IMG/VR virus record: IMGVR_UViG_3300017991_000048
Span: 310,001 to 374,000 of that record
Strand: one strand, 5' to 3'
Length of the DNA stretch: 64,000 nt
From: a virus
Shown here: positions 1-64,000 of the stretch, in pieces
How positions within the stretch are numbered: the first letter of the stretch is position 1
Layout: each line of letters starts with the position of its first letter
The notes under the pieces: generated by a model
Databases searched by the model: none
What the model was told of the DNA's origin: nothing
What the model saw: only the letters and a program-made list of their open reading frames with translations
Position numbers and translations under genes: made by a program

Positions 1-216
1 CATGGGAGCAGAAGCTTCGTCCACGTCCACGGAAGCCACAATCGTTGCGTGGCTGAGCATATATTTGGACGGGTCATACTCCTGAAGGATGATCCGGGCG
101 GTCTTCTTCTGAAAATCCGGGGCAGGACTCAAGGCCCCACGACGCACAGCATCCCATTCCGCGAATTCAATTCCCGGTTTTTGTAAGGTTGCTTTTGCGT
201 ATTTAAGAAATGCCAT
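1..216 (-). CDS. Hypothetical protein, truncated by window edge
   Basis: Only the first 72 codons are inside the window; the gene continues past base 1. It opens with ATG at 216-214, a few bases after the stop of the preceding gene. The protein starts MAFLKYAKATLQ and is a mixed helix/strand sequence with no motif I recognise. It is the last visible gene of the portal/terminase transcription unit, so a virion role is likely but inferred only from position. Confidence 0.75.
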   Translation of the reverse strand, partial: MAFLKYAKATLQKPGIEFAEWDAVRRGALSPAPDFQKKTARIILQEYDPSKYMLSHATIVASVDVDEASAPM

Positions 217-225
217 CAATCAGTC

Positions 226-471
226 TCAGCGTTCAGCTTTCCTTATTAAATCAAGCATCTCATCAGTGCTTTCATAAAGAGCTTCCAGCTTTCCTTGTGT
301 GTACGCCATTTGCCTCTTGTAGTCGCTTTTTGAAATGACCCCTGGTGTTCTAAGACGATCCTCTTGTCCCTCAATCTGTCTCTTCAAGACCTTAGAGTTC
401 CACTCAAGTTTTCTTTTTATTTCTTCCAAAACAAGATGTTGATGAGCAGCGTAGCGGCGGTCATAAGTCAT
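226..471 (-). CDS. Small coiled-coil protein, MTYDRRY type
   Basis: An 81-residue, charged, almost wholly helical protein with heptad-like spacing, so probably a coiled coil. Its first seven residues (MTYDRRY) are identical to those of the next upstream gene (480-758), and the DNA around the two starts is also similar, so the 5' ends look duplicated. Function unknown. It sits in the virion gene cluster. Confidence 0.7.
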   Translation of the reverse strand: MTYDRRYAAHQHLVLEEIKRKLEWNSKVLKRQIEGQEDRLRTPGVISKSDYKRQMAYTQGKLEALYESTDEMLDLIRKAER

Positions 472-479
472 AACATCAC

Positions 480-758
480 CTAAAACTTCATACTCAACGT
501 GCGTCCGATTTGATCTAATATCTTTGCCGTCTCTTTCGGGTCGTGGAAGCTCTTTATTCTGCGGACATTCTTAATCTCTATCCAGACAGCACGGTCGTTC
601 TGAGACGGGCTAAACTCAATATCAAAGGCTCCCATACTGGCCTTACCCACCTGACGCCTTGGATCATACTTCACATTACGCCAACGTTTTTTGAGTTCAG
701 CCGCAAACGCCGCACCCTCATCGCCCTGCTCAAAGCCGTAGCGTCGATCGTAGGTCAT
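480..758 (-). CDS. Small hypothetical protein, MTYDRRY type
   Basis: A 92-residue protein sharing the N-terminal MTYDRRY with its neighbour at 226-471 and then diverging. The middle (AFDIEFSP, then AVWIEIKNVRR) has a D...ExK arrangement reminiscent of restriction-like folds. The protein is too short for me to claim a nuclease. It lies between a zinc-ribbon protein and a coiled-coil protein in the virion region. Confidence 0.7.
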   Translation of the reverse strand: MTYDRRYGFEQGDEGAAFAAELKKRWRNVKYDPRRQVGKASMGAFDIEFSPSQNDRAVWIEIKNVRRIKSFHDPKETAKILDQIGRTLSMKF

Positions 759-759
759 A

Positions 760-1488
760 CTACCACCCTAGCGGCTCGCCCTGTGGGTTCAAAAAAGCGT
801 CAGACTTGATAAGAAACAAATCCTGAGGACAGGCAAACAATCGAATTCGATTGCCCTCCGCCATCTTATACGTAGTCCGACGCATCTGTGCTCCGCACTT
901 TGGGCAAGACGGTCTACCGGCTTTGATCTCATTCTGGGTCGCACGGTACTGACGATTCTGTGCAGCCCAGTATGCTGCGCTCTTTTCAGCATGTTGTTGG
1001 AGTCTGAGATCAGCCAGTCTTTCAGATACTCGATAGAACTTTTCGACTTCCGACCGTAAACTTTCATCAGAAACCCCAGAAGCTGCATAACGATGCCACA
1101 GCGCATCGTAAGCATGTACTTCGTTAGATCCCTGCTTCCAAAGTTTTGCCAGTTCGGTATAAAAACCGGCAGGCAAAGCGGTTCCTAACCACGGCGACTT
1201 TTCAGAGCCCCACCGTTTCCGATCCCTCTCGATATCGTAGCTCATGTACGATTGATCAAATTCAGGGGGCAGCCACATCGTGAGCTTAGGATTTACCTTA
1301 ACCACTTCATCGGGCGACATCCGTTCGTTACCGTAAGGCCACTGGACATCCAGGTTGCCCAACCCACGGTGAACCGCTGTCACACGACCTACAAACGGCG
1401 AAAGCGTATTGGCACTACTGCCGGGAGCAAACCGTTGAACGGTATCCCCGACATTATAGTCCTTAACGAGTTTCCAAAAGTCGATCAA
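760..1488 (-). CDS. KOW/SH3-like N-terminus and C-terminal zinc-ribbon protein
   Basis: A 242-residue protein. Residues about 10-60 (VGDTVQRF, then GRVTAVHRGLGNLDVQW) resemble a small beta-barrel of the KOW/SH3 kind. The C-terminus has CPKCG followed about 20 residues later by a single CP, forming an incomplete zinc ribbon. The middle is helical. The gene lies directly downstream of the large 1503-4202 gene and probably belongs to the virion operon. Function not recognised. Confidence 0.7.
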   Translation of the reverse strand: MIDFWKLVKDYNVGDTVQRFAPGSSANTLSPFVGRVTAVHRGLGNLDVQWPYGNERMSPDEVVKVNPKLTMWLPPEFDQSYMSYDIERDRKRWGSEKSPWLGTALPAGFYTELAKLWKQGSNEVHAYDALWHRYAASGVSDESLRSEVEKFYRVSERLADLRLQQHAEKSAAYWAAQNRQYRATQNEIKAGRPSCPKCGAQMRRTTYKMAEGNRIRLFACPQDLFLIKSDAFLNPQGEPLGW

Positions 1489-1502
1489 TTTTTGACTCTA
1501 CT

Positions 1503-4202
1503 CTATGGGGCGAGCGGACGACCGTTCTCGGACTTCCCATGATGCACACCGGAAGAGTCGTCATTTCCGTATGCGCTCATGTACGGCTCATCGGCTTCCG
1601 TCTGAATCGGAGAGGACGGATTGCTGTATGTATTCATATACGGCTCATCCGCGTCTCGCTGAATCACCTCAGCCGTCTTGTCCGCCTTATCTTCATCCTC
1701 GTCAGCGGTCTTTTCAATAATCTGGGCCTGCCTGACGGTAAGAGAATCCTCACCATAAGCAGCCTGCTCCAGGTCATCAGCAACTCGATCAATTTCATTC
1801 ACGAGTTCCTTGGCATGATCAAAGTCCATACCCCATTTTTCGTGACCTTCTTGAACCGTGGATGCGATACGATCCAACCGGGCAAGAATTCGATCGGCGG
1901 TTTTGGTGTCAAACTCAACTTTTTCGGACATCTCATTCCTCGCTGTTTTTGCTGTGGTTAACAAAGTCTCGTCTTGAGGATCTTCCTCTCCTGCAAGCCG
2001 AGCTAACAAACTATTATAAGCGGTCGGGTGGATTATACGGTCGTACTTCAAAGCCCGAATCGCCAGATCAAGAGCAGCCCTTAGCTGCGTATCCCTAACC
2101 ACCCCTTCAATGTTAACAGTTAACACAGGGGTCTTAAGCCAGTCTCTTGCCGCTGCTAAAAGCTGGTTAAACTCGCGATCCGTTAAGTCCTGATCCTTAG
2201 GTTGTGACCACCCTGGATAAGGTTCAACGGGTGCAGGTTCAACACCCCAATAGACAGCATGACGATTTCTACCCATCGCAGAAGTATTGGAATAAATAGA
2301 AAGATAACGAGACGCTACCCGGCTCCGGGCCGTTCGACCCCCAAAAGACTTCCAAAGCTGCTTAGATGACACTTCTAACTCTTTCGGTTTTTTACGATGT
2401 AGTTCATATCGAGCAGGCTTTTTCGGCTCCCGTGGCTCAAAAACACCCTTCATTGCCAGCCGATCCTCACTGGATAGTGGCGGGTCAGGGTCTTCTCCAG
2501 CCTTCAACTGAGCCGTGTATTCCGCGTAATCCTTAGCAAAACCAGACTCTGCCCTCTTCAAAGCTTTCTTGTATTTACTAAGGTCTTTCTTGAATCTCTT
2601 GCGAGCTTCGTCGTAATAACGATTATCTTCTTTATCCAAGAAATCTTGAATCTCTGGGCCTTTGCCCGGAGCCAGAGCTAACAACTTCTGCATAACCCGG
2701 TTCCGAAACGTTACAGCCGTATCTTGCTCCGTCGTTCCAGCGGGGTAGCGCTCCGTTCTCTCCCTAAGAAAATTCAGGGCTTTTCCCAACCCGGTAGCAA
2801 TCTCTTTTGGAGACTGGTACTCAGAAATGTGCTCTTCAGACTTGGGATCTAAGAACTTCTTACGGGCATCCTGGTAGTCTACGGCCTGAAAATAACCAAC
2901 TGCAACCTTCTTGGCTGAAGGGTCTTTTTTAACAGTTTCTAGAATCTTATCGATCGATTCCGGTGAAATAGTCTTAAGTTCAGGAGCTTCTAAACCTTTA
3001 TAGAATAGCTCTTTGGCTTTTTGGGCCGACCTTTCTTGACGGTTACCGGGGCTCTCATCGGCTCCCGACAACATAAAATCAGCCAAGCTTCCAGCCAACT
3101 CCTTGGGCGCGTCCGCATTTTTCTCAAAACTCTTGGCTACAATATCCCTTGCCGCCAAGTTCATAGCTAAAGACTGGATTTGATGTTGCCGGTGCGCCTT
3201 GGCCTTTTTATCCTCATCCAGGTCGTCAAAAGGGATCTTCTTGCCTTTTTCGCCCTCTACAGTCTTCGGTGGTGGTATTTTGTTAGGGTCTGTTCCATAG
3301 CCCTTAAGGTTCTTACGAAACTTGTCGATATTCTTCAAAGGGACTGGAAGAGAGCGAGCGACATGATAATCGGCCACCATCTCATCAACCTCATCAGGAT
3401 GTAAGGGCGGCTTTTGCAGCATCAGGTCCACCGCTACTTCCGGGGGGAAGGTCTGAGACAGCAAATCCTGTGCAGCCTTAATCTCATCCTCTGAGTATGG
3501 GCGCTCAGGTGCTCCTGGAGCCGTCTTGGGCTTTTCTGGCTCTTTCTTCTCCCCCTTCTCTTTTTTCTTTTTTCCGCCCTTTTCAGGGAGTTTCGTTCTG
3601 AAAAGGACACGCTGTAGATCCCCCATGGTTTTAATTTCTTTGGGTGGGGTGCGGCCACGTAAGAACTTGTCCTTATCTACAACTGTCTCTGGAGCAGACT
3701 TGGCCCACTGAAAGAGGTCGGAACTGGGATCTATAAAACTTCTCAGTACAGAAGCAAACTCAGGGTCCGTTTCAGCCATGGCTGCAAGAGATTCACTGGC
3801 CTTGGCGTCAGATTTTTCAGTCGGCCCCTCTTCTTTCTTCTTTTTTGGCTCTTTTTTCTTCGGGGTTGGCTTTTTGGGCTCTTCTCTCTCTTCTTTAACT
3901 TCCTCGTACTTGCCCGGTTCGGCCTGAAGAGTCTCCCTGGTGACCTGGACTACTTTTTTACTGGGATCGTTCTTCAACCTGACATTTATCAGGTCTGCCG
4001 CCGTATGGACAGAGCCGCCGATGTCCTTGAAGTTCATCGACATGTCCTTGTCCTTGTCTTTCAAGTCAGGATCTTCGTCCGTTTCCACACGCTCGCGCCG
4101 TTTGTCATGGCGAGGCGGTTTGACCTTAGGAGCTTTACGAACCAGACGTTCAGCCTCTTCGTTTTCCCGTTCCAGGTCATTCTTTGTGGAAAAGCGCTCC
4201 AT
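1503..4202 (-). CDS. Large Lys/Glu-rich structural or scaffold-like protein
   Basis: An 899-residue protein directly downstream of the portal gene. Residues about 15-240 are low-complexity, rich in K, E and P (repeated KKK and EEK runs). The remainder is helical and charged, with Y-rich repeats YMNTYSNP and YMSAYGND near the C-terminus (DEPYM is repeated). Near residue 640 it has RVASRYL, close to a motif seen at the start of other proteins here. Size, composition and position suggest a capsid-internal, scaffold or ejected protein. No family was recognised. Confidence 0.75.
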   Translation of the reverse strand: MERFSTKNDLERENEEAERLVRKAPKVKPPRHDKRRERVETDEDPDLKDKDKDMSMNFKDIGGSVHTAADLINVRLKNDPSKKVVQVTRETLQAEPGKYEEVKEEREEPKKPTPKKKEPKKKKEEGPTEKSDAKASESLAAMAETDPEFASVLRSFIDPSSDLFQWAKSAPETVVDKDKFLRGRTPPKEIKTMGDLQRVLFRTKLPEKGGKKKKEKGEKKEPEKPKTAPGAPERPYSEDEIKAAQDLLSQTFPPEVAVDLMLQKPPLHPDEVDEMVADYHVARSLPVPLKNIDKFRKNLKGYGTDPNKIPPPKTVEGEKGKKIPFDDLDEDKKAKAHRQHQIQSLAMNLAARDIVAKSFEKNADAPKELAGSLADFMLSGADESPGNRQERSAQKAKELFYKGLEAPELKTISPESIDKILETVKKDPSAKKVAVGYFQAVDYQDARKKFLDPKSEEHISEYQSPKEIATGLGKALNFLRERTERYPAGTTEQDTAVTFRNRVMQKLLALAPGKGPEIQDFLDKEDNRYYDEARKRFKKDLSKYKKALKRAESGFAKDYAEYTAQLKAGEDPDPPLSSEDRLAMKGVFEPREPKKPARYELHRKKPKELEVSSKQLWKSFGGRTARSRVASRYLSIYSNTSAMGRNRHAVYWGVEPAPVEPYPGWSQPKDQDLTDREFNQLLAAARDWLKTPVLTVNIEGVVRDTQLRAALDLAIRALKYDRIIHPTAYNSLLARLAGEEDPQDETLLTTAKTARNEMSEKVEFDTKTADRILARLDRIASTVQEGHEKWGMDFDHAKELVNEIDRVADDLEQAAYGEDSLTVRQAQIIEKTADEDEDKADKTAEVIQRDADEPYMNTYSNPSSPIQTEADEPYMSAYGNDDSSGVHHGKSENGRPLAP

Positions 4203-4226
4203 CGGTAGATCAAATCTATCGAAAGA

Positions 4227-6032
4227 CTAGAAACGACCACCCATTTCATCTTCGCCTTCTGCTGGCGGTTTCTTCTGGAGTTTCAGCGTCTCAATGACCT
4301 TATCCACCACATTCGTCTCATCTATAATATTCTGAGACACGGCACTATAAATGCCACGCATGACTTCATTAAACATGGCGTCATTGACCGTAAACATGTC
4401 CTTTTCTAACTTAACTCGCGTGTCATCCGGATCAATATTGAACATCTCCAGAATGAGACTGATGTCAATCGAACCCTTCTGGTACAGATTGAACAACGCA
4501 TCGTAAGTATCCTGAGAGTCACGCAACGGAAGCCGTGTGAACGAAAGCCGGGGGTATAATACTACTTCTTCGCCCCAGGAATTCTTCTCAACAAAACCCT
4601 TACGTCTGGCCACCGGCTTGAAGAGATAGTTCTCAACATACTCCTGAACCATCTCGCGTAAGAACATGTAACGGGTGTTGATAACTTCGAGCTTGAGCCT
4701 GTCTCCAGAGTATAAGGTTTCTCCAGACAACAAGCTCTCGGTTACCCCAAGACCAGCATAAAGCTGTTTGTCTGTAATGTCATACTCGCTCGACAGGTCC
4801 AAGAGACGGTCCCTGGCTCCGATTTCTTCCCAACGGACCTCGTAGTTGGTTACAATCGAGTAGTCAGGATCAACCAACGCCAAATCGACTTGCTCTCTCA
4901 AGTCCTCAACATCACCCTGTGAAATCCTATCTCCCCACACAATACGCTTCGGCGTCATGGCTCTTGAAGCGATTTGTGTCTGTGCCTGCCGTAGCTTCTC
5001 TCTATAATAGAGCGTCCTGAGAACTCTATCTAAGATGCTCTGACCCAAATCTTCTCCAGCGCCCCGCCTACCGGCCAGATAATAACAGAAAGAGCCCTCA
5101 TCCGGGTCAGTGCCCAATGGAATCAAGTTACCGTTCTCAATGTGCTCTCGGACCTCTTGGGGTATCTCTTGAACCATCTCTTCGGCAAACTCATCGCCTG
5201 TCTTTGCTTCACTAATAAGAGCCCGATCCCGATCAGCAGGGATCAACTCTACACGCATCTTGTCGGTAAAGGAGTAGGTTGTGATCTTCACCTGATCAAT
5301 GGGCAACAAAATAAGACGGTCCCACCCCTGGTACTCCTTTTGGTAAAACTCTAGCTCCTTATCGTCACGATCCTTACGCTCTACCAAGTCTACTTCAGCC
5401 TCTTCCTTGGCTTCTCCAGATTCTGTAACCACCGACTTTACGATTTGCTTTTCGTCAAAGCCCACCTCTGAAGGAACATCAACAGCCGAGTCCTCAGCAA
5501 ACACGAATACGCCACCGTCAAGCCAGTAGTGATGTACCATCGTAACAAGTCGTGGAAACAGTTTGATCCGGTCACACATCTGAGTAAAAAACCAAAGGAT
5601 GTAGTTGGCGTAATCGTGGGCGTCCTTGAACCCCTTCGGGCAAGCGGTGGGCTTTGGCGTAGCCAACCTAACTTTTGACAGTGGTAACTCTGTGTGGAGA
5701 TCGATGGACTGCCCTACAATCGGGTCGGTGTTATAAAAGTGCCGATAAATCTCTCGTTTCTCACGGAGAGATTGTGGCAACTCCAAAAAGTCGGTCGAAA
5801 GCTGTGGAGAAAAGAACTGACCGGCACTGGCCATGGATGTATTTAAACTACCCCCTCCGTAAGCGCCGAAAGAGCAGTCCGCCGTTTTTTGGATTCTACG
5901 AGCCTCAAGCTCTTTTGCCGTCAAGGTACTGATAGGGCCTTTTGAGGTATAAGGACTGTGAGACGTCCGCTGCTGGACCACAGTTACAGTAGTAGAAGAA
6001 GGAGTGCCGACGTTGGTAAATTTCTTAGGCAT
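4227..6032 (-). CDS. Portal protein (T4 gp20-like)
   Basis: A 601-residue portal protein, the dodecameric ring at the capsid vertex through which DNA is packaged and ejected. The region starting DPIVGQSIDLHTELPLS (about residue 98) is the typical start of the portal core. It is followed by a helical stem region and a late segment with GVTESLLSGETLYSGDR, common to portals of large myophages. An acidic insert (about residues 195-230) is variable in the family. It is followed by the 899-residue gene and preceded, with an 8-base overlap, by a small helical protein. Confidence 0.88.
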   Translation of the reverse strand: MPKKFTNVGTPSSTTVTVVQQRTSHSPYTSKGPISTLTAKELEARRIQKTADCSFGAYGGGSLNTSMASAGQFFSPQLSTDFLELPQSLREKREIYRHFYNTDPIVGQSIDLHTELPLSKVRLATPKPTACPKGFKDAHDYANYILWFFTQMCDRIKLFPRLVTMVHHYWLDGGVFVFAEDSAVDVPSEVGFDEKQIVKSVVTESGEAKEEAEVDLVERKDRDDKELEFYQKEYQGWDRLILLPIDQVKITTYSFTDKMRVELIPADRDRALISEAKTGDEFAEEMVQEIPQEVREHIENGNLIPLGTDPDEGSFCYYLAGRRGAGEDLGQSILDRVLRTLYYREKLRQAQTQIASRAMTPKRIVWGDRISQGDVEDLREQVDLALVDPDYSIVTNYEVRWEEIGARDRLLDLSSEYDITDKQLYAGLGVTESLLSGETLYSGDRLKLEVINTRYMFLREMVQEYVENYLFKPVARRKGFVEKNSWGEEVVLYPRLSFTRLPLRDSQDTYDALFNLYQKGSIDISLILEMFNIDPDDTRVKLEKDMFTVNDAMFNEVMRGIYSAVSQNIIDETNVVDKVIETLKLQKKPPAEGEDEMGGRF

Positions 6033-6429
6033 TGTCGTCGCTCTTAGGTGTTTCCAAATTCACAAGAGGCTCACCTACATACGAACTAATCAAAGATTCC
6101 ATAGGGCTTGGACTCGCTTTTGGAGTGGAGCGAGCAACTTTTTCAGCTTTGGGGCTCTCCGTTCTTTTCGGAGCTAACCTGTTCAAGACTTTTGCTGCCC
6201 GGACAGTCCGAGCCGAAACCTGAGCGACCGCCCCGGCAAATCTGGTTATGGCATTGGCGTAAGTTATGTAAATTGCTGTGTTATCGTCTACAGGGGCTCT
6301 CCGGGTACGCCGCGATAACGAATCAGCCAACTCATGCAACCTAAAAGCTCTGGCGTTAGTCTCATCCTGAAGAGAAGTGATCTCGGCAACCACCTCTTCG
6401 GTGTTCATATGATCAGGGTTACGATTCAC
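6025..6429 (-). CDS. Small helical virion-region protein
   Basis: A 134-residue, Ala/Arg-rich helical protein whose end overlaps the portal start by 8 bases, so the two are probably translationally coupled. The C-terminal third is Ser/Pro-rich and likely disordered. No domain recognised. Position next to the portal suggests a head-related role. Confidence 0.7.
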   Translation of the reverse strand: MNRNPDHMNTEEVVAEITSLQDETNARAFRLHELADSLSRRTRRAPVDDNTAIYITYANAITRFAGAVAQVSARTVRAAKVLNRLAPKRTESPKAEKVARSTPKASPSPMESLISSYVGEPLVNLETPKSDDNA

Positions 6430-6989
6430 AGAAGACCTTGTATTCCTAAGAAATATTGATTAACTGGCATCGGTTCTTGCAGCACACGACCTGTGCTAAG
6501 CGCAGGAGCCAAAGGGCTTCCAGATAAAGTTAACTCATCCTCTTTGGTCCATAAGCCACGGAGCGAAAAATACAAAGGCTCCTGGATGCTATACACCAAC
6601 GGAACCAAAGGACCGCCGCCGATTCTGGACGCATATGTGTACCTCTCATAAGTGGAGGTAGATATTATTGAACTCCCCGCACACACAACCCCATAGCCAT
6701 ATTTAAGCTGCTGCCCCGTCATGGCTGTATACTCGTCAGCAGACTCGTCTGACCCCCATAATAAAAAGCCGCCAAACTCTCCGGACGAATAAGTTACCAC
6801 AAACTCATCTGCGTCCGAGTTAACCCACTGAACGCCCTGACCTCCGGGCCACCCACCTTGGATCATCGCACTGTCCACACTCGCTATGAACACGTCATCT
6901 TTCAGAAATAAAACGCAATCCCGGCTTCGGACTAAATCAAATCCGCGAAAGTCGATTTCAAAAGACCCTGGTGGTGGCGGAAAAGGCAT
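6426..6989 (-). CDS. Tandem virion paralogue 3 (beta-rich)
   Basis: A 187-residue beta-rich protein, the most diverged of three adjacent paralogues. Shared blocks are WPGGQGVQW, LLWGSDESADEYTA, STYERYTYASR and a late LRGLWTKEDELTLSG. It has an extra proline-rich N-terminus (MPFPPPPGSFE). It overlaps the next gene by 1 base. Gly/Tyr-rich beta structure with tandem duplication suits a head-decoration or tail surface protein, but this is inference. Confidence 0.75.
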   Translation of the reverse strand: MPFPPPPGSFEIDFRGFDLVRSRDCVLFLKDDVFIASVDSAMIQGGWPGGQGVQWVNSDADEFVVTYSSGEFGGFLLWGSDESADEYTAMTGQQLKYGYGVVCAGSSIISTSTYERYTYASRIGGGPLVPLVYSIQEPLYFSLRGLWTKEDELTLSGSPLAPALSTGRVLQEPMPVNQYFLGIQGLL

Positions 6990-7504
6990 TAGATTATTGA
7001 CTCCACCATAAGGAAATAATTGTTACCCGCGTTTGGAGCTTGAATGATAGTGCCTACGAAAAAGTTATTAGGTGCTCTGGGATCACCACTGATCGTCCAC
7101 TCGTCTTGTGGCGTAAAATAACCCCTCAATGAAAAACGCAGGCGCGTTCCTGGCGTGTAGACATTATCTACAAGAGGCGGCACAAGACGGGACTGTAAAG
7201 TGTAACGCTCAAAAGTTGAGGTACTGACGATCCAAGTGCCAACACAAGCGGTGCCAAACCGGTATGTAGGCTGGTTTTCAGTATAAGAAATGTACTGGTC
7301 CGCAGCCTCGTTAGAACCCCACAATAGAAAAGCCGCAACCTCTCCGTCAGAAAAGGTTACAGTAAAGTCATCCGACCCACTGGAGTACCATTGAACCCCT
7401 TGACCTCCGGGCCACCCGTTCTGTGTCATTACAGACGAGAGTTGGACCGGGAAGCCCAAGTCCTTTACCAATACAATTACATCTCGTGAACGATTGATTT
7501 CCAT
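6989..7504 (-). CDS. Tandem virion paralogue 2 (beta-rich)
   Basis: A 171-residue protein, second of the three tandem paralogues. It shares the start MEINRSRDVIVLVKD, then GWPGGQGVQW, FLLWGSNEAADQY, STFERYTLQSR and FSLRGYFTPQDEWTISGDPRAPNN with its neighbour at 7504-8022. The near-identical ends (GDPRAPNN) show a recent duplication. Role unknown, probably structural. Confidence 0.77.
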   Translation of the reverse strand: MEINRSRDVIVLVKDLGFPVQLSSVMTQNGWPGGQGVQWYSSGSDDFTVTFSDGEVAAFLLWGSNEAADQYISYTENQPTYRFGTACVGTWIVSTSTFERYTLQSRLVPPLVDNVYTPGTRLRFSLRGYFTPQDEWTISGDPRAPNNFFVGTIIQAPNAGNNYFLMVESII

Positions 7505-8022
7505 TAAATTCTAACCTGCACTGTCAAATAGTTATCACGAGATGGAGTAGGACGTTGCACAACCGACCCTACATAGACATTGTTAGGCGCTCTGGGATCT
7601 CCCGAAAGGGTCCACTCATCCTCAGAAGTGAAATAGCCCCGTAATGAGTATCGGAGCCGGTCAGAGGCATTATAATTGATAGGCACAAGAGGACCGCCGC
7701 CAGTTCTAGACACATAGGTGTAACGTTCGTATGTTGATGTGGCTATGACCCAACCCCCGGTTCCCAACACAACAAACTTATACGTGGGCATATTTCTAGT
7801 TAGAGCCGTATACTTATCCGACGATTCATCAGAACCCCACAGCGCGAACCCGCCAACTATACCATCCGTAACAGAAGCAATGAAATTGTCATCGGTAGGA
7901 GTGGTCCAGTTGAACCCCTGTCCACCAACCCAACCCGCAGCGGCAGTGCTCTCAGGGACTTCCACAGTGAAAGTAACCGCTTTGAAAAACACAACCACAT
8001 CTCGTGTTCGGAAGATTTCCAT
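7504..8022 (-). CDS. Tandem virion paralogue 1 (beta-rich)
   Basis: A 172-residue protein, first of three tandem paralogues in transcription order. Motifs shared with the others are GWVGGQGFNW, FALWGSDESSDKY, STYERYTYVSR and YSLRGYFTSEDEWTLSGDP. The genes abut with 1-base overlaps, so the array is one translational unit. Probably virion surface proteins; no family known to me. Confidence 0.77.
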   Translation of the reverse strand: MEIFRTRDVVVFFKAVTFTVEVPESTAAAGWVGGQGFNWTTPTDDNFIASVTDGIVGGFALWGSDESSDKYTALTRNMPTYKFVVLGTGGWVIATSTYERYTYVSRTGGGPLVPINYNASDRLRYSLRGYFTSEDEWTLSGDPRAPNNVYVGSVVQRPTPSRDNYLTVQVRI

Positions 8023-8024
8023 AC

Positions 8025-8267
8025 CTAAACCAACTGATCCGATTTCTTTCTACGGTTGGGCATCTTGCCCCACTCAGTAACAATCTTCTTCAAAAGCTCA
8101 ATATGAATCTGATCTCCACTTGCGAGCTTTTCCCAAGAGCCATTGCATTTTCGGAACACATCTCGTAGCGCCAAATAATCACGCGGCTCGATCACAGTAT
8201 CCTCAGACACCACGTGCTTAATCATCTGCTGTATGACCTTATTCCCAAATATTAGTGGCTTTGCCAT
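8025..8267 (-). CDS. Small helical protein after terminase
   Basis: An 80-residue basic, helical protein whose start overlaps the terminase stop by 1 base. No motif recognised. Its position between terminase and the tandem virion proteins suggests a packaging or head-completion role, by context only. Confidence 0.7.
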   Translation of the reverse strand: MAKPLIFGNKVIQQMIKHVVSEDTVIEPRDYLALRDVFRKCNGSWEKLASGDQIHIELLKKIVTEWGKMPNRRKKSDQLV

Positions 8268-10309
8268 TACCGTATACCCCGGCTCCGAAGGCCCAACCGT
8301 CTGGGATCAACCCGATCTGAGAAACCGCCATGCTTTCGTGCTCGCATTGCCTGATAACGTCCTGGGGTCATCAATGATCCTGCATGTCGCGGGGCCGTAT
8401 CTTTTCCATACACATACTTCTCATTACGCATTCGCTCTGAAGTCAACCAAACCGCTCTTACATACGCATCACTCAAGTCATCATGGTGCCCAACCGTCTG
8501 TGGAGCAGCAACCACGACAATGTTTCGCGACATCTGCTGTGCTTGTAACTCCAATAACTCAGCGACAAAATCCGAATGCTTTTTACCTTGCTTTATAGGG
8601 TGATCGTACAAGCTTAAACTCTTATCAAACATCAACATCTTTGTGTTCTGATAGATACGAGAGGCCAAATCCCGCTGGAAATACTCACTCTTGAACTGAC
8701 TCAGGCCCATTTTAATAAGAGCCTGTTCTAACGGTATTCCATTCCACCGGTCAAAAAGACCATCAGTGATGTGGAAACGTTTTGAAAGAACCTGAATGCA
8801 GTTAGCAATCTCATCAAAGTCAAGACGACTCTGATCTCCTAACAACTTGCAATATGGCGTTGTGAAACTACTACCCAAGTGCGGGTTAGTTTCACGCCAA
8901 TCGACCCCGGCTTTCCAGTACTCGTGATAAGCTAAAACGACTTTCCCACCCTCGTTACAAGTAATGGCTATCGCCGTTCCGTCCTCCATTAATCCGATGT
9001 CAACCCCCATCTGATACGGATACTTTGGAACACCGACCACCTGAGGCCGAAGTTCTGGGTCTATACACTCAACAAGGTCTTCTTCCCGTTCAATCCAACC
9101 ACGAACGCGGTCGGAGAACTGCGCTCCATGCTCTGTCATAAACACAGCAGCATCAGCGTGGTACTTCTGTCTATAGTAAGATTCTGGAAGAGTTGGGTTT
9201 ACTTCCCAAGTTGGAGCCTGAACTGCTAAAATGTTCTCCGACCCTGGTCCTTTACTCATGGCCAGATGAAACAAGTCGTAAAACTTGCCAGCCTTATTTA
9301 ATGGCGACGAAATCGTGATGATTCTGGACTCGACGGGATATGTCTCACCGCTCGCCTTTTTCATCGGCATCCCATCCTCTCCCTTAGGAGAGAAAGCAGC
9401 CGTGGACGGTGTTACAGCATCGTATATATCTTTTGCTGAGGACTGGCCCTGATCCTGATAATGAGCCATCTCATCCATTATGACAATGATGTTACCGGAA
9501 CCGCGAAGCCCTTTAGCTATACAACTCTTGAAAGTAACCCGTAAGGTTGCCTTTCCATTAAAGCTAACAAACTTACCGTCCTGGTGTCGTGCGGTCGGTC
9601 CGTACCGTTCAATGTCATATGGCGTTCTGAACTGAATATGTGATTGGGTGTTATTGGCAATGAAAGGCTTAAAGTACTCACACTTTGCCAAATGGGTGGT
9701 CACCTCGTTAAAAAGGATACCCGCCTGATCCTTATCGGTAGCCACAGATGTAACTTGGATACGGTTACCATTTGGCAATCCGTAATATTCTTGAGGATTA
9801 TGCAAGTTTAACAACCGATAGACTTCGTAACTTGCAAAAATTCCCGATAATGATGTCTTCCCTGCTCTTCTGCCTAAAGCCAGAACCAACTCACGCCGCT
9901 CGTGGTCCTGTTCTCCAATATTACAACGCCCCTCATTATAAAGGTAACGCAGATAGTCCTTCTCGGAAAACTTATAAAGAACGTTGGCCCCGAACATGTC
10001 AGTGACCGTTATGGCCTCAGCATCCTGGTCGTCCAAAGGCAGGTGATAATAGAGCTTAACGATAAACCGTTGAACCGGAAATAACTTCATCCCGATTCCC
10101 CACGATTGCTCTATATACTCTAATATATTAAAGATACGAGGTTGAAAAGGGCGGACTTCATCAACAACAACCTCAGACGGGTCAAGGCTGTTATTAAAGT
10201 TATCTGTCTCTATTTCTAACTGTTTTTGTTCAGCCGCGTGTTTCGCTCGCATCCCTGCATCGCGTATAAGCGCTGAAACACCCCCTCCGGTTCGCTTTCG
10301 TTGTGCCAC
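8267..10309 (-). CDS. terL: Terminase large subunit (packaging ATPase/nuclease)
   Basis: A 680-residue packaging motor. The ATPase has Walker A GRRAGKT at residues 146-152 and Walker B IIVIMDE at about 274-280, followed by the coupling-type segment ITISSPL. The C-terminal RNase H-fold nuclease shows the first acidic residue in MGVDIGLMEDG (about 440) and a late HHDDLSDA (about 622), as in large terminases. It cuts and pumps DNA into the prohead through the portal encoded downstream. Length is at the upper end for the family. Confidence 0.93.
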   Translation of the reverse strand: MAQRKRTGGGVSALIRDAGMRAKHAAEQKQLEIETDNFNNSLDPSEVVVDEVRPFQPRIFNILEYIEQSWGIGMKLFPVQRFIVKLYYHLPLDDQDAEAITVTDMFGANVLYKFSEKDYLRYLYNEGRCNIGEQDHERRELVLALGRRAGKTSLSGIFASYEVYRLLNLHNPQEYYGLPNGNRIQVTSVATDKDQAGILFNEVTTHLAKCEYFKPFIANNTQSHIQFRTPYDIERYGPTARHQDGKFVSFNGKATLRVTFKSCIAKGLRGSGNIIVIMDEMAHYQDQGQSSAKDIYDAVTPSTAAFSPKGEDGMPMKKASGETYPVESRIITISSPLNKAGKFYDLFHLAMSKGPGSENILAVQAPTWEVNPTLPESYYRQKYHADAAVFMTEHGAQFSDRVRGWIEREEDLVECIDPELRPQVVGVPKYPYQMGVDIGLMEDGTAIAITCNEGGKVVLAYHEYWKAGVDWRETNPHLGSSFTTPYCKLLGDQSRLDFDEIANCIQVLSKRFHITDGLFDRWNGIPLEQALIKMGLSQFKSEYFQRDLASRIYQNTKMLMFDKSLSLYDHPIKQGKKHSDFVAELLELQAQQMSRNIVVVAAPQTVGHHDDLSDAYVRAVWLTSERMRNEKYVYGKDTAPRHAGSLMTPGRYQAMRARKHGGFSDRVDPRRLGLRSRGIR

Positions 10310-10312
10310 ACG

Positions 10313-10930
10313 TCACCGTACCAAGTTTTCAGCCTTCTCTTCCCAACCATCCATCTCGCTCTGGAGACGATTGAAGAACAGATCAAGCAATTCAGGGGGT
10401 AGTGTCTCTTCCGCCACTAACCGCATAGTTTCAATCCACAACTTAAAAATCCTTTGAAACTTCTCACTGTGGACATCTACTTGGTCGAAACCAATCTTTC
10501 GCATCTCCATTTCGATGTCAGCAATCTTTTTCAAAGCATCGATACGACGCCCAGAAATTCGAGTCGTATCCTTCCCTAACTTCTCATCTTGAACACGCTG
10601 GTAATGCAGGGACGCAGCCTCACGTGCAACCTCGGCCTTAAGAGACGACAAAAGCACCATAGGATCGTTTTGCCCTGCATTCTTAAAAACAGAATCTTCT
10701 TTGATAAACTTCTGGCGTTCCTCAGAAAGCTCCTCATAGTGCTTCAAAGCCTCTTCAGTAGGCTTATTAAACCGGCTACCGGGAGGGCGTGTGCGACTTC
10801 CTGCCGCCTTGCCACCTGCCGCTGCCTTTGACTGGGAAGGTAGAAACAATAGCTGGCTCTTCTGTTCAGGAGCCCCAGAAGCCTTTTTCGTTTCCGCTAT
10901 ATCTTCATCTTGTTTTACATCATCACTCAT
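10313..10930 (-). CDS. Helical protein upstream of terminase, possible small terminase-like
   Basis: A 205-residue protein ending 4 bases before terL. The first 60 residues are Ala/Gly/Ser/Lys-rich and disordered; the rest is strongly helical (a long helix about residues 75-150). Position and helical character would fit a small terminase subunit or a packaging accessory protein. I see no clear DNA-binding HTH, so the call stays open. Confidence 0.65.
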   Translation of the reverse strand: MSDDVKQDEDIAETKKASGAPEQKSQLLFLPSQSKAAAGGKAAGSRTRPPGSRFNKPTEEALKHYEELSEERQKFIKEDSVFKNAGQNDPMVLLSSLKAEVAREAASLHYQRVQDEKLGKDTTRISGRRIDALKKIADIEMEMRKIGFDQVDVHSEKFQRIFKLWIETMRLVAEETLPPELLDLFFNRLQSEMDGWEEKAENLVR

Positions 10931-10933
10931 ATA

Positions 10934-11335
10934 CTATACCGGATCTGTGCCGCCTCCGCCTTTAGTTTCGATAAGATACTGGCTCAAGTTACTGACTGTC
11001 TCATAGCCTTCATCTTTCGGAACCTGTTTGTTTATGACTCGCTCCATGTCCTTGTAGTCATCAGGCTCTCCAGGCCATGCTCTTCTAACGTAATTAATCA
11101 TATTTACGGCATCTGGCGTGGGGTCGAATACATCCTTGGCGCGTAGATCATCTTTATCAGGCTTCACGCTATCCCGTCGTTTCTCCTCTTTCCCGTGATC
11201 TCTAATTACCTCACGGGAAATTCCTCTGGGTTTATTGACGGGCGATGTTGCCTCCTGTGTATCCTTACGAGCACCCGAAGGTTGATCCGCTACCTGAAAC
11301 CGTGCTGCTACACGTAATGTGAGAACAGAGTTCAT
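10934..11335 (-). CDS. Hypothetical protein with N-terminal RVAARF motif
   Basis: A 133-residue charged protein. The ATG at 11335-11333 overlaps the previous stop (TGATG), so I prefer it to the GTG one codon earlier. The N-terminus LTLRVAARFQ carries a short motif also found at the starts of 11335-11532 and 55516-55818. The middle is K/D-rich and probably disordered. Function unknown. Confidence 0.7.
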   Translation of the reverse strand: MNSVLTLRVAARFQVADQPSGARKDTQEATSPVNKPRGISREVIRDHGKEEKRRDSVKPDKDDLRAKDVFDPTPDAVNMINYVRRAWPGEPDDYKDMERVINKQVPKDEGYETVSNLSQYLIETKGGGGTDPV

Positions 11336-11532
11336 CACCGACCTATCAGCCTTCCACCAAGATACTGTTGCTTTGCTCTCGCTGGACCTAGCTTTTTGAA
11401 CTCTTCCTGCGAGATACCCTGGTCGTAGTCTCTGTCATCAGGCCCAACTAAGTGCCACTTCTTATCACGAGTGCCGTAGACCCACTTCTTTTTACCGTAG
11501 CGAGCAGCGACTCGTTTTGTGAGATGTGTCAT
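11335..11532 (-). CDS. Small basic protein with N-terminal RVAARY motif
   Basis: A 65-residue basic protein, start MTHLTKRVAARYGKKK. The start overlaps the stop of the large Cys-repeat gene by 4 bases (ATGA type), and its own stop overlaps the next start. The RVAARY motif near the N-terminus recurs in several proteins of this phage. Probably a small virion-associated protein; function unknown. Confidence 0.7.
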   Translation of the reverse strand: MTHLTKRVAARYGKKKWVYGTRDKKWHLVGPDDRDYDQGISQEEFKKLGPARAKQQYLGGRLIGR

Positions 11533-13502
11533 ATGTCAATCTCTCCTGTGCCAAACTCAACAGGGATGATATTGGGGTCCGCTGCTTCCTTTACTTCCAC
11601 ATTCATCCCGTTCTGCATTTGGAACTCAGTCAATGCAGAAGCCCCGTTATTGACCAATGAGTCATACGAAACGTCCGTCGAACGACCCGACGCCAAAACT
11701 TCCCGTTGTTGAGCCGCTTTATTCACGTAAGGAGGTTCGTCCACCAGTGACTTGTTTATCTTAGAACAAAAACCCGGACTGGTCTGATGAACACAGGATA
11801 AACACTTAGAACCTCTCTTCACGTACCCGACCACGCGAGTTCTGTGCAGCCGTGCCGACTCTTCACAGCCTTTTCCGTAATCATCATAGACGGAAGGGTC
11901 TACATAGAAGATGCCTTGCAGCCCTTGTTCAGCGAGGACCGGCCTGAGTTCAGACTTGGCAGCTACAAGATCACGCACCTCAAATCGAGTCTTGAGGGCT
12001 TCCAGAAGGTCATCACCATACAAGCCTTCATTCATATACTTCGATGCTTGCTTGGCCACATCCTGACGGGTCAAACCGCTTGTTACATGCCCTACCTCTT
12101 GCCCGTGAAAACCCTCCATGAAGCCCATGCGCGGCTCCGCTGCCTCTGTGGATGGCTGTAGAGTCATTGCATGTATAGCTCTGAGAGCCTTACCAGGGTC
12201 GTCATCGTAGGCCGAGAGAGCATTCCAGGGAGCCAGCCGACCCGCCATCTTGTGCTCTTCGAGCACAGCTTCCACGGTATCTTTAGTGATAACCTCCGAC
12301 GCCTCTTTAATAAGGGGCTTGCCATAGAGTAAGCATCTTGTTTTGTTGTAGATGCACGAACCGCATTTCTCACCAGCGACAACTGCCCGAACCCCTGGAT
12401 TGTGCTTGGCCAGAAAATCAGCCCCTTTGTGGCAATCGTCAAAACTGGCCTGTTTTGTATAGACCACTCCATACAAGCCAGTTTCTTTAAAGAGTGGCCC
12501 CCAGTAAGCTTGTGTCCGGGATAGAAGATCGGCGTCAAAAGCCAACTTGAGAGAGCGGGTCAACTCCTCAGTTGACAGCCCCTTTACCATCTCCCGATGC
12601 AAAAAAGCCACAACAGGCTCAGCATCCAATTCTGCCTGCTTCTTTTGCTCTGATTCCGTGGAATGAGTTAACTGATCGTAAGCCTCTTGAGGTGAAACCG
12701 CTACCTTGGCTTCACGATCCACGCCCTGTCCTTCATAACTCTCTGACTCCCGGTGTGTCTGAGGGGCCAAGAAAGCTTGGCGGATACGCTCTTTGGGGTC
12801 GCTCGCTGCCTTGGAGGAACAAGAGCATCCCTGAGCTTCTTGCGAACGCTCTATCGCCTCAGCCAATTCTTCAGAGTAAGGAACTTCAAACTGTATCTCT
12901 TTATGAAAAACCCCGCAGTGTGTCCCACCGGTCGGGGTCGAGCTTGCACAAGAGCATCCCGTACACGCTTCTTTGGCGAGCAGGTACTGGGCTTTTCCAG
13001 CGTACTTACGTACAAAGTCTGCCAGCTTGCCGCCTTGAGCACATGTGGGGAAATCCTCAGCATTAATATAGAGGTTTCCCAGAAGCCCACGTTCTTTCAA
13101 AACTTCCGCGAGAACTACCCGATGCTCTTCCAGAGTTTCCCGGTCGAACCGACTCAACATTTCACTACAGAAACGTCCTGGATCATTGGACTGCATCAAC
13201 GCAAAACGAGCAATCTTACGGATTTGCTCCGCTTTTGCTCTCAAACGCCCGTGGATCTGAGACATATCCCCCATGGTTCTGGGGTCTTCTATGCCGGGGT
13301 TGGGCAGTGAAACGTTAGGAGTCAAGTAAGCAGTAGGAGATTCCCCGTCTCTGGCCCACAGCGCCTCTAGATCCGGTTGAATGTCAAGATTCTGCTTCGG
13401 GAGTGTGTCCATTTCCCGGTAATCAGTCTCGTCTACATCAAGCCAGTCCAGATCAGATACCGATGAGTCTTTCAAGAAGTTTTCCAGATCAAACTCTGCC
13501 AT
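11529..13502 (-). CDS. Triple Cys-repeat virion-region protein
   Basis: A 657-residue protein with three diverged repeats at about residues 138-205, 335-395 and 530-590. Each repeat has a hydrophobic strand (GNLYINAEDF, GVVYTKQASF, GIFYVDPSVY), then one Cys, then after 20-25 residues a CxxC-type cluster (CTGCSC, CGSC, CLSC) and a further Cys about 8 residues later. This spacing suggests each repeat binds a metal (zinc or Fe-S). The connecting regions are helical. The gene sits upstream of packaging genes, so it may be a minor head protein. Not a family I can name. Confidence 0.77.
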   Translation of the reverse strand: MAEFDLENFLKDSSVSDLDWLDVDETDYREMDTLPKQNLDIQPDLEALWARDGESPTAYLTPNVSLPNPGIEDPRTMGDMSQIHGRLRAKAEQIRKIARFALMQSNDPGRFCSEMLSRFDRETLEEHRVVLAEVLKERGLLGNLYINAEDFPTCAQGGKLADFVRKYAGKAQYLLAKEACTGCSCASSTPTGGTHCGVFHKEIQFEVPYSEELAEAIERSQEAQGCSCSSKAASDPKERIRQAFLAPQTHRESESYEGQGVDREAKVAVSPQEAYDQLTHSTESEQKKQAELDAEPVVAFLHREMVKGLSTEELTRSLKLAFDADLLSRTQAYWGPLFKETGLYGVVYTKQASFDDCHKGADFLAKHNPGVRAVVAGEKCGSCIYNKTRCLLYGKPLIKEASEVITKDTVEAVLEEHKMAGRLAPWNALSAYDDDPGKALRAIHAMTLQPSTEAAEPRMGFMEGFHGQEVGHVTSGLTRQDVAKQASKYMNEGLYGDDLLEALKTRFEVRDLVAAKSELRPVLAEQGLQGIFYVDPSVYDDYGKGCEESARLHRTRVVGYVKRGSKCLSCVHQTSPGFCSKINKSLVDEPPYVNKAAQQREVLASGRSTDVSYDSLVNNGASALTEFQMQNGMNVEVKEAADPNIIPVEFGTGEIDI

Positions 13503-13504
13503 AA

Positions 13505-14962
13505 TTATTCTCTTTCAAAAGGTCCTTCCACATCTCTCTGATATATATAGTCATGTTCATAGTTATGAGTGTCTGAGTCCCATTTGATGTAAGGCTGGTG
13601 TCCTTGTTCATGGCGATAACCAGCACCGGGCTGAATATCCTTGTCGTGATCGTAGTTCACGTTCTCAACTTCAGGGACAGAACTCGCCGCATTTACCTCG
13701 TTATCCCCCTTGTCTCCCTCATAATAATCCGACCGTGCTACAGACGGGAGAATATCCATGGGAAGCTTTGAAGAAGCAGCTTTCCACCTTGGGGCAGTCC
13801 GCCCGACTTCTAGCTCTATAGCAGGAGTACTAATATCGGACTCTGTACCGCCCGGAGCATCCGGTAACTTGGCGTGAGGGCCGTACACACCTTTTCCATC
13901 CGAATCTACCGTACCGTAATCTCCAGCGCCCTGCCCGTGGGCGTCGTTCCCATCACCGTAGCCTATTCCAAAATCATAACCTTCGGTTGGAGTAGGATCG
14001 GTCAGTTTACCAGGAAGGGCTGAAGCCGCGATCCGCTCTTTCATTGCGGTTCTGCTAGTCTCATCAAGTAGGTTATTGTCCCACTCGCTCTGATATATGT
14101 ACTCTGATCCCCCTCCGTCCTCTCGACTCCACTCATCCTTTGTGGACCTTGGCTCCTGGTTATTATAGGAACCGAAGGGGCCTGTCTGATCCACATCCCC
14201 ACGGTCCAAATGTTGAACACGGGGTCCGGATTCTGTCTGAACTGGGACAGACGAGTTGGCGAAATTTCTGCGGTCGTAGCTGCCCTCAGAAGCCTGTTTG
14301 ACTTGGCCCGGTGCTACATAACTGTCCGGAGCAGAGCCGCTATCAGGTATCTTGGAAGCTGGCTCTTCTTCCCCTTCGCCCTCTTCCATCTCTGCCCTGG
14401 TCCCAGACTCTTCGGCCTGCTCCATGGCTTCATCAGCATCTTCTTCCGGGTTTTCCAGGTTTTCTTCAGCCTCTCCAACGAGACGTTCAACGCTCTCAAT
14501 ATCGTTCTTTTCCAACTCCGCAAGCTTTGGCTTCCAGTGCGGAGCATTGATTTCATCGTGAAGCGTGTCTGAAATAGCGGACAAGCCCTCAGCAGCGTCA
14601 TAAAGAGCCTTCCGGACATCCTTAATAGACATCACGTAACCCCGACCACCGAATAAACCATCAGGAGACACGGTAGCGGACTTGACCTTTGAGAGTTGTC
14701 GGTGTGCTGTCAAAGTGTGGCCCAGAGCTACGCTCATTGCCCAAAGCGTTTGAGCCAGAGGTTTCAAGGCTTTGGGGTCATATGGAAAATCTTTAGGAAT
14801 TGCACGTTTCAGAAAACTTCCAACTTGATTGTCTCCGGGTGCTCCCTTTGGCTTAAACTGCTCTTCTGGGTCAAAACCCGCCGCAACCTTCAGTCGAGGC
14901 CCAAGGCCAGAGGTCTTCAAGTGCTTATCTAAGACGGCTACCGTTTTCTTCCGTGCTTCCAT
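13505..14962 (-). CDS. Acidic, low-complexity virion-region protein
   Basis: A 485-residue protein. Residues 60-190 are helical, ending in a very acidic stretch rich in E (about 165-210). The C-terminal 250 residues are Gly/Asp/Tyr-rich with many short tracts (YDFGIGYGDGND and similar) and probably disordered. The GPRLKVAAGF start resembles the RVAARF motif of neighbours. Likely a virion or internal protein by context; no catalytic motif seen. Confidence 0.72.
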   Translation of the reverse strand: MEARKKTVAVLDKHLKTSGLGPRLKVAAGFDPEEQFKPKGAPGDNQVGSFLKRAIPKDFPYDPKALKPLAQTLWAMSVALGHTLTAHRQLSKVKSATVSPDGLFGGRGYVMSIKDVRKALYDAAEGLSAISDTLHDEINAPHWKPKLAELEKNDIESVERLVGEAEENLENPEEDADEAMEQAEESGTRAEMEEGEGEEEPASKIPDSGSAPDSYVAPGQVKQASEGSYDRRNFANSSVPVQTESGPRVQHLDRGDVDQTGPFGSYNNQEPRSTKDEWSREDGGGSEYIYQSEWDNNLLDETSRTAMKERIAASALPGKLTDPTPTEGYDFGIGYGDGNDAHGQGAGDYGTVDSDGKGVYGPHAKLPDAPGGTESDISTPAIELEVGRTAPRWKAASSKLPMDILPSVARSDYYEGDKGDNEVNAASSVPEVENVNYDHDKDIQPGAGYRHEQGHQPYIKWDSDTHNYEHDYIYQRDVEGPFERE

Positions 14963-14971
14963 TAAGAAATC

Positions 14972-15238
14972 CTACCCTCTCAACGGCTCTCCGTTGTCAT
15001 CAAACAGACGCTCAATAAAATAACCGCCTTCGCCCTCTTTCTTGAGCGCCCACAAGTCCCGGTCACTCTTATGAATTAAAGTATCCGACGACAAACGGAC
15101 AAACTGATGTAAGTCCTTAATAGTTGCAACTTTTACCCGACCCTTAGGGTAGGGAGTCAGAAGATGCTCTTCTCTCTTGAACAGAGCATCCATTCCTGTG
15201 GCACCTGACACTTCCATTTGAGCAAGATCAAAATCCAT
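14972..15238 (-). CDS. Small hypothetical protein
   Basis: An 88-residue protein, MDFDLAQMEV at the start, with a compact alternation of helix and strand and no Cys. No domain recognised. It lies between an Ig-like protein and the acidic protein in the same operon. Confidence 0.68.
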   Translation of the reverse strand: MDFDLAQMEVSGATGMDALFKREEHLLTPYPKGRVKVATIKDLHQFVRLSSDTLIHKSDRDLWALKKEGEGGYFIERLFDDNGEPLRG

Positions 15239-15245
15239 TCTAACC

Positions 15246-16133
15246 TCACGTGATATTGAGTGTTACCGTAACGTCTTCACTCATGTTAGAACTATAACCC
15301 GTAAACCTAAGAGTCTCGGTATAAGTACCTATCGCCATACCTTCCGAAGGGGCCACGACAACCGTAACCGGCTGCGATGCACCTCCATTAAGAGACCCGT
15401 AAACAGGAGAAAAACTAACAAGCCATGTCTCCCCGATCAGTTTACGAATCTGATAATCAAGAACAGAGGTAGGCAGTCCTGAGTTTGTTAATGTAATTTG
15501 TTGTGACGGAATCGATGGGAAAGGCCCTGTTAGAGGCTTGGCGACGGTAAATGTAAGAGTTGTAGGTACCAGTGAGATTTCAGCCTTGGGTCGTACAACA
15601 ATGTTTACAGCCACCGTCTGAGGGCTATTTGTAGCATCACAACTCTGTACTGTTACAGTCTCTGCGTAAGGACTGTTCACCGCCAAAAGATTGGTGCTGT
15701 CCGCAGAAACGTTAAAAGATCCCGTTTCATTAGCATTCAGGCCGTCCACATTAGCCGGGATCGCAGCGACATAAGCAGCAGATGTGGTGATCTGAGTTGC
15801 CAGTAATGAACCCAATATGCCGTTGTTAGTGACCTGTACAGCTTTTGCTGCTGAAACCCCGCGTCCCTCATCCACAACAAAATCCAAAGCTGTAGGGCTG
15901 AGTAGAATGCTTGGCGGGTACGCCATCATAACTTCTACTATAGAGTCGGCCATGGCCTGTACCACCTCACCTGGAAGCGGCACGGAATCCCGTAAAAGAC
16001 CATACGGCGTAATAATATCTCTGATCTGAGTAAAGGGTACTGACTTGGACACATCTACGCGAGTGGTCCATCTCCACGACCCGTCTACCAGATCAATTTC
16101 AAACTGATAATCTTGATGTCGGAGTGTAGGCAA
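15246..16133 (-). CDS. Ig-like repeat protein (ASH/BACON type)
   Basis: A 295-residue protein. After a short N-terminal region it holds two immunoglobulin-like beta domains at about residues 98-180 and 185-295. They show the signatures LSPTALDFVVDEGRG and LVPTTLTFTVAKP, each followed by NNGILGS or TNSGLPTS and a late YAETVTVQS or YTETLRFTG. Such domains are common on phage heads and tails and often bind carbohydrates or host surfaces. The first gene of the virion block; a virion surface role is inferred. Confidence 0.8.
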   Translation of the reverse strand: MPTLRHQDYQFEIDLVDGSWRWTTRVDVSKSVPFTQIRDIITPYGLLRDSVPLPGEVVQAMADSIVEVMMAYPPSILLSPTALDFVVDEGRGVSAAKAVQVTNNGILGSLLATQITTSAAYVAAIPANVDGLNANETGSFNVSADSTNLLAVNSPYAETVTVQSCDATNSPQTVAVNIVVRPKAEISLVPTTLTFTVAKPLTGPFPSIPSQQITLTNSGLPTSVLDYQIRKLIGETWLVSFSPVYGSLNGGASQPVTVVVAPSEGMAIGTYTETLRFTGYSSNMSEDVTVTLNIT

Positions 16134-16200
16134 GGGAATAGTCCTCGTCTAACCCCTCCCCACAAAAAGAAACCTTATAACTACGCGGACGCCCTAAAAT

Positions 16201-16845
16201 CTAAATACAACGGTCCACACCCCTATCACTCCACTGAGGAAGCTGTACCGCTCTCAGGATGTTGAAATTCTTGGAAGATATGGATGAAAATATCTTATGA
16301 TAAGGGACAAAGCATTTATCACGCTCTGCCGCTTCTTTGAGCACCTCAACAGCTTTGAAAAAGCGATGACGTACACGACCCTGTGTTAACTTTAACGACG
16401 AAGCGACTTCTGACTGACACGTCGTTTGCCACATACCCACCAAAATATTTATGTCTATTTGCTCAAATATCTTGGCTAAGTCCCTTCGCATGTCCTCTTC
16501 CGTAACTGTAGGAATTGACAGCAAAAACTTGATTCTCTGAATTCCTCGATCCAAACGATAACTAATAGCCGCTTGGGTCACATCGAAGATTTCAGCGATG
16601 TCAGCCTGACGCTTCTTACAAACATAATAGAGGTAAATCAGGTCTGCTTCTCGTTCAGGTATTCGATCTAGAAGGGGCAATACGACTGTTTCATAATCAT
16701 CACTGGAAAACAGAGCATCCATTTCTGAGTCATCATCTTCTTCTGCTTCTCTTTCTAATCTTTCTCTTTCATCTATAGGATCAGGCGCTGCAAAACGATT
16801 GGCCAATTCAGCAGGATCAACCGGAATAACGTAACCAGACGACAT
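16201..16845 (-). CDS. Sigma-region-4-like transcription factor with two HTH domains
   Basis: A 214-residue protein. Residues about 60-110 (IPEREADLIYLYYVCKKRQADIAEIFDVTQAAISYRL) match the sigma-70 region 4 helix-turn-helix that reads the -35 element. A second, related HTH follows at about 135-170 (TTCQSEVASSLKLTQGRVRHRFF). Region 2, which opens the -10 element, is not evident, so this is not a full sigma factor. A strong Shine-Dalgarno (AAAGGAG) precedes the ATG. It may redirect host RNA polymerase to phage promoters; the duplicated HTH is unusual. Confidence 0.75.
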   Translation of the reverse strand: MSSGYVIPVDPAELANRFAAPDPIDERERLEREAEEDDDSEMDALFSSDDYETVVLPLLDRIPEREADLIYLYYVCKKRQADIAEIFDVTQAAISYRLDRGIQRIKFLLSIPTVTEEDMRRDLAKIFEQIDINILVGMWQTTCQSEVASSLKLTQGRVRHRFFKAVEVLKEAAERDKCFVPYHKIFSSISSKNFNILRAVQLPQWSDRGVDRCI

Positions 16846-16861
16846 TGGCTCGACTCCTTTA

Positions 16862-18643
16862 TCAGACGTGGGGGAAGAATGCGGCTAAGATAGGACTCCC
16901 TTTAATATCTAATTCCTCCAACCTAACCTCAGCCTCTTTCTGATTTGGATTCGATTCGATCTGATCAAACGGTACATTCACTAGAGCTAACAAGTCAACA
17001 TTTTTAAGAGCTTGCTGTTTCCCTGCTCGTAACTTAGCTATCTGAGCTTTTCCCAACCCGGCAAGGTTTGACTCTAACAAAGCTGTGACCGTGCCATATA
17101 ATCTAATAGACTTTGCTGCCGTCTTCAAGCCAAAACCTGAAACACCCGCAATATTATCTGAACTATCCCCCGTCAAAGCTCTTAGGTGTACCATAGCCTT
17201 TGGAGGAACCCCGTATTCTGACTCTACTAAAACCGGATCATACAGCTTCTCTTTACCCATGCCTACTTTAGGGCATAATAAATGAGTGTGTTCTGCCACA
17301 AGCTGTAGAAGATCTCGGTCGGTCGAAATAAGAATATTGAGGTCATCTTGTAATGATCCTCTGACCAAAGAGGCCATTACGTCATCAGCCTCTTCCTTTA
17401 AATTATACGCTTGTGTGACCCCAAACAATGGAAGGTTCTCCCGTAACCAATCGATTTCAAACGAATCTCCCGCTTCCTTCGAACGCGATACCCGATTAGC
17501 CTTGTACTCAGAATACATGGCCTTACGTCGCTGAGAAGAGCCGTCCCAACACATATAGATCCGAGCCTTGGGGAAGCGCTTTTTATAAGAACCCAGGCTT
17601 CTCAAGACTCCGACAATAGCTCCAGTGTGTCGGCCCTTCGAATCCGTCAAAGAATCCAACCCCGGAGCCGAGAGGCACCGGATATAGAGTTGTGTACCAT
17701 CTACAATTAAATTAAGGCGTACAGGTTCTGTCATCTTTTTCACATCCATATATATTGACCGTAGCTTGTTGTGGGCATCCGTGAGAAATGTCACCTCTTG
17801 CTGCTTCTTCGCTACGAAGTTCCAATTGGGCAGCGGTTTTTCGACTACGTTTAGCTGCTCTTGTAAGCTGATCCCCAGGCATAACCGCTGAAACTCATCG
17901 AGTTTGGCTCGCAATGGCGTAAAGTCGAACCTAGTGTAATATGCCTGCGTGGACAAATATACCTTTCGACTTCTCTGTAATAACTCATCTAAATGACTAA
18001 AACTACGAAACTTCTTCTGAATTTTACCAAGAGTCTCATCCGACCACTGGGCTACTTGTAAAGCCATTTTTGCCCATTTTGAAATCGAATCCAGGTCTGA
18101 CTGGTAAACGACGTGTAAGGGCTTGGACTTTAGACGCAAAAAGGCTCTCGGCAGTGTCACCAGACGATCTGTGGACCTAAGCTGAATATGAACCTGAACC
18201 GAGTCATGTTCCGGTATCTCTTCACGCACAATAGCCGCGATGTTTTTATAAGCTCCGGACGTGATGACCACGGTATCACCGACTTCGATTCCCTGGTCAA
18301 CCTCAGCCTTGATCTGAGAGCGAAGCTGGTCAATCTCCTTCGAACCCACCGTTGCAAGCCGCTTGTCCTCCTTGGTTCCGGTTGGAACATACAAAGGCCC
18401 CTGGACATACTTGGTATCGACCAGACGGTTATAATGAGACATGGGATGTGAGTTCTGTACAAAGGCATACCCGTTTACCAAATAATGGTAAACTCTCTGC
18501 TCGCCCCGCTGGACAATTGAGGCCGGTACAAATACCTCCGCATTACGGATATGATGGCGGATTGAAGCCCGTACTATATCCGGGTCTTCATTCTCCGCTT
18601 TGGAGGTAAGCTCCAGTACTACCCACTGTCCCTCTGTACCCAT
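16862..18643 (-). CDS. NusG-like (NGN+KOW) domain fused to FEN/5'-3' exonuclease
   Basis: A 593-residue fusion. Residues 5-95 resemble the NusG N-terminal domain (QWVVLELTSKAEN start, then AEVFVP, then VNGYAFVQ) and 120-171 a KOW domain (VGDTVVITSGAYKNIAAIV). A helical linker follows to about 305. Residues 308-593 are a flap/5'-3' exonuclease: VDG (315), WDG (367), EEADD (417-421), STDRD (440-444), GDSSDN (492-497) and the helix-hairpin-helix GVSGFGLKTA. The nuclease removes RNA primers or flaps; NusG binds RNA polymerase. Joining them in one chain is something I have not seen described. Confidence 0.85.
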   Translation of the reverse strand: MGTEGQWVVLELTSKAENEDPDIVRASIRHHIRNAEVFVPASIVQRGEQRVYHYLVNGYAFVQNSHPMSHYNRLVDTKYVQGPLYVPTGTKEDKRLATVGSKEIDQLRSQIKAEVDQGIEVGDTVVITSGAYKNIAAIVREEIPEHDSVQVHIQLRSTDRLVTLPRAFLRLKSKPLHVVYQSDLDSISKWAKMALQVAQWSDETLGKIQKKFRSFSHLDELLQRSRKVYLSTQAYYTRFDFTPLRAKLDEFQRLCLGISLQEQLNVVEKPLPNWNFVAKKQQEVTFLTDAHNKLRSIYMDVKKMTEPVRLNLIVDGTQLYIRCLSAPGLDSLTDSKGRHTGAIVGVLRSLGSYKKRFPKARIYMCWDGSSQRRKAMYSEYKANRVSRSKEAGDSFEIDWLRENLPLFGVTQAYNLKEEADDVMASLVRGSLQDDLNILISTDRDLLQLVAEHTHLLCPKVGMGKEKLYDPVLVESEYGVPPKAMVHLRALTGDSSDNIAGVSGFGLKTAAKSIRLYGTVTALLESNLAGLGKAQIAKLRAGKQQALKNVDLLALVNVPFDQIESNPNQKEAEVRLEELDIKGSPILAAFFPHV

Positions 18644-18685
18644 CCCGACATTTTCACCATTCTAAGTTTTATTACACTCTGAATA

Positions 18686-20017
18686 TTATTTTAGCAATGA
18701 GAAGGTAAACTTTTTCTGCAACAAGCGCTCGAAGTGCAGACGCCACTCTTTTGGTGACAACTGCTTGTTCTTGTTTTCGACACGAGGCGCGGTAGGCTCT
18801 GTCTCCCTGAGACGGGGAAGAGGGGAGTTCATTACATGAGCTTCGATATCAGTGGGCTTTGTTGGATCAGCCTCATCCTTAATCTCACCACCGTTGGCAG
18901 GCAGAGATGGAGCCAAAGTCGAAACCGGACCCGTTGGCTTAGCTTCCAAAACCACCGGCAACGATGGAGCGTCCAATGGCAGGTTCCCCGTCGTCTGAGA
19001 AAACACAACAACATCTCTAACCAAGCTAAGCTTGGACACATACTTAGAACCTAAAAACCAGTAGGCAAACCGTACAACCTGATCCTTATACTTATCCCAA
19101 ACTTTTTCGGCTAACCCTTTGTCAACAAAGGAGAAATCCGTGTATATACTATTGGACATGCGGTACGTATTCATGGCCGCTTCAGCTATACCAGTAGCGA
19201 CCTCCTCAGGAGTAACCTGCTCACATGCCTGATCGATTAATTCGATACACTGAGCCGGGTCATCCAAGTGGAGTAAAATCTTGTAGTACAATGTGATTAC
19301 GGACAGATGCAGATATTGACGCACATTGTCCACGGTCACAGGGCCTAACTGGGCAACCATTTCCAGTCTATTGATTACATCCCTGACATGACCACCTGAG
19401 TAATCTATAACAATGTAGACAGCATCGTCCTGGAACTCCACGTTCTCTTTTTCTAAAATCATACGCATCCGCTTAAGGACTTCCTCCCTCGTGACCTTGC
19501 GGATCGTGTACTCTTCACAACGCGATCGGATCGCGCCACGGATCTTCTCCGCTTCCGTGGTGCAAAACATTCCGATCATCTTTTTGTCCTCTATCGGCTT
19601 CAGCAAAACATCCTGTGCCGCTACGGACATTCGGTGGGACTCATCAAAAAGGTAAATACGTTTTGGAGCGTTTGCCAGGACATAAGGCAGTTCTTCTACA
19701 ATCTTTCGAATGTGCTCAATGGTCCCCTGGCTTGCGGCATCCCGTTCCACAAACGGTCCCGGCTGCTCGCCCAAAATGGTCGTGCAGTTGTCACATTTAT
19801 TACACGGCTCAGGATCGCTTTTGTCCAGGTCTTGACAAAGCATCGCTCTCGCATGAATTCGGCTCAGGGTGGTCTTCCCACGCCCAAAAGCGCCAGCGAA
19901 AATGTAGCTTGTGTCGAAAGCCGTTCCGTTCTTTAGCCGCGCTTTAAGAAGATGAACGTTGCCTTCTTGACCTAAAACATCAGCAAACCTGAGCGGTCTG
20001 TATACAGTGTCCCACAA
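18686..20017 (-). CDS. dnaX: DNA polymerase III clamp-loader subunit gamma/tau
   Basis: A 443-residue AAA+ clamp loader. It has Walker A GAFGRGKT at 42-49, a zinc module with Cys 61, 72, 75 and 78, and Walker B LFDESH at about 123-128. IRSRCE (the SRC arginine finger) sits at about 165. The collar domain follows and the C-terminus is short, so the product is closer to gamma than tau. It loads the sliding clamp encoded at 22881-24137, presumably with delta (38052-39011) and delta' (39023-39967), also encoded here. It overlaps no neighbour; the next gene starts 3 bases upstream of its ATG. Confidence 0.92.
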   Translation of the reverse strand: MWDTVYRPLRFADVLGQEGNVHLLKARLKNGTAFDTSYIFAGAFGRGKTTLSRIHARAMLCQDLDKSDPEPCNKCDNCTTILGEQPGPFVERDAASQGTIEHIRKIVEELPYVLANAPKRIYLFDESHRMSVAAQDVLLKPIEDKKMIGMFCTTEAEKIRGAIRSRCEEYTIRKVTREEVLKRMRMILEKENVEFQDDAVYIVIDYSGGHVRDVINRLEMVAQLGPVTVDNVRQYLHLSVITLYYKILLHLDDPAQCIELIDQACEQVTPEEVATGIAEAAMNTYRMSNSIYTDFSFVDKGLAEKVWDKYKDQVVRFAYWFLGSKYVSKLSLVRDVVVFSQTTGNLPLDAPSLPVVLEAKPTGPVSTLAPSLPANGGEIKDEADPTKPTDIEAHVMNSPLPRLRETEPTAPRVENKNKQLSPKEWRLHFERLLQKKFTFSLLK

Positions 20018-20020
20018 AGG

Positions 20021-20503
20021 CTACTCTTCTGTCTGTTCTACGCTCGAATCAGCAACTTCCTGAATACGGTCTTCCACATTCAGGCGCTGAGCCACTTCCA
20101 CCATACCTGCCAAAGTATCGGTCCAGGCCCCATGACGATGTAAAATGCTAGTAAACTCCTGTACATCAGGGGTACGCATGGTCCACTTTATCTCCCCTGT
20201 CTCGTCATCCTCGACGCCTGTACAGCTTTCCAGAAGATGATCCACAAGAGCTTGTCGCTGGCGCTCTGAAGCATCATTCCAGCAGTCCAAAGCGACCTCG
20301 ATGAGAAAATCCTTCTCCAAGAGGAACTCCAGAGCCCCGCTTACCTTCTTGGCTTTCCCCAAAACAGGACGACCGTTCTTCTGACTGGCCTTGTCCACGA
20401 AAATATACTCTATTCTCGCTGTCGCCAACTCCGGGTGGTACGTTGGCAAGAGATTATTGGCAATTTCTTCTACAGCTTCAGCCGGTCCATATAGTTTTGA
20501 CAT
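20021..20503 (-). CDS. Putative phage metallopeptidase-family protein, active site degenerate
   Basis: A 160-residue protein with the layout of the phage metallopeptidase family: VDKASQKNGRPVLGKAKKVSG, then DFLIEVALDCWND, then ALVDHLLESC, then GEIKWTMRTPDVQEF and ILHRHGAW. In the family as I know it the ALVDH block continues ELCH, completing a zinc-binding HExxH. Here it reads DHLLES, so the catalytic Glu and second His are missing. It is therefore probably an inactive relative with a binding role. It sits between dnaX and the primase gene. Confidence 0.7.
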   Translation of the reverse strand: MSKLYGPAEAVEEIANNLLPTYHPELATARIEYIFVDKASQKNGRPVLGKAKKVSGALEFLLEKDFLIEVALDCWNDASERQRQALVDHLLESCTGVEDDETGEIKWTMRTPDVQEFTSILHRHGAWTDTLAGMVEVAQRLNVEDRIQEVADSSVEQTEE

Positions 20504-20515
20504 CTGATCTCTCCT

Positions 20516-21214
20516 TTAAAAAGGGTTTTCACGTTCTATTGCCGAGCGGATAAAGGGGATAGTTTGGGCGTCACCCCATGCTTCCCAAAGTTCGCCGGGG
20601 TCCTTCATCTGCTTGCCATTTACTTTGGGGTATTTGACTATATACACCTCAAAATCACGACCATGCCTTTTCTGGAACACTTTACATCCTTTTTCTCCAG
20701 GTTCGTCCATATCGTATCCGAGCCAGACTCGTTTGACGAAACGACGGAGCAACCGGGCGGTCTGCTGATTTGTGTAGGATGTCATGGTGGCAGTCACAAA
20801 AGGGAGCGCTCTCTGGATCGGTAATAAGTCAAAAACGCCTTCCACCAGATAAACCGAACCCGTCTCCCACATTGCCGACGCCGCCTGAGCCAACCCAAAC
20901 ATACAGGGCTCACGACGATCTAACAAAAAATCCGTGTACCCCGACCTTGCCCTCTCCACATGTCTAAACTGAAGCCCTCGAACCTCTCCCAAAGTGGTCG
21001 TGAGAGGGAAAACGAACATGTCGTCTAGCTTTTCTCCCCAATTGGCCCACTCCAAAAAATGCTTGGGCATTCCCCCTGGAAGATACTTGTTAAGATAGCC
21101 AATCTGAAAATCCGCCACTTGATCATCAGACACGCCCCTTGATAAAAGCGCCTCACGCTCCCGGTTTCCAAGCTGAGAAACCGAGAATCTAACCAAATGG
21201 TCCATCCAATTCAT
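20516..21214 (-). CDS. DnaG-like TOPRIM primase, no zinc domain
   Basis: A 232-residue primase core. The TOPRIM acidic residues are seen in YLVEGVFDLL (Glu, about 125) and GYDMDEPGEKG (DxD, about 170). The upstream part (LLSRGVSDDQVADFQIGY, then FPLTTTLGEVRGLQFRHVER) matches the catalytic-domain start of DnaG. The N-terminal zinc-binding domain is absent. It would make RNA primers in the phage replisome. Its start overlaps the stop of the upstream gene by 4 bases (ATGA). Confidence 0.82.
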   Translation of the reverse strand: MNWMDHLVRFSVSQLGNREREALLSRGVSDDQVADFQIGYLNKYLPGGMPKHFLEWANWGEKLDDMFVFPLTTTLGEVRGLQFRHVERARSGYTDFLLDRREPCMFGLAQAASAMWETGSVYLVEGVFDLLPIQRALPFVTATMTSYTNQQTARLLRRFVKRVWLGYDMDEPGEKGCKVFQKRHGRDFEVYIVKYPKVNGKQMKDPGELWEAWGDAQTIPFIRSAIERENPF

Positions 21215-21735
21215 GGCACCACCACCAAAGCTACATTCACCCTCTGCGCCATGATTGATACGTGATCTCCGACCCTAGTATAGATGCCGGTGACCTCAGG
21301 TTCGGCTGCGGCCAAGGCTCCCCCAGGTAGCTCAGATTTGAGCACTCTCAGCCCCTCTGGAGCCCCGTCAAGGTCAGAGGCCACTACCAATGTCTTAGGG
21401 GTCAAACCCGCTTTACGGAGCTTTTCGAGAGCCTCTTCGACCGTGGGTGCGGTATTGTCCCACCCCTCTTGCTCTCCTTCCTTAATAAGGACGTTCCAGA
21501 ACTCCCGGAGCAGTTCTGGCTCTTTATCAATAGGGCACTCCGAGAACCCCGACCGGACGCTCCCTGTCCTGGACACCCGTGTCCGAAGAAAAGTTCCTCG
21601 CATATTGGTCGCAAGCAAAGGCTCAACGGATGCCTGCACATCGTGTTCCAGTAGCGCTGGAAGCGAAAAGCCCACATTCGCGGCTCGCTGACGATGCCTT
21701 TCCGTAATAAATAACTGGGACAGAACAGAAAACAT
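21211..21735 (-). CDS. Hypothetical protein upstream of primase
   Basis: A 174-residue protein coupled by a 4-base overlap to the primase gene. It contains no cysteine cluster that could be the missing primase zinc domain. The C-terminal half alternates strand and helix (TPKTLVVASDLDGAPEG, then ALVVVP). No family recognised; a replication role is suggested only by position. Confidence 0.7.
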   Translation of the reverse strand: MFSVLSQLFITERHRQRAANVGFSLPALLEHDVQASVEPLLATNMRGTFLRTRVSRTGSVRSGFSECPIDKEPELLREFWNVLIKEGEQEGWDNTAPTVEEALEKLRKAGLTPKTLVVASDLDGAPEGLRVLKSELPGGALAAAEPEVTGIYTRVGDHVSIMAQRVNVALVVVP

Positions 21736-21737
21736 GG

Positions 21738-22253
21738 CTACAGGCGGATAGACTCCGGGGGTAAGGTAGCTACAAGCGGGTCAGGCCGAATCCGGAGAAA
21801 CCTGAACCATATCCTTTTCCACCAGGGGAGAGTAGGCATTGTCTCAGACCCCAACGCCCAAAGAAGCCCGTAAACTTCCGCCATATTCTCAGCCACCCAG
21901 TCAAGATCTCTTATCTGTTGGTAGAACTCTTCGCTTATTGACTCCTGTGTGATCTTCAGATTGAAATGAGGGCAGCGTTGGGCATCAATCGGCTCTTCGC
22001 AGATATCCCCATTCCATTCCGTAGGGTCGGTTGAGTTCAGTAGACACAAACCAATAATAGGCGAATCCGGGCTTGAGTTCCGGTTGTAATTCTCGTTTGG
22101 CTCTCCAGCGACCTCTTTTCTAGTATCTAAGGACTGCCGGTGGTTATGTACGCAATTTCGAGGTAAACGAGCCCCTGCCTCAGAAACTCTACGATCCAAC
22201 TCTCTTGTCAGTAAGAATCGAATCCTGTCCTGAATCTCGGCCTCAGACCGCAT
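21738..22253 (-). CDS. Hypothetical protein
   Basis: A 171-residue mixed protein between the split SbcC C-terminal half and the primase cluster. It overlaps the SbcC-like gene by 11 bases. It has scattered Cys and His (CVHNH, CEEP, RCPHF) that could bind a metal, but no clear ribbon. Function unknown. Confidence 0.7.
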   Translation of the reverse strand: MRSEAEIQDRIRFLLTRELDRRVSEAGARLPRNCVHNHRQSLDTRKEVAGEPNENYNRNSSPDSPIIGLCLLNSTDPTEWNGDICEEPIDAQRCPHFNLKITQESISEEFYQQIRDLDWVAENMAEVYGLLWALGSETMPTLPWWKRIWFRFLRIRPDPLVATLPPESIRL

Positions 22254-22917
22254 TTACCACCTCCTGCTGTAGCTGTAAGTATCGCATTCCGTCCTCAGTT
22301 AAAACCTCAGATCCCCTGTACCCAACCACAGCGTGGTCAAGAAAAGCTGGCTTATGCGTCACGAGCAAAATCTCTATTCCGGTTTTTTCGGCCAACTGCC
22401 TCAAAAACAAGCCCGTTCGATCAATATACTCATCAGACACGGCTCCCAACGTCTCATCCAGAGCCAATAATGGCCATTTCTTCAAGCGCCGTAAGGCCAA
22501 CACTCTCAAAATTAAGGAAGCAATACTCGCTGGACCGCCGCCAAACGCTTCTAATGGATGCCCCTTGATCTCGACTCGCTGATCGTCTTGCCGAAAATAA
22601 AAATCTATGGCCAACTTGTTATACCTTTGAGAAATTTCAGCCTCAAATGACAGGCTCTGATCCGTGAAAATGGTACGCAATCCCTCTGTAATTACACCTT
22701 CAATGGACCTAACGTGATCCAAAACCAGTTGGTCCATCAGAGCCCGGAACAGTTCACCGACTTTCGACAAAATATCTAACTGGTGGGTGAGATCCTTTAC
22801 CTCTTGTTCACGTGAGGTCAGATCCCGCTGCATCTGGTCCCGCAACGCCTGGAGCCCAGACACCGTTTCCCGGACCGCTTTTAGTCGATCCCCGGCGTGA
22901 AGCGTGTCACAGTGCAT
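22243..22917 (-). CDS. SbcC/Rad50 C-terminal ATPase half (split gene)
   Basis: A 224-residue protein holding only the C-terminal part of an SMC/SbcC ATPase. It has a coiled-coil arm (residues about 10-75), the ABC signature FGGGPASIASLIL (about 130), Walker B LLALDETLGAV (about 150) and the switch His in LLVTHKPAF. Walker A is absent; it is supplied by the product of 26311-27525, which in turn lacks these motifs. Together they would make one Rad50-like lobe pair working with the SbcD-like nuclease (25336-26310). The first codons overlap the clamp gene by 37 bases, so the true start may lie further in. Confidence 0.82.
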   Translation of the reverse strand: MHCDTLHAGDRLKAVRETVSGLQALRDQMQRDLTSREQEVKDLTHQLDILSKVGELFRALMDQLVLDHVRSIEGVITEGLRTIFTDQSLSFEAEISQRYNKLAIDFYFRQDDQRVEIKGHPLEAFGGGPASIASLILRVLALRRLKKWPLLALDETLGAVSDEYIDRTGLFLRQLAEKTGIEILLVTHKPAFLDHAVVGYRGSEVLTEDGMRYLQLQQEVVNAV

Positions 22918-24137
22918 TTGTGTACCCCTTCCGCCACATTAGTAGCTCCGCTCCCGCCAGCAATTGTACCGTCATCGCTCACAAGAAACTCGTCAATGGT
23001 CCTGAAAAAGAACAGATCCTTGGTTCGGTCCTTCCCGTCTTTAGGCAACACCACAATCCTGAACTCTACCCATTCACCTTTCGCATTATCGAACAGGTCC
23101 AGCATATGATTGACATTGACAGGGGCTGTCAACTCTTCCTCAATCTTGGTTTCCACCTCTTCAGCGGTTACCGGAAGGCTTTTCGTGACACTCCCGTTAT
23201 CAGCGCAAGAAAACCAGAAGTCCTTGGATGACGGATTAAAATGAAGCAGGACTTTCTTCTTGTCCTTGTGTAGTCCAGCCCTCATAAATCGCAATTGATG
23301 GTGCATTCTCCCACAGTCCACCTTTGCAATGATAGGGTCGTCCAGTGAGTAATAAGAGAACTTCTCGTAGGTATCATGGTGGTGTGGCCACCCTATTACG
23401 TCATTGTTCTCATTTATGACATAAGTACGCTCTTCCGTCTTGTAAACACGCAAAGCGCCGGTCGATTGAGACATGAAAGACTCAAGCAAAGACAAATGCT
23501 GTGCCGGGGCAGCCAGCCCCTGTCCCTTAAAAACATCACTCTGGAAGTAAAATGCCTCAGTTCCGTTTGACGAAAACAGATAGCCGTTTGCCTTTTTCAC
23601 TTTAGGGTCATCGTCTCCAAAAATCTGTACGGTTTTATAAAACTCATGCGTAACCGTATCATTCGGCTTGGCCATAAAGGACTTGGCCATTCCCAGAGCC
23701 AACTGTAAGGTCTTAATATTATAGGATTTCGGCTCCTGAGAATCGACAGCCTGTTGGATCTTCTTTTCAAACAGATTCATCGAACGAGGGTCAAATGACA
23801 CACGATCAGTTTCCCCAGGTCCAAATGTATACTTCACCTTAAATGACTCGCCTTCAGACGTGGCTGTAAAGGTGACTGGCCCGGATACGTACTCAAATGC
23901 TCCTATATAGTCAGCGGGGTACATGAAGGAGCCTTCGCCCTCTACATCAGAAATTGGAAAGCTGGAACGGACCTCATGGGCTCCGTTTGTAGCATATACT
24001 TGACACGCCTTACCATCACCACCGACTACAAATAGGTATCCCCGCTCTTGTTCCGCTGTGATCTGCGGACTAATGATAGAGGACACTCTGAGTGCTTTAT
24101 TTAATTGTTCAGCGTCAACTGTAAATTTGATTTCCAT
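22881..24137 (-). CDS. dnaN: Sliding clamp (DNA polymerase III beta-like)
   Basis: A 418-residue ring-forming processivity clamp from the ATG at 24137, chosen because GAGGA lies just upstream. It opens MEIKFTVDAEQLNKAL, typical of DnaN, with the three-domain pattern visible as repeated strand-rich blocks. Typical DnaN is near 370 residues; the excess is in the middle and in a C-terminal tail (VAEGVHKCTV). The clamp loader subunits are encoded at 18686, 38052 and 39023. No polymerase III alpha subunit is in this window. Confidence 0.8.
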   Translation of the reverse strand: MEIKFTVDAEQLNKALRVSSIISPQITAEQERGYLFVVGGDGKACQVYATNGAHEVRSSFPISDVEGEGSFMYPADYIGAFEYVSGPVTFTATSEGESFKVKYTFGPGETDRVSFDPRSMNLFEKKIQQAVDSQEPKSYNIKTLQLALGMAKSFMAKPNDTVTHEFYKTVQIFGDDDPKVKKANGYLFSSNGTEAFYFQSDVFKGQGLAAPAQHLSLLESFMSQSTGALRVYKTEERTYVINENNDVIGWPHHHDTYEKFSYYSLDDPIIAKVDCGRMHHQLRFMRAGLHKDKKKVLLHFNPSSKDFWFSCADNGSVTKSLPVTAEEVETKIEEELTAPVNVNHMLDLFDNAKGEWVEFRIVVLPKDGKDRTKDLFFFRTIDEFLVSDDGTIAGGSGATNVAEGVHKCTVTRFTPGID

Positions 24138-24144
24138 TTGATCC

Positions 24145-24423
24145 TCATTTCTGTTGAAACTCTGCAAGAGCGTTTTCAACTTCAGTCAGCGATTGATCCA
24201 ACTTCTCGATCATAGCCTCTAACTCTTCTTTGGCTTGATCTCGCTCCTGAGCAATCTTCTTTGGGTCGTAACCCGCTTCTTTGATCTCCTGAACAATGGT
24301 AGCTAATTCCTCTTTTTTAGCTTCCAACTGCCCGGACAAAGTAGCCTTTTTCTGAACTACCGCATTATACCTTTGTTGCAGTTCGTCGATCTTTTCCTTA
24401 ATCTCATCAGACATTGGTATCAC
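24145..24423 (-). CDS. Small coiled-coil protein
   Basis: A 92-residue protein that is almost entirely one coiled coil (heptads from residue 5 to 90, many E/K/Q). It lies immediately upstream of the clamp gene. No domain recognised; it could be an accessory of the nuclease or clamp genes around it. Confidence 0.7.
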   Translation of the reverse strand: MIPMSDEIKEKIDELQQRYNAVVQKKATLSGQLEAKKEELATIVQEIKEAGYDPKKIAQERDQAKEELEAMIEKLDQSLTEVENALAEFQQK

Positions 24424-24439
24424 ACCTCTTTGTTGCCAA

Positions 24440-25336
24440 TTAAAAGCTGATTTCCCCTTCCTCTACACCACGTTTTCGGTCCTCGACAATCTGTGCTTTA
24501 GTATTATCGGACAAAGCTTTCGAGCCTTCTGAGCAGTGCTCCCGATAGCCGCACAATGAGCAACTTGAACCGGGGTTGGCCCAAAATATGGCGTTTGGCT
24601 TTCCCTTCCGAAGCTCTTTCTTGGCTGACTCAATTTCTTGGATTGTTTCCAATATAGCGTTCAAAAGAGCCTCTAGCTGGCTCTTCGTTACTCCGCTCCA
24701 ATCCATGCTCTCTTCAGGCTCAAACCGCCAATATAAAAACCCTAACTGGTCAGGGATCACCCCGTGCCTCAACCAATATAACATGGCGTACCAACGCAAC
24801 TGGCGGCTATCTGTGTACTTGTCACGCCACCTGGACCCTTTGCCGTCTACAATCACCAAATCCCCATGGGGCCGAACCCGTCTCATAATAAAGTCCGCAC
24901 GACCTCCAATTATATGGCCTTTCACTTTCTCATCTAAGACAACCTCTGCCTCTGCATCAATCCCACCAAGCCGGTGGTACTTTATGCTCCGCAGTCCTCT
25001 GGGGATAGTCTCACGGATTTCTTGCTCGACCTCATCTAAAGACCGGCTACCGGGCTTAAGGTTTGGCTCGTTCCAATCAAAAAACCCGCCCTTCTCCGTC
25101 TCCCGGACCGTGACTCTCGTCATTACCGGACGCACAAGGTCCATCAATCTCATCAGTATCAGATCAGCTTTCCACATCTCATCTACGTAAAACTGTTCAA
25201 AAATCTTCCCCACCACATCCCCGTAAAGCATATGGACGCAATTGCTCTTGGACGGTATCAGCTTCTGAATATACCTGTAGTAATAAGCCCTTGGGCAATT
25301 CTTATAGACAGTAAAACCAGAATAAGACAGGTACAT
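24440..25336 (-). CDS. PD-(D/E)XK nuclease, Cas4/AddB-like with Fe-S cysteines
   Basis: A 298-residue RecB-family nuclease. The N-terminal SGFTVYKNCPRAYYYRY gives the first cysteine. The catalytic block has GGRADFI and LVIVDGKGSRW (D...DxK, residues about 142-165), followed by the RQLRWYAMLYW helix. The C-terminal SSCSLCGYREHC gives three more cysteines, so a four-Cys Fe-S cluster as in Cas4 and AddB is likely. No CRISPR array or other cas genes are present, so it is a phage recombination or repair exonuclease. Start ATG overlaps the SbcD-like stop by 1 base. Confidence 0.85.
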   Translation of the reverse strand: MYLSYSGFTVYKNCPRAYYYRYIQKLIPSKSNCVHMLYGDVVGKIFEQFYVDEMWKADLILMRLMDLVRPVMTRVTVRETEKGGFFDWNEPNLKPGSRSLDEVEQEIRETIPRGLRSIKYHRLGGIDAEAEVVLDEKVKGHIIGGRADFIMRRVRPHGDLVIVDGKGSRWRDKYTDSRQLRWYAMLYWLRHGVIPDQLGFLYWRFEPEESMDWSGVTKSQLEALLNAILETIQEIESAKKELRKGKPNAIFWANPGSSCSLCGYREHCSEGSKALSDNTKAQIVEDRKRGVEEGEISF

Positions 25337-26310
25337 CAGGCTTCCCCACGGGCTCGCTTCAAATATGTCAAAGCCGTTTCTCTGACTTCGTGAGCGAAAT
25401 CCAATATTCGAATATTATCTTCGATCGTTGCTGTTGAGTCGAATGTCGCATCTTCTTGTAACTTCTCGACAAACTCATCGATATTACGATTTTCGGTTTC
25501 TATCCGTTCCTTCTTTTCAAAATCAAACACTTCTTCAGCAGGGGCTACATTTAAAGGAAGCAGTTCGATCCCAATATTAGAGCCAAACTCTAATAAAGCC
25601 ACCTGTGGGGTGCGAGTAATATTTTCATGCACCAGAGCGCCCCGCGAGACAGCGCCTTGATTCACAAAATGCTTGCCATCAATATCAACAACACCTTGAT
25701 CTTGGTGCCAGTGCCCGAAACACCAAACGTCGGGGCCATTGGGAGTTACAAGATCAGAATACCTAAACACAGGCTCCTTGAAAAACCCTTCGACATTTGT
25801 TGGAGGTGATCCGGACGCCAAAGCATGAACAACCGCTACCAAATAATCGTCTTCCGGTTGCTTCTGAATCTCCAGGAGGTCATTTATGGTACGCCTCAAA
25901 CTATAAGGCACCCCGACAACACGTACTTGTAAACCATCTTTCTGAAAAACCTCTTCCCGTAGTTGGCGAAAGACCCTGTAGACATACAAAACCCCAATCG
26001 GTTGCTGAACAACACTGTCAAGATTATTGTGTTTAATGTCGTGGTTACCTTCCACGTGGAAAACCGGACACTCATATTTGCTATGTATCAATCCGGTACG
26101 ATACATGGAAGCGTGGCTATTCTTACTCGCGCTCTTGATATGAAAATAGTCACCACCATCTAACACTGCATCAACTTTATGTTCGCTTGCCAGTTGTCCG
26201 ATCTGTTCCAGGTCAGACCAGATCTCAGCCGGGTAGTCGCCTTTCCAGGAGTCCGGGCTTCTATCAGAGACATGCACATCAGTGCGAAATATGAAAGCTA
26301 CTCTAGACAA
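25336..26310 (-). CDS. sbcD: SbcD/Mre11-like calcineurin-type nuclease
   Basis: A 324-residue metallophosphoesterase with the five standard motifs: RTDVHVSD (DxH), DGGDYF (GD), VEGNHD (GNHD), VVHAL (H) and FGHWHQ (GHxH). This is the nuclease partner of SbcC/Rad50, processing DNA ends and hairpins. It sits directly between the N-terminal SbcC half (26311-27525) and the PD-(D/E)XK nuclease, with no gap. The last 60 residues are helical and could bind the Rad50 coiled coil. Confidence 0.88.
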   Translation of the reverse strand: MSRVAFIFRTDVHVSDRSPDSWKGDYPAEIWSDLEQIGQLASEHKVDAVLDGGDYFHIKSASKNSHASMYRTGLIHSKYECPVFHVEGNHDIKHNNLDSVVQQPIGVLYVYRVFRQLREEVFQKDGLQVRVVGVPYSLRRTINDLLEIQKQPEDDYLVAVVHALASGSPPTNVEGFFKEPVFRYSDLVTPNGPDVWCFGHWHQDQGVVDIDGKHFVNQGAVSRGALVHENITRTPQVALLEFGSNIGIELLPLNVAPAEEVFDFEKKERIETENRNIDEFVEKLQEDATFDSTATIEDNIRILDFAHEVRETALTYLKRARGEA

Positions 26311-27525
26311 TTAATGATCATCCAATGTTAAGGGCCGATTACATTCGCGGCACAGCATCCCCAAACTATCAAATTCCTGTAATATCTCGGCCTCTTCTTG
26401 AAGCGTTCCCTTCAACTCCTGTTTTAACTGTAACAATGCTTGGGACAACTCATAGGCTTGGGTCGCCCATAAAACAATACGAAGATAAACATCTCTCGTC
26501 TCTTCCAGCGGACCGAACTCCGGAAGAGAAAGCAGTAAGAGCTTTTGAATCTTATCCAAAAAGGATGCGAGCACATCAACCTTGGACGCCCATTGAACTA
26601 GCTTTTCATATAACACCCCTGAGGATGAAAACGATTCCATTTCCGGGATTTCAATAGCTTCCAACCCTTTCAAAGCCAAGACCGCCTGGGCCTTGCCGTG
26701 AAGTTCAGCGACTAGCCGCTCCAAAGTTGTAAACTTAGAATCCTCTTCCTTCAAAGGGCTGATGTCAGGTACTTTTATCTGTTCGACCGCTTTTAAATCT
26801 CTAAGCTGTTGGCCAACGCTAAAAATAGCCTCTATAAATTGCTCCAACTGCTCCGCTTTCTCCTTAATAGCCTCTACCTGCTGGTAAACTTCCTCGACGT
26901 CTGATGCCTGACCCGCAACGCCATCCAACCCTTCATACCCCTCTAATGCTTCCGAGAGGTCTTCAATATCCTTCTCCCGAACCTTACGGGTGGCTCTGGC
27001 CTCTTTACGGTCTTTTTCGGCTAAACGTATGGCAACATTAATCTGATCCAACTTCGCCACGTCAGATAAAATATCAGCCGCTACCGTGCCGGGTTTATCT
27101 AAGATAAAAATAGGCTTGAACTGATCCGAAACCTGTAAAAGCCCTTTTTCTTTTTCCCCTAACTTAACGGGCGAGAACCCCGGAGTCAAAAAGTCTGGTG
27201 TGCCTCTCCCCACTACCGTGTGCTCTGTGCCGTTGTGTACATACCTGTTGACGGCATCCCCCTTCTCCCAAAGGAGATCTAAACCCTCCGCCTTAATATG
27301 AACAGAACAAAAGCACTTACAAGACTTGGCCCCTTTGATTACACGAGGGCAACTAATACTGTGTCTTACATAGTTATCAGCAGGGGAGCCCGTAAGAGCC
27401 GCTTTAATTGCTCTTATTACTGCGCTCTTGCCGATGTTGCTTCTACCGGCCAAAGCCGAAAAGCCATCCACATCAATAACTTGATGGGTTATAGATTGGA
27501 AGTTTTTAATTTCGACCCGGACCAC
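26311..27525 (-). CDS. SbcC/Rad50 N-terminal ATPase half ending at zinc hook (split gene)
   Basis: A 404-residue protein with Walker A GRSNIGKSAVI (about residues 28-35) and an N-terminal RecF/SbcC-like start (VEIKNFQSITHQVIDVDGF). A coiled-coil arm follows from about 165 to 390, ending in CRECNRPLTLDDH, where CxxC is the zinc hook of Rad50. The return coiled coil, signature motif and Walker B are missing and are found in a separate gene at 22243-22917. A CxxxxCxxC-like stretch near residue 65 (CPRVIKGAKSCKCFC) is an extra possible metal site. Confidence 0.84.
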   Translation of the reverse strand: MVRVEIKNFQSITHQVIDVDGFSALAGRSNIGKSAVIRAIKAALTGSPADNYVRHSISCPRVIKGAKSCKCFCSVHIKAEGLDLLWEKGDAVNRYVHNGTEHTVVGRGTPDFLTPGFSPVKLGEKEKGLLQVSDQFKPIFILDKPGTVAADILSDVAKLDQINVAIRLAEKDRKEARATRKVREKDIEDLSEALEGYEGLDGVAGQASDVEEVYQQVEAIKEKAEQLEQFIEAIFSVGQQLRDLKAVEQIKVPDISPLKEEDSKFTTLERLVAELHGKAQAVLALKGLEAIEIPEMESFSSSGVLYEKLVQWASKVDVLASFLDKIQKLLLLSLPEFGPLEETRDVYLRIVLWATQAYELSQALLQLKQELKGTLQEEAEILQEFDSLGMLCRECNRPLTLDDH

Positions 27526-27527
27526 AC

Positions 27528-28793
27528 TCAGCCACCACCGGACTCTTCAGTCAGCGCCTCTTCTACCTCTGACTCGATATCCGCCTCATCGTCACCCTCA
27601 AGATCGAAGCCTTCTAGCAATTCGTCTTCCTCCGTCAACTCACTACCTGCTTCTACAGCAGAAGCATTGACCGCGACTGCGAGCTTTGTCCGAAGAGCTT
27701 CAAAAACCTTGGGGTTTTCGATCAAGAATTGACGGAACTTGTCACGTCCCTGAAACTTCTTGTCGAGCAATGTATAGTAGGCTCCCGATCTCTTGATTAA
27801 TCCTTGGACGACGCCAGTCTCAATAATCGAGTAATAATCATCAATGCCCACCCCGTAACGGATGAACATCTGGGTTGAATGCCCCTGCTTTGCGTCCACC
27901 TTAGACTTGACTACTTTCACATCAGTCACGTTACCATATGGGAATCGACGCTTCTTACCGCTCATTGGGTCTTTTCGCTCGACAACTTCTGACTTGATGC
28001 GAGCCGTGCGAAGACGAAGGTAAGCATAGAACTTAATAGCCTTGCCGCCGCTCGTATTCTCAGCCTCGCCGTAGCTTTTACCGCCGCCAGTATTAATCAA
28101 TGCTCGTGTCTGATTGATAAAAACCAGAGCCGTGCCAGGATGATTCGGATCTGTTTTCTCTTTGTTGTCCGTGAGGCGGGGATACTTTTGCAGCCACGTA
28201 ACAAACTTCGGTAACTCCTTAGAGAACTGCCGCGCAAGAGCGCCGATCTTAGCTTCAGCGTCGAAGCCTTTCTCCATTTCAGACTTCGGCACCATTGCAG
28301 CTACAGAATCCACCCCTATAATATCGAAGCCAGCAGCGATGCCAATGAACATCATCTTCCAGCCCTCTTCCATATTATCCGGTTGGTAGACCAACAGCTT
28401 ATCCTCATCATAAGACAGCCCAAGTGCCTTGGCGTAGCTATGATCTAAGGAATGCTCAAAGTCGATAAATAAAGCGGCTCCGCCTGCTTTTTGCGCCTCA
28501 ACCATTGCAGAGATGAGTAATGTTGTTTTACCGCTCGATTCAGGCCCATATATCTCTATAATTCTACGCCTGGGAAGCCCTGGACAGACCAATCCCTTGC
28601 CGTCTTTAGTTGGGCTACCTCCAATCAGCATATCCACAGGAAAAGAACCCGTGGATACGTGCCCCAATGTCTTTGCAGAGGGCTGTAGTGGCTGTTGTTT
28701 TGTCGTTTTAAGAATAGTGGCTCTAGCCTTGGCCACCATCGTTGCCCTCTCACTAATGGGCTTCGTGCTCTTTTTTGTCTTTTTCGCAGCCAT
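27528..28793 (-). CDS. recA: RecA recombinase
   Basis: A 421-residue RecA. Walker A GPESSGKTT is at 83-91, followed by the RecA signature region (FIDFEHSLDHSYAKALG), the loop around VAAMVPKSE and ALVFINQTRA. It is longer than typical RecA because of a Lys/Thr-rich N-terminus (about 40 residues) and a C-terminal acidic tail. It catalyses strand exchange in phage recombination with the neighbouring RuvC-like and SbcCD proteins. Confidence 0.94.
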   Translation of the reverse strand: MAAKKTKKSTKPISERATMVAKARATILKTTKQQPLQPSAKTLGHVSTGSFPVDMLIGGSPTKDGKGLVCPGLPRRRIIEIYGPESSGKTTLLISAMVEAQKAGGAALFIDFEHSLDHSYAKALGLSYDEDKLLVYQPDNMEEGWKMMFIGIAAGFDIIGVDSVAAMVPKSEMEKGFDAEAKIGALARQFSKELPKFVTWLQKYPRLTDNKEKTDPNHPGTALVFINQTRALINTGGGKSYGEAENTSGGKAIKFYAYLRLRTARIKSEVVERKDPMSGKKRRFPYGNVTDVKVVKSKVDAKQGHSTQMFIRYGVGIDDYYSIIETGVVQGLIKRSGAYYTLLDKKFQGRDKFRQFLIENPKVFEALRTKLAVAVNASAVEAGSELTEEDELLEGFDLEGDDEADIESEVEEALTEESGGG

Positions 28794-28802
28794 AGATGCC
28801 TC

Positions 28803-29450
28803 TCACGTTTTGGGGAGTAATGAAAATCGAAAGTATCGCTGATCTTCTTTAAACACCGCGCCTGTCTTCACTGTCTCGCCTTTACGCTTCCCCCGCGTAA
28901 ATGTATGAATCCTTAAAAAGGCTCGATGTTCCGATGGAGTCAAATCTTCTTTGCCAATTTCGCCCCGAACAACTTTCCAAAACCGGGCAGTGAACCGGGC
29001 CACATGATAGGCATCTGCCTCATCAGAGTTCCATTTCTTAATTCCAGTGTCCGCTTTAGCTGCCTCAATCATATCCGACTTAAATAGTTTGCCCTTGCGA
29101 AGCTTCGGGTCTTCTTTCACCAACATCTTGAGAGTTCCAGGATCAAAGTACACCACATCTCGCCGCCGACTCCAGATAGCCTCATTGACCATCAAAAATA
29201 AGGCGTACAAACCCTCACTGTACAACTCTCCGAACGGAGGGGATTCCACACCGACCGTCTCGATCAATAGGTACCGGTCCAGCAAATCCTGTAGCTCTTC
29301 CCGTAATATTACATATCTTTCTACCCACATAGTTTTTGGCGTGGTAGACCAGCGGCCTTTAGCGAACACGCGGTCCTCACCCACCACTGTAGAATTGTGG
29401 ATGCACCAGCCGAATCCACGAAGCGATGGGTCGAGACCGAGCGTGAACAT
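28803..29450 (-). CDS. RuvC-like Holliday junction resolvase
   Basis: A 215-residue RNase H-fold protein. Acidic residues expected for RuvC are in MFTLGLDPSLRGFGW (Asp 7), ETVGVESPPFG (Glu, about 70) and WNSDEADAYHVARF (DExD, about 142). It would resolve branched DNA before packaging. It lies between RecA and a terminator-like hairpin at 29459-29477. Confidence 0.87.
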   Translation of the reverse strand: MFTLGLDPSLRGFGWCIHNSTVVGEDRVFAKGRWSTTPKTMWVERYVILREELQDLLDRYLLIETVGVESPPFGELYSEGLYALFLMVNEAIWSRRRDVVYFDPGTLKMLVKEDPKLRKGKLFKSDMIEAAKADTGIKKWNSDEADAYHVARFTARFWKVVRGEIGKEDLTPSEHRAFLRIHTFTRGKRKGETVKTGAVFKEDQRYFRFSLLPKT

Positions 29451-29458
29451 GGTAAAGG

Positions 29459-29477
29459 ACGGGGGCTGAGCCCCCGT
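29459..29477 (-). terminator. Terminator-like hairpin between SSB-like and RuvC-like genes
   Basis: A perfect 8-bp G/C-rich stem with a 3-nt loop lies in the gap between the two genes. It is not followed by a U-tract on either strand, so it is more likely an attenuator or RNA-end stabiliser than an efficient rho-independent terminator. Confidence 0.55.
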
Positions 29478-29482
29478 TCTGG

Positions 29483-30373
29483 TTATACCTGATCCAACAT
29501 ATCCTGGAAGTTGTCTGCCGTTATATCCTCAGTGGCAGAACCTCCAAGACCCAGTTTGGAACGTAACTGATCCGTGGTCATCTCACGGAAGGGAATCAGC
29601 TTGTCATACAAATTCACAGCATGAGCCAGCACAGCGGCCTTGAACGTGTCATTCTTCTGCCAGATAGCCTGACCAGCAAAGCTCACAGAGATGTTCTGAT
29701 ACTGAGTTTCTTTGCACTCCAGCTTGATATCCTGCAATGCCAACGACAGGTTGTTCTCACGAAGTCCGTCATTGAGCTTCCAGATATCATCATACACACG
29801 AGAGCTAAAACGCCAAGGAATAAGCTGTAGCTTGTTCTCCTTGATCTGTCTGGCAAGCGTTTCCTTATTCAGTGTGCCCTCTCCGTCTGTCGGGTAGATC
29901 AACAAAAGGGTGGTAAAGTACATCTTGGGCTCCGGTAGACGCTTCCAAATCGCGTCAGCGTCAGCCCCATCTTTACCAAGCCGAGAAATCACATAACCAA
30001 GACCGTCCTGGTAATGGGCTTTCATAGCCTTGAAATGAGCGACTGAAACGTCCAATTTATCAGTTTCAGTTAACTGGTCCGCGCTCTTCTCAAGTTCTTC
30101 CGCTCTCTGCGTAAGGGCGCGATTGGCGACCTTGGTGACATCTTCACGTGTCAGCCTTTTGCTATCCTTTTTGGCTGCTTTTATGGCATTCCGAACAGCA
30201 TTCTTATCATAGGTGTGAAAATACACAAATGCACACCTAATAACCTCGCCCTTCTTGGACATCTTCAGCCAGTCTTGTCGAGTTCCCCCCAATCCCTTCT
30301 CATCGGGGTCAAGAGCAACATCTTCATCAAAATCACTATACTCTTCTGGTAGATCATAATCTTCTTCGGCCAT
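29483..30373 (-). CDS. Probable single-stranded DNA-binding protein
   Basis: A 296-residue protein from the ATG at 30373, which has AAAGGAAAG just upstream. The N-terminus is very acidic; the core is mixed. The C-terminus is acidic, ending ITADNFQDMLDQV, similar in character to the acidic tips of T4 gp32-type and other SSB proteins. The recombination/replication neighbourhood and the structured leader (autoregulation is common for SSBs) support the call. I cannot see a definite OB-fold signature. Confidence 0.5.
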   Translation of the reverse strand: MAEEDYDLPEEYSDFDEDVALDPDEKGLGGTRQDWLKMSKKGEVIRCAFVYFHTYDKNAVRNAIKAAKKDSKRLTREDVTKVANRALTQRAEELEKSADQLTETDKLDVSVAHFKAMKAHYQDGLGYVISRLGKDGADADAIWKRLPEPKMYFTTLLLIYPTDGEGTLNKETLARQIKENKLQLIPWRFSSRVYDDIWKLNDGLRENNLSLALQDIKLECKETQYQNISVSFAGQAIWQKNDTFKAAVLAHAVNLYDKLIPFREMTTDQLRSKLGLGGSATEDITADNFQDMLDQV

Positions 30374-30421
30374 TGTCTTTCCTTTGTTCAGGTTGCTCTG
30401 GCCACGAAATGTCACTTAGAC

Positions 30422-30520
30422 TGGAAGCCAGAAACAACAGTTTTCAGTTGACAGGCTTGGTGGCCTTTTCCTACAGGTGTCGCGAAGAGCCTAATGGAGT
30501 TGGCTTCCAAGCCTGTCAAA
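30422..30520 (-). promoter_or_regulatory. Structured leader with two competing hairpins before SSB-like gene
   Basis: In the minus-strand transcript, a 13-nt segment (507-519 on the window, +30000) pairs perfectly with 448-460. An 8-nt segment overlapping it by two bases (501-508) pairs perfectly with 423-430. The order is A, B, A', B', so the two helices form either a pseudoknot or two mutually exclusive folds. The second helix lies closer to the start codon at 30373. A GGTGTAG motif is just upstream (30526-30532), where a promoter would be. This looks like a regulatory leader, perhaps for autogenous control. Confidence 0.6.
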
Positions 30521-30549
30521 AGCCGCCTACACCAAAACTACAAAATAAT

Positions 30550-31341
30550 TCATAGTTCTTCTAAAATAGAGACAATATCCCGCATCTCGTCGCTTATGGG
30601 GTCTGGCTCTACCACTGGTTGGGGCTCTGCTGGCTTGTCTGACTTCTCAGGCATAGGTTCTTCTGGAGACTCCAAAAACTGAACCACAGCCTCCTCTTCC
30701 GGGCTTGCCTCTTCTTCTGATTCCGGATCTTCAGGGATCTCTTCTGATTCCGGGTCTTCAGGACTTTCCGACTCATCCGCAAGCATATCGGCTAGTTCTT
30801 GCTCGTTCAGACCCTCATCTACAGCCATTCCTCCAACAGCCTCACCTTTGGTAGTGCGCTCATCGCCGTAAAAAGAGCCGCTTTCTATCTCTATTTTGAC
30901 AAGACGGCGTTGATCCTTGATAGCCGCCATGGTCGCGTGTAGCTCTCGGTTACGGTGATTCACAACCTTATACACAGATTCCAACTCATGCATCTGGTCT
31001 TTAAGGTCATTAATCGCCTCTCGCTGATTACGTAGCATAAAGCCAGCGGTCGCCTTACGGTCCTCTACGCTGGAGAGGGATCTCACCCGGTCACTGTTGG
31101 CAATCAAATCGTCGTACTCCAAAGAGTAGGCCGCTTCGAGTTTCCGCAATTCACTGCTGACAGCCAGCTTCTCTTGGCTTACCTCAGAAATCACCAAACT
31201 CACCCGGTTGAGGTAATTCCGACAGGTGGCAATGACGTCCTGAAAATAGTTAGGCCCTAACGAACCTGGATCTTTGTTAAGTTCCAGGATGTAGGTGACC
31301 ATTTCCTTGAAAATGGCGTCGATACGTTCTTCACTGAGCAT
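30550..31341 (-). CDS. Helical protein with acidic Pro/Glu-rich tail
   Basis: A 263-residue protein. Residues 1-155 are helical with coiled-coil character; residues 160-245 are low-complexity, with repeats of ESPEDPESEE. No domain recognised. Its start overlaps the RecD2-like stop by 11 bases. A GGTGTAGTAA motif precedes the ATG, though it lies inside the end of the upstream gene. Confidence 0.72.
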   Translation of the reverse strand: MLSEERIDAIFKEMVTYILELNKDPGSLGPNYFQDVIATCRNYLNRVSLVISEVSQEKLAVSSELRKLEAAYSLEYDDLIANSDRVRSLSSVEDRKATAGFMLRNQREAINDLKDQMHELESVYKVVNHRNRELHATMAAIKDQRRLVKIEIESGSFYGDERTTKGEAVGGMAVDEGLNEQELADMLADESESPEDPESEEIPEDPESEEEASPEEEAVVQFLESPEEPMPEKSDKPAEPQPVVEPDPISDEMRDIVSILEEL

Positions 31342-33526
31342 CCCCCTTACTACACCTAATTCGCTCTGAAGTTATCAAATCCCGTAAAATTGTGTTGCGC
31401 TGTATTACTTTATCGTTCGCAACCGCTTTCAAAACAGCATCGGCGTCCCCCAAAAGCCAAACTTTCTTCCGTGCCCGTGTGATAGCCGTATAAAACAGAT
31501 TCCTCTGTAGCATTACCCCCTGAGCTTTGACCAGAGGTAAAATAACAGTTTCAAACTCTTCCCCCTGGCACCGATGTACGGTTACGGCATAAGCCAGTTT
31601 CAACATGAATCCAGCTTCTTCTTTCGGAATGTCTACATTTGCATCCGGTGAATCTCCAACCCCATGTATCCGAAGTGTAAGGCTGTCCTTTTTAATAGAC
31701 ACTAGCTTTCCAATATCGCCGTTATATATGTTGAGCTTGTAGTCGTTTCTAATGACCATAAGACGGTCACCAATCCTAGTCTCAAACTCCGGTAGCTTCC
31801 AACTGGGTTGCCCGGTCTTGGGGTTGAGCTTGTCGCGCAACTTCGCATTCAGATTATCAACGCCAACGGTGCCCTCATACTTTGGAGACAGAACCTGGAA
31901 GTTGGCATCCCGGCCTTTAAGTTTAGCCGCCATTTCAACTATAAAGCCCACCATCATACTCTCGTCAGAAGCCGACACGAATTGGAACTCTGTATTTTCC
32001 TTCTTGGGTAAACCAAGGGGCGACTGTCCATTCCGAATCTGGTGAGCCGCCAACACAATATCACTCGTTTCAGCTTGACGGAATATATGCTCCAACCGAA
32101 CACGGGACAAAGCTTTACACGCAAGAAGCTCACGTAACACATTTCCCGCGCCGACCGATGGGAGTTGAGCATCGTCTCCCACCAAAACCAACATTGTTTG
32201 AGGCTCCAAAGCATCCAAAAGACGGTAAAACAACGCCTGATCTACCATCGAAGTCTCGTCTACAATAACCGCTTCCGTTTCCAAGGGCTCATTACTGTCA
32301 TGGCCCCAGTTATGCCCGTCATAACGGAGCGCCCGGTGTACCGTTTTAGCTTCGGTTCCAGTCACGGCTGAAAGACGTTTCGCCGCAATTCCTGTTGGAG
32401 CCATGAGCATATGACTTATTTTGAGTTGCCTAAAAAGATGAACAAAAGCTCGAATTAAAGTTGTTTTGCCTGTTCCAGGAGCCCCTGTTACCACTAATAC
32501 CCGATTGGCTATCAGCCGTTCTATGGCTTCACGTTGCATGTCAGATAATGTGATACTGTTGGCAGCCTCGTAATTTTGTAAAAAGATATCCAGGTCTATC
32601 ACCAATTCAGAAGACACCAAAAACCGGGACAGCATCTGTGCCGATCCTCGTTCGTAAAGATAAGTCTCTGAGGTGTAAACCCCTGTAGCTGCGTCAACTT
32701 TGAGAACCCCCTCTCTTTCCATTTCGCCCACAGCTTTGGAGGATTCTTCACCAAGGTTGTCACCAAAAGCAGGCACATTATTACGAAAAGCTAAGGTCTC
32801 CATTAGCTTCGAAATTTCCCCTCTCCGAACAAACAAATGCCCCTGATGGATTTGATCTCGGACAACCCATAATACAGCCCCTCTGATGCGCCGGGGATCT
32901 TCCGGTCCTATCCCCCGTGCCACACCCAAAGCTTCGGCCCGACGAAACGGAAACTCTTCAATCTCCATCAAGCGGTAAGGATCATCTGAAATAATCTCGA
33001 CAGCATCAGGCCCAAAACACCGAAAGATTTGAGCTATCAATAAAGAGTTGAAGCCATGCTTCTGGAGAAACTCCGAAAAAACTGCCATCCCCCGTATTGT
33101 TCTCCACCGGGAACTTGCAATGGCTAACGCCGCTCGTTCCTCTTCGTCTTCAGCAGCCTCAAGAATTTGCTCACTCTTGAGAGCTTCATAAATCCCGTCG
33201 CCCAAATCCCGAACTGTTCTTCGTAAAAGAGGCCAACTGTCAAAAACTCTCACACAGTTTCCCAAAAAGAACTGAGCATCTACAGCATTTCTGCACCAGG
33301 GAGTCCAATTCTTGACCTTGAACTGCTTCCCATACTTCTGATGGTTCCCCCACGCTCCACCTACCTCTAAGATTGCTCCTGGGATAAGAGCAGTGACGCC
33401 AAAGAAATCCCCGGAAACCTTAGTACGTTTCGGCTTCACGTCATCAGGTTCGTAAACACGAAAAGAAAGAATATGGAAGGGACCACTTCTATAGATCACC
33501 TTCTCGACGCGACCTCGAAGAAACAC
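31331..33526 (-). CDS. recD2: RecD2-like superfamily 1 DNA helicase
   Basis: A 731-residue 5'-3' helicase. An N-terminal OB-like region and HhH-type region precede the motor. Motif I is VTGAPGTGKTTL (about residue 340), motif II VIVDETSMVD (about 405), motif III LVGDDAQLPSVGAGN and motif VI AYAVTVHRCQGEEF then YTAITRARKKVWLLG. Length and layout match RecD2/TraA-type proteins rather than the RecBCD RecD. It would unwind DNA during replication or repair. Immediately follows ligA in transcription order. Confidence 0.92.
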   Translation of the reverse strand: MFLRGRVEKVIYRSGPFHILSFRVYEPDDVKPKRTKVSGDFFGVTALIPGAILEVGGAWGNHQKYGKQFKVKNWTPWCRNAVDAQFFLGNCVRVFDSWPLLRRTVRDLGDGIYEALKSEQILEAAEDEEERAALAIASSRWRTIRGMAVFSEFLQKHGFNSLLIAQIFRCFGPDAVEIISDDPYRLMEIEEFPFRRAEALGVARGIGPEDPRRIRGAVLWVVRDQIHQGHLFVRRGEISKLMETLAFRNNVPAFGDNLGEESSKAVGEMEREGVLKVDAATGVYTSETYLYERGSAQMLSRFLVSSELVIDLDIFLQNYEAANSITLSDMQREAIERLIANRVLVVTGAPGTGKTTLIRAFVHLFRQLKISHMLMAPTGIAAKRLSAVTGTEAKTVHRALRYDGHNWGHDSNEPLETEAVIVDETSMVDQALFYRLLDALEPQTMLVLVGDDAQLPSVGAGNVLRELLACKALSRVRLEHIFRQAETSDIVLAAHQIRNGQSPLGLPKKENTEFQFVSASDESMMVGFIVEMAAKLKGRDANFQVLSPKYEGTVGVDNLNAKLRDKLNPKTGQPSWKLPEFETRIGDRLMVIRNDYKLNIYNGDIGKLVSIKKDSLTLRIHGVGDSPDANVDIPKEEAGFMLKLAYAVTVHRCQGEEFETVILPLVKAQGVMLQRNLFYTAITRARKKVWLLGDADAVLKAVANDKVIQRNTILRDLITSERIRCSKGDAQ

Positions 33527-33531
33527 ACTAT

Positions 33532-35445
33532 TTACTTTCCAATAAGAGTTAGAAACTCACTCTCTGATATACACTTCGTATTATTCTTACGTGCTGCCTG
33601 AGCCTTTGAGCTATTAGAGTTAGGGTCAGCCATCACAAGATAACTCAACTTCTTACCGACTGACTTTTTGATCTCGCCACCGGCTTCTTTGACCATCTGT
33701 TCAAACTTAGGTCGGGGCTGGCTCAAAGCGCCCGTGAAACAAAAACTCAAACCTGACATTGAACCGTGGATCTTTTCCTCAATCTCGACTCCAAGCTGGA
33801 GCAAGTCGTCCACCACTTCGCTTTCTTCCCGGAGCCATTTCCAAAGCGCCTCGGCCTTGACCGGCCCCAAACCCTCAACAGCCGCCAACTGCTCGAAGGA
33901 TGCAACTTTGAGTTTATCCAGAGAGTCATACCCGGCATCCATAGCCATCTTGATCGTACTCGATCCAATCATGGGGATGCCTAATGACCCCAGTAAAGTC
34001 TCCAGAGGAACTCTACTCCTTGACCGTAAATTCTTGACCACCTTGGCCGCTGACTTTTTTCCCATTCTCTCTATATCGGCAAGATGGCTCTCTGTCAGAC
34101 GGTAAAGATCAGTTATATCTCTGACCGCTCCCGATGAAACAAGCTTTTCGATCAATACATCGCCCCACTCTTTAATGTCCATTTTCGTAATGAAACGCTT
34201 GATTCGGCCCACAGACTGAGCGGGACAATCTGTTGTATTTGGGCAAAGCAAGTACTCGCCCGAAGGCTCAGTGTCAGTCCCGCAAGCAGGACACTGTGAC
34301 GGCGGGTATGCAACAGAACCGGTGCCTTTTATCACTTCCTCAACACGTGGGATAACATCCTGAGCGCGGGAAACGAGAACCGTAGCCCCTACATCTAAAC
34401 CCAACTCATTGATATAAGCTACGTTATAAAGACTCGCATTCGTGATGTTGGCACCCAAGATATTGACCGGCTTAAAAATGGCAACCGGAGTAATACGCCC
34501 CGTGCCGCCGACTTGCCAGTCTATCCGTTCAAGCACAGATTCCCTGGTTATAGACGCAAACTTAAAAGCCATTGCGCCTTTCGGACAGTTATCATGTTCC
34601 CCCAGAGCCAACTGTGCGGCGAAGTTATTGATACTGATCACCAAGCCATCGATTTCATAGTCCAGTTCATCACGTTTGAACTGTTGGTAATCCAACCAAA
34701 GATCTTGAGGTGTTTGAGTCCCAGGCACCATCGCTACCACGTACCAGTTAGGCACCAAAAATCCGTTATCTTCGAGCCATTTGAACTGTTCGGCTTCAGT
34801 CTCGAAATCCTTACCCTCAGCCACTCGGTAAAACATAACTGTCAGATGCTCGCAGCCCTGACCGTCATAACGCTTCGCGATACCGCTGGCAGCGTTCCTT
34901 GGATTGGCTTTCTCCGGGAAATACTTGGTGTGATCGCTTCTTTTTAAGATAATTTCGCCACGCAATGTCCCTGTAAAGTTCGCGGGGCTTTTAGACCCGT
35001 GCATCTTGGCTACATTGACCGTGATATCCTCGCCCGTAGTCCCGTCTCCACGAGTCAGAGCACGGTTGAGAACACCATTTCTATACTCCACTGCAATTGA
35101 GATTCCATCTAGCTTCTCTGTAGCCAGCAGGGGGGCCGTTTTTGATTCTCCAGTACCCATGACCCACGAAGCCAACTCGTCGGGAGTGTTGACTTTATTC
35201 AGTGATCCCATGGGGATCTCATGTTCGGCTTTTACCCACTCCGAAACCGGGGGTGCTCCTACAGCAGTCACGGCTGGACTGTCGTGTTTCAAACTTGATA
35301 ATTCGTCCACCCAAGCATCATAAACGGCGTCCGAAACTGTCGGCTCCGCGTTATAATAATCGTGCCGCGCTTGTTGAATTAGACTCTCCAACTCAGCAAT
35401 ACGGTCGGCAGAGGCTTGGTCCAAAAGTTCAAAAATATCAGCCAT
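33532..35445 (-). CDS. ligA: NAD+-dependent DNA ligase
   Basis: A 637-residue ligase. The adenylated lysine is in ATEKLDG (about residue 111). The rest follows the LigA order: adenylation domain with GALVSI-like EIDGLVISI, OB domain, Cys4 zinc finger (CPACG...CPNTTDC), four HhH units and a C-terminal BRCT domain (GSMSGLSFCFTGALSQPRPKF). It seals nicks after the FEN nuclease acts. ATG at 35445 is preferred to a GTG one codon earlier. A GGTGTAATAG motif sits just upstream. Confidence 0.95.
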   Translation of the reverse strand: MADIFELLDQASADRIAELESLIQQARHDYYNAEPTVSDAVYDAWVDELSSLKHDSPAVTAVGAPPVSEWVKAEHEIPMGSLNKVNTPDELASWVMGTGESKTAPLLATEKLDGISIAVEYRNGVLNRALTRGDGTTGEDITVNVAKMHGSKSPANFTGTLRGEIILKRSDHTKYFPEKANPRNAASGIAKRYDGQGCEHLTVMFYRVAEGKDFETEAEQFKWLEDNGFLVPNWYVVAMVPGTQTPQDLWLDYQQFKRDELDYEIDGLVISINNFAAQLALGEHDNCPKGAMAFKFASITRESVLERIDWQVGGTGRITPVAIFKPVNILGANITNASLYNVAYINELGLDVGATVLVSRAQDVIPRVEEVIKGTGSVAYPPSQCPACGTDTEPSGEYLLCPNTTDCPAQSVGRIKRFITKMDIKEWGDVLIEKLVSSGAVRDITDLYRLTESHLADIERMGKKSAAKVVKNLRSRSRVPLETLLGSLGIPMIGSSTIKMAMDAGYDSLDKLKVASFEQLAAVEGLGPVKAEALWKWLREESEVVDDLLQLGVEIEEKIHGSMSGLSFCFTGALSQPRPKFEQMVKEAGGEIKKSVGKKLSYLVMADPNSNSSKAQAARKNNTKCISESEFLTLIGK

Positions 35446-35487
35446 CACTCTCTATTACACCTGAGGACGGCTTTTCTCTATAATTTC

Positions 35488-35712
35488 TTACGAAAAGTTG
35501 GCCTCGCCACCTTCCCCCACCAGTCGAGCGAGTTCAGCCACCGTTTTAAGAGGGGTAAGGATAAACCGGACTTCTTCCCCCTTGTAATACTCCAGGCGCT
35601 CCTGGATATCTAAAAATTCGTTAGACCCGTCTTCCTGTGGAATCCTCAAAACCATACGACCACTGATTGGGTCTAATTCCACGACCCCCTCTACCATCGT
35701 CCCAAGATCCAT
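35488..35712 (-). CDS. Small hypothetical beta-rich protein
   Basis: A 74-residue protein from the ATG at 35712 (MDLGTMVEGVVELDP), a better start than the upstream in-frame ATG, which overlaps the RNR gene. It is a compact strand-rich sequence resembling a small barrel (EGVVELD, RMVLRIP, EEVRFILTPL). No family recognised. It lies between RNR and ligA. Confidence 0.68.
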   Translation of the reverse strand: MDLGTMVEGVVELDPISGRMVLRIPQEDGSNEFLDIQERLEYYKGEEVRFILTPLKTVAELARLVGEGGEANFS

Positions 35713-35720
35713 TTTAAACC

Positions 35721-38042
35721 TCAAGGAAATATAGAGCAGGCTCCGCCAGCGCAAGCCGCTTCTGATTTTAGGTCTGTGACATCATCCTCTTCAAACATCG
35801 AAGTGTAGTCAACTGGCTCATACTCCCGAAGGATATCATTCCACCTTTGCTCATCAGCAGTCGTAATAATTGCCTCGTTTGGAGCAAAAGCGTAATCCTT
35901 ATCCCCGCTGGTCTGTAACAAGGCCACTCCAGTGAAAAACTCACGGTTAGACCACAAGTACTCCAGGATGCTGTCCCACTCATCCGGGCGAACCGTAATG
36001 GTATTGGACACATTATGGTTCAACCCAGTCGGGCTTGTCTCACTGGTTCCGGGAAGAACCCAATTCTGCTGTGTAGACTTCACCATATCAAGAAACTCGA
36101 TGGCAGCTATGTCCTCTTTAATAACCGCCTTCGGTGAAGCCTCAACAGGGAACTCAATGACCCACTTGCCGTCTGGCTTACGGACACACATATGAGGGTT
36201 CACTCTCTTGAACGCCTGGAACACCGGCTCTAACTCATCGGCTATCACCCTCCGGATATATCTGCGAGCATGGTGAGCATGATGGCCAGAGCCCACACAA
36301 CCCAACTCCAAAGAAGTTGTTCCAGAAGGCTTCACACAAGTGGTCCTGGCGGCGGGATTGATCCCAAGACGAGAAGCGTAATAAGCATTCCACTCTTTAA
36401 TCTTATGGGCTATCTTTTTCTGGTACTCAGGATTGCAGGCGACATCAGGCACATCCAATATGCCGGTCATCCCAATCCCCAATAAAGCATCACGTTTGGC
36501 GAGACACTCCGAAATCCACCCCAAGTAAGGCATCTCAGTGTAAGTGGCCTGAAGAGTGCCGATTAGAGCGGCTGCTTTTGCCGCTTTTTCAAAATCTTCA
36601 TAACAAGTGAACTTGGCAGCGTTGATCTCACAGAGGTTGCAAAAAGCCCATCCCGTGAAAACGTCTCCTGTCTTCACCTTGATGCCCTGCTCCTTGAGTT
36701 CGACTTTTAGCTCCTTATCAATTACAAGCTTTGGGTCAAGACCTATTTCACAGCAGGGGTTTGTCCCATAGTCATAATCGTTTGTGAAATAAAATCCAGG
36801 CTCACCCCACTGCCTGACCATCTCAAAGGCACGTCGGAACTGTTTCTTCTTAGCTTCGTCCCGTTTAAGGACCACAGAGTTGTTAGCATTCGCAAACCAA
36901 GGGCTCTTGGCATACCAATCACTGGTCTTGGCATACATCATTTCACTGTCATCAAGTGAGAAAAGACAGATCATTGCCGAGCGGCGTATGCCACCGGAAA
37001 GTACAGCGTCCGCAGAATGGCATAAGATAGTATGACATTCTATAGGCCGAAGCTTTCTACCTTGTGCCGCCGAAAGCACAGAACGTATACGTTCCAACGA
37101 TTCCTTCAACTTCAAATGCCCTGGAGCTTTACCTCCTGAGGTCTTGAGTGGGGCTCCAGCAGGCCGAATCTTATGATAACTAAACTCTATGTTGGTTCCA
37201 TCTTGATAGCTCTGAACTAATGCCTTCAAAGCGTCCGCCCACCCTTCAATACTGTCACCTATAATATGATGGACCACCTTCTTTTCGTCAATATACTGAA
37301 TAGCTGGTAACTGCTCTATATGATCGAATTGGACGGAATAACCAACACCGCAGCCTGAGAGTAGTAAAAACAGAGCTTCAGAAAAAGCTTCAAAGCGATC
37401 AACAAGCGTAAAGGAGCAATTATAGAGCCGGTTGTTATTGGCTAACACCGCAGCCCCTCCAAATTGCATTGAACGCATTGACGGAAGAACCCTTTTTTCC
37501 CGTACCACGTCGAAAGCTTCATTTATCTCAGCCGTCATTTCCGGGAACCGGCCTATGTGCATATCCTCAACTCTTGCTACAGTCTCTTTAAAAACTTCCC
37601 TTCTCTGTAGCTCTGGAATGTACCGGGCATATTTACTGGCGTGTATATAGTCAGAGATGCCCTTTGGATCTGCGGCCTTGGTCCGTAACTGTCGTAACTC
37701 CTGTCGTTGGTGGCGATAAAGGATGTACGCTTTCGCAACTGCGAATTGCTTGTGCTTCATTAAAGAAGTCTCCACGGCATCCTGTACCGTCTCAACGTCC
37801 ACAACCTCTTCCACCAATGAGTTTAGGACAGTTTTGACAACCGCCCCTATGTTTCTTCCATCGGTGGGGGTTAGATCTTCCCCCTTCGCAGATTTAACAC
37901 TGAGCCAAGCCGACTGAATGGCGCTCTTTAATTTGGTTGATTCAAAAGTCTGAAGAGTAACACCGTCACGTTTACGAATGTATTTAACATCAACAGTTGC
38001 CATAGTATACATTTGAGGTTTGGGTTCAACCTGAGCTTGCAT
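35721..38042 (-). CDS. nrdJ: Adenosylcobalamin-dependent (class II) ribonucleotide reductase
   Basis: A 773-residue reductase making deoxynucleotides. An ATP-cone (residues about 20-105) is followed by the 10-stranded barrel. Features include RLYNCSFTLVDR (first active-site Cys), the thiyl-type region with NPCCEIGLD and FCNLCEIN, and CVKPSGTTSLELGCVGSGHHAHHARRYIRR. The C-terminal tail ACAGGACSIFP supplies redox cysteines. The pattern is closest to the monomeric B12-dependent RTPR type. No partner subunit is needed, and none is visible. It lets the phage make dNTPs without oxygen-dependent host enzymes. Confidence 0.92.
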   Translation of the reverse strand: MQAQVEPKPQMYTMATVDVKYIRKRDGVTLQTFESTKLKSAIQSAWLSVKSAKGEDLTPTDGRNIGAVVKTVLNSLVEEVVDVETVQDAVETSLMKHKQFAVAKAYILYRHQRQELRQLRTKAADPKGISDYIHASKYARYIPELQRREVFKETVARVEDMHIGRFPEMTAEINEAFDVVREKRVLPSMRSMQFGGAAVLANNNRLYNCSFTLVDRFEAFSEALFLLLSGCGVGYSVQFDHIEQLPAIQYIDEKKVVHHIIGDSIEGWADALKALVQSYQDGTNIEFSYHKIRPAGAPLKTSGGKAPGHLKLKESLERIRSVLSAAQGRKLRPIECHTILCHSADAVLSGGIRRSAMICLFSLDDSEMMYAKTSDWYAKSPWFANANNSVVLKRDEAKKKQFRRAFEMVRQWGEPGFYFTNDYDYGTNPCCEIGLDPKLVIDKELKVELKEQGIKVKTGDVFTGWAFCNLCEINAAKFTCYEDFEKAAKAAALIGTLQATYTEMPYLGWISECLAKRDALLGIGMTGILDVPDVACNPEYQKKIAHKIKEWNAYYASRLGINPAARTTCVKPSGTTSLELGCVGSGHHAHHARRYIRRVIADELEPVFQAFKRVNPHMCVRKPDGKWVIEFPVEASPKAVIKEDIAAIEFLDMVKSTQQNWVLPGTSETSPTGLNHNVSNTITVRPDEWDSILEYLWSNREFFTGVALLQTSGDKDYAFAPNEAIITTADEQRWNDILREYEPVDYTSMFEEDDVTDLKSEAACAGGACSIFP

Positions 38043-38051
38043 GTAAATTCC

Positions 38052-39011
38052 CTAACGAGCTATAGATAATATTGCTAACTCAACCAACGTCCGTTTTGAT
38101 TGAGCAGGGCCTTTCACATTTGCATCTAATTTACATAGTCTTTTCATATATCTTACGAGAGACTTGGAATCGTGCTTACGTGCAATGGGAGCCGCCACGT
38201 TTTTATACGGCCAATCCTTCATACCCACCGAAACCGCTATATCTGATTCCCCTACACCTTTATCTTGAAGATCTCTGATAATTGTTGTTCTTTCTACCTG
38301 CTTCATTAAAGCGTGTACTACGGGAATGAGAATGTCGTCGCCTGCATTTCTATATAACACCGAAAATAGATTCAAAGCTTTCTTCCAATTCTTGCTCATC
38401 ATCTGCTCAGCTACTTGATATGGCTCCGCTTTAGGCGTGGGGCTTGTTATCAATGTGATATGATCTTTCTGAACGGTTCCCGCCTGCCCAACATAAATAG
38501 CTAGCTTCCTCAACTCGTTTTCTAAACGATAAAGATCCGTACCAACATATTGGAACAAAGCTTTCGATACATCTTTATCAATCACCACACGTAAACGGCT
38601 CGCTTCCGTTTTAATGAACTTTATATACCCGTCCACTTCCCACGGCTTTAGTTTACGTCGTTCTACACTCTTTCCTTTTGAAGCGGCTAACGACCACACC
38701 TCTGGTAGCTTTGATCCCCTCACAATAGCCACAAGGATAAGACTCTTATCGGAAAGGCTACGACCCTCTATAAACCGATATAACTCTTTTTGACCCTTCA
38801 ACTTTTGGGCATTATCAAGAATGATAGTGCGAGGGGCGTCAGAATACGCTTCACAAAAATCAACCAACTCAACATCTGTTAGCTTCTCTTCAGCGTTAAG
38901 TTGAAGAACTTGACGTTTTCCCTGTCGGGCTCTTTCTACATCTCGGTCAAGATAAAAATCTTCGTCGCCGTATGCAACTACAAAAGGTTTGAACGAAGAT
39001 TTAGAAACCAT
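38052..39011 (-). CDS. holA: DNA polymerase III delta subunit
   Basis: A 319-residue clamp-loader delta subunit, with an AAA+ fold lacking a working Walker A. Recognisable blocks are TIILDNAQKLKGQKELYRFIEG, KSLILVAIVRGSKLP, KPWEVDGYIKFIKTEASRLRVVIDKD and the collar segment YRLENELRKLAIYVG. It opens the sliding clamp. Encoded directly downstream of the delta' gene. Confidence 0.88.
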   Translation of the reverse strand: MVSKSSFKPFVVAYGDEDFYLDRDVERARQGKRQVLQLNAEEKLTDVELVDFCEAYSDAPRTIILDNAQKLKGQKELYRFIEGRSLSDKSLILVAIVRGSKLPEVWSLAASKGKSVERRKLKPWEVDGYIKFIKTEASRLRVVIDKDVSKALFQYVGTDLYRLENELRKLAIYVGQAGTVQKDHITLITSPTPKAEPYQVAEQMMSKNWKKALNLFSVLYRNAGDDILIPVVHALMKQVERTTIIRDLQDKGVGESDIAVSVGMKDWPYKNVAAPIARKHDSKSLVRYMKRLCKLDANVKGPAQSKRTLVELAILSIAR

Positions 39012-39022
39012 ACTTAACTCAA

Positions 39023-39967
39023 CTAAAAAGATTCAGCGAGAACTGTCTTAAAATGAAAAGAAAGATTCAGCTTTGTTCTGCGGTACCGGTTTCTTAGCTC
39101 TTTTATCTTTTGAGCTAAATCGGCCCACGCCTGCAAACTGACTTTCTTCCCCAACTTTTCCAAATCATCAAGGCGGTCTGTGTGAATAGCCTTCATAGGA
39201 TCTACACAAACTACAAGAACATCATGGATGATTTGTTCCAGAAATTTCAGAGCTAACAACAAATCCCGATCCATAGCATCCACAGAAGAAAAAAGAGCCG
39301 ACAAATCCTTTTTCAAACCAAGCTGAAGGACATCCATCACTTGATCGCGAAGAGCTAATCGGCCTGCACCCCAATAGCGAATGGCATCGCCTACCGATCC
39401 CTCTCCCATTCGCGTGTACACAAGAGCTTTAGCGCTCTCTTCGTATTGCTGAACTATTGATAAAACAAATGCTTCCGGTAACGGTAGGTACTGCACCCGT
39501 CCACACCGAGATCGAATCGTGGGAAGGACTTGAACAATATCCTCAGCCAACAGAAAAAATCTCGACCGGGCAGGAGGATCTTCCAAAGTTTTGAGAAAAG
39601 CGTTTGCTGCGGAAATCGTGAAACGATCCGCTCCATCGATGATAAAAATCCGGACGTGGGCGACAGAAGGAAAACTTTTTGCATCATTAATTAATCGCCG
39701 CACTTCATCAACGCCGATGTCTTTTTCTGTCGCTGCCAGCGTGACAACATCCGGATGAATCCCCTTACCGATTGTGTAGCAGGAGGAACAAGGACAGTCT
39801 GCCTCTCGTTTTTCCGTGCAAAAAGCTTCCTGGGCAGCTTTGAGTACCGAAAATCTTCTGCCTACCCCCGCAGGACCGATCAATAAAAGAGGCGACACCA
39901 AACTTCGCTCAACGAAGCGTTTAAGGAATTTTACCCCCTCCGTCTGGTGTTGAACTTCCGCTAGCAT
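39023..39967 (-). CDS. holB: DNA polymerase III delta' subunit
   Basis: A 314-residue clamp-loader subunit from the ATG at 39967; the longer reading frame would overlap the zinc-ribbon gene. It has LLIGPAGVGRRF where Walker A would be (K replaced by R), a Cys module (CPCSSC), IFIIDGADRF, NAFLKTLEDPP and IRSRCGRV (SRC motif). These match HolB, the stator of the loader. With DnaX, delta and beta it completes a bacterial-type clamp-loading set. Confidence 0.9.
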   Translation of the reverse strand: MLAEVQHQTEGVKFLKRFVERSLVSPLLLIGPAGVGRRFSVLKAAQEAFCTEKREADCPCSSCYTIGKGIHPDVVTLAATEKDIGVDEVRRLINDAKSFPSVAHVRIFIIDGADRFTISAANAFLKTLEDPPARSRFFLLAEDIVQVLPTIRSRCGRVQYLPLPEAFVLSIVQQYEESAKALVYTRMGEGSVGDAIRYWGAGRLALRDQVMDVLQLGLKKDLSALFSSVDAMDRDLLLALKFLEQIIHDVLVVCVDPMKAIHTDRLDDLEKLGKKVSLQAWADLAQKIKELRNRYRRTKLNLSFHFKTVLAESF

Positions 39968-40133
39968 CGCCTGAACCCAGTGACTTTTTCCGATGGATAG
40001 GGTCCACCGGAATAAATTGCAGGACTGCGTGGTAGTGCTGCCCACACTCCTGGCAAATGTGCCTGTGAACCTCTACACCACTGGGCTCAAGCCGCCCCTC
40101 ACATTTCAAGCATCTGATGAAGTCTTCTGTCAC
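39921..40133 (-). CDS. Small zinc-ribbon protein
   Basis: A 70-residue protein, starting with GTG at 40133, which overlaps the TGA of the previous gene (GTGA). It has CLKC then CQEC about 20 residues later, followed by HYHAV; a treble-clef or ribbon zinc site. It overlaps the delta' start by 47 bases. The next gene upstream (40130-40342) is also a zinc ribbon. Confidence 0.7.
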   Translation of the reverse strand: MTEDFIRCLKCEGRLEPSGVEVHRHICQECGQHYHAVLQFIPVDPIHRKKSLGSGDASGSSTPDGGGKIP

Positions 40134-40342
40134 AATTCGACAGAACCCCCGACTGGCACATTCCATGTCCGCTTACACTTACAGCATTGGTATAAACGGC
40201 TCCCTGGACTCTGGCCCGGAACTTTCATCTCGATGGCCAAAATAGAATCACAATCTGGGTTTTTGCATCTAAAATGTATCTGTTCCGGAGCCTCTTCTTT
40301 TTCTTTGAGCCCTGGAACGGTCCCGGCAGGATCGATAGGCAT
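40130..40342 (-). CDS. Small zinc-ribbon protein
   Basis: A 70-residue protein with CKNPDC and, about 23 residues later, CCKC, forming a four-Cys zinc ribbon like those in RNA polymerase or TFIIS subunits. ATG at 40342 is preferred because GAGGTG precedes it. Function unknown. Confidence 0.7.
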   Translation of the reverse strand: MPIDPAGTVPGLKEKEEAPEQIHFRCKNPDCDSILAIEMKVPGQSPGSRLYQCCKCKRTWNVPVGGSVEL

Positions 40343-40350
40343 CAATCACC

Positions 40351-40941
40351 TCAATAAGTTGTTGGGAAGTCTACAGGAAAAAGTTGCTGGAGAACCTTTA
40401 CAAGCTGATTGTAAAGGTCCGCTTTAGGGTCGTCTGAAGAATTGACACGTTGTTCCGGAGGTTCCAATGGGGTTCCGTCTGGAACAGGGTTCAATGCCTT
40501 GAAAGAGGGCGACAAACCCCCAAAATCACGGAATTTCAACGTTGTCAATAACTGCTGAATTTTACTGTACTCATCAAAAGAGAAGTAGCCCAAAAATGAC
40601 TGTATCCCGCCAGCCGGGTTTTCTGGCGGCTGAGGCATCAAACGGTTAGGCTGAGGCGACATTATTGGAGGGGGTTCATTCGGAGGTGGGATCACAGGGC
40701 TGTAAGAACTCGTGCTGTACCGGAAAAAAGGAAAAATCTTGCGCCAGTCGTCTTCCCGGACAACCACAGTGTACTCGTCTTCTCGAACAAACTTTACGAA
40801 CACTGTGTCTTTGGACTGGCCGCGAAAAATCTTGGCTCGACCGCCGATGAAGTCCACAATGGCTTGGGCAACTCTGGGAGCGTCAGAACGCCTCAAATTA
40901 ACCAGCCGTGTCCCTCCTACTCTTTGAAGCCGAGAATCCAT
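40351..40941 (-). CDS. Hypothetical protein with Pro-rich linker
   Basis: A 196-residue protein: an alpha/beta N-terminal domain (residues 1-75, about FIGGRAKIFRG, VFVKFVREDEYTVVV), a Pro/Asn-rich linker (about 82-115), then a helical C-terminal domain. No family recognised. It lies between groEL and the zinc-ribbon genes. Confidence 0.7.
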   Translation of the reverse strand: MDSRLQRVGGTRLVNLRRSDAPRVAQAIVDFIGGRAKIFRGQSKDTVFVKFVREDEYTVVVREDDWRKIFPFFRYSTSSYSPVIPPPNEPPPIMSPQPNRLMPQPPENPAGGIQSFLGYFSFDEYSKIQQLLTTLKFRDFGGLSPSFKALNPVPDGTPLEPPEQRVNSSDDPKADLYNQLVKVLQQLFPVDFPTTY

Positions 40942-40964
40942 AATCTAGATATTTGACAAAGACT

Positions 40965-42563
<1,599 letters not shown>

Positions 42564-42929
42564 TCATTTGTCTTTATGTTTCCGATACACCATCTCTACT
42601 TCAGCAGGGTCCAGATCAGGCGGTTCGGGCACTGTCTCAGATACAGGCGGACGGTACAATGGGACTTCTCCCTTTCTAAGCTTCCAGGCAGGGCTCTTAG
42701 TCTGGTGTTTCCGTAACCGAAACCACCCCAATGCATCTAAGACTAGGATTTTTTGGTCCGCATGTTCTCCAGACCATAGAAGTTGGTCGTCTTCGTCAAC
42801 CAAAGACGCTCGAAACCACCCGTCTTCCCCTCTCGAACACTCAAAGTTCCATGAAGCCGGGATTACATGCTCAAGTCTAATTATAGCCTCTTCAGCACTC
42901 CAGTTAGCCGCTTCATCAAGTGAAAACAT
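42564..42929 (-). CDS. Hypothetical protein
   Basis: A 121-residue protein just upstream of groEL. It has a strand-rich core (SWNFECSRGEDGWFRASLVDEDDQLLWSG) and a basic C-terminus. No domain recognised. A GGTGTA motif lies in the gap upstream of its ATG, suggesting that groEL and this gene form one unit with its own promoter after the terminator at 42953-42982. Confidence 0.7.
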   Translation of the reverse strand: MFSLDEAANWSAEEAIIRLEHVIPASWNFECSRGEDGWFRASLVDEDDQLLWSGEHADQKILVLDALGWFRLRKHQTKSPAWKLRKGEVPLYRPPVSETVPEPPDLDPAEVEMVYRKHKDK

Positions 42930-42952
42930 ACCCTAAGACTTACACCAAAATT

Positions 42953-42982
42953 AAACCAAGGGGAGCAATGCTCCCCTTGGTT
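42953..42982 (-). terminator. Rho-independent terminator after VWA gene
   Basis: A perfect inverted repeat, about 14 bp stem with a tiny loop, is followed on the minus strand by TTAATTTT. This is a standard intrinsic terminator just after the VWA gene stop. It overlaps the region where the GGTGTA motif of the next unit lies. Confidence 0.85.
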
Positions 42983-42989
42983 CAGTCAA

Positions 42990-44594
42990 TTACCAACGTT
43001 TGGACTTCTGAGAAAGCTTCTTTTTCTTAGCCTTCTTGGGCTTATCTTTACCTTTTGGGATATCAACCCTAATCTTCTTAATTGCCTCTAGGTTAGCAGC
43101 CCCAATTCCCGGTGCTACCTTAACACCTCCGATCCCTCGTATTGGATCAGCATCCCCGGAGGTATCAGTCGTCCACACCGCTGGAGATCCGTTCGTATCT
43201 CCATGCGAGGTCACCGTGGTCCCGTCTCCGGTTCCGTCCACACCGTCATCCGCCTCAAAATAACCCGCTACGGCATTCTGAGCAGTGTTAGACATAACCA
43301 CACCCAGATCACACATATCCGCCTCAGCAATCTCGTCGTAACTGCCGCCAACTCCACGGGTAACGCCCCTGGAAACACTGGCAAAATATGCAGTATTGGC
43401 CCCATACTCCTTCTGACTTGCCATTTTACCGCTCAAACCCTTGGAAACAGCCGCCACGCTTAACAACCCGCGAGTTTTGAACTCACTCGCAGCGTTGTTC
43501 ATATGGAGCACAGCCGCATCGTAATTGCCCTGTTTGGCGTGTTCCTCAGCTTCGATCTGGGCTTGTACAAGTTGAGCCAGCCCGACAATCTTGTCCAAAC
43601 CCTCATCTGGCTTCTCTTGGTGCTCGCCCTTCTTTACGAACTGAGCTTTAGCTTTGACCTCTAACTGTTTGTGTTCCTTACGCAAGTTCGCGTCCAGAAC
43701 GTCATATCCAGCAGCCACCTCGAAAACATTGACTTCACGCGGGAACGCACTCTTCTGTGGTTGCAGCTTCACCGCCAAAACCAGATGTCTGATTTCTTCG
43801 GAAAGAATATCGGGCACCTTTATAGTCACCTGCCCAAGACCACCTTCCTCGACATCGACGTCTGAAACCACCTGATCAATACTATGACCAGCCAATGGAT
43901 TCACATCGATTATGAGGTTTGTAGCGTATGTGCTGAGCAGACCACCCAATTCCTTGCCAAAGGCCGAGAGAGCGTCGTCAGGGTTCTTCACAAAAGAGTA
44001 ATTCCCGTCTCCCTTTTTGGCTACGTCCAGCAGCATATCTTGTCGAACATCTGTCCCGTAGCCAAAGGCACTGATACTGGCGTAACTCTTATTAGACTCT
44101 ACCAACTTCACAATCTGCTCAGGTTCCTGAGCAGGCCCTCTGTTGGCATTGCCGTCTGTGAACAGGATCACCCTCAAAATCACTTCTGAGGACAAGTCCA
44201 TCTTATTGGCTATGTCGAAACCCTTGAGAAGAGCGTCAGCAATATTAGTACAGCCCCTGCACTCCAGGGCACCTACTTTACGCTTCAGATCCTCCTTGGC
44301 TTCGGCTGTGCAGGCCACCGGTCTTGAGATGATTTCGGCATCATCTGCAAAGTCAATTAGCCCACAATGGTCATTTGGTGATAGGTGCTCAATCAGCTTG
44401 ATCAACGACCGTTTTGCGTACATGAGCTTGTCGCCGTACATTGAACTGGACGTATCGACAAGCGGAACAACACACAGTGGCGGTCTTTTATCCTCAACCG
44501 ACACCGATGGCGCTGTCATCTCTAAAACGAGATGAGCTTCTGTTTCCTGGTCAAACTGGACTTTATTAAATGTGAGTTTCGCATCAATTTTCAT
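42990..44594 (-). CDS. VWA-domain protein
   Basis: A 534-residue protein from the ATG at 44594, which has GGGAGGAACC just upstream; the reading frame remains open further but without a good ribosome site. The von Willebrand A domain starts near residue 40 with the MIDAS motif DTSSS, then a Thr in GCTNIADAL and Asp in FTDGNANRG. A strand-rich domain and a helical domain (about 340-400) follow, then a Gly/Asp-rich region and a Lys-rich end. VWA proteins act as metal-dependent binding scaffolds, often with AAA+ partners; no MoxR-type partner is seen here. Confidence 0.85.
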   Translation of the reverse strand: MKIDAKLTFNKVQFDQETEAHLVLEMTAPSVSVEDKRPPLCVVPLVDTSSSMYGDKLMYAKRSLIKLIEHLSPNDHCGLIDFADDAEIISRPVACTAEAKEDLKRKVGALECRGCTNIADALLKGFDIANKMDLSSEVILRVILFTDGNANRGPAQEPEQIVKLVESNKSYASISAFGYGTDVRQDMLLDVAKKGDGNYSFVKNPDDALSAFGKELGGLLSTYATNLIIDVNPLAGHSIDQVVSDVDVEEGGLGQVTIKVPDILSEEIRHLVLAVKLQPQKSAFPREVNVFEVAAGYDVLDANLRKEHKQLEVKAKAQFVKKGEHQEKPDEGLDKIVGLAQLVQAQIEAEEHAKQGNYDAAVLHMNNAASEFKTRGLLSVAAVSKGLSGKMASQKEYGANTAYFASVSRGVTRGVGGSYDEIAEADMCDLGVVMSNTAQNAVAGYFEADDGVDGTGDGTTVTSHGDTNGSPAVWTTDTSGDADPIRGIGGVKVAPGIGAANLEAIKKIRVDIPKGKDKPKKAKKKKLSQKSKRW

Positions 44595-44806
44595 GGCTTT
44601 GGTTCCTCCCGTAGCCGTTTCTGGCTCAACAACTTCCCTGGCGCAGACCTGGACTGATCTCAAAACCAAAGGACCGCTGAGCGGTTGCAGAACGTCCACC
44701 ACCTCCCCAAACCCGTAGGTGCGGTCGGTAGCACGAGAGGTCCAACCCGATTGGGCGCTACCTCACGCTTTCCAAGATATACACCGGAAAGCTGAAAGTC
44801 AACCCT
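44595..44806. other. Intergenic region with hairpins and promoter-like motif
   Basis: About 210 bases without a convincing gene. On the minus strand it holds CGGTGTATA (44778-44786) within a 6-bp hairpin (CTTTCC/GGAAAG), with TTGACT upstream at a -35-like distance. An extended hairpin at about 44727-44762 is closed by GGTAGC/GCTACC. Read as promoter plus structured 5' leader of the VWA gene. Confidence 0.45.
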
Positions 44807-51277: not shown

Positions 51278-51577
51278 TCAGCCCCACAGTTTTCCTTCAT
51301 TGTCAACAATGTAAGTTTCCCGCTTCCACGGGCCAGTTTTATCTCGTAACGGATCGCACATATTCAAAACTTCTTCACCCTCCGCACTGCCTCTTTCCCA
51401 CCAGCAAACGTGCGTTTCCACTTTATCATTGCCTTCAAAGTAGTAATCAGGCGGCGCGACTTCGATACGCAGCAGTTCATCAGACACGATCGAAATCCTA
51501 ATCAATGCCTGATGCCGCCTCGACCACTGAAAGCCCAGACGAGCACCGCGCAGCATTGCTCCAAATCGCGTTGTCAT
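51278..51577 (-). CDS. Hypothetical protein in the Ubl/JAB cluster
   Basis: A 99-residue protein, beta-rich with several Trp (VCWWERGSAEGEE). Its ATG overlaps the Ubl-candidate stop (ATGA). It has no Cys in an E2-like HPN/Cys context, so I do not call it an E2. Function unknown. Confidence 0.66.
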   Translation of the reverse strand: MTTRFGAMLRGARLGFQWSRRHQALIRISIVSDELLRIEVAPPDYYFEGNDKVETHVCWWERGSAEGEEVLNMCDPLRDKTGPWKRETYIVDNEGKLWG

Positions 51578-51849
51578 ATAGAACCAAAAGGCGTTTTAGG
51601 GCGTAACTGGATTAAATTATAAGGACGCCCCTCAGTCGGGGAGAATCGGTCCACAACAAAGTCAGACAGATCTGCCTGCTGTGCCGGGATTCCAGGAATG
51701 CTTCCGCCAGTGATAGCCTCAGAAACCCAATTTTTCACGTCTTCGTCAGACGCAGCAAAAAGAACCGGGTCCTCTAAATCTCCGTTGCAACCGCCAAAAG
51801 TGACATTCACGCGAGCATCGTTTTCATTGATTACGTTGTCTTCAGGCAT
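51574..51849 (-). CDS. Candidate ubiquitin-like beta-grasp protein
   Basis: A 91-residue protein with a beta-grasp-like order of elements: strand VNVTFGGCNG, strand DPVLFAASDE, helix VKNWVSEAITGG, then FVVDRFSP and YNLIQLRP strands. The C-terminus TPFGSI would expose Gly after removal of two residues. It overlaps the JAB protease gene by 8 bases. The fold call is by eye and by neighbourhood, so moderate only. Confidence 0.5.
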   Translation of the reverse strand: MPEDNVINENDARVNVTFGGCNGDLEDPVLFAASDEDVKNWVSEAITGGSIPGIPAQQADLSDFVVDRFSPTEGRPYNLIQLRPKTPFGSI

Positions 51850-52276
51850 TTTGTACCTCCGTTAATTGATACGACTCATCTCTGAGCCTTTGAAGCCAAA
51901 CCGGTTCGTTAGAATACAAACGCGGTTGCCCTCCCTCCATAGCGACCCCTCTGACAATTTGAGGGAGAGTGTAATAATCTAATTTTTCAGGCCCGATCCA
52001 TGTCACAGTCACCAATGTGTCAGAACTTGTAATCCACCAAGTAAGTCGTTTACCCAGTGCCGCCTCAATCGCGGCGAAAGTTGTCAGATCTTCATACGAC
52101 GGCCCTGGCTCTCCGCTCCCCGGATGGCTATGAGCAAAACCCGCTACTATCTCCCGGTTCCCCCATATCACATCCCACAGTCTCCGACTGTCAGGCAGAT
52201 ACGCTATACTACGATCATCGGGTATGTGCCAGTAAATAGGCAATCCCATTTCGTCAATTACAACACCAGCTTCCAT
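51842..52276 (-). CDS. JAB/MPN+ metalloprotease
   Basis: A 144-residue JAMM protease: GFAHSHPGSGEPGPSYEDL holds the HxHP, Ser and Asp zinc site (about residues 52-66), with an upstream catalytic Glu in NREIVAG. Such enzymes remove ubiquitin-like proteins or mature their C-termini; in tailed phages JAB domains also occur in tail-assembly proteins, but usually fused to NlpC/P60, which is absent here. Confidence 0.85.
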   Translation of the reverse strand: MEAGVVIDEMGLPIYWHIPDDRSIAYLPDSRRLWDVIWGNREIVAGFAHSHPGSGEPGPSYEDLTTFAAIEAALGKRLTWWITSSDTLVTVTWIGPEKLDYYTLPQIVRGVAMEGGQPRLYSNEPVWLQRLRDESYQLTEVQNA

Positions 52277-52567
52277 TTAGCTCTCCACATCATAGCCAAG
52301 CACCTCTCCGATGTCTGTGAAGTACTTGACCATCTTCGCTTCCAAGTCTTCGACCGCTTCTTTGAACGTACCCCCGACGCCTTCTACCCCATGGTAAAAA
52401 GCTCTAAAACCTTCATTTGCTCCCCTTTCCCTTATCATCCATGCCTTTCCTACGAACATATACCCGTGCTCTATGTCTATCATCCACTTATTCGGCTCGT
52501 AAGTGGCTTTCCACACATTCCGTTTCTTCCCGCCAAACATTACAGTCTTTGGAATATATTTAGACAT
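52277..52567 (-). CDS. Hypothetical protein
   Basis: A 96-residue protein with mixed strands and a C-terminal helix (TFKEAVEDLEAKMVKYF). It directly follows the 309-residue gene with an 8-base overlap and abuts the JAB gene. No family recognised. Confidence 0.68.
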   Translation of the reverse strand: MSKYIPKTVMFGGKKRNVWKATYEPNKWMIDIEHGYMFVGKAWMIRERGANEGFRAFYHGVEGVGGTFKEAVEDLEAKMVKYFTDIGEVLGYDVES

Positions 52568-53489
52568 GCCTAAACACCACCAATTCGCCTAGAGCCAGAG
52601 CTTCCAAGATCACAGAAGGTAAGCTTTCGAGAGTCAAAAGCGTGTCACCTTTTTCACCCGTATCGTGATCTGTTAGACATACGCCAGCATCGATAATCCT
52701 AAGATTTTTGTCACAGACACACTCGTATCTCTCCCGGTTCAATCGGAACTTGACTATCTTTTCATCCTGAAGCCCCGGCCTACAATCCAGGAATTCGGCT
52801 CCGCCGACCGCCAAAGCTGCTCTGGCCGCGTCCTCAAAAGACTCTTTAGCCACCTCTCTCCTGGTAGCCCCATCACCGAGATTTTTAATGATTTCAAGCC
52901 TTTTGGCCTCTCGTTGCCGAGCTTCCTCTTCTTGCTTACGCCTCTCTTTTAACTCCTGTCTACGCCGCTCCGCTTCCTTACGCTGCCAAATCTCCATACG
53001 GAACGCCGCGTCCAAAGCGGGGCAAACTCCCTTGATTTCAGCCACGGATTCCTGATCATCTAAGAATGCCGTTTGCACCTCAAATTCCGGTCCCAGAGGC
53101 ATCTCCTGCTGGATATAAATCAGGGGTCCGTCCTCACAGATCCTGCCAGCAGAAACCAATACAAACCGGTCCAGGCCCGGTTCTATCAACCGGACTTGCT
53201 CCGAATGATCCACGATATTCTTAGGGTCTGGATCAACTCTGGCGTCCACCGAAACCAACCGGTTACCGACCAAATAACCTGTGGTCTTACCCCGGAGCCT
53301 CTCTGGTTCCGGTTCAGCCGGTTTCACGTAGTAAGCCTTACGCCCGTTCAGTGTGAACATGCTCCATCCATGCTCCGGAGGATAACCGCCCTCAATGGAC
53401 CATCGACGTGGGCCTGACCGGAGAGATCTACCACCGACCCAAGGCAAAACCTGAGTTTCCTTATCCTGTAGTAGACCTCTCCAAGCCAT
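52560..53489 (-). CDS. Hypothetical protein with charged coiled coil
   Basis: A 309-residue protein: beta-rich N-terminal half, a very charged coiled coil at about 168-198 (RRQELKERRKQEEEARQ) and a C-terminal alpha/beta region. GGTGTAATA precedes the ATG but also overlaps the Ro60-like gene end region. No domain recognised; conserved context with JAB/Ubl not established. Confidence 0.7.
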   Translation of the reverse strand: MAWRGLLQDKETQVLPWVGGRSLRSGPRRWSIEGGYPPEHGWSMFTLNGRKAYYVKPAEPEPERLRGKTTGYLVGNRLVSVDARVDPDPKNIVDHSEQVRLIEPGLDRFVLVSAGRICEDGPLIYIQQEMPLGPEFEVQTAFLDDQESVAEIKGVCPALDAAFRMEIWQRKEAERRRQELKERRKQEEEARQREAKRLEIIKNLGDGATRREVAKESFEDAARAALAVGGAEFLDCRPGLQDEKIVKFRLNRERYECVCDKNLRIIDAGVCLTDHDTGEKGDTLLTLESLPSVILEALALGELVVFRHV

Positions 53490-53504
53490 TGATATTACAC
53501 CATT

Positions 53505-55376
53505 TTACGCCGCCCAAGCAGGCTTCTCAAGCAGCTTTGTGTTGACGATTGTGTCCACTAGAGACACGCGAGGGGTTGCAGTCCTGGAAGCTTTGCCCAC
53601 AGGGGTAGCAGCAACCAAAGCACGGATTGTGCGGGGAATAGCGTAAGGATCAGCGAAGATCTTTTCGTCGATCATGAAGCACGGAATTCCCAAAGCAGCC
53701 GCCGTATCGGTGACCGCACGGTACTCACGACCGCCCCAGTTTGTCTCCACATACAGGAATCCAAAAGCCATCGGACTGAGGCCAGACTGATGAACAGCGT
53801 GATCAAACTCACGGGCCTGCTCATCTCCCACAAAGATGAAAAGCACGTCTTCATCCTCTTTGGGCCTGTGGTGCTGAAGCACTCGAACCCCAGAACCGTA
53901 ATCAGTGCCGCCGCCAGCCCGGAAGCCACGGAAAGCCTGTTCAACACCAGTTGCGGAATGGTGCTTGAGTGTTACCTCTCGCCCCGCCGTGTTGAAAACG
54001 GAAATATGAATCTGCTCAGCCGGGAAACCCTGCAAAAACTGTGCGAGATACTTCTTGGCCTGCTCAATGGCGTTATCCATCGAAGCAGAGATGTCCACCA
54101 TGAAGTAAACACGGATACCCTTGGTGACCTCCTCAACTGCCTTCTGAACTGCCGTGTCAGCCGCCTCAGACAATTTCTCCTGGGTTTCCTTGGACTTAAC
54201 TCGCTGTGCGATGTTAGCAGCCCTGGTATCCTCAGCCGCCTTGACCGCCTTTTCCCATCGGAGACAGATATCCTTGACCTCAAGAAGACCAAGCTCTTCC
54301 AACGTAGGGGTAGCAATGATCAGATCCTTGTCAGAAAGTGACCCGGCCTCGATTGCAGCCGCCATGATCGCTCTTGTTACGCCAATCTCCTTGGGCAAAA
54401 GGCCCACGATCCGCTTGTAGTTGGGCTTGTCCTGGACGACCTTCTCACAGATCTGTTCCTCTGTAAGACCATCCCAAGACTCAGCCGCCGCTACATCCTG
54501 ACCGATAGCCATGGTTCGATGCCCCTCCTTGGACTGGACTTGCCGCCAACGGAGAGTCTCAAAGAACTTGGGGCTGTTCGGCTTGTAGCCTATTGCACGA
54601 GCCAGTTCCATGACAGTGCGCCGAAAGCCAGCCTTGACCAGACCCTCAAGCATCTTGGGATTCTCTTCCCTGTACCGGAGCCACTTGTCCACCGCTTTGG
54701 GCCAACGCCCCAGAAACGGCTTACGGGCAGACTTGCCGAAACCGAGTTCACGGTTGATCTCCGCAACCTCAGGCAGACGGAGCACATTGTAAACCCTCAA
54801 AAGTAGCTTGGGGTTGAAGCTGGCCTTGCCGTCGTTCTTGCTCTTGGCAGTAAGAAGGAACATGGCTTCGCCAACGTCCCGGTAGTCCTCATCGAAAAAG
54901 ACAACCTTATTGCCCTCTGTAACCGGGTCACCCTTACGGCACTGGACAAGCATGAACGCCGCCAGAATGGTCTTAAGATCTCTGTGATCTTGAGTGTAGG
55001 CGTAAGAGGCCCACTTCGCCGCAAACTCATTATCAAGGTTCCAGACCTCAACAATTTGCTTGTAGATCCAGGTCACGACCTCCGGGTAAAGACCGGCAGG
55101 CTGATAACGGCCAATAGTCTGAGTACCATCTTTGATACTCCCGTCGTCTTGCAGGACACCGAGTTTGACCTTGGTGCTCTTACGGCCAACCTTACGCAAT
55201 TCGTAAACGACCTTAGTACCGTCCTCATCAGCATGAGTCACAGGCGACCACCTTGTACCCACGACCGATCCAGGGTCAGTTACCACAACTCCAGGTCGAT
55301 TGTGGACAGCGTGATCCGAGTATGAAAGGACCGTCTGTAATATTCTCTCTGCCGGTCCGAGATTCTCGTTTTCCAT
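53505..55376 (-). CDS. Ro60/TROVE-like RNA-binding protein with VWA domain
   Basis: A 623-residue protein. Residues about 80-380 are helical repeats (HEAT-like TROVE ring, with WASYAYTQDHRDLKTILAAFML and similar). Residues 425-600 are a VWA domain with MIDAS MVDISASMD, GGGTDYGSG and FVGDEQ. This is the Ro60 layout; Ro60 orthologues that bind Y RNAs are known from bacteria and some phages. It would bind misfolded or structured RNAs and could shield phage tRNA-like RNAs. It starts ATG at 55376, upstream of which lie two GGTGTA motifs. Confidence 0.85.
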   Translation of the reverse strand: MENENLGPAERILQTVLSYSDHAVHNRPGVVVTDPGSVVGTRWSPVTHADEDGTKVVYELRKVGRKSTKVKLGVLQDDGSIKDGTQTIGRYQPAGLYPEVVTWIYKQIVEVWNLDNEFAAKWASYAYTQDHRDLKTILAAFMLVQCRKGDPVTEGNKVVFFDEDYRDVGEAMFLLTAKSKNDGKASFNPKLLLRVYNVLRLPEVAEINRELGFGKSARKPFLGRWPKAVDKWLRYREENPKMLEGLVKAGFRRTVMELARAIGYKPNSPKFFETLRWRQVQSKEGHRTMAIGQDVAAAESWDGLTEEQICEKVVQDKPNYKRIVGLLPKEIGVTRAIMAAAIEAGSLSDKDLIIATPTLEELGLLEVKDICLRWEKAVKAAEDTRAANIAQRVKSKETQEKLSEAADTAVQKAVEEVTKGIRVYFMVDISASMDNAIEQAKKYLAQFLQGFPAEQIHISVFNTAGREVTLKHHSATGVEQAFRGFRAGGGTDYGSGVRVLQHHRPKEDEDVLFIFVGDEQAREFDHAVHQSGLSPMAFGFLYVETNWGGREYRAVTDTAAALGIPCFMIDEKIFADPYAIPRTIRALVAATPVGKASRTATPRVSLVDTIVNTKLLEKPAWAA

Positions 55377-55515
55377 TTTACTATCCAGTCTACCTACCGA
55401 ACTAGGGGCAGGCTCCTATTGATGTACTATTACACCGAACACTACGATGCAAGAGTTATTTACTCCTACACCGAAAAAAGTTAAGTTCGTAAAGATTTAA
55501 TGAAAATTCCAAGGT
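55377..55515. promoter_or_regulatory. Divergent intergenic region with GGTGTA motifs
   Basis: About 140 bases between the Ro60-like gene (minus) and the plus-strand gene at 55516. On the minus strand CGGTGTA occurs twice (55431-55437 and 55467-55473), with TTGCAT upstream of the first. A plus-strand promoter must also lie here, but I do not see a clear one. Confidence 0.5.
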
Positions 55516-55818
55516 ATGACCAGTGCGGAAAAAGTAGTCGCTCGTTTCTTAGAGACGAACCCCGGACAGCTTTCTGACAGGCTGGCTTTTAAATACCAGC
55601 CCAAGGAATCTAAGAAATCCAAAGTGGATCGTCTCATGCGTCTCATAACCGACCAGACCGGCATCGGGCGCGGGGTTGCCAAGGATATAGCTGACGCGAT
55701 TATCCGTGGGCGAGATGTGCTCAGGCTGGCGATCCAGAAAGGGTGGCCCGTGGTCGAGGGCGCGATTGAGGGTCCGCGTGGTACATATCAATTGAATGAA
55801 GCCATGGCTGCGGTCTAG
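55516..55818 (+). CDS. Plus-strand hypothetical protein with KVVARF start
   Basis: A 100-residue basic protein read rightwards, ATG preceded by CCAAGG. It begins MTSAEKVVARFLETN, related to the RVAARF/Y starts of virion-region proteins. The middle is helical (DQTGIGRGVAKDIADAIIRG). One of only two convincing plus-strand genes; it may be expressed at a different time. Confidence 0.72.
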   Translation: MTSAEKVVARFLETNPGQLSDRLAFKYQPKESKKSKVDRLMRLITDQTGIGRGVAKDIADAIIRGRDVLRLAIQKGWPVVEGAIEGPRGTYQLNEAMAAV

Positions 55819-55827
55819 GAGAGACAT

Positions 55828-56025
55828 ATGGATCACAAGCGCTGGAAAACATCTGACATTGACAAAGACCAAATACGTCAAGACGTTGAAAGAGTCCTCA
55901 AGTATGGCACCGACGCTGAGGTCAATGCTTTATGCGAAGTTCTCATGGGCCTCAGATGTGGTTCCAAATGGTACCACGGCACTTGTGATCCTCAGTCTCA
56001 AACCTTCAAAACGGGTAAAAGCTAA
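55828..56025 (+). CDS. Plus-strand small hypothetical protein
   Basis: A 65-residue protein, ATG preceded by GGAGAG at a good distance. Helical and charged, with two C-terminal Cys (CGSKWYHGTC). It follows 55516-55818 by 9 bases and converges with the minus-strand gene ending at 56022, overlapping it by 4 bases. Confidence 0.68.
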   Translation: MDHKRWKTSDIDKDQIRQDVERVLKYGTDAEVNALCEVLMGLRCGSKWYHGTCDPQSQTFKTGKS

Positions 56026-56300
56026 GGCTTCATCCTTACGGTATCCCTCCTTTCCAGGCTCAACTCCGGTACAGCCCAGTCGAAATCAGGCAGAGTCTTT
56101 GCAGTCTGCCAACACCTGATCCGGTGATTCCTGAATTCGTAATAAAAATCAGGATCGTCAGTCCAATGCCCCATGCCAGACAAGACTGGCAACCCACACT
56201 CTTCGCAGCACATAAGACCAGCGTCCCGCGCCCTCATAGGGAACAGGTGCAACACTTCCGCATTGGTGTGTGCGTCTCGCCTGATCATTGTACTGTCCAA
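56022..56300 (-). CDS. Small hypothetical protein with CxxC
   Basis: A 92-residue protein with MCCEECGLPVLSG and later RCW; probably binds zinc weakly or in a dimer. Start MDSTMIRR is provisional. Function unknown. Confidence 0.66.
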   Translation of the reverse strand: MDSTMIRRDAHTNAEVLHLFPMRARDAGLMCCEECGLPVLSGMGHWTDDPDFYYEFRNHRIRCWQTAKTLPDFDWAVPELSLERRDTVRMKP

Positions 56301-56305
56301 AAGTC

Positions 56306-56485
56306 TTATGACTCATTCATGTCTCCGAAAAGCCTGTCCAGAATCCGTGCCAGCCATCGGCATTTATCACAAAGCCCTGTGAGGTTCAAATCACACATAA
56401 GCTGACAGTTGTTACACATCATCCTGGTGATCGGTTCTTTGATGACCGTCGTTCCTTGCTTACCTTCCATCCGTGTTATTTCCAT
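56306..56485 (-). CDS. Small zinc-knuckle protein
   Basis: A 59-residue protein with CNNC (near 24-27) and CDKC (near 39-42), a small four-Cys zinc site, then a helix WLARILDRLFG. The ATG is preceded by CGAGGTAGC. It lies just after the structured element at 56498-56618. Too short to be included in an automated frame list, but the zinc motif supports it. Confidence 0.65.
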   Translation of the reverse strand: MEITRMEGKQGTTVIKEPITRMMCNNCQLMCDLNLTGLCDKCRWLARILDRLFGDMNES

Positions 56486-56497
56486 AGCTACCTCGTT

Positions 56498-56618
56498 GAA
56501 CTTGAATCTGAGTTGTCAAAGCTGGTTGGTTTTGGAAGGGGCCTGATAACCCCGAAGGGCAAGCAATCGGTCCCTGAGATTGCTAGACTTGTAAGCTTTC
56601 ACATATAGACCCAAGTTC
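56498..56618 (-). ncRNA. Fourth copy of the P1/P2 RNA element
   Basis: P1 is an 11-bp helix (56608-56618 with 56498-56508) including two G-U pairs; P2 is 5 bp (56595-56599 with 56518-56522). TTACAAG follows P2 on the 5' side, and AACCA precedes P2' with AACTC just after, as in the other copies. The enclosed part is about 60 nt with three hairpins (AGCAATC/GATTGCT, CCC/GGG and GGGG/CCCC) and no tRNA. It begins 4 bases after tRNA-Arg in transcription order. Confidence 0.68.
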
Positions 56619-56621
56619 GGC

Positions 56622-56695
56622 GGGAGTGACAGGATTCGAACCCGCGTAAAACTGGCTTAGGAAACCAGCGCCCTTCCTAGCTAGGCCACACTCCC
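56622..56695 (-). tRNA. tRNA-Arg(CCU)
   Basis: Cloverleaf with acceptor GGGAGTG/CACTCCC, D-arm, anticodon stem CTGGT/GCCAG with loop TTCCTAA (anticodon CCT, AGG codon) and T-arm with TTCGAAT. CCA not encoded. The 5' part overlaps the end of the small gene 56681-56845. Confidence 0.9.
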
Positions 56696-56845
56696 TGAAA
56701 ACTTCCTTTCTATCTCGTCCCTCAATTCGTTCAATTCTTGGGCCAAACGTTCGCGTGTCTCATCCGTAACCAAGACAATCTTACGCACCCGACGTTTTCG
56801 TTGCTTATTCAATCTCCTACGTCTCTGTCCTTTGGTGCTTTTCAT
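56681..56845 (-). CDS. Small Arg/Lys-rich protein ending inside tRNA-Arg
   Basis: A 54-residue very basic protein (MKSTKGQRRRRLNKQRKRR then a helix). ATG at 56845 overlaps the TGA of the preceding HTH gene (ATGA); the TAG stop is read from tRNA-Arg sequence. Likely nucleic-acid-binding. Confidence 0.6.
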   Translation of the reverse strand: MKSTKGQRRRRLNKQRKRRVRKIVLVTDETRERLAQELNELRDEIERKFSGSVA

Positions 56846-57324
56846 CCCAATCCCTTAAATGTTTTGCGTTCACAATCTATCACAATGGCTTCTTCACGGG
56901 ACTCAACTTTCTTCTCCAGGCTCATCCAAAGAGCGCCGATAGCTCTGTTCTTCACGCTGTCTCTCATATGTTGTGCCGCAAGGACGGACGCCCGTAGTCT
57001 CTTTTCAGTTAGCCATTTCATCGAAGTTGCTTTCTCTCCAGCTTTTTCCCATCTGGTTACAGTAGCCGCCTTCACTGAACGTTCTTTCCCAAACTCCGTC
57101 AAAGTCATATCAAAAGAATGCCTGATGAATCGTACCTCATCGCCTGTGAGCCGTACTGGTTTATGCGCTAATTCATAAAGGGTCTTTTGTGTTAACACAT
57201 TGTAATTAATATTTGGGGTCCATGAGCCTCGCACCATAACCATTGGAACATTACGCAACACTACCGGGAATCCATACCCGTTATAAACAAACCTCCTTTG
57301 TACCTTCCTTTTCTGCCTCGTCAC
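56842..57324 (-). CDS. MqsA-like HTH transcription regulator
   Basis: A 160-residue protein. Residues about 60-105 (LTGDEVRFIRHSFDMTLTEFGKERSVKAATVTRWEKAGEKATSM) match the XRE-family HTH of MqsA/HigA antitoxins. The N-terminal zinc domain of MqsA is absent. No toxin partner is next to it, so a phage regulator is more likely than a toxin-antitoxin pair. The upstream gene ends with a 4-base overlap. Confidence 0.78.
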   Translation of the reverse strand: MTRQKRKVQRRFVYNGYGFPVVLRNVPMVMVRGSWTPNINYNVLTQKTLYELAHKPVRLTGDEVRFIRHSFDMTLTEFGKERSVKAATVTRWEKAGEKATSMKWLTEKRLRASVLAAQHMRDSVKNRAIGALWMSLEKKVESREEAIVIDCERKTFKGLG

Positions 57325-57521
57325 TTTTCCTCACGAAGAGTAATTGTCATCGATATTTGTTTCCCCTTGTAAATGGTCAGGTGCTTCTTTACGTCTCTCA
57401 CTAACTCATCGATCTGTTCATTATGTGACGCAAGCCGTGCTACATACTCTGATGGAGAAAGGGTTGAATCAGGGGTTAGTCCTTTTAAAACCATTGAAAA
57501 CTTCTGTGGTTGCATTCCCAT
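57321..57521 (-). CDS. Small coiled-coil protein
   Basis: A 66-residue protein with a helix in the middle (EYVARLASHNEQIDELVRDVKKHL) and a strand at the C-terminus. Overlaps the HTH gene by 4 bases, so possibly co-translated. Function unknown. Confidence 0.66.
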   Translation of the reverse strand: MGMQPQKFSMVLKGLTPDSTLSPSEYVARLASHNEQIDELVRDVKKHLTIYKGKQISMTITLREEK

Positions 57522-57538
57522 CGGTTCAAACCGTGCCT

Positions 57539-57850
57539 TTACTCACGAAAGATCTCAAACAAACCATTTCCGACTGTCTTCTTGTAGATCCTCAGCTTCT
57601 CTTTCTCACTCCACTCATACACATTATCTTCAGGTTCAAAGCTCAAAGAATCTGCTACTAGCGTTCTTTTTACGTGAGGCTTCCCTAGATCCTCCGTCAT
57701 CCTTTCATCTGTATCATAACGCCACTTGGTAGATACCTGAATGAGTTTGCCCTTTGAATATGTTACGCCGCCCCTTCCGCCACCGATCCGATATGTGTAA
57801 GTGGCTCCCTCTTTTAGCTTCTTATACTGGGCCGGTTGAATCTTCTTCAT
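57539..57850 (-). CDS. Hypothetical protein
   Basis: A 103-residue basic, strand-rich protein with a Gly-rich loop (YRIGGGRGGVTYSKGK) that could bind nucleic acid. No family recognised. Its start overlaps the end of the membrane protein gene by 29 bases. Confidence 0.68.
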   Translation of the reverse strand: MKKIQPAQYKKLKEGATYTYRIGGGRGGVTYSKGKLIQVSTKWRYDTDERMTEDLGKPHVKRTLVADSLSFEPEDNVYEWSEKEKLRIYKKTVGNGLFEIFRE

Positions 57851-58103
57851 GCACTTTCCCGATTTGCAACACTATCTTTGTCTTATGCTTTTCCAGTAAA
57901 CTCACAATCGCAGAAGCAAATAACACGCCTATCGCCGCAGGGATTATACAAGGTGCGAAAATTATCAGGGTCCCTCCAAGAAACACATCCTCAATAGTTA
58001 TTACTACACAACCCGTATTTCGATACATCAACACAGCCAATATAAAACACACCAACACCATTACGACATAAGAAAGTACGATATATGTGATTGCGTAATC
58101 CAT
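57822..58103 (-). CDS. Small membrane protein, two or more TM helices
   Basis: A 93-residue protein with two hydrophobic stretches at about residues 5-28 and 40-70 and a short polar tail. It would sit in the host inner membrane; phage proteins of this size can act in lysis, exclusion or membrane remodelling, but nothing here selects among them. Confidence 0.66.
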   Translation of the reverse strand: MDYAITYIVLSYVVMVLVCFILAVLMYRNTGCVVITIEDVFLGGTLIIFAPCIIPAAIGVLFASAIVSLLEKHKTKIVLQIGKVHEEDSTGPV

Positions 58104-58298
58104 TCAGTCTGCTTCGACAGGCTTACGCCCTGTAAGAATCTCTAACCTCTTCATCAATCTGCGTTTAGCCCTTCTCAAACTCCACAAGGAGTTGCTATTA
58201 AACATTTCCCTTTCCGTGCGACTTCCTGTCTCCGCTATCAAAAGCTTGTGCGGATCTCCCGCTATCCCGGCTGTTGATATGTGAAAAGATACTTTCAT
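58104..58298 (-). CDS. Small basic hypothetical protein
   Basis: A 64-residue protein with a basic helix (SLWSLRRAKRRLMKRLEIL). Its ATG overlaps the stop of the HNH gene by 4 bases. No domain recognised. Confidence 0.64.
   Translation of the reverse strand: MKVSFHISTAGIAGDPHKLLIAETGSRTEREMFNSNSLWSLRRAKRRLMKRLEILTGRKPVEAD

Positions 58299-64000: not shown

Follow-up and report, generated by a model that had tools for sequence, protein, structure and literature searches.

Probable multi-chain Mre11-Rad50 in a phage, with Rad50 split at the zinc hook, and its relatives in other phages and on Firmicutes chromosomes

Gene content of the locus and motifs of the Rad50 halves

The window analyzed here is a stretch of 64,000 nucleotides, bases 310001-374000 of a virus record of 398071 bases. 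An earlier note on this DNA had proposed that it encodes a Rad50/SbcC split into two genes at the zinc hook, with clamp, coiled-coil, PD-(D/E)XK, and SbcD genes between the halves. All four of the intervening genes were borne out, and profile matches together with the open reading frames (ORFs) place the locus in the order N-half, SbcD, PD-(D/E)XK, a small coiled-coil protein (CC), clamp, and C-half, all on the minus strand:

26311..27525, minus strand: Rad50 N-half, 404 aa, with ABC ATPase N-lobe, helical arm, and C-terminal zinc-hook CxxC (profile and structural matches)
27424..27447, minus strand: Walker A GRSNIGKS, residues 27-34 of the N-half (G27, G32, and K33 invariant in 15 sequences)
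26353..27051, minus strand: helical arm of the N-half, residues 159-391, with ~41-residue repeats (AF2 helices; autocorrelation)
26341..26352, minus strand: zinc-hook motif CREC (C392, C395), 9 residues before the C-terminus (both cysteines invariant; hook-structure profile matches)
25336..26310, minus strand: SbcD/Mre11-type nuclease, 324 aa, stop-to-start next to the N-half (PF00149, Metallophos, E 2e-11; PHROG 100, SbcD-like)
24440..25336, minus strand: PD-(D/E)XK exonuclease, 298 aa, a neighbor (PF12705, E 3e-19)
24145..24423, minus strand: CC, a 92-aa coiled coil of two helices around a GYDP turn (alignment)
22881..24179, minus strand: sliding-clamp-like processivity factor, a neighbor with a likely start at ~24137 (PHROG 947, E 7e-5; position conserved)
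22243..22917, minus strand: Rad50 C-half, 224 aa, with a short coil and the C-lobe (profile; AF2; match to 1f2u_B)
22531..22545, minus strand: ABC signature FGGGP, residues 125-129 of the C-half, GGG for SGG (G126-G128 invariant in 13 sequences)
22453..22470, minus strand: Walker B LLALDE of the C-half (D154, E155; D and E invariant)

The neighbors in the window also include RecA/UvsX-like recombinase, RuvC-like resolvase, primase, and DnaX-like genes. A DNA-level search with the locus in phage records returned no match. Because other genes lie between the two halves and each half has its own start, a frameshift or recoding event was ruled out as the origin of the split.

The Walker A motif, the Q-loop glutamine (Q135), and both hook cysteines are invariant across 15 N-halves with identities down to 20%, and thus these motifs are not chance occurrences; the hook cysteines are retained even though the rest of the arm varies. 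The Walker A and CxxC hook described in the earlier note are therefore both present, except that the gene does not end at CREC but continues for nine residues (NRPLTLDDH) before its stop. Judged by its sequence, the CxxC sits at the tip of the arm as in the Rad50 zinc hook, though here at the C-terminus of the N chain, and it is predicted to bind zinc. A profile of the 15 N-halves placed Rad50 on top among solved structures (3aux, E 9e-8) and also touched the P. furiosus Rad50 zinc-hook structures 6zff and 1l8d (E 0.003-0.02), while the match among the PHROG families was 16465, annotated as 'exonuclease'. The AF2 model of the N-half is weak (pLDDT 64.5) and assigns helices with modest confidence to residues 159-248, 256-283, 300-330, and 337-388; its best matches among solved folds are the Rad50 N-segments 9a9j_A (Z 10.1) and 1f2u_C (Z 9.8).

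The C-half carries the Walker B, D-loop region, and H-loop (TH188) of a Rad50-type C-lobe, and the H-loop histidine is replaced by glutamine in two relatives listed as L019 and L020. Its FGGGP aligns with the LSGGE of M. jannaschii Rad50 in a profile alignment, but the signature serine is glycine throughout the family, so the SGG of SbcC/Rad50 is absent. A profile of C-halves again ranked Rad50 first among solved structures (3aux, E 7e-8), and the PHROG match was 15167, annotated as 'ATPase'. The AF2 model of the C-half is fair (pLDDT 81) and matches the Rad50 chain 1f2u_B (Z 13.6, 144 residues, rmsd 3.0). The 1f2u construct is a Rad50 head built from two segments expressed separately. As the best fold matches are separate Rad50 segments of this kind, a natural two-chain head is plausible.

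A full-length SbcC elsewhere in the genome, which the earlier note had named as grounds for regarding the halves as unrelated remnants, was looked for, and neither it nor any other SbcC-type N-lobe gene (PF13476, PF02463) was found in the 398-kb record, which may be incomplete. A weak PHROG 77 match is located in the phage record at 228088-228681, within the coil region of a 1158-aa frame where PF13476 and PF02463 give nothing. The one-piece SbcC model TIGR00618 did not come up when the two halves were matched against NCBIfam.

The split genes in phages and on Firmicutes chromosomes

To survey viruses, IMG/VR was scanned with single proteins and with alignments, and phage records were added. 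Both halves were present in 93 viral loci, which represent 56 distinct N+C pairs, and in none of the 56 are N and C fused in one reading frame; SbcD is usually alongside. Conservation of the split in related phages, proposed in the earlier note as a check, is thus clear, and it extends to Firmicutes chromosomes as described below. The main jumbo-phage clade has the order RuvC-RecA-N-SbcD-PDDEXK-CC-clamp-C-primase-DnaX. More divergent phages are arranged as N-SbcD-CC-clamp-C (L021 and L022), N-CC-C-SbcD (L101), or N-..-CC-C-SbcD (Bacillus phage vB_BboS-125), and all of these are still split. SbcD adjoins the N-half in most phage relatives, and nearly every locus has it next to the split genes or close by. 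Some loci have a second N match after dnaX (605-658 aa); these were set aside, as their E values are marginal (0.0015-0.005) and their C-terminal sequence is unlike SbcC.

A genome scan also located the split genes on Firmicutes chromosomes, arranged as SbcD-N-CC-C and in many cases between recA and rny, with no PD-(D/E)XK gene among them, whereas this gene is present in the jumbo-phage clade. In Peptoniphilus asaccharolyticus (L116), which has a single recA, the order is ftsK-rimO-pgsA-cinA-recA-SbcD-N-CC-C-rny, a core chromosomal locus. The C-half was detected at E 1e-20 or better in 48 of 299 sampled genomes of this one phylum, almost always as a stand-alone frame of ~210-280 aa. When 20 of the C-half contexts were fetched, N and C occupied separate genes near SbcD in every one, CC was present in 18, and about half adjoined recA or rny. 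The split Rad50 is therefore not peculiar to the phage of the window but is a widespread family that includes Firmicutes chromosomes. In an unrooted tree of C-halves, the window belongs to a viral clade of 50 rows that has good support, while a separate second clade holds the cellular operons and several phages, with the viral rows nested among cellular ones. The C-halves of viral contig L101 and Firmicutes assembly L120 are identical.

These relatives bear upon whether the halves are simply the remnants of an SbcC gene that was broken by inserted genes and lost its ATPase. SbcC genes are normally one piece and other genes do separate the halves in the jumbo phages, both of which would be expected of a broken gene. 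However, the catalytic and hook residues remain invariant at about 20% identity, and the break point is the same: among 58 distinct viral N-halves, 57 have the CxxC 6-24 residues from the C-terminus, the remaining one being truncated at a contig end, and in all 27 cellular-type N-halves it lies 17-28 residues from the end. The split is also kept in operons that have no insert. Consequently, we regard decay of this sort as extremely improbable. Since the same split and the same small coiled-coil gene recur in dozens of phages and beside recA in Firmicutes, the split Rad50 is better described as an old design and not a broken gene, one that looks functional from its sequence conservation.

Alternatively, the N-half and the C-half might each work with another ABC half in a machine of its own, forming no joint head. 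The two halves are far apart in Microbacterium phage Magritte, and in L096 they stand in reverse order, separated by 7 kb, as might be expected of independent genes. Against this stand the otherwise constant linkage of N and C, the lack of any other SbcC-type N-lobe in the phage record with which the C-half might pair, and a natural fusion: a genome designated G052 encodes one 700-aa protein consisting of SbcD, N-lobe, and C-lobe without arm or hook, which ties the three into one machine. Carriers of the split genes also lack a full-length SbcC by TIGR00618 (0 of 16 tested, with one partial match in a 650-aa frame of G184), whereas 8 of the 20 non-carriers examined from that phylum have one; the Fisher p of 0.005 for this comparison overstates the difference and is indicative only, because carriers and non-carriers are clustered by descent. 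A divergent SbcC could be missed, since TIGR00618 matched in just 11 of 14 control genomes. Overall, the Firmicutes carriers appear to be without a one-piece SbcC, and separate machines seem quite unlikely, leaving a joint head of N and C as the preferred reading.

It was similarly worth considering whether this joint head might serve in an SMC-like defense or counter-defense ATPase of the Lamassu LmuB, Gabija, or Septu kind, instead of an end-processing Mre11-Rad50. The N-half does give weak matches to the PADLOC models Old, GajA, AriA, and LmuB, but these are mostly limited to the P-loop stretch, where the best ones lie. The fixed partner is an SbcD nuclease, and the neighbors are recA, ruvC-like, clamp, and primase genes or, on chromosomes, the recA-rny core locus. 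A defense role is accordingly very unlikely, and we favor an end-processing Mre11-Rad50.

Unequal arms and a candidate third chain

The two halves differ greatly in their helical portions. The outgoing arm of the N-half spans about 230 aa, whereas the C-half has a helix at residues 8-83, of which only residues ~8-60 (~55 aa) form the return coil. The earlier note was correct in assigning a return coiled coil, an ABC signature, and a Walker B to the C-half gene, but the coil is much too short to mirror the arm. The arm itself is repetitive, with an autocorrelation peak at lag 41 and a harmonic at 82 in phage N-halves and at lag 47 with a harmonic at 94 in cellular N-halves, all far above shuffled arms. 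Arm lengths step by the same units, being 167, about 210, about 250, and about 290 residues in phages and about 248, 295, and 345 residues in cells. These modules may either fold back or make up a jointed rod.

The CC gene offers a possible partner for this arm. Its family consists of conserved coiled coils of 77-98 aa with about 85 helical residues, and it accompanies N and C in 50 of the 56 distinct viral pairs (it was undetected in the other 6), while in most chromosomal operons it lies directly between them. CC is probably a third chain of the split Rad50 that would fill part of the return-arm gap. Even so, the ~55 aa of the C-half plus the ~85 in CC fall short of the ~230-aa outgoing arm, and therefore a standard antiparallel arm is impossible along the whole length. 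As for the earlier proposal of a Rad50/SbcC parted at the hook, sequence, folds, and relatives all agree with it, but its count of two genes should probably become three pieces.

From these results, we consider it probable (roughly 85%) that the phage encodes a multi-chain Mre11-Rad50 of composition SbcD2-N2-C2, probably with CC in addition, in which the hook is carried by the N chain alone. In such a complex, an N-lobe and a C-lobe encoded by different genes would form one ABC ATPase head, and two heads together with two SbcD (Mre11) subunits would act on DNA ends and hairpins as an ATP-gated nuclease. By analogy with the MR family, ATP would close the two N-C heads onto each other and gate the SbcD nuclease, while hydrolysis would open the heads for cutting. 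The arm would reside mainly on the N chain, and two N chains may bind zinc jointly through their terminal CxxC motifs, which would hold their arms together; the third chain is probably CC, which would stand in for the missing return coil by pairing with part of the arm. Resected ends in the phage may be fed to the neighboring UvsX/RecA recombinase for recombination-dependent replication, a use suggested by the RecA/UvsX-like, RuvC-like, clamp, primase, and DnaX-like neighbors. A broader proposal, to which we would give an even chance, is that a three-chain Rad50 (N with the hook, CC, and C) is the only Mre11-Rad50 ATPase of many phages and of a sizeable share of anaerobic Firmicutes, where it would be expressed from the recA locus. 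Helical modules of 41/47 residues, lined up on one chain, would build its arm. The hook would then tether ends although no two-strand coiled coil runs the whole way, and a portion of the arm would be exchangeable as a separate subunit.

Relation to known Mre11-Rad50 systems

Descriptions of the MR complex give it two subunits, with Rad50 as a single long chain. A Rad50 that is naturally divided at the hook would mean that the chain need not run unbroken through this point, and it would provide a ready system for testing hook and arm, as its pieces can be swapped, removed, and labeled separately. The armless SbcD-N-C fusion of G052 would serve as a natural minimal MR for comparison. The split Rad50 would also make up for the seeming lack of SbcC in those Firmicutes genomes in which the halves match no one-piece SbcC model.

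Our literature search found no paper on a split Rad50/SbcC, which is weak evidence as subscription journals lay mostly outside the search. A study of Mre11/Rad50 fusion proteins describes joined SbcD and SbcC parts and does not use the word split; it also reports two cases, Anaerostipes and Bacillus phage 0305phi8-36, that lack one of the SbcC P-loop NTPase segments (PMC3175470), and a separately encoded C-half would fit this missing segment. The available passages of PMC7824862 describe SbcC and SbcD as practically universal in jumbo phages and report a split DNA polymerase III there, and these passages do not mention a split SbcC. The same split pair has in fact already been clustered as PHROG 16465 (N, 'exonuclease') and PHROG 15167 (C, 'ATPase') and deposited as gp32 ('exonuclease') and gp35 ('ATPase') of Bacillus phage vB_BboS-125; none of the sources found connects the two members as parts of a single Rad50. 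In vB_BboS-125, the SbcD ORF falls in an unannotated gap.

With SbcC/Rad50 and SbcD/Mre11, the split family shares both lobe folds, Walker A and B, the Q-loop and H-loop, the CxxC hook, and the SbcD partner gene, and by this analogy the split complex may work like Rad50. It differs in having the N and C lobes on separate chains, a hook at a C-terminus, a short return coil, GGG for SGG, and an arm of 41/47-residue repeats. Rad50 is a single chain with equal arms in an antiparallel coil, whereas N and C are separate genes in all 56 viral pairs; given that neither the one-chain layout nor the signature serine is present, this is not a standard SbcC. T4 gp46/gp47 and the phage SbcCD (PHROG 77/100) are similar in being phage MR complexes near recombinase genes, but PHROG 77 is one long SbcC chain of 967 positions. 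Alignment places the split halves at either end of this chain, and its positions ~640-860 have no counterpart in them. The two-chain P. furiosus Rad50 catalytic domain (1f2u, 1ii8, 9a9j), which supplies the best structural matches, likewise has N- and C-segments as two chains forming one head. That protein was engineered in the laboratory and has hardly any arm or none at all, while the phage version is natural and carries both arm and hook on its N chain.

Cys-rich insert and gene overlap

Two features lie within the split Rad50/SbcC genes of the window:
22881-22917, minus strand: 37-base overlap of the clamp gene and the C-half gene (short coil and C-lobe)
27307-27351, minus strand: Cys-rich insert C.R...G.K.CKC at residues ~59-73 of the N-half, in its N-lobe

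The overlap is near-constant, at 34-43 bases in most relatives, and this recurrence of near-equal lengths suggests that the clamp and C-half genes are translationally coupled. The insert is present in N-halves of the jumbo clade, the main group of large-phage relatives containing the window, and missing from distant relatives; it is possibly a second metal site. Further along, window 45975-63597 holds 13 tRNA genes, including three for Gln and two each for Ile and Met.

Variants of SbcD, the nuclease partner

L018 11350-13416: long SbcD gene, size class ~690-700 aa
L031: long SbcD, 700 aa
L054: long SbcD, 698 aa
L152 4152-6254 (cellular genome G052): natural fusion of SbcD and Rad50 head, 700 aa, without arm or hook
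L001 11238-12218 (NC_048735.1 22423-23403, Bacillus phage vB_BboS-125): SbcD homologue, 326 aa

A weak LAGLIDADG match falls inside the long L018 gene and suggests an intein within this nuclease gene. The G052 fusion gene is adjoined by a 1151-aa frame that appears AddB-like on visual inspection.

Gene placement in sequenced phages

The vB_BboS-125 SbcD homologue lies directly past the C-half, in a region without gene annotation. Two genes of Microbacterium phage Magritte are widely separated within its record (OR553905.1):
389-907: C-half, annotated exonuclease
93841-94290: N-half-like gene, annotated hypothetical protein

What the first reader, a model, noticed from the sequence alone, without database searches (positions are those of the whole stretch)
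56498..56618. Isolated fourth element copy 10 kb away, next to tRNA-Arg
An 11-bp P1 and 5-bp P2 enclose three hairpins but no tRNA. It begins 4 bases after tRNA-Arg(CCU) in the transcript. Its distance from the other three shows the element is not just a local duplication. The enclosed RNA, with strong hairpins, could be a functional small RNA or a Ro60 ligand.
Basis: partly seen in the sequence, partly recalled or inferred. Interest (0 to 1): 0.7.

Follow-up and report, generated by a model that had tools for sequence, protein, structure and literature searches.

The report
Phage Y-RNA-like element without tRNA domain
Next to a tRNA gene, a giant phage carries a small structured RNA that belongs to a large, previously unclassified family tied to a phage version of the RNA-quality-control protein Ro60, so the phage probably dresses its Ro60 with a whole set of interchangeable RNAs, this one lacking the usual tRNA-like part.

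Summary
The element is real. The minus-strand RNA 56618-56498 has an outer stem (P1, 11-12 bp), a small internal loop, an inner stem (P2, 5 bp, or 8 bp with one G·G mismatch) and a tRNA-free hairpin domain, and it starts at the 3' end of tRNA-Arg(CCU). It is not just a fourth copy. The same arm (P1, ~5x5 loop ANNAN/NNCUC, P2, UUACA[A/U]GC ... AACCA) occurs at least 6 times in this 398-kb genome and about 50 more times in related jumbo phages, on the strand of a Ro60-like (TROVE-fold + VWA) gene. It also occurs 'turned inside out' as a variable-loop arm of tRNA-like genes. Most open copies enclose tRNA-like domains, many circularly permuted as in bacterial YrlA; a minority, including this one, do not. 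All 8 contigs found by RNA alone encode the Ro60-like protein; 0 of 14 control contigs do. Best reading: a phage Y-RNA-like ligand of the phage Ro60, 5'-matured by processing of the upstream tRNA, with a non-tRNA effector domain. Rfam YrlA and Pfam TROVE do not recognise RNA or protein, so this is a divergent variant of a known kind. Binding, expression and function are untested.

The parts
56498..56618 (-). Element E4: Y-RNA-like RNA without tRNA-like domain (121 nt)
   Evidence: fold z -3.2; descriptor score 40.9; non-imposed positions +7.0 bits
56607..56618 (-). P1 5' strand GAACUUGGGUCU
56498..56509 (-). P1 3' strand AGAUUCAAGUUC
56595..56602 (-). P2 5' strand GUGAAAGC (internal loop AUAU at 56603-56606), followed by conserved junction UUACAAGU 56587-56594
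   Evidence: family alignment A3
56515..56522 (-). P2 3' strand GCUUUGAC, preceded by conserved AACCA (56523-56527), followed by internal loop AACUC (56510-56514)
56528..56586 (-). Apical (putative effector) domain: hairpins AGCAAUC/GAUUGCU (56562-56584) and GGGG/CCCC (56538-56553); no tRNA-like sequence; not conserved in relatives
56619..56695 (-). tRNA-Arg(CCU), directly upstream in the transcript
53505..55376 (-). Ro60-like protein (623 aa; TROVE-like helical repeat domain + VWA)
   Evidence: VWA by Pfam; Foldseek top hits are Ro60/TROVE; N-terminal half Z 8.0-8.7 to Ro60/TROVE
47038..47125 (-). Element E1, second tRNA-less member
   Evidence: z -6.7
46746..46884 (-). Element E2: encloses a circularly permuted tRNA-like domain (T arm - acceptor hairpin - D arm - anticodon arm)
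46515..46648 (-). Element E3: encloses a tRNA-like domain in normal order (called tRNA-Ile UAU; two acceptor pairs broken)
46918..46964 (-). Closed form of the same arm (GNRA-capped) in the variable loop of a tRNA-like gene at about 46889-47021

Best explanation
E4 is a Y-RNA-like small RNA. Shown by sequence: its two ends form P1-internal loop-P2, an arm shared by a large phage RNA family. Inferred: this arm is the docking handle for the phage Ro60-like protein encoded 1.1 kb downstream, as the end stem of Y RNAs is for Ro60; the 59-nt apical hairpin domain is an effector that gates the Ro60 ring or tethers a partner (a nuclease, by analogy with Deinococcus Rsr-Y RNA-PNPase). Most sister RNAs carry a tRNA-like effector; E4 carries another one. 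Inferred maturation: E4 is transcribed with tRNA-Arg(CCU), and cleavage at the tRNA 3' end makes E4's 5' end; the 3' end is trimmed back to P1.
For: Arm conserved with compensatory change: 12 of 14 pairs change on both sides, 92.9% of cells paired vs 65.5% shuffled and 21-41% slid. E4 fits at 9 non-imposed positions (+7.0 bits, 0/2288 null). Strand control: 49 of 49 open copies lie on the strand of the Ro60-like gene. RNA-first search: 8/8 contigs with elements (5 not used to define it) encode the protein, 0/14 control contigs do; in one the two are >200 kb apart. Protein: best whole-length PDB matches are Ro60/TROVE, including the Ro60 of Thermus phage phiLo; N-terminal half Z 8.7/8.3/8.0 to TROVE/Ro60, next unrelated 5.6. 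Architecture of sister RNAs (T arm - acceptor hairpin - D arm on a two-part stem; loop ..CU[C/U]G) matches the Rfam YrlA consensus. 35 of 55 open copies start directly after a T arm + acceptor strand, 2% at random positions.
Against: No expression or binding data. Pfam TROVE does not match the protein, Rfam YrlA does not match the RNAs above threshold, and model R1 does not match the YrlA of phage BONAISHI. The phages are related, so the co-occurrence could be shared descent. E4's own position and apical sequence are not conserved in any relative, so function of this copy is inferred from the family. E4's internal loop is atypical (AUAU, closing U-A).
Confidence: 0.68

Rival explanations
1. 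The arm is a real conserved RNA module, but its partner is not the Ro60-like protein: for example a tRNA-processing, tRNA-protection or packaging signal that dispersed through the tRNA arrays of these phages.
For: Elements sit in tRNA arrays and directly after tRNA-like genes; the arm also decorates tRNA-like genes in their variable loop.
Against: 8/8 vs 0/14 association with the Ro60-like gene; YrlA-like architecture; loci L009 and L010 have no ARAGORN tRNA within the locus yet keep the element.
Confidence: 0.15
2. E4 is a decaying copy: once a full Y-RNA-like RNA with tRNA-like domain, now a relic whose arm has not yet eroded.
For: Private position and insert; slightly atypical internal loop and closing pair.
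Against: P1, P2 and both junctions are intact and fold better than shuffles. tRNA-less copies recur in several lineages: E1/L003, L009/L010/L025, L113, L169, L177.
Confidence: 0.1
3. E4 is a 5' leader that regulates the small cysteine-containing ORF (56309-56485, 59 aa) whose start codon lies 12 nt downstream of P1, behind a GAGG ribosome site.
For: Close spacing and a plausible ribosome site; no terminator after E4.
Against: The ORF is found in none of 15 related phages and in no protein family; sister elements lie between tRNA-like genes with no ORF behind them.
Confidence: 0.06
4. Chance hairpin next to a tRNA gene.
For: The fold alone is only z -3.2.
Against: 1 equal score in 68.6 Mb of shuffled sequence and 0/2288 on independent positions.
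Confidence: 0.01

Closest known systems
Bacterial Y RNA YrlA (Rfam RF02553), e.g. beside the TROVE gene of Vibrio phage BONAISHI
   Same: Two-part end stem with an internal loop whose 3' side reads ..ACUUG (here ..ACUCG); in sister elements the same T arm - acceptor hairpin - D arm order inside; encoded near a Ro60 gene.
   Different: No copy here reaches the Rfam threshold; E4 has no tRNA-like domain; junctions UUACA[A/U]GC and AACCA are peculiar to this family; many copies per genome; a closed form in tRNA variable loops.
Deinococcus Rsr / Y RNA / PNPase complex (described in PMC7790460)
   Same: Ro60-family protein with a small RNA whose loop domain tethers a partner; closest functional model for a Y RNA without tRNA-like part.
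   Different: Partner unknown here; protein not matched by Pfam TROVE.
Jumbo-phage ROT/TROVE proteins (PMC7824862) and Thermus phage phiLo Ro60 (PDB 9l5y)
   Same: Phage-encoded Ro60 fold; 9l5y is among the top structural matches.
   Different: This family is visible only by predicted structure, and has its own multi-copy RNA set.

Membership tests
Y RNA (general) | 5' and 3' ends pair into a stem with a conserved internal loop/bulge | tested here: met
   P1 - ~5x5 loop - P2, covarying, present in E4
Y RNA (general) | Binds a Ro60 protein | not testable with these tools
   Only co-occurrence and strand agreement
YrlA (RF02553) | Score at or above the Rfam gathering threshold (69 bits) | tested here: not met
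   the YrlA of BONAISHI also stays below it (59.3)
YrlA (RF02553) | tRNA-like domain (T arm, acceptor-like hairpin, D arm) | tested here: not met
   Absent from E4; present in E2 and many sisters
Ro60/TROVE protein (window 53505-55376) | Pfam TROVE (PF05731) match | tested here: not met
   No match at E<=1; phage BONAISHI and a control genome do match
Ro60/TROVE protein (window 53505-55376) | Helical-repeat TROVE fold joined to a VWA domain with MIDAS-type motif | tested here: met
   VWA by Pfam with DxSxS; top Foldseek hits 1yvr, 9kop, 2i91 over 537-576 columns; N-half Z 8.0-8.7. Model confidence is moderate (pLDDT 72-77) and the N-half alone gives no Foldseek hit below 0.001

The most novel reading that the evidence does not exclude
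These jumbo phages use one portable Ro60 handle in two circularly permuted forms: as the end stem of free RNAs (with permuted tRNA, normal-order tRNA or, as in E4, unrelated cargo) and as an extra arm in the variable loop of tRNA-like RNAs with ordinary tRNA ends. The phage Ro60 would thus be loaded with a genome-encoded library of interchangeable effectors, some of them decoy or chargeable tRNAs.
Probability: 0.4. Interest if true: 0.8.

Novelty: new variant of a known kind. Interest (0 to 1): 0.62.

Why it matters
Why Y RNAs mimic tRNAs, and what their effector parts do, is open. Here one phage clade offers dozens of natural experiments: the same putative protein-binding arm with tRNA-like, permuted-tRNA and non-tRNA effectors, and the arm grafted onto tRNA-like genes. 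E4 is a tRNA-free example beside the Ro60-like gene, a natural control for what the tRNA part adds. It also shows that standard models (Pfam TROVE, Rfam YrlA) miss a large phage Ro60-RNA system, and that annotated 'tRNAs' in such phages (tRNA-Ile UAU here) may be mimics.

Tried and rejected
Rfam at low threshold over E4 and relatives: nothing. YrlA model in whole genomes: sub-threshold hits ring in 13 of 14 control genomes because adjacent tRNA genes mimic T-acceptor-D order, so not used as evidence. Covariance model R1 with default filters misses copies with long inserts, including E4 and E2; descriptors with shuffled and real-sequence controls were used instead. DNA similarity to E4: none beyond itself. 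The TTACAWGC + T-arm pattern mostly hits ordinary tRNAs. 'Functional permuted tRNA-Thr' for E2: rejected as main reading because anticodon loops differ between orthologues (UGU, AGA...), often lack U33, and one copy has no anticodon arm. R1 on the YrlA of BONAISHI: no match. Papers on bacterial Y RNAs by the Wolin group are not held; statements on Y-RNA biology come from PMC7790460, PMC7824862 and general knowledge.

Full report
What is there. On the minus strand, tRNA-Arg(CCU) (56695-56619) is followed at once by the element (56618-56498). After the discriminator G (56621) come CC and then P1. Then UUACAAGU, a 59-nt apical part with two strong hairpins, and AACCA before P2 closes. Energy -39.0 kcal/mol against -27.3 +/- 3.7 in shuffles. 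Neither ARAGORN nor Rfam sees anything inside.

A family, not four copies. The other three copies (E1 47125-47038, E2 46884-46746, E3 46648-46515) share the arm. A first descriptor scan found the same arm in phage relatives reached through the Ro60-like protein. Thirteen copies align into P1 - 5-nt loop beginning with A - P2 - [U/A]UACA[A/U/C]GC ... AA[A/C]CA - P2' - NNCUC - P1', with both-side changes in 12 of 14 pairs and 92.9% of cells paired, against 65.5% in shuffles and 21-41% in slid registers. Caveat: copies were partly chosen by pairing, so the independent evidence is in positions not imposed: at nine such positions E4 scores +7.0 bits under leave-one-out, and none of 2288 shuffled hits does. 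A pairing score as high as E4's 40.9 occurred once in 68.6 Mb shuffled; real contigs outside the family reach at most 30.7. The window's genome (398 kb) has at least two more open copies and one more closed copy near 385-387 kb.

Two topologies. In tRNA-like genes of the same clusters, the arm sits in the variable loop in closed form: P2' - NNCUC - P1' - GNRA-type loop - P1 - ANNAN - P2 - YUACAAGC - T arm (window 46964-46918; L003, L005, L011, L069, L113 and others). Base preferences in open and closed forms agree. E2-type open copies are then the same composite cut at P1 instead of at the acceptor end: T arm - acceptor hairpin - D arm - (anticodon arm), a circularly permuted tRNA-like domain. 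Other open copies hold a tRNA-like domain in normal order (E3; L005 16631; L003 16413). Anticodons vary between orthologues and U33 is often missing, so these look like mimics rather than decoders. A minority hold no tRNA-like part: E1 and its orthologue in L003, L009/L010/L025, L113 6387, L169 17267, L177 18658, and E4. E4 is thus of a recurrent type, though its own sequence and position are private.

The partner. The gene at 53505-55376, on the same strand and 1.1 kb downstream of E4, matches only VWA by sequence and not TROVE. Its AlphaFold2 model (mean pLDDT 71.7) has Ro60/TROVE structures as its best whole-length PDB matches (1yvr E 4.7e-7; 9kop; 2i91; 9l5y, the Ro60 of Thermus phage phiLo). 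The N-terminal 400 residues alone (pLDDT 77) give Z 8.7, 8.3 and 8.0 to TROVE/Ro60, the next unrelated row being 5.6, but no significant Foldseek hit. I call it Ro60-like with good but not final support. Association: of contigs found by the RNA alone, 8/8 encode it (5 not used before), and 0/14 controls from the same scan do. In 54 loci around the gene, 38 have an element within 10 kb, and all 49 open copies lie on the gene's strand, which also shows that the false-positive rate is near zero. In one 436-kb genome a cluster lies more than 200 kb from the gene, so the link is not only neighbourhood.

Mechanism. Known: Ro60 proteins bind the end stem of Y RNAs; in Deinococcus a Y RNA tethers Rsr to PNPase; YrlA carries a tRNA-like domain (PMC7790460 and general knowledge). 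The Rfam YrlA consensus, printed from the hit beside the TROVE gene of phage BONAISHI, has stem - 5-nt loop beginning with A - 7-bp stem - T arm - acceptor hairpin - D arm - ... - AACUUG - stem. That matches the family here part by part, including ACU[C/U]G. So I infer that the arm is the Ro60 handle and the apical part the effector. The 5' end: 35 of 55 open copies start directly after a T arm plus acceptor strand (2% at random positions), so tRNA 3' processing probably makes the 5' end of E4. The 3' end has no terminator and would need trimming to P1.

Rivals and limits. A 5' leader for the small ORF behind E4 is possible but the ORF is absent from 15 relatives. A different partner for the arm is the main rival. 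Membership in Rfam YrlA and Pfam TROVE was tested and not met, so I file E4 as 'works like a Y RNA', in a divergent variant, not as YrlA. No expression or binding evidence exists here.

Noticed in passing
window 46746-46884; L003 16125-16264; L005 16375-16494 and 16763-16912; L155 11573-11726: Circularly permuted tRNA-like domains (T arm - acceptor hairpin - D arm - anticodon arm) inside the arm; one copy (L005 16375) lacks the anticodon arm altogether.
   Followed up: partly
window 46889-47021; L011 9077-9735; L069 3154-3983: tRNA-like genes with a 50-60-nt arm in the variable loop that is the closed form of the same module; several in tandem in L011 and L069, with anticodon loops that often lack U33.
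   Followed up: partly
G000 385573-386986 (L155 11573-12986): Second cluster of the same elements in the window's own genome, outside the window: two open and one closed copy among ordinary tRNA genes.
   Followed up: partly
window 47155-47739 and 51842-52276: ThiF/E1-like adenylyltransferase and a JAB-domain protein near the element cluster; the ThiF gene also lies there in Rctr197k (KX853510): a possible ubiquitin-like conjugation pair travelling with the Ro60-like gene.
   Followed up: no
window 47721-48530 and 45175-45711: LAGLIDADG and HNH endonuclease genes flank the tRNA/element cluster, a possible route for its spread.
   Followed up: no
L159-L165 (MAG contigs): Contigs binned as Deltaproteobacteria/Myxococcota encode the same Ro60-like protein, some with the RNA elements; perhaps phage contigs that hint at the host.
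   Followed up: no
window 42990-44702 and 40965-42551: A second VWA-domain protein next to a phage-encoded chaperonin (Cpn60).
   Followed up: no
window 50824-50897: Perfect tandem direct repeat of 37 nt (two copies) in an intergenic stretch.
   Followed up: no
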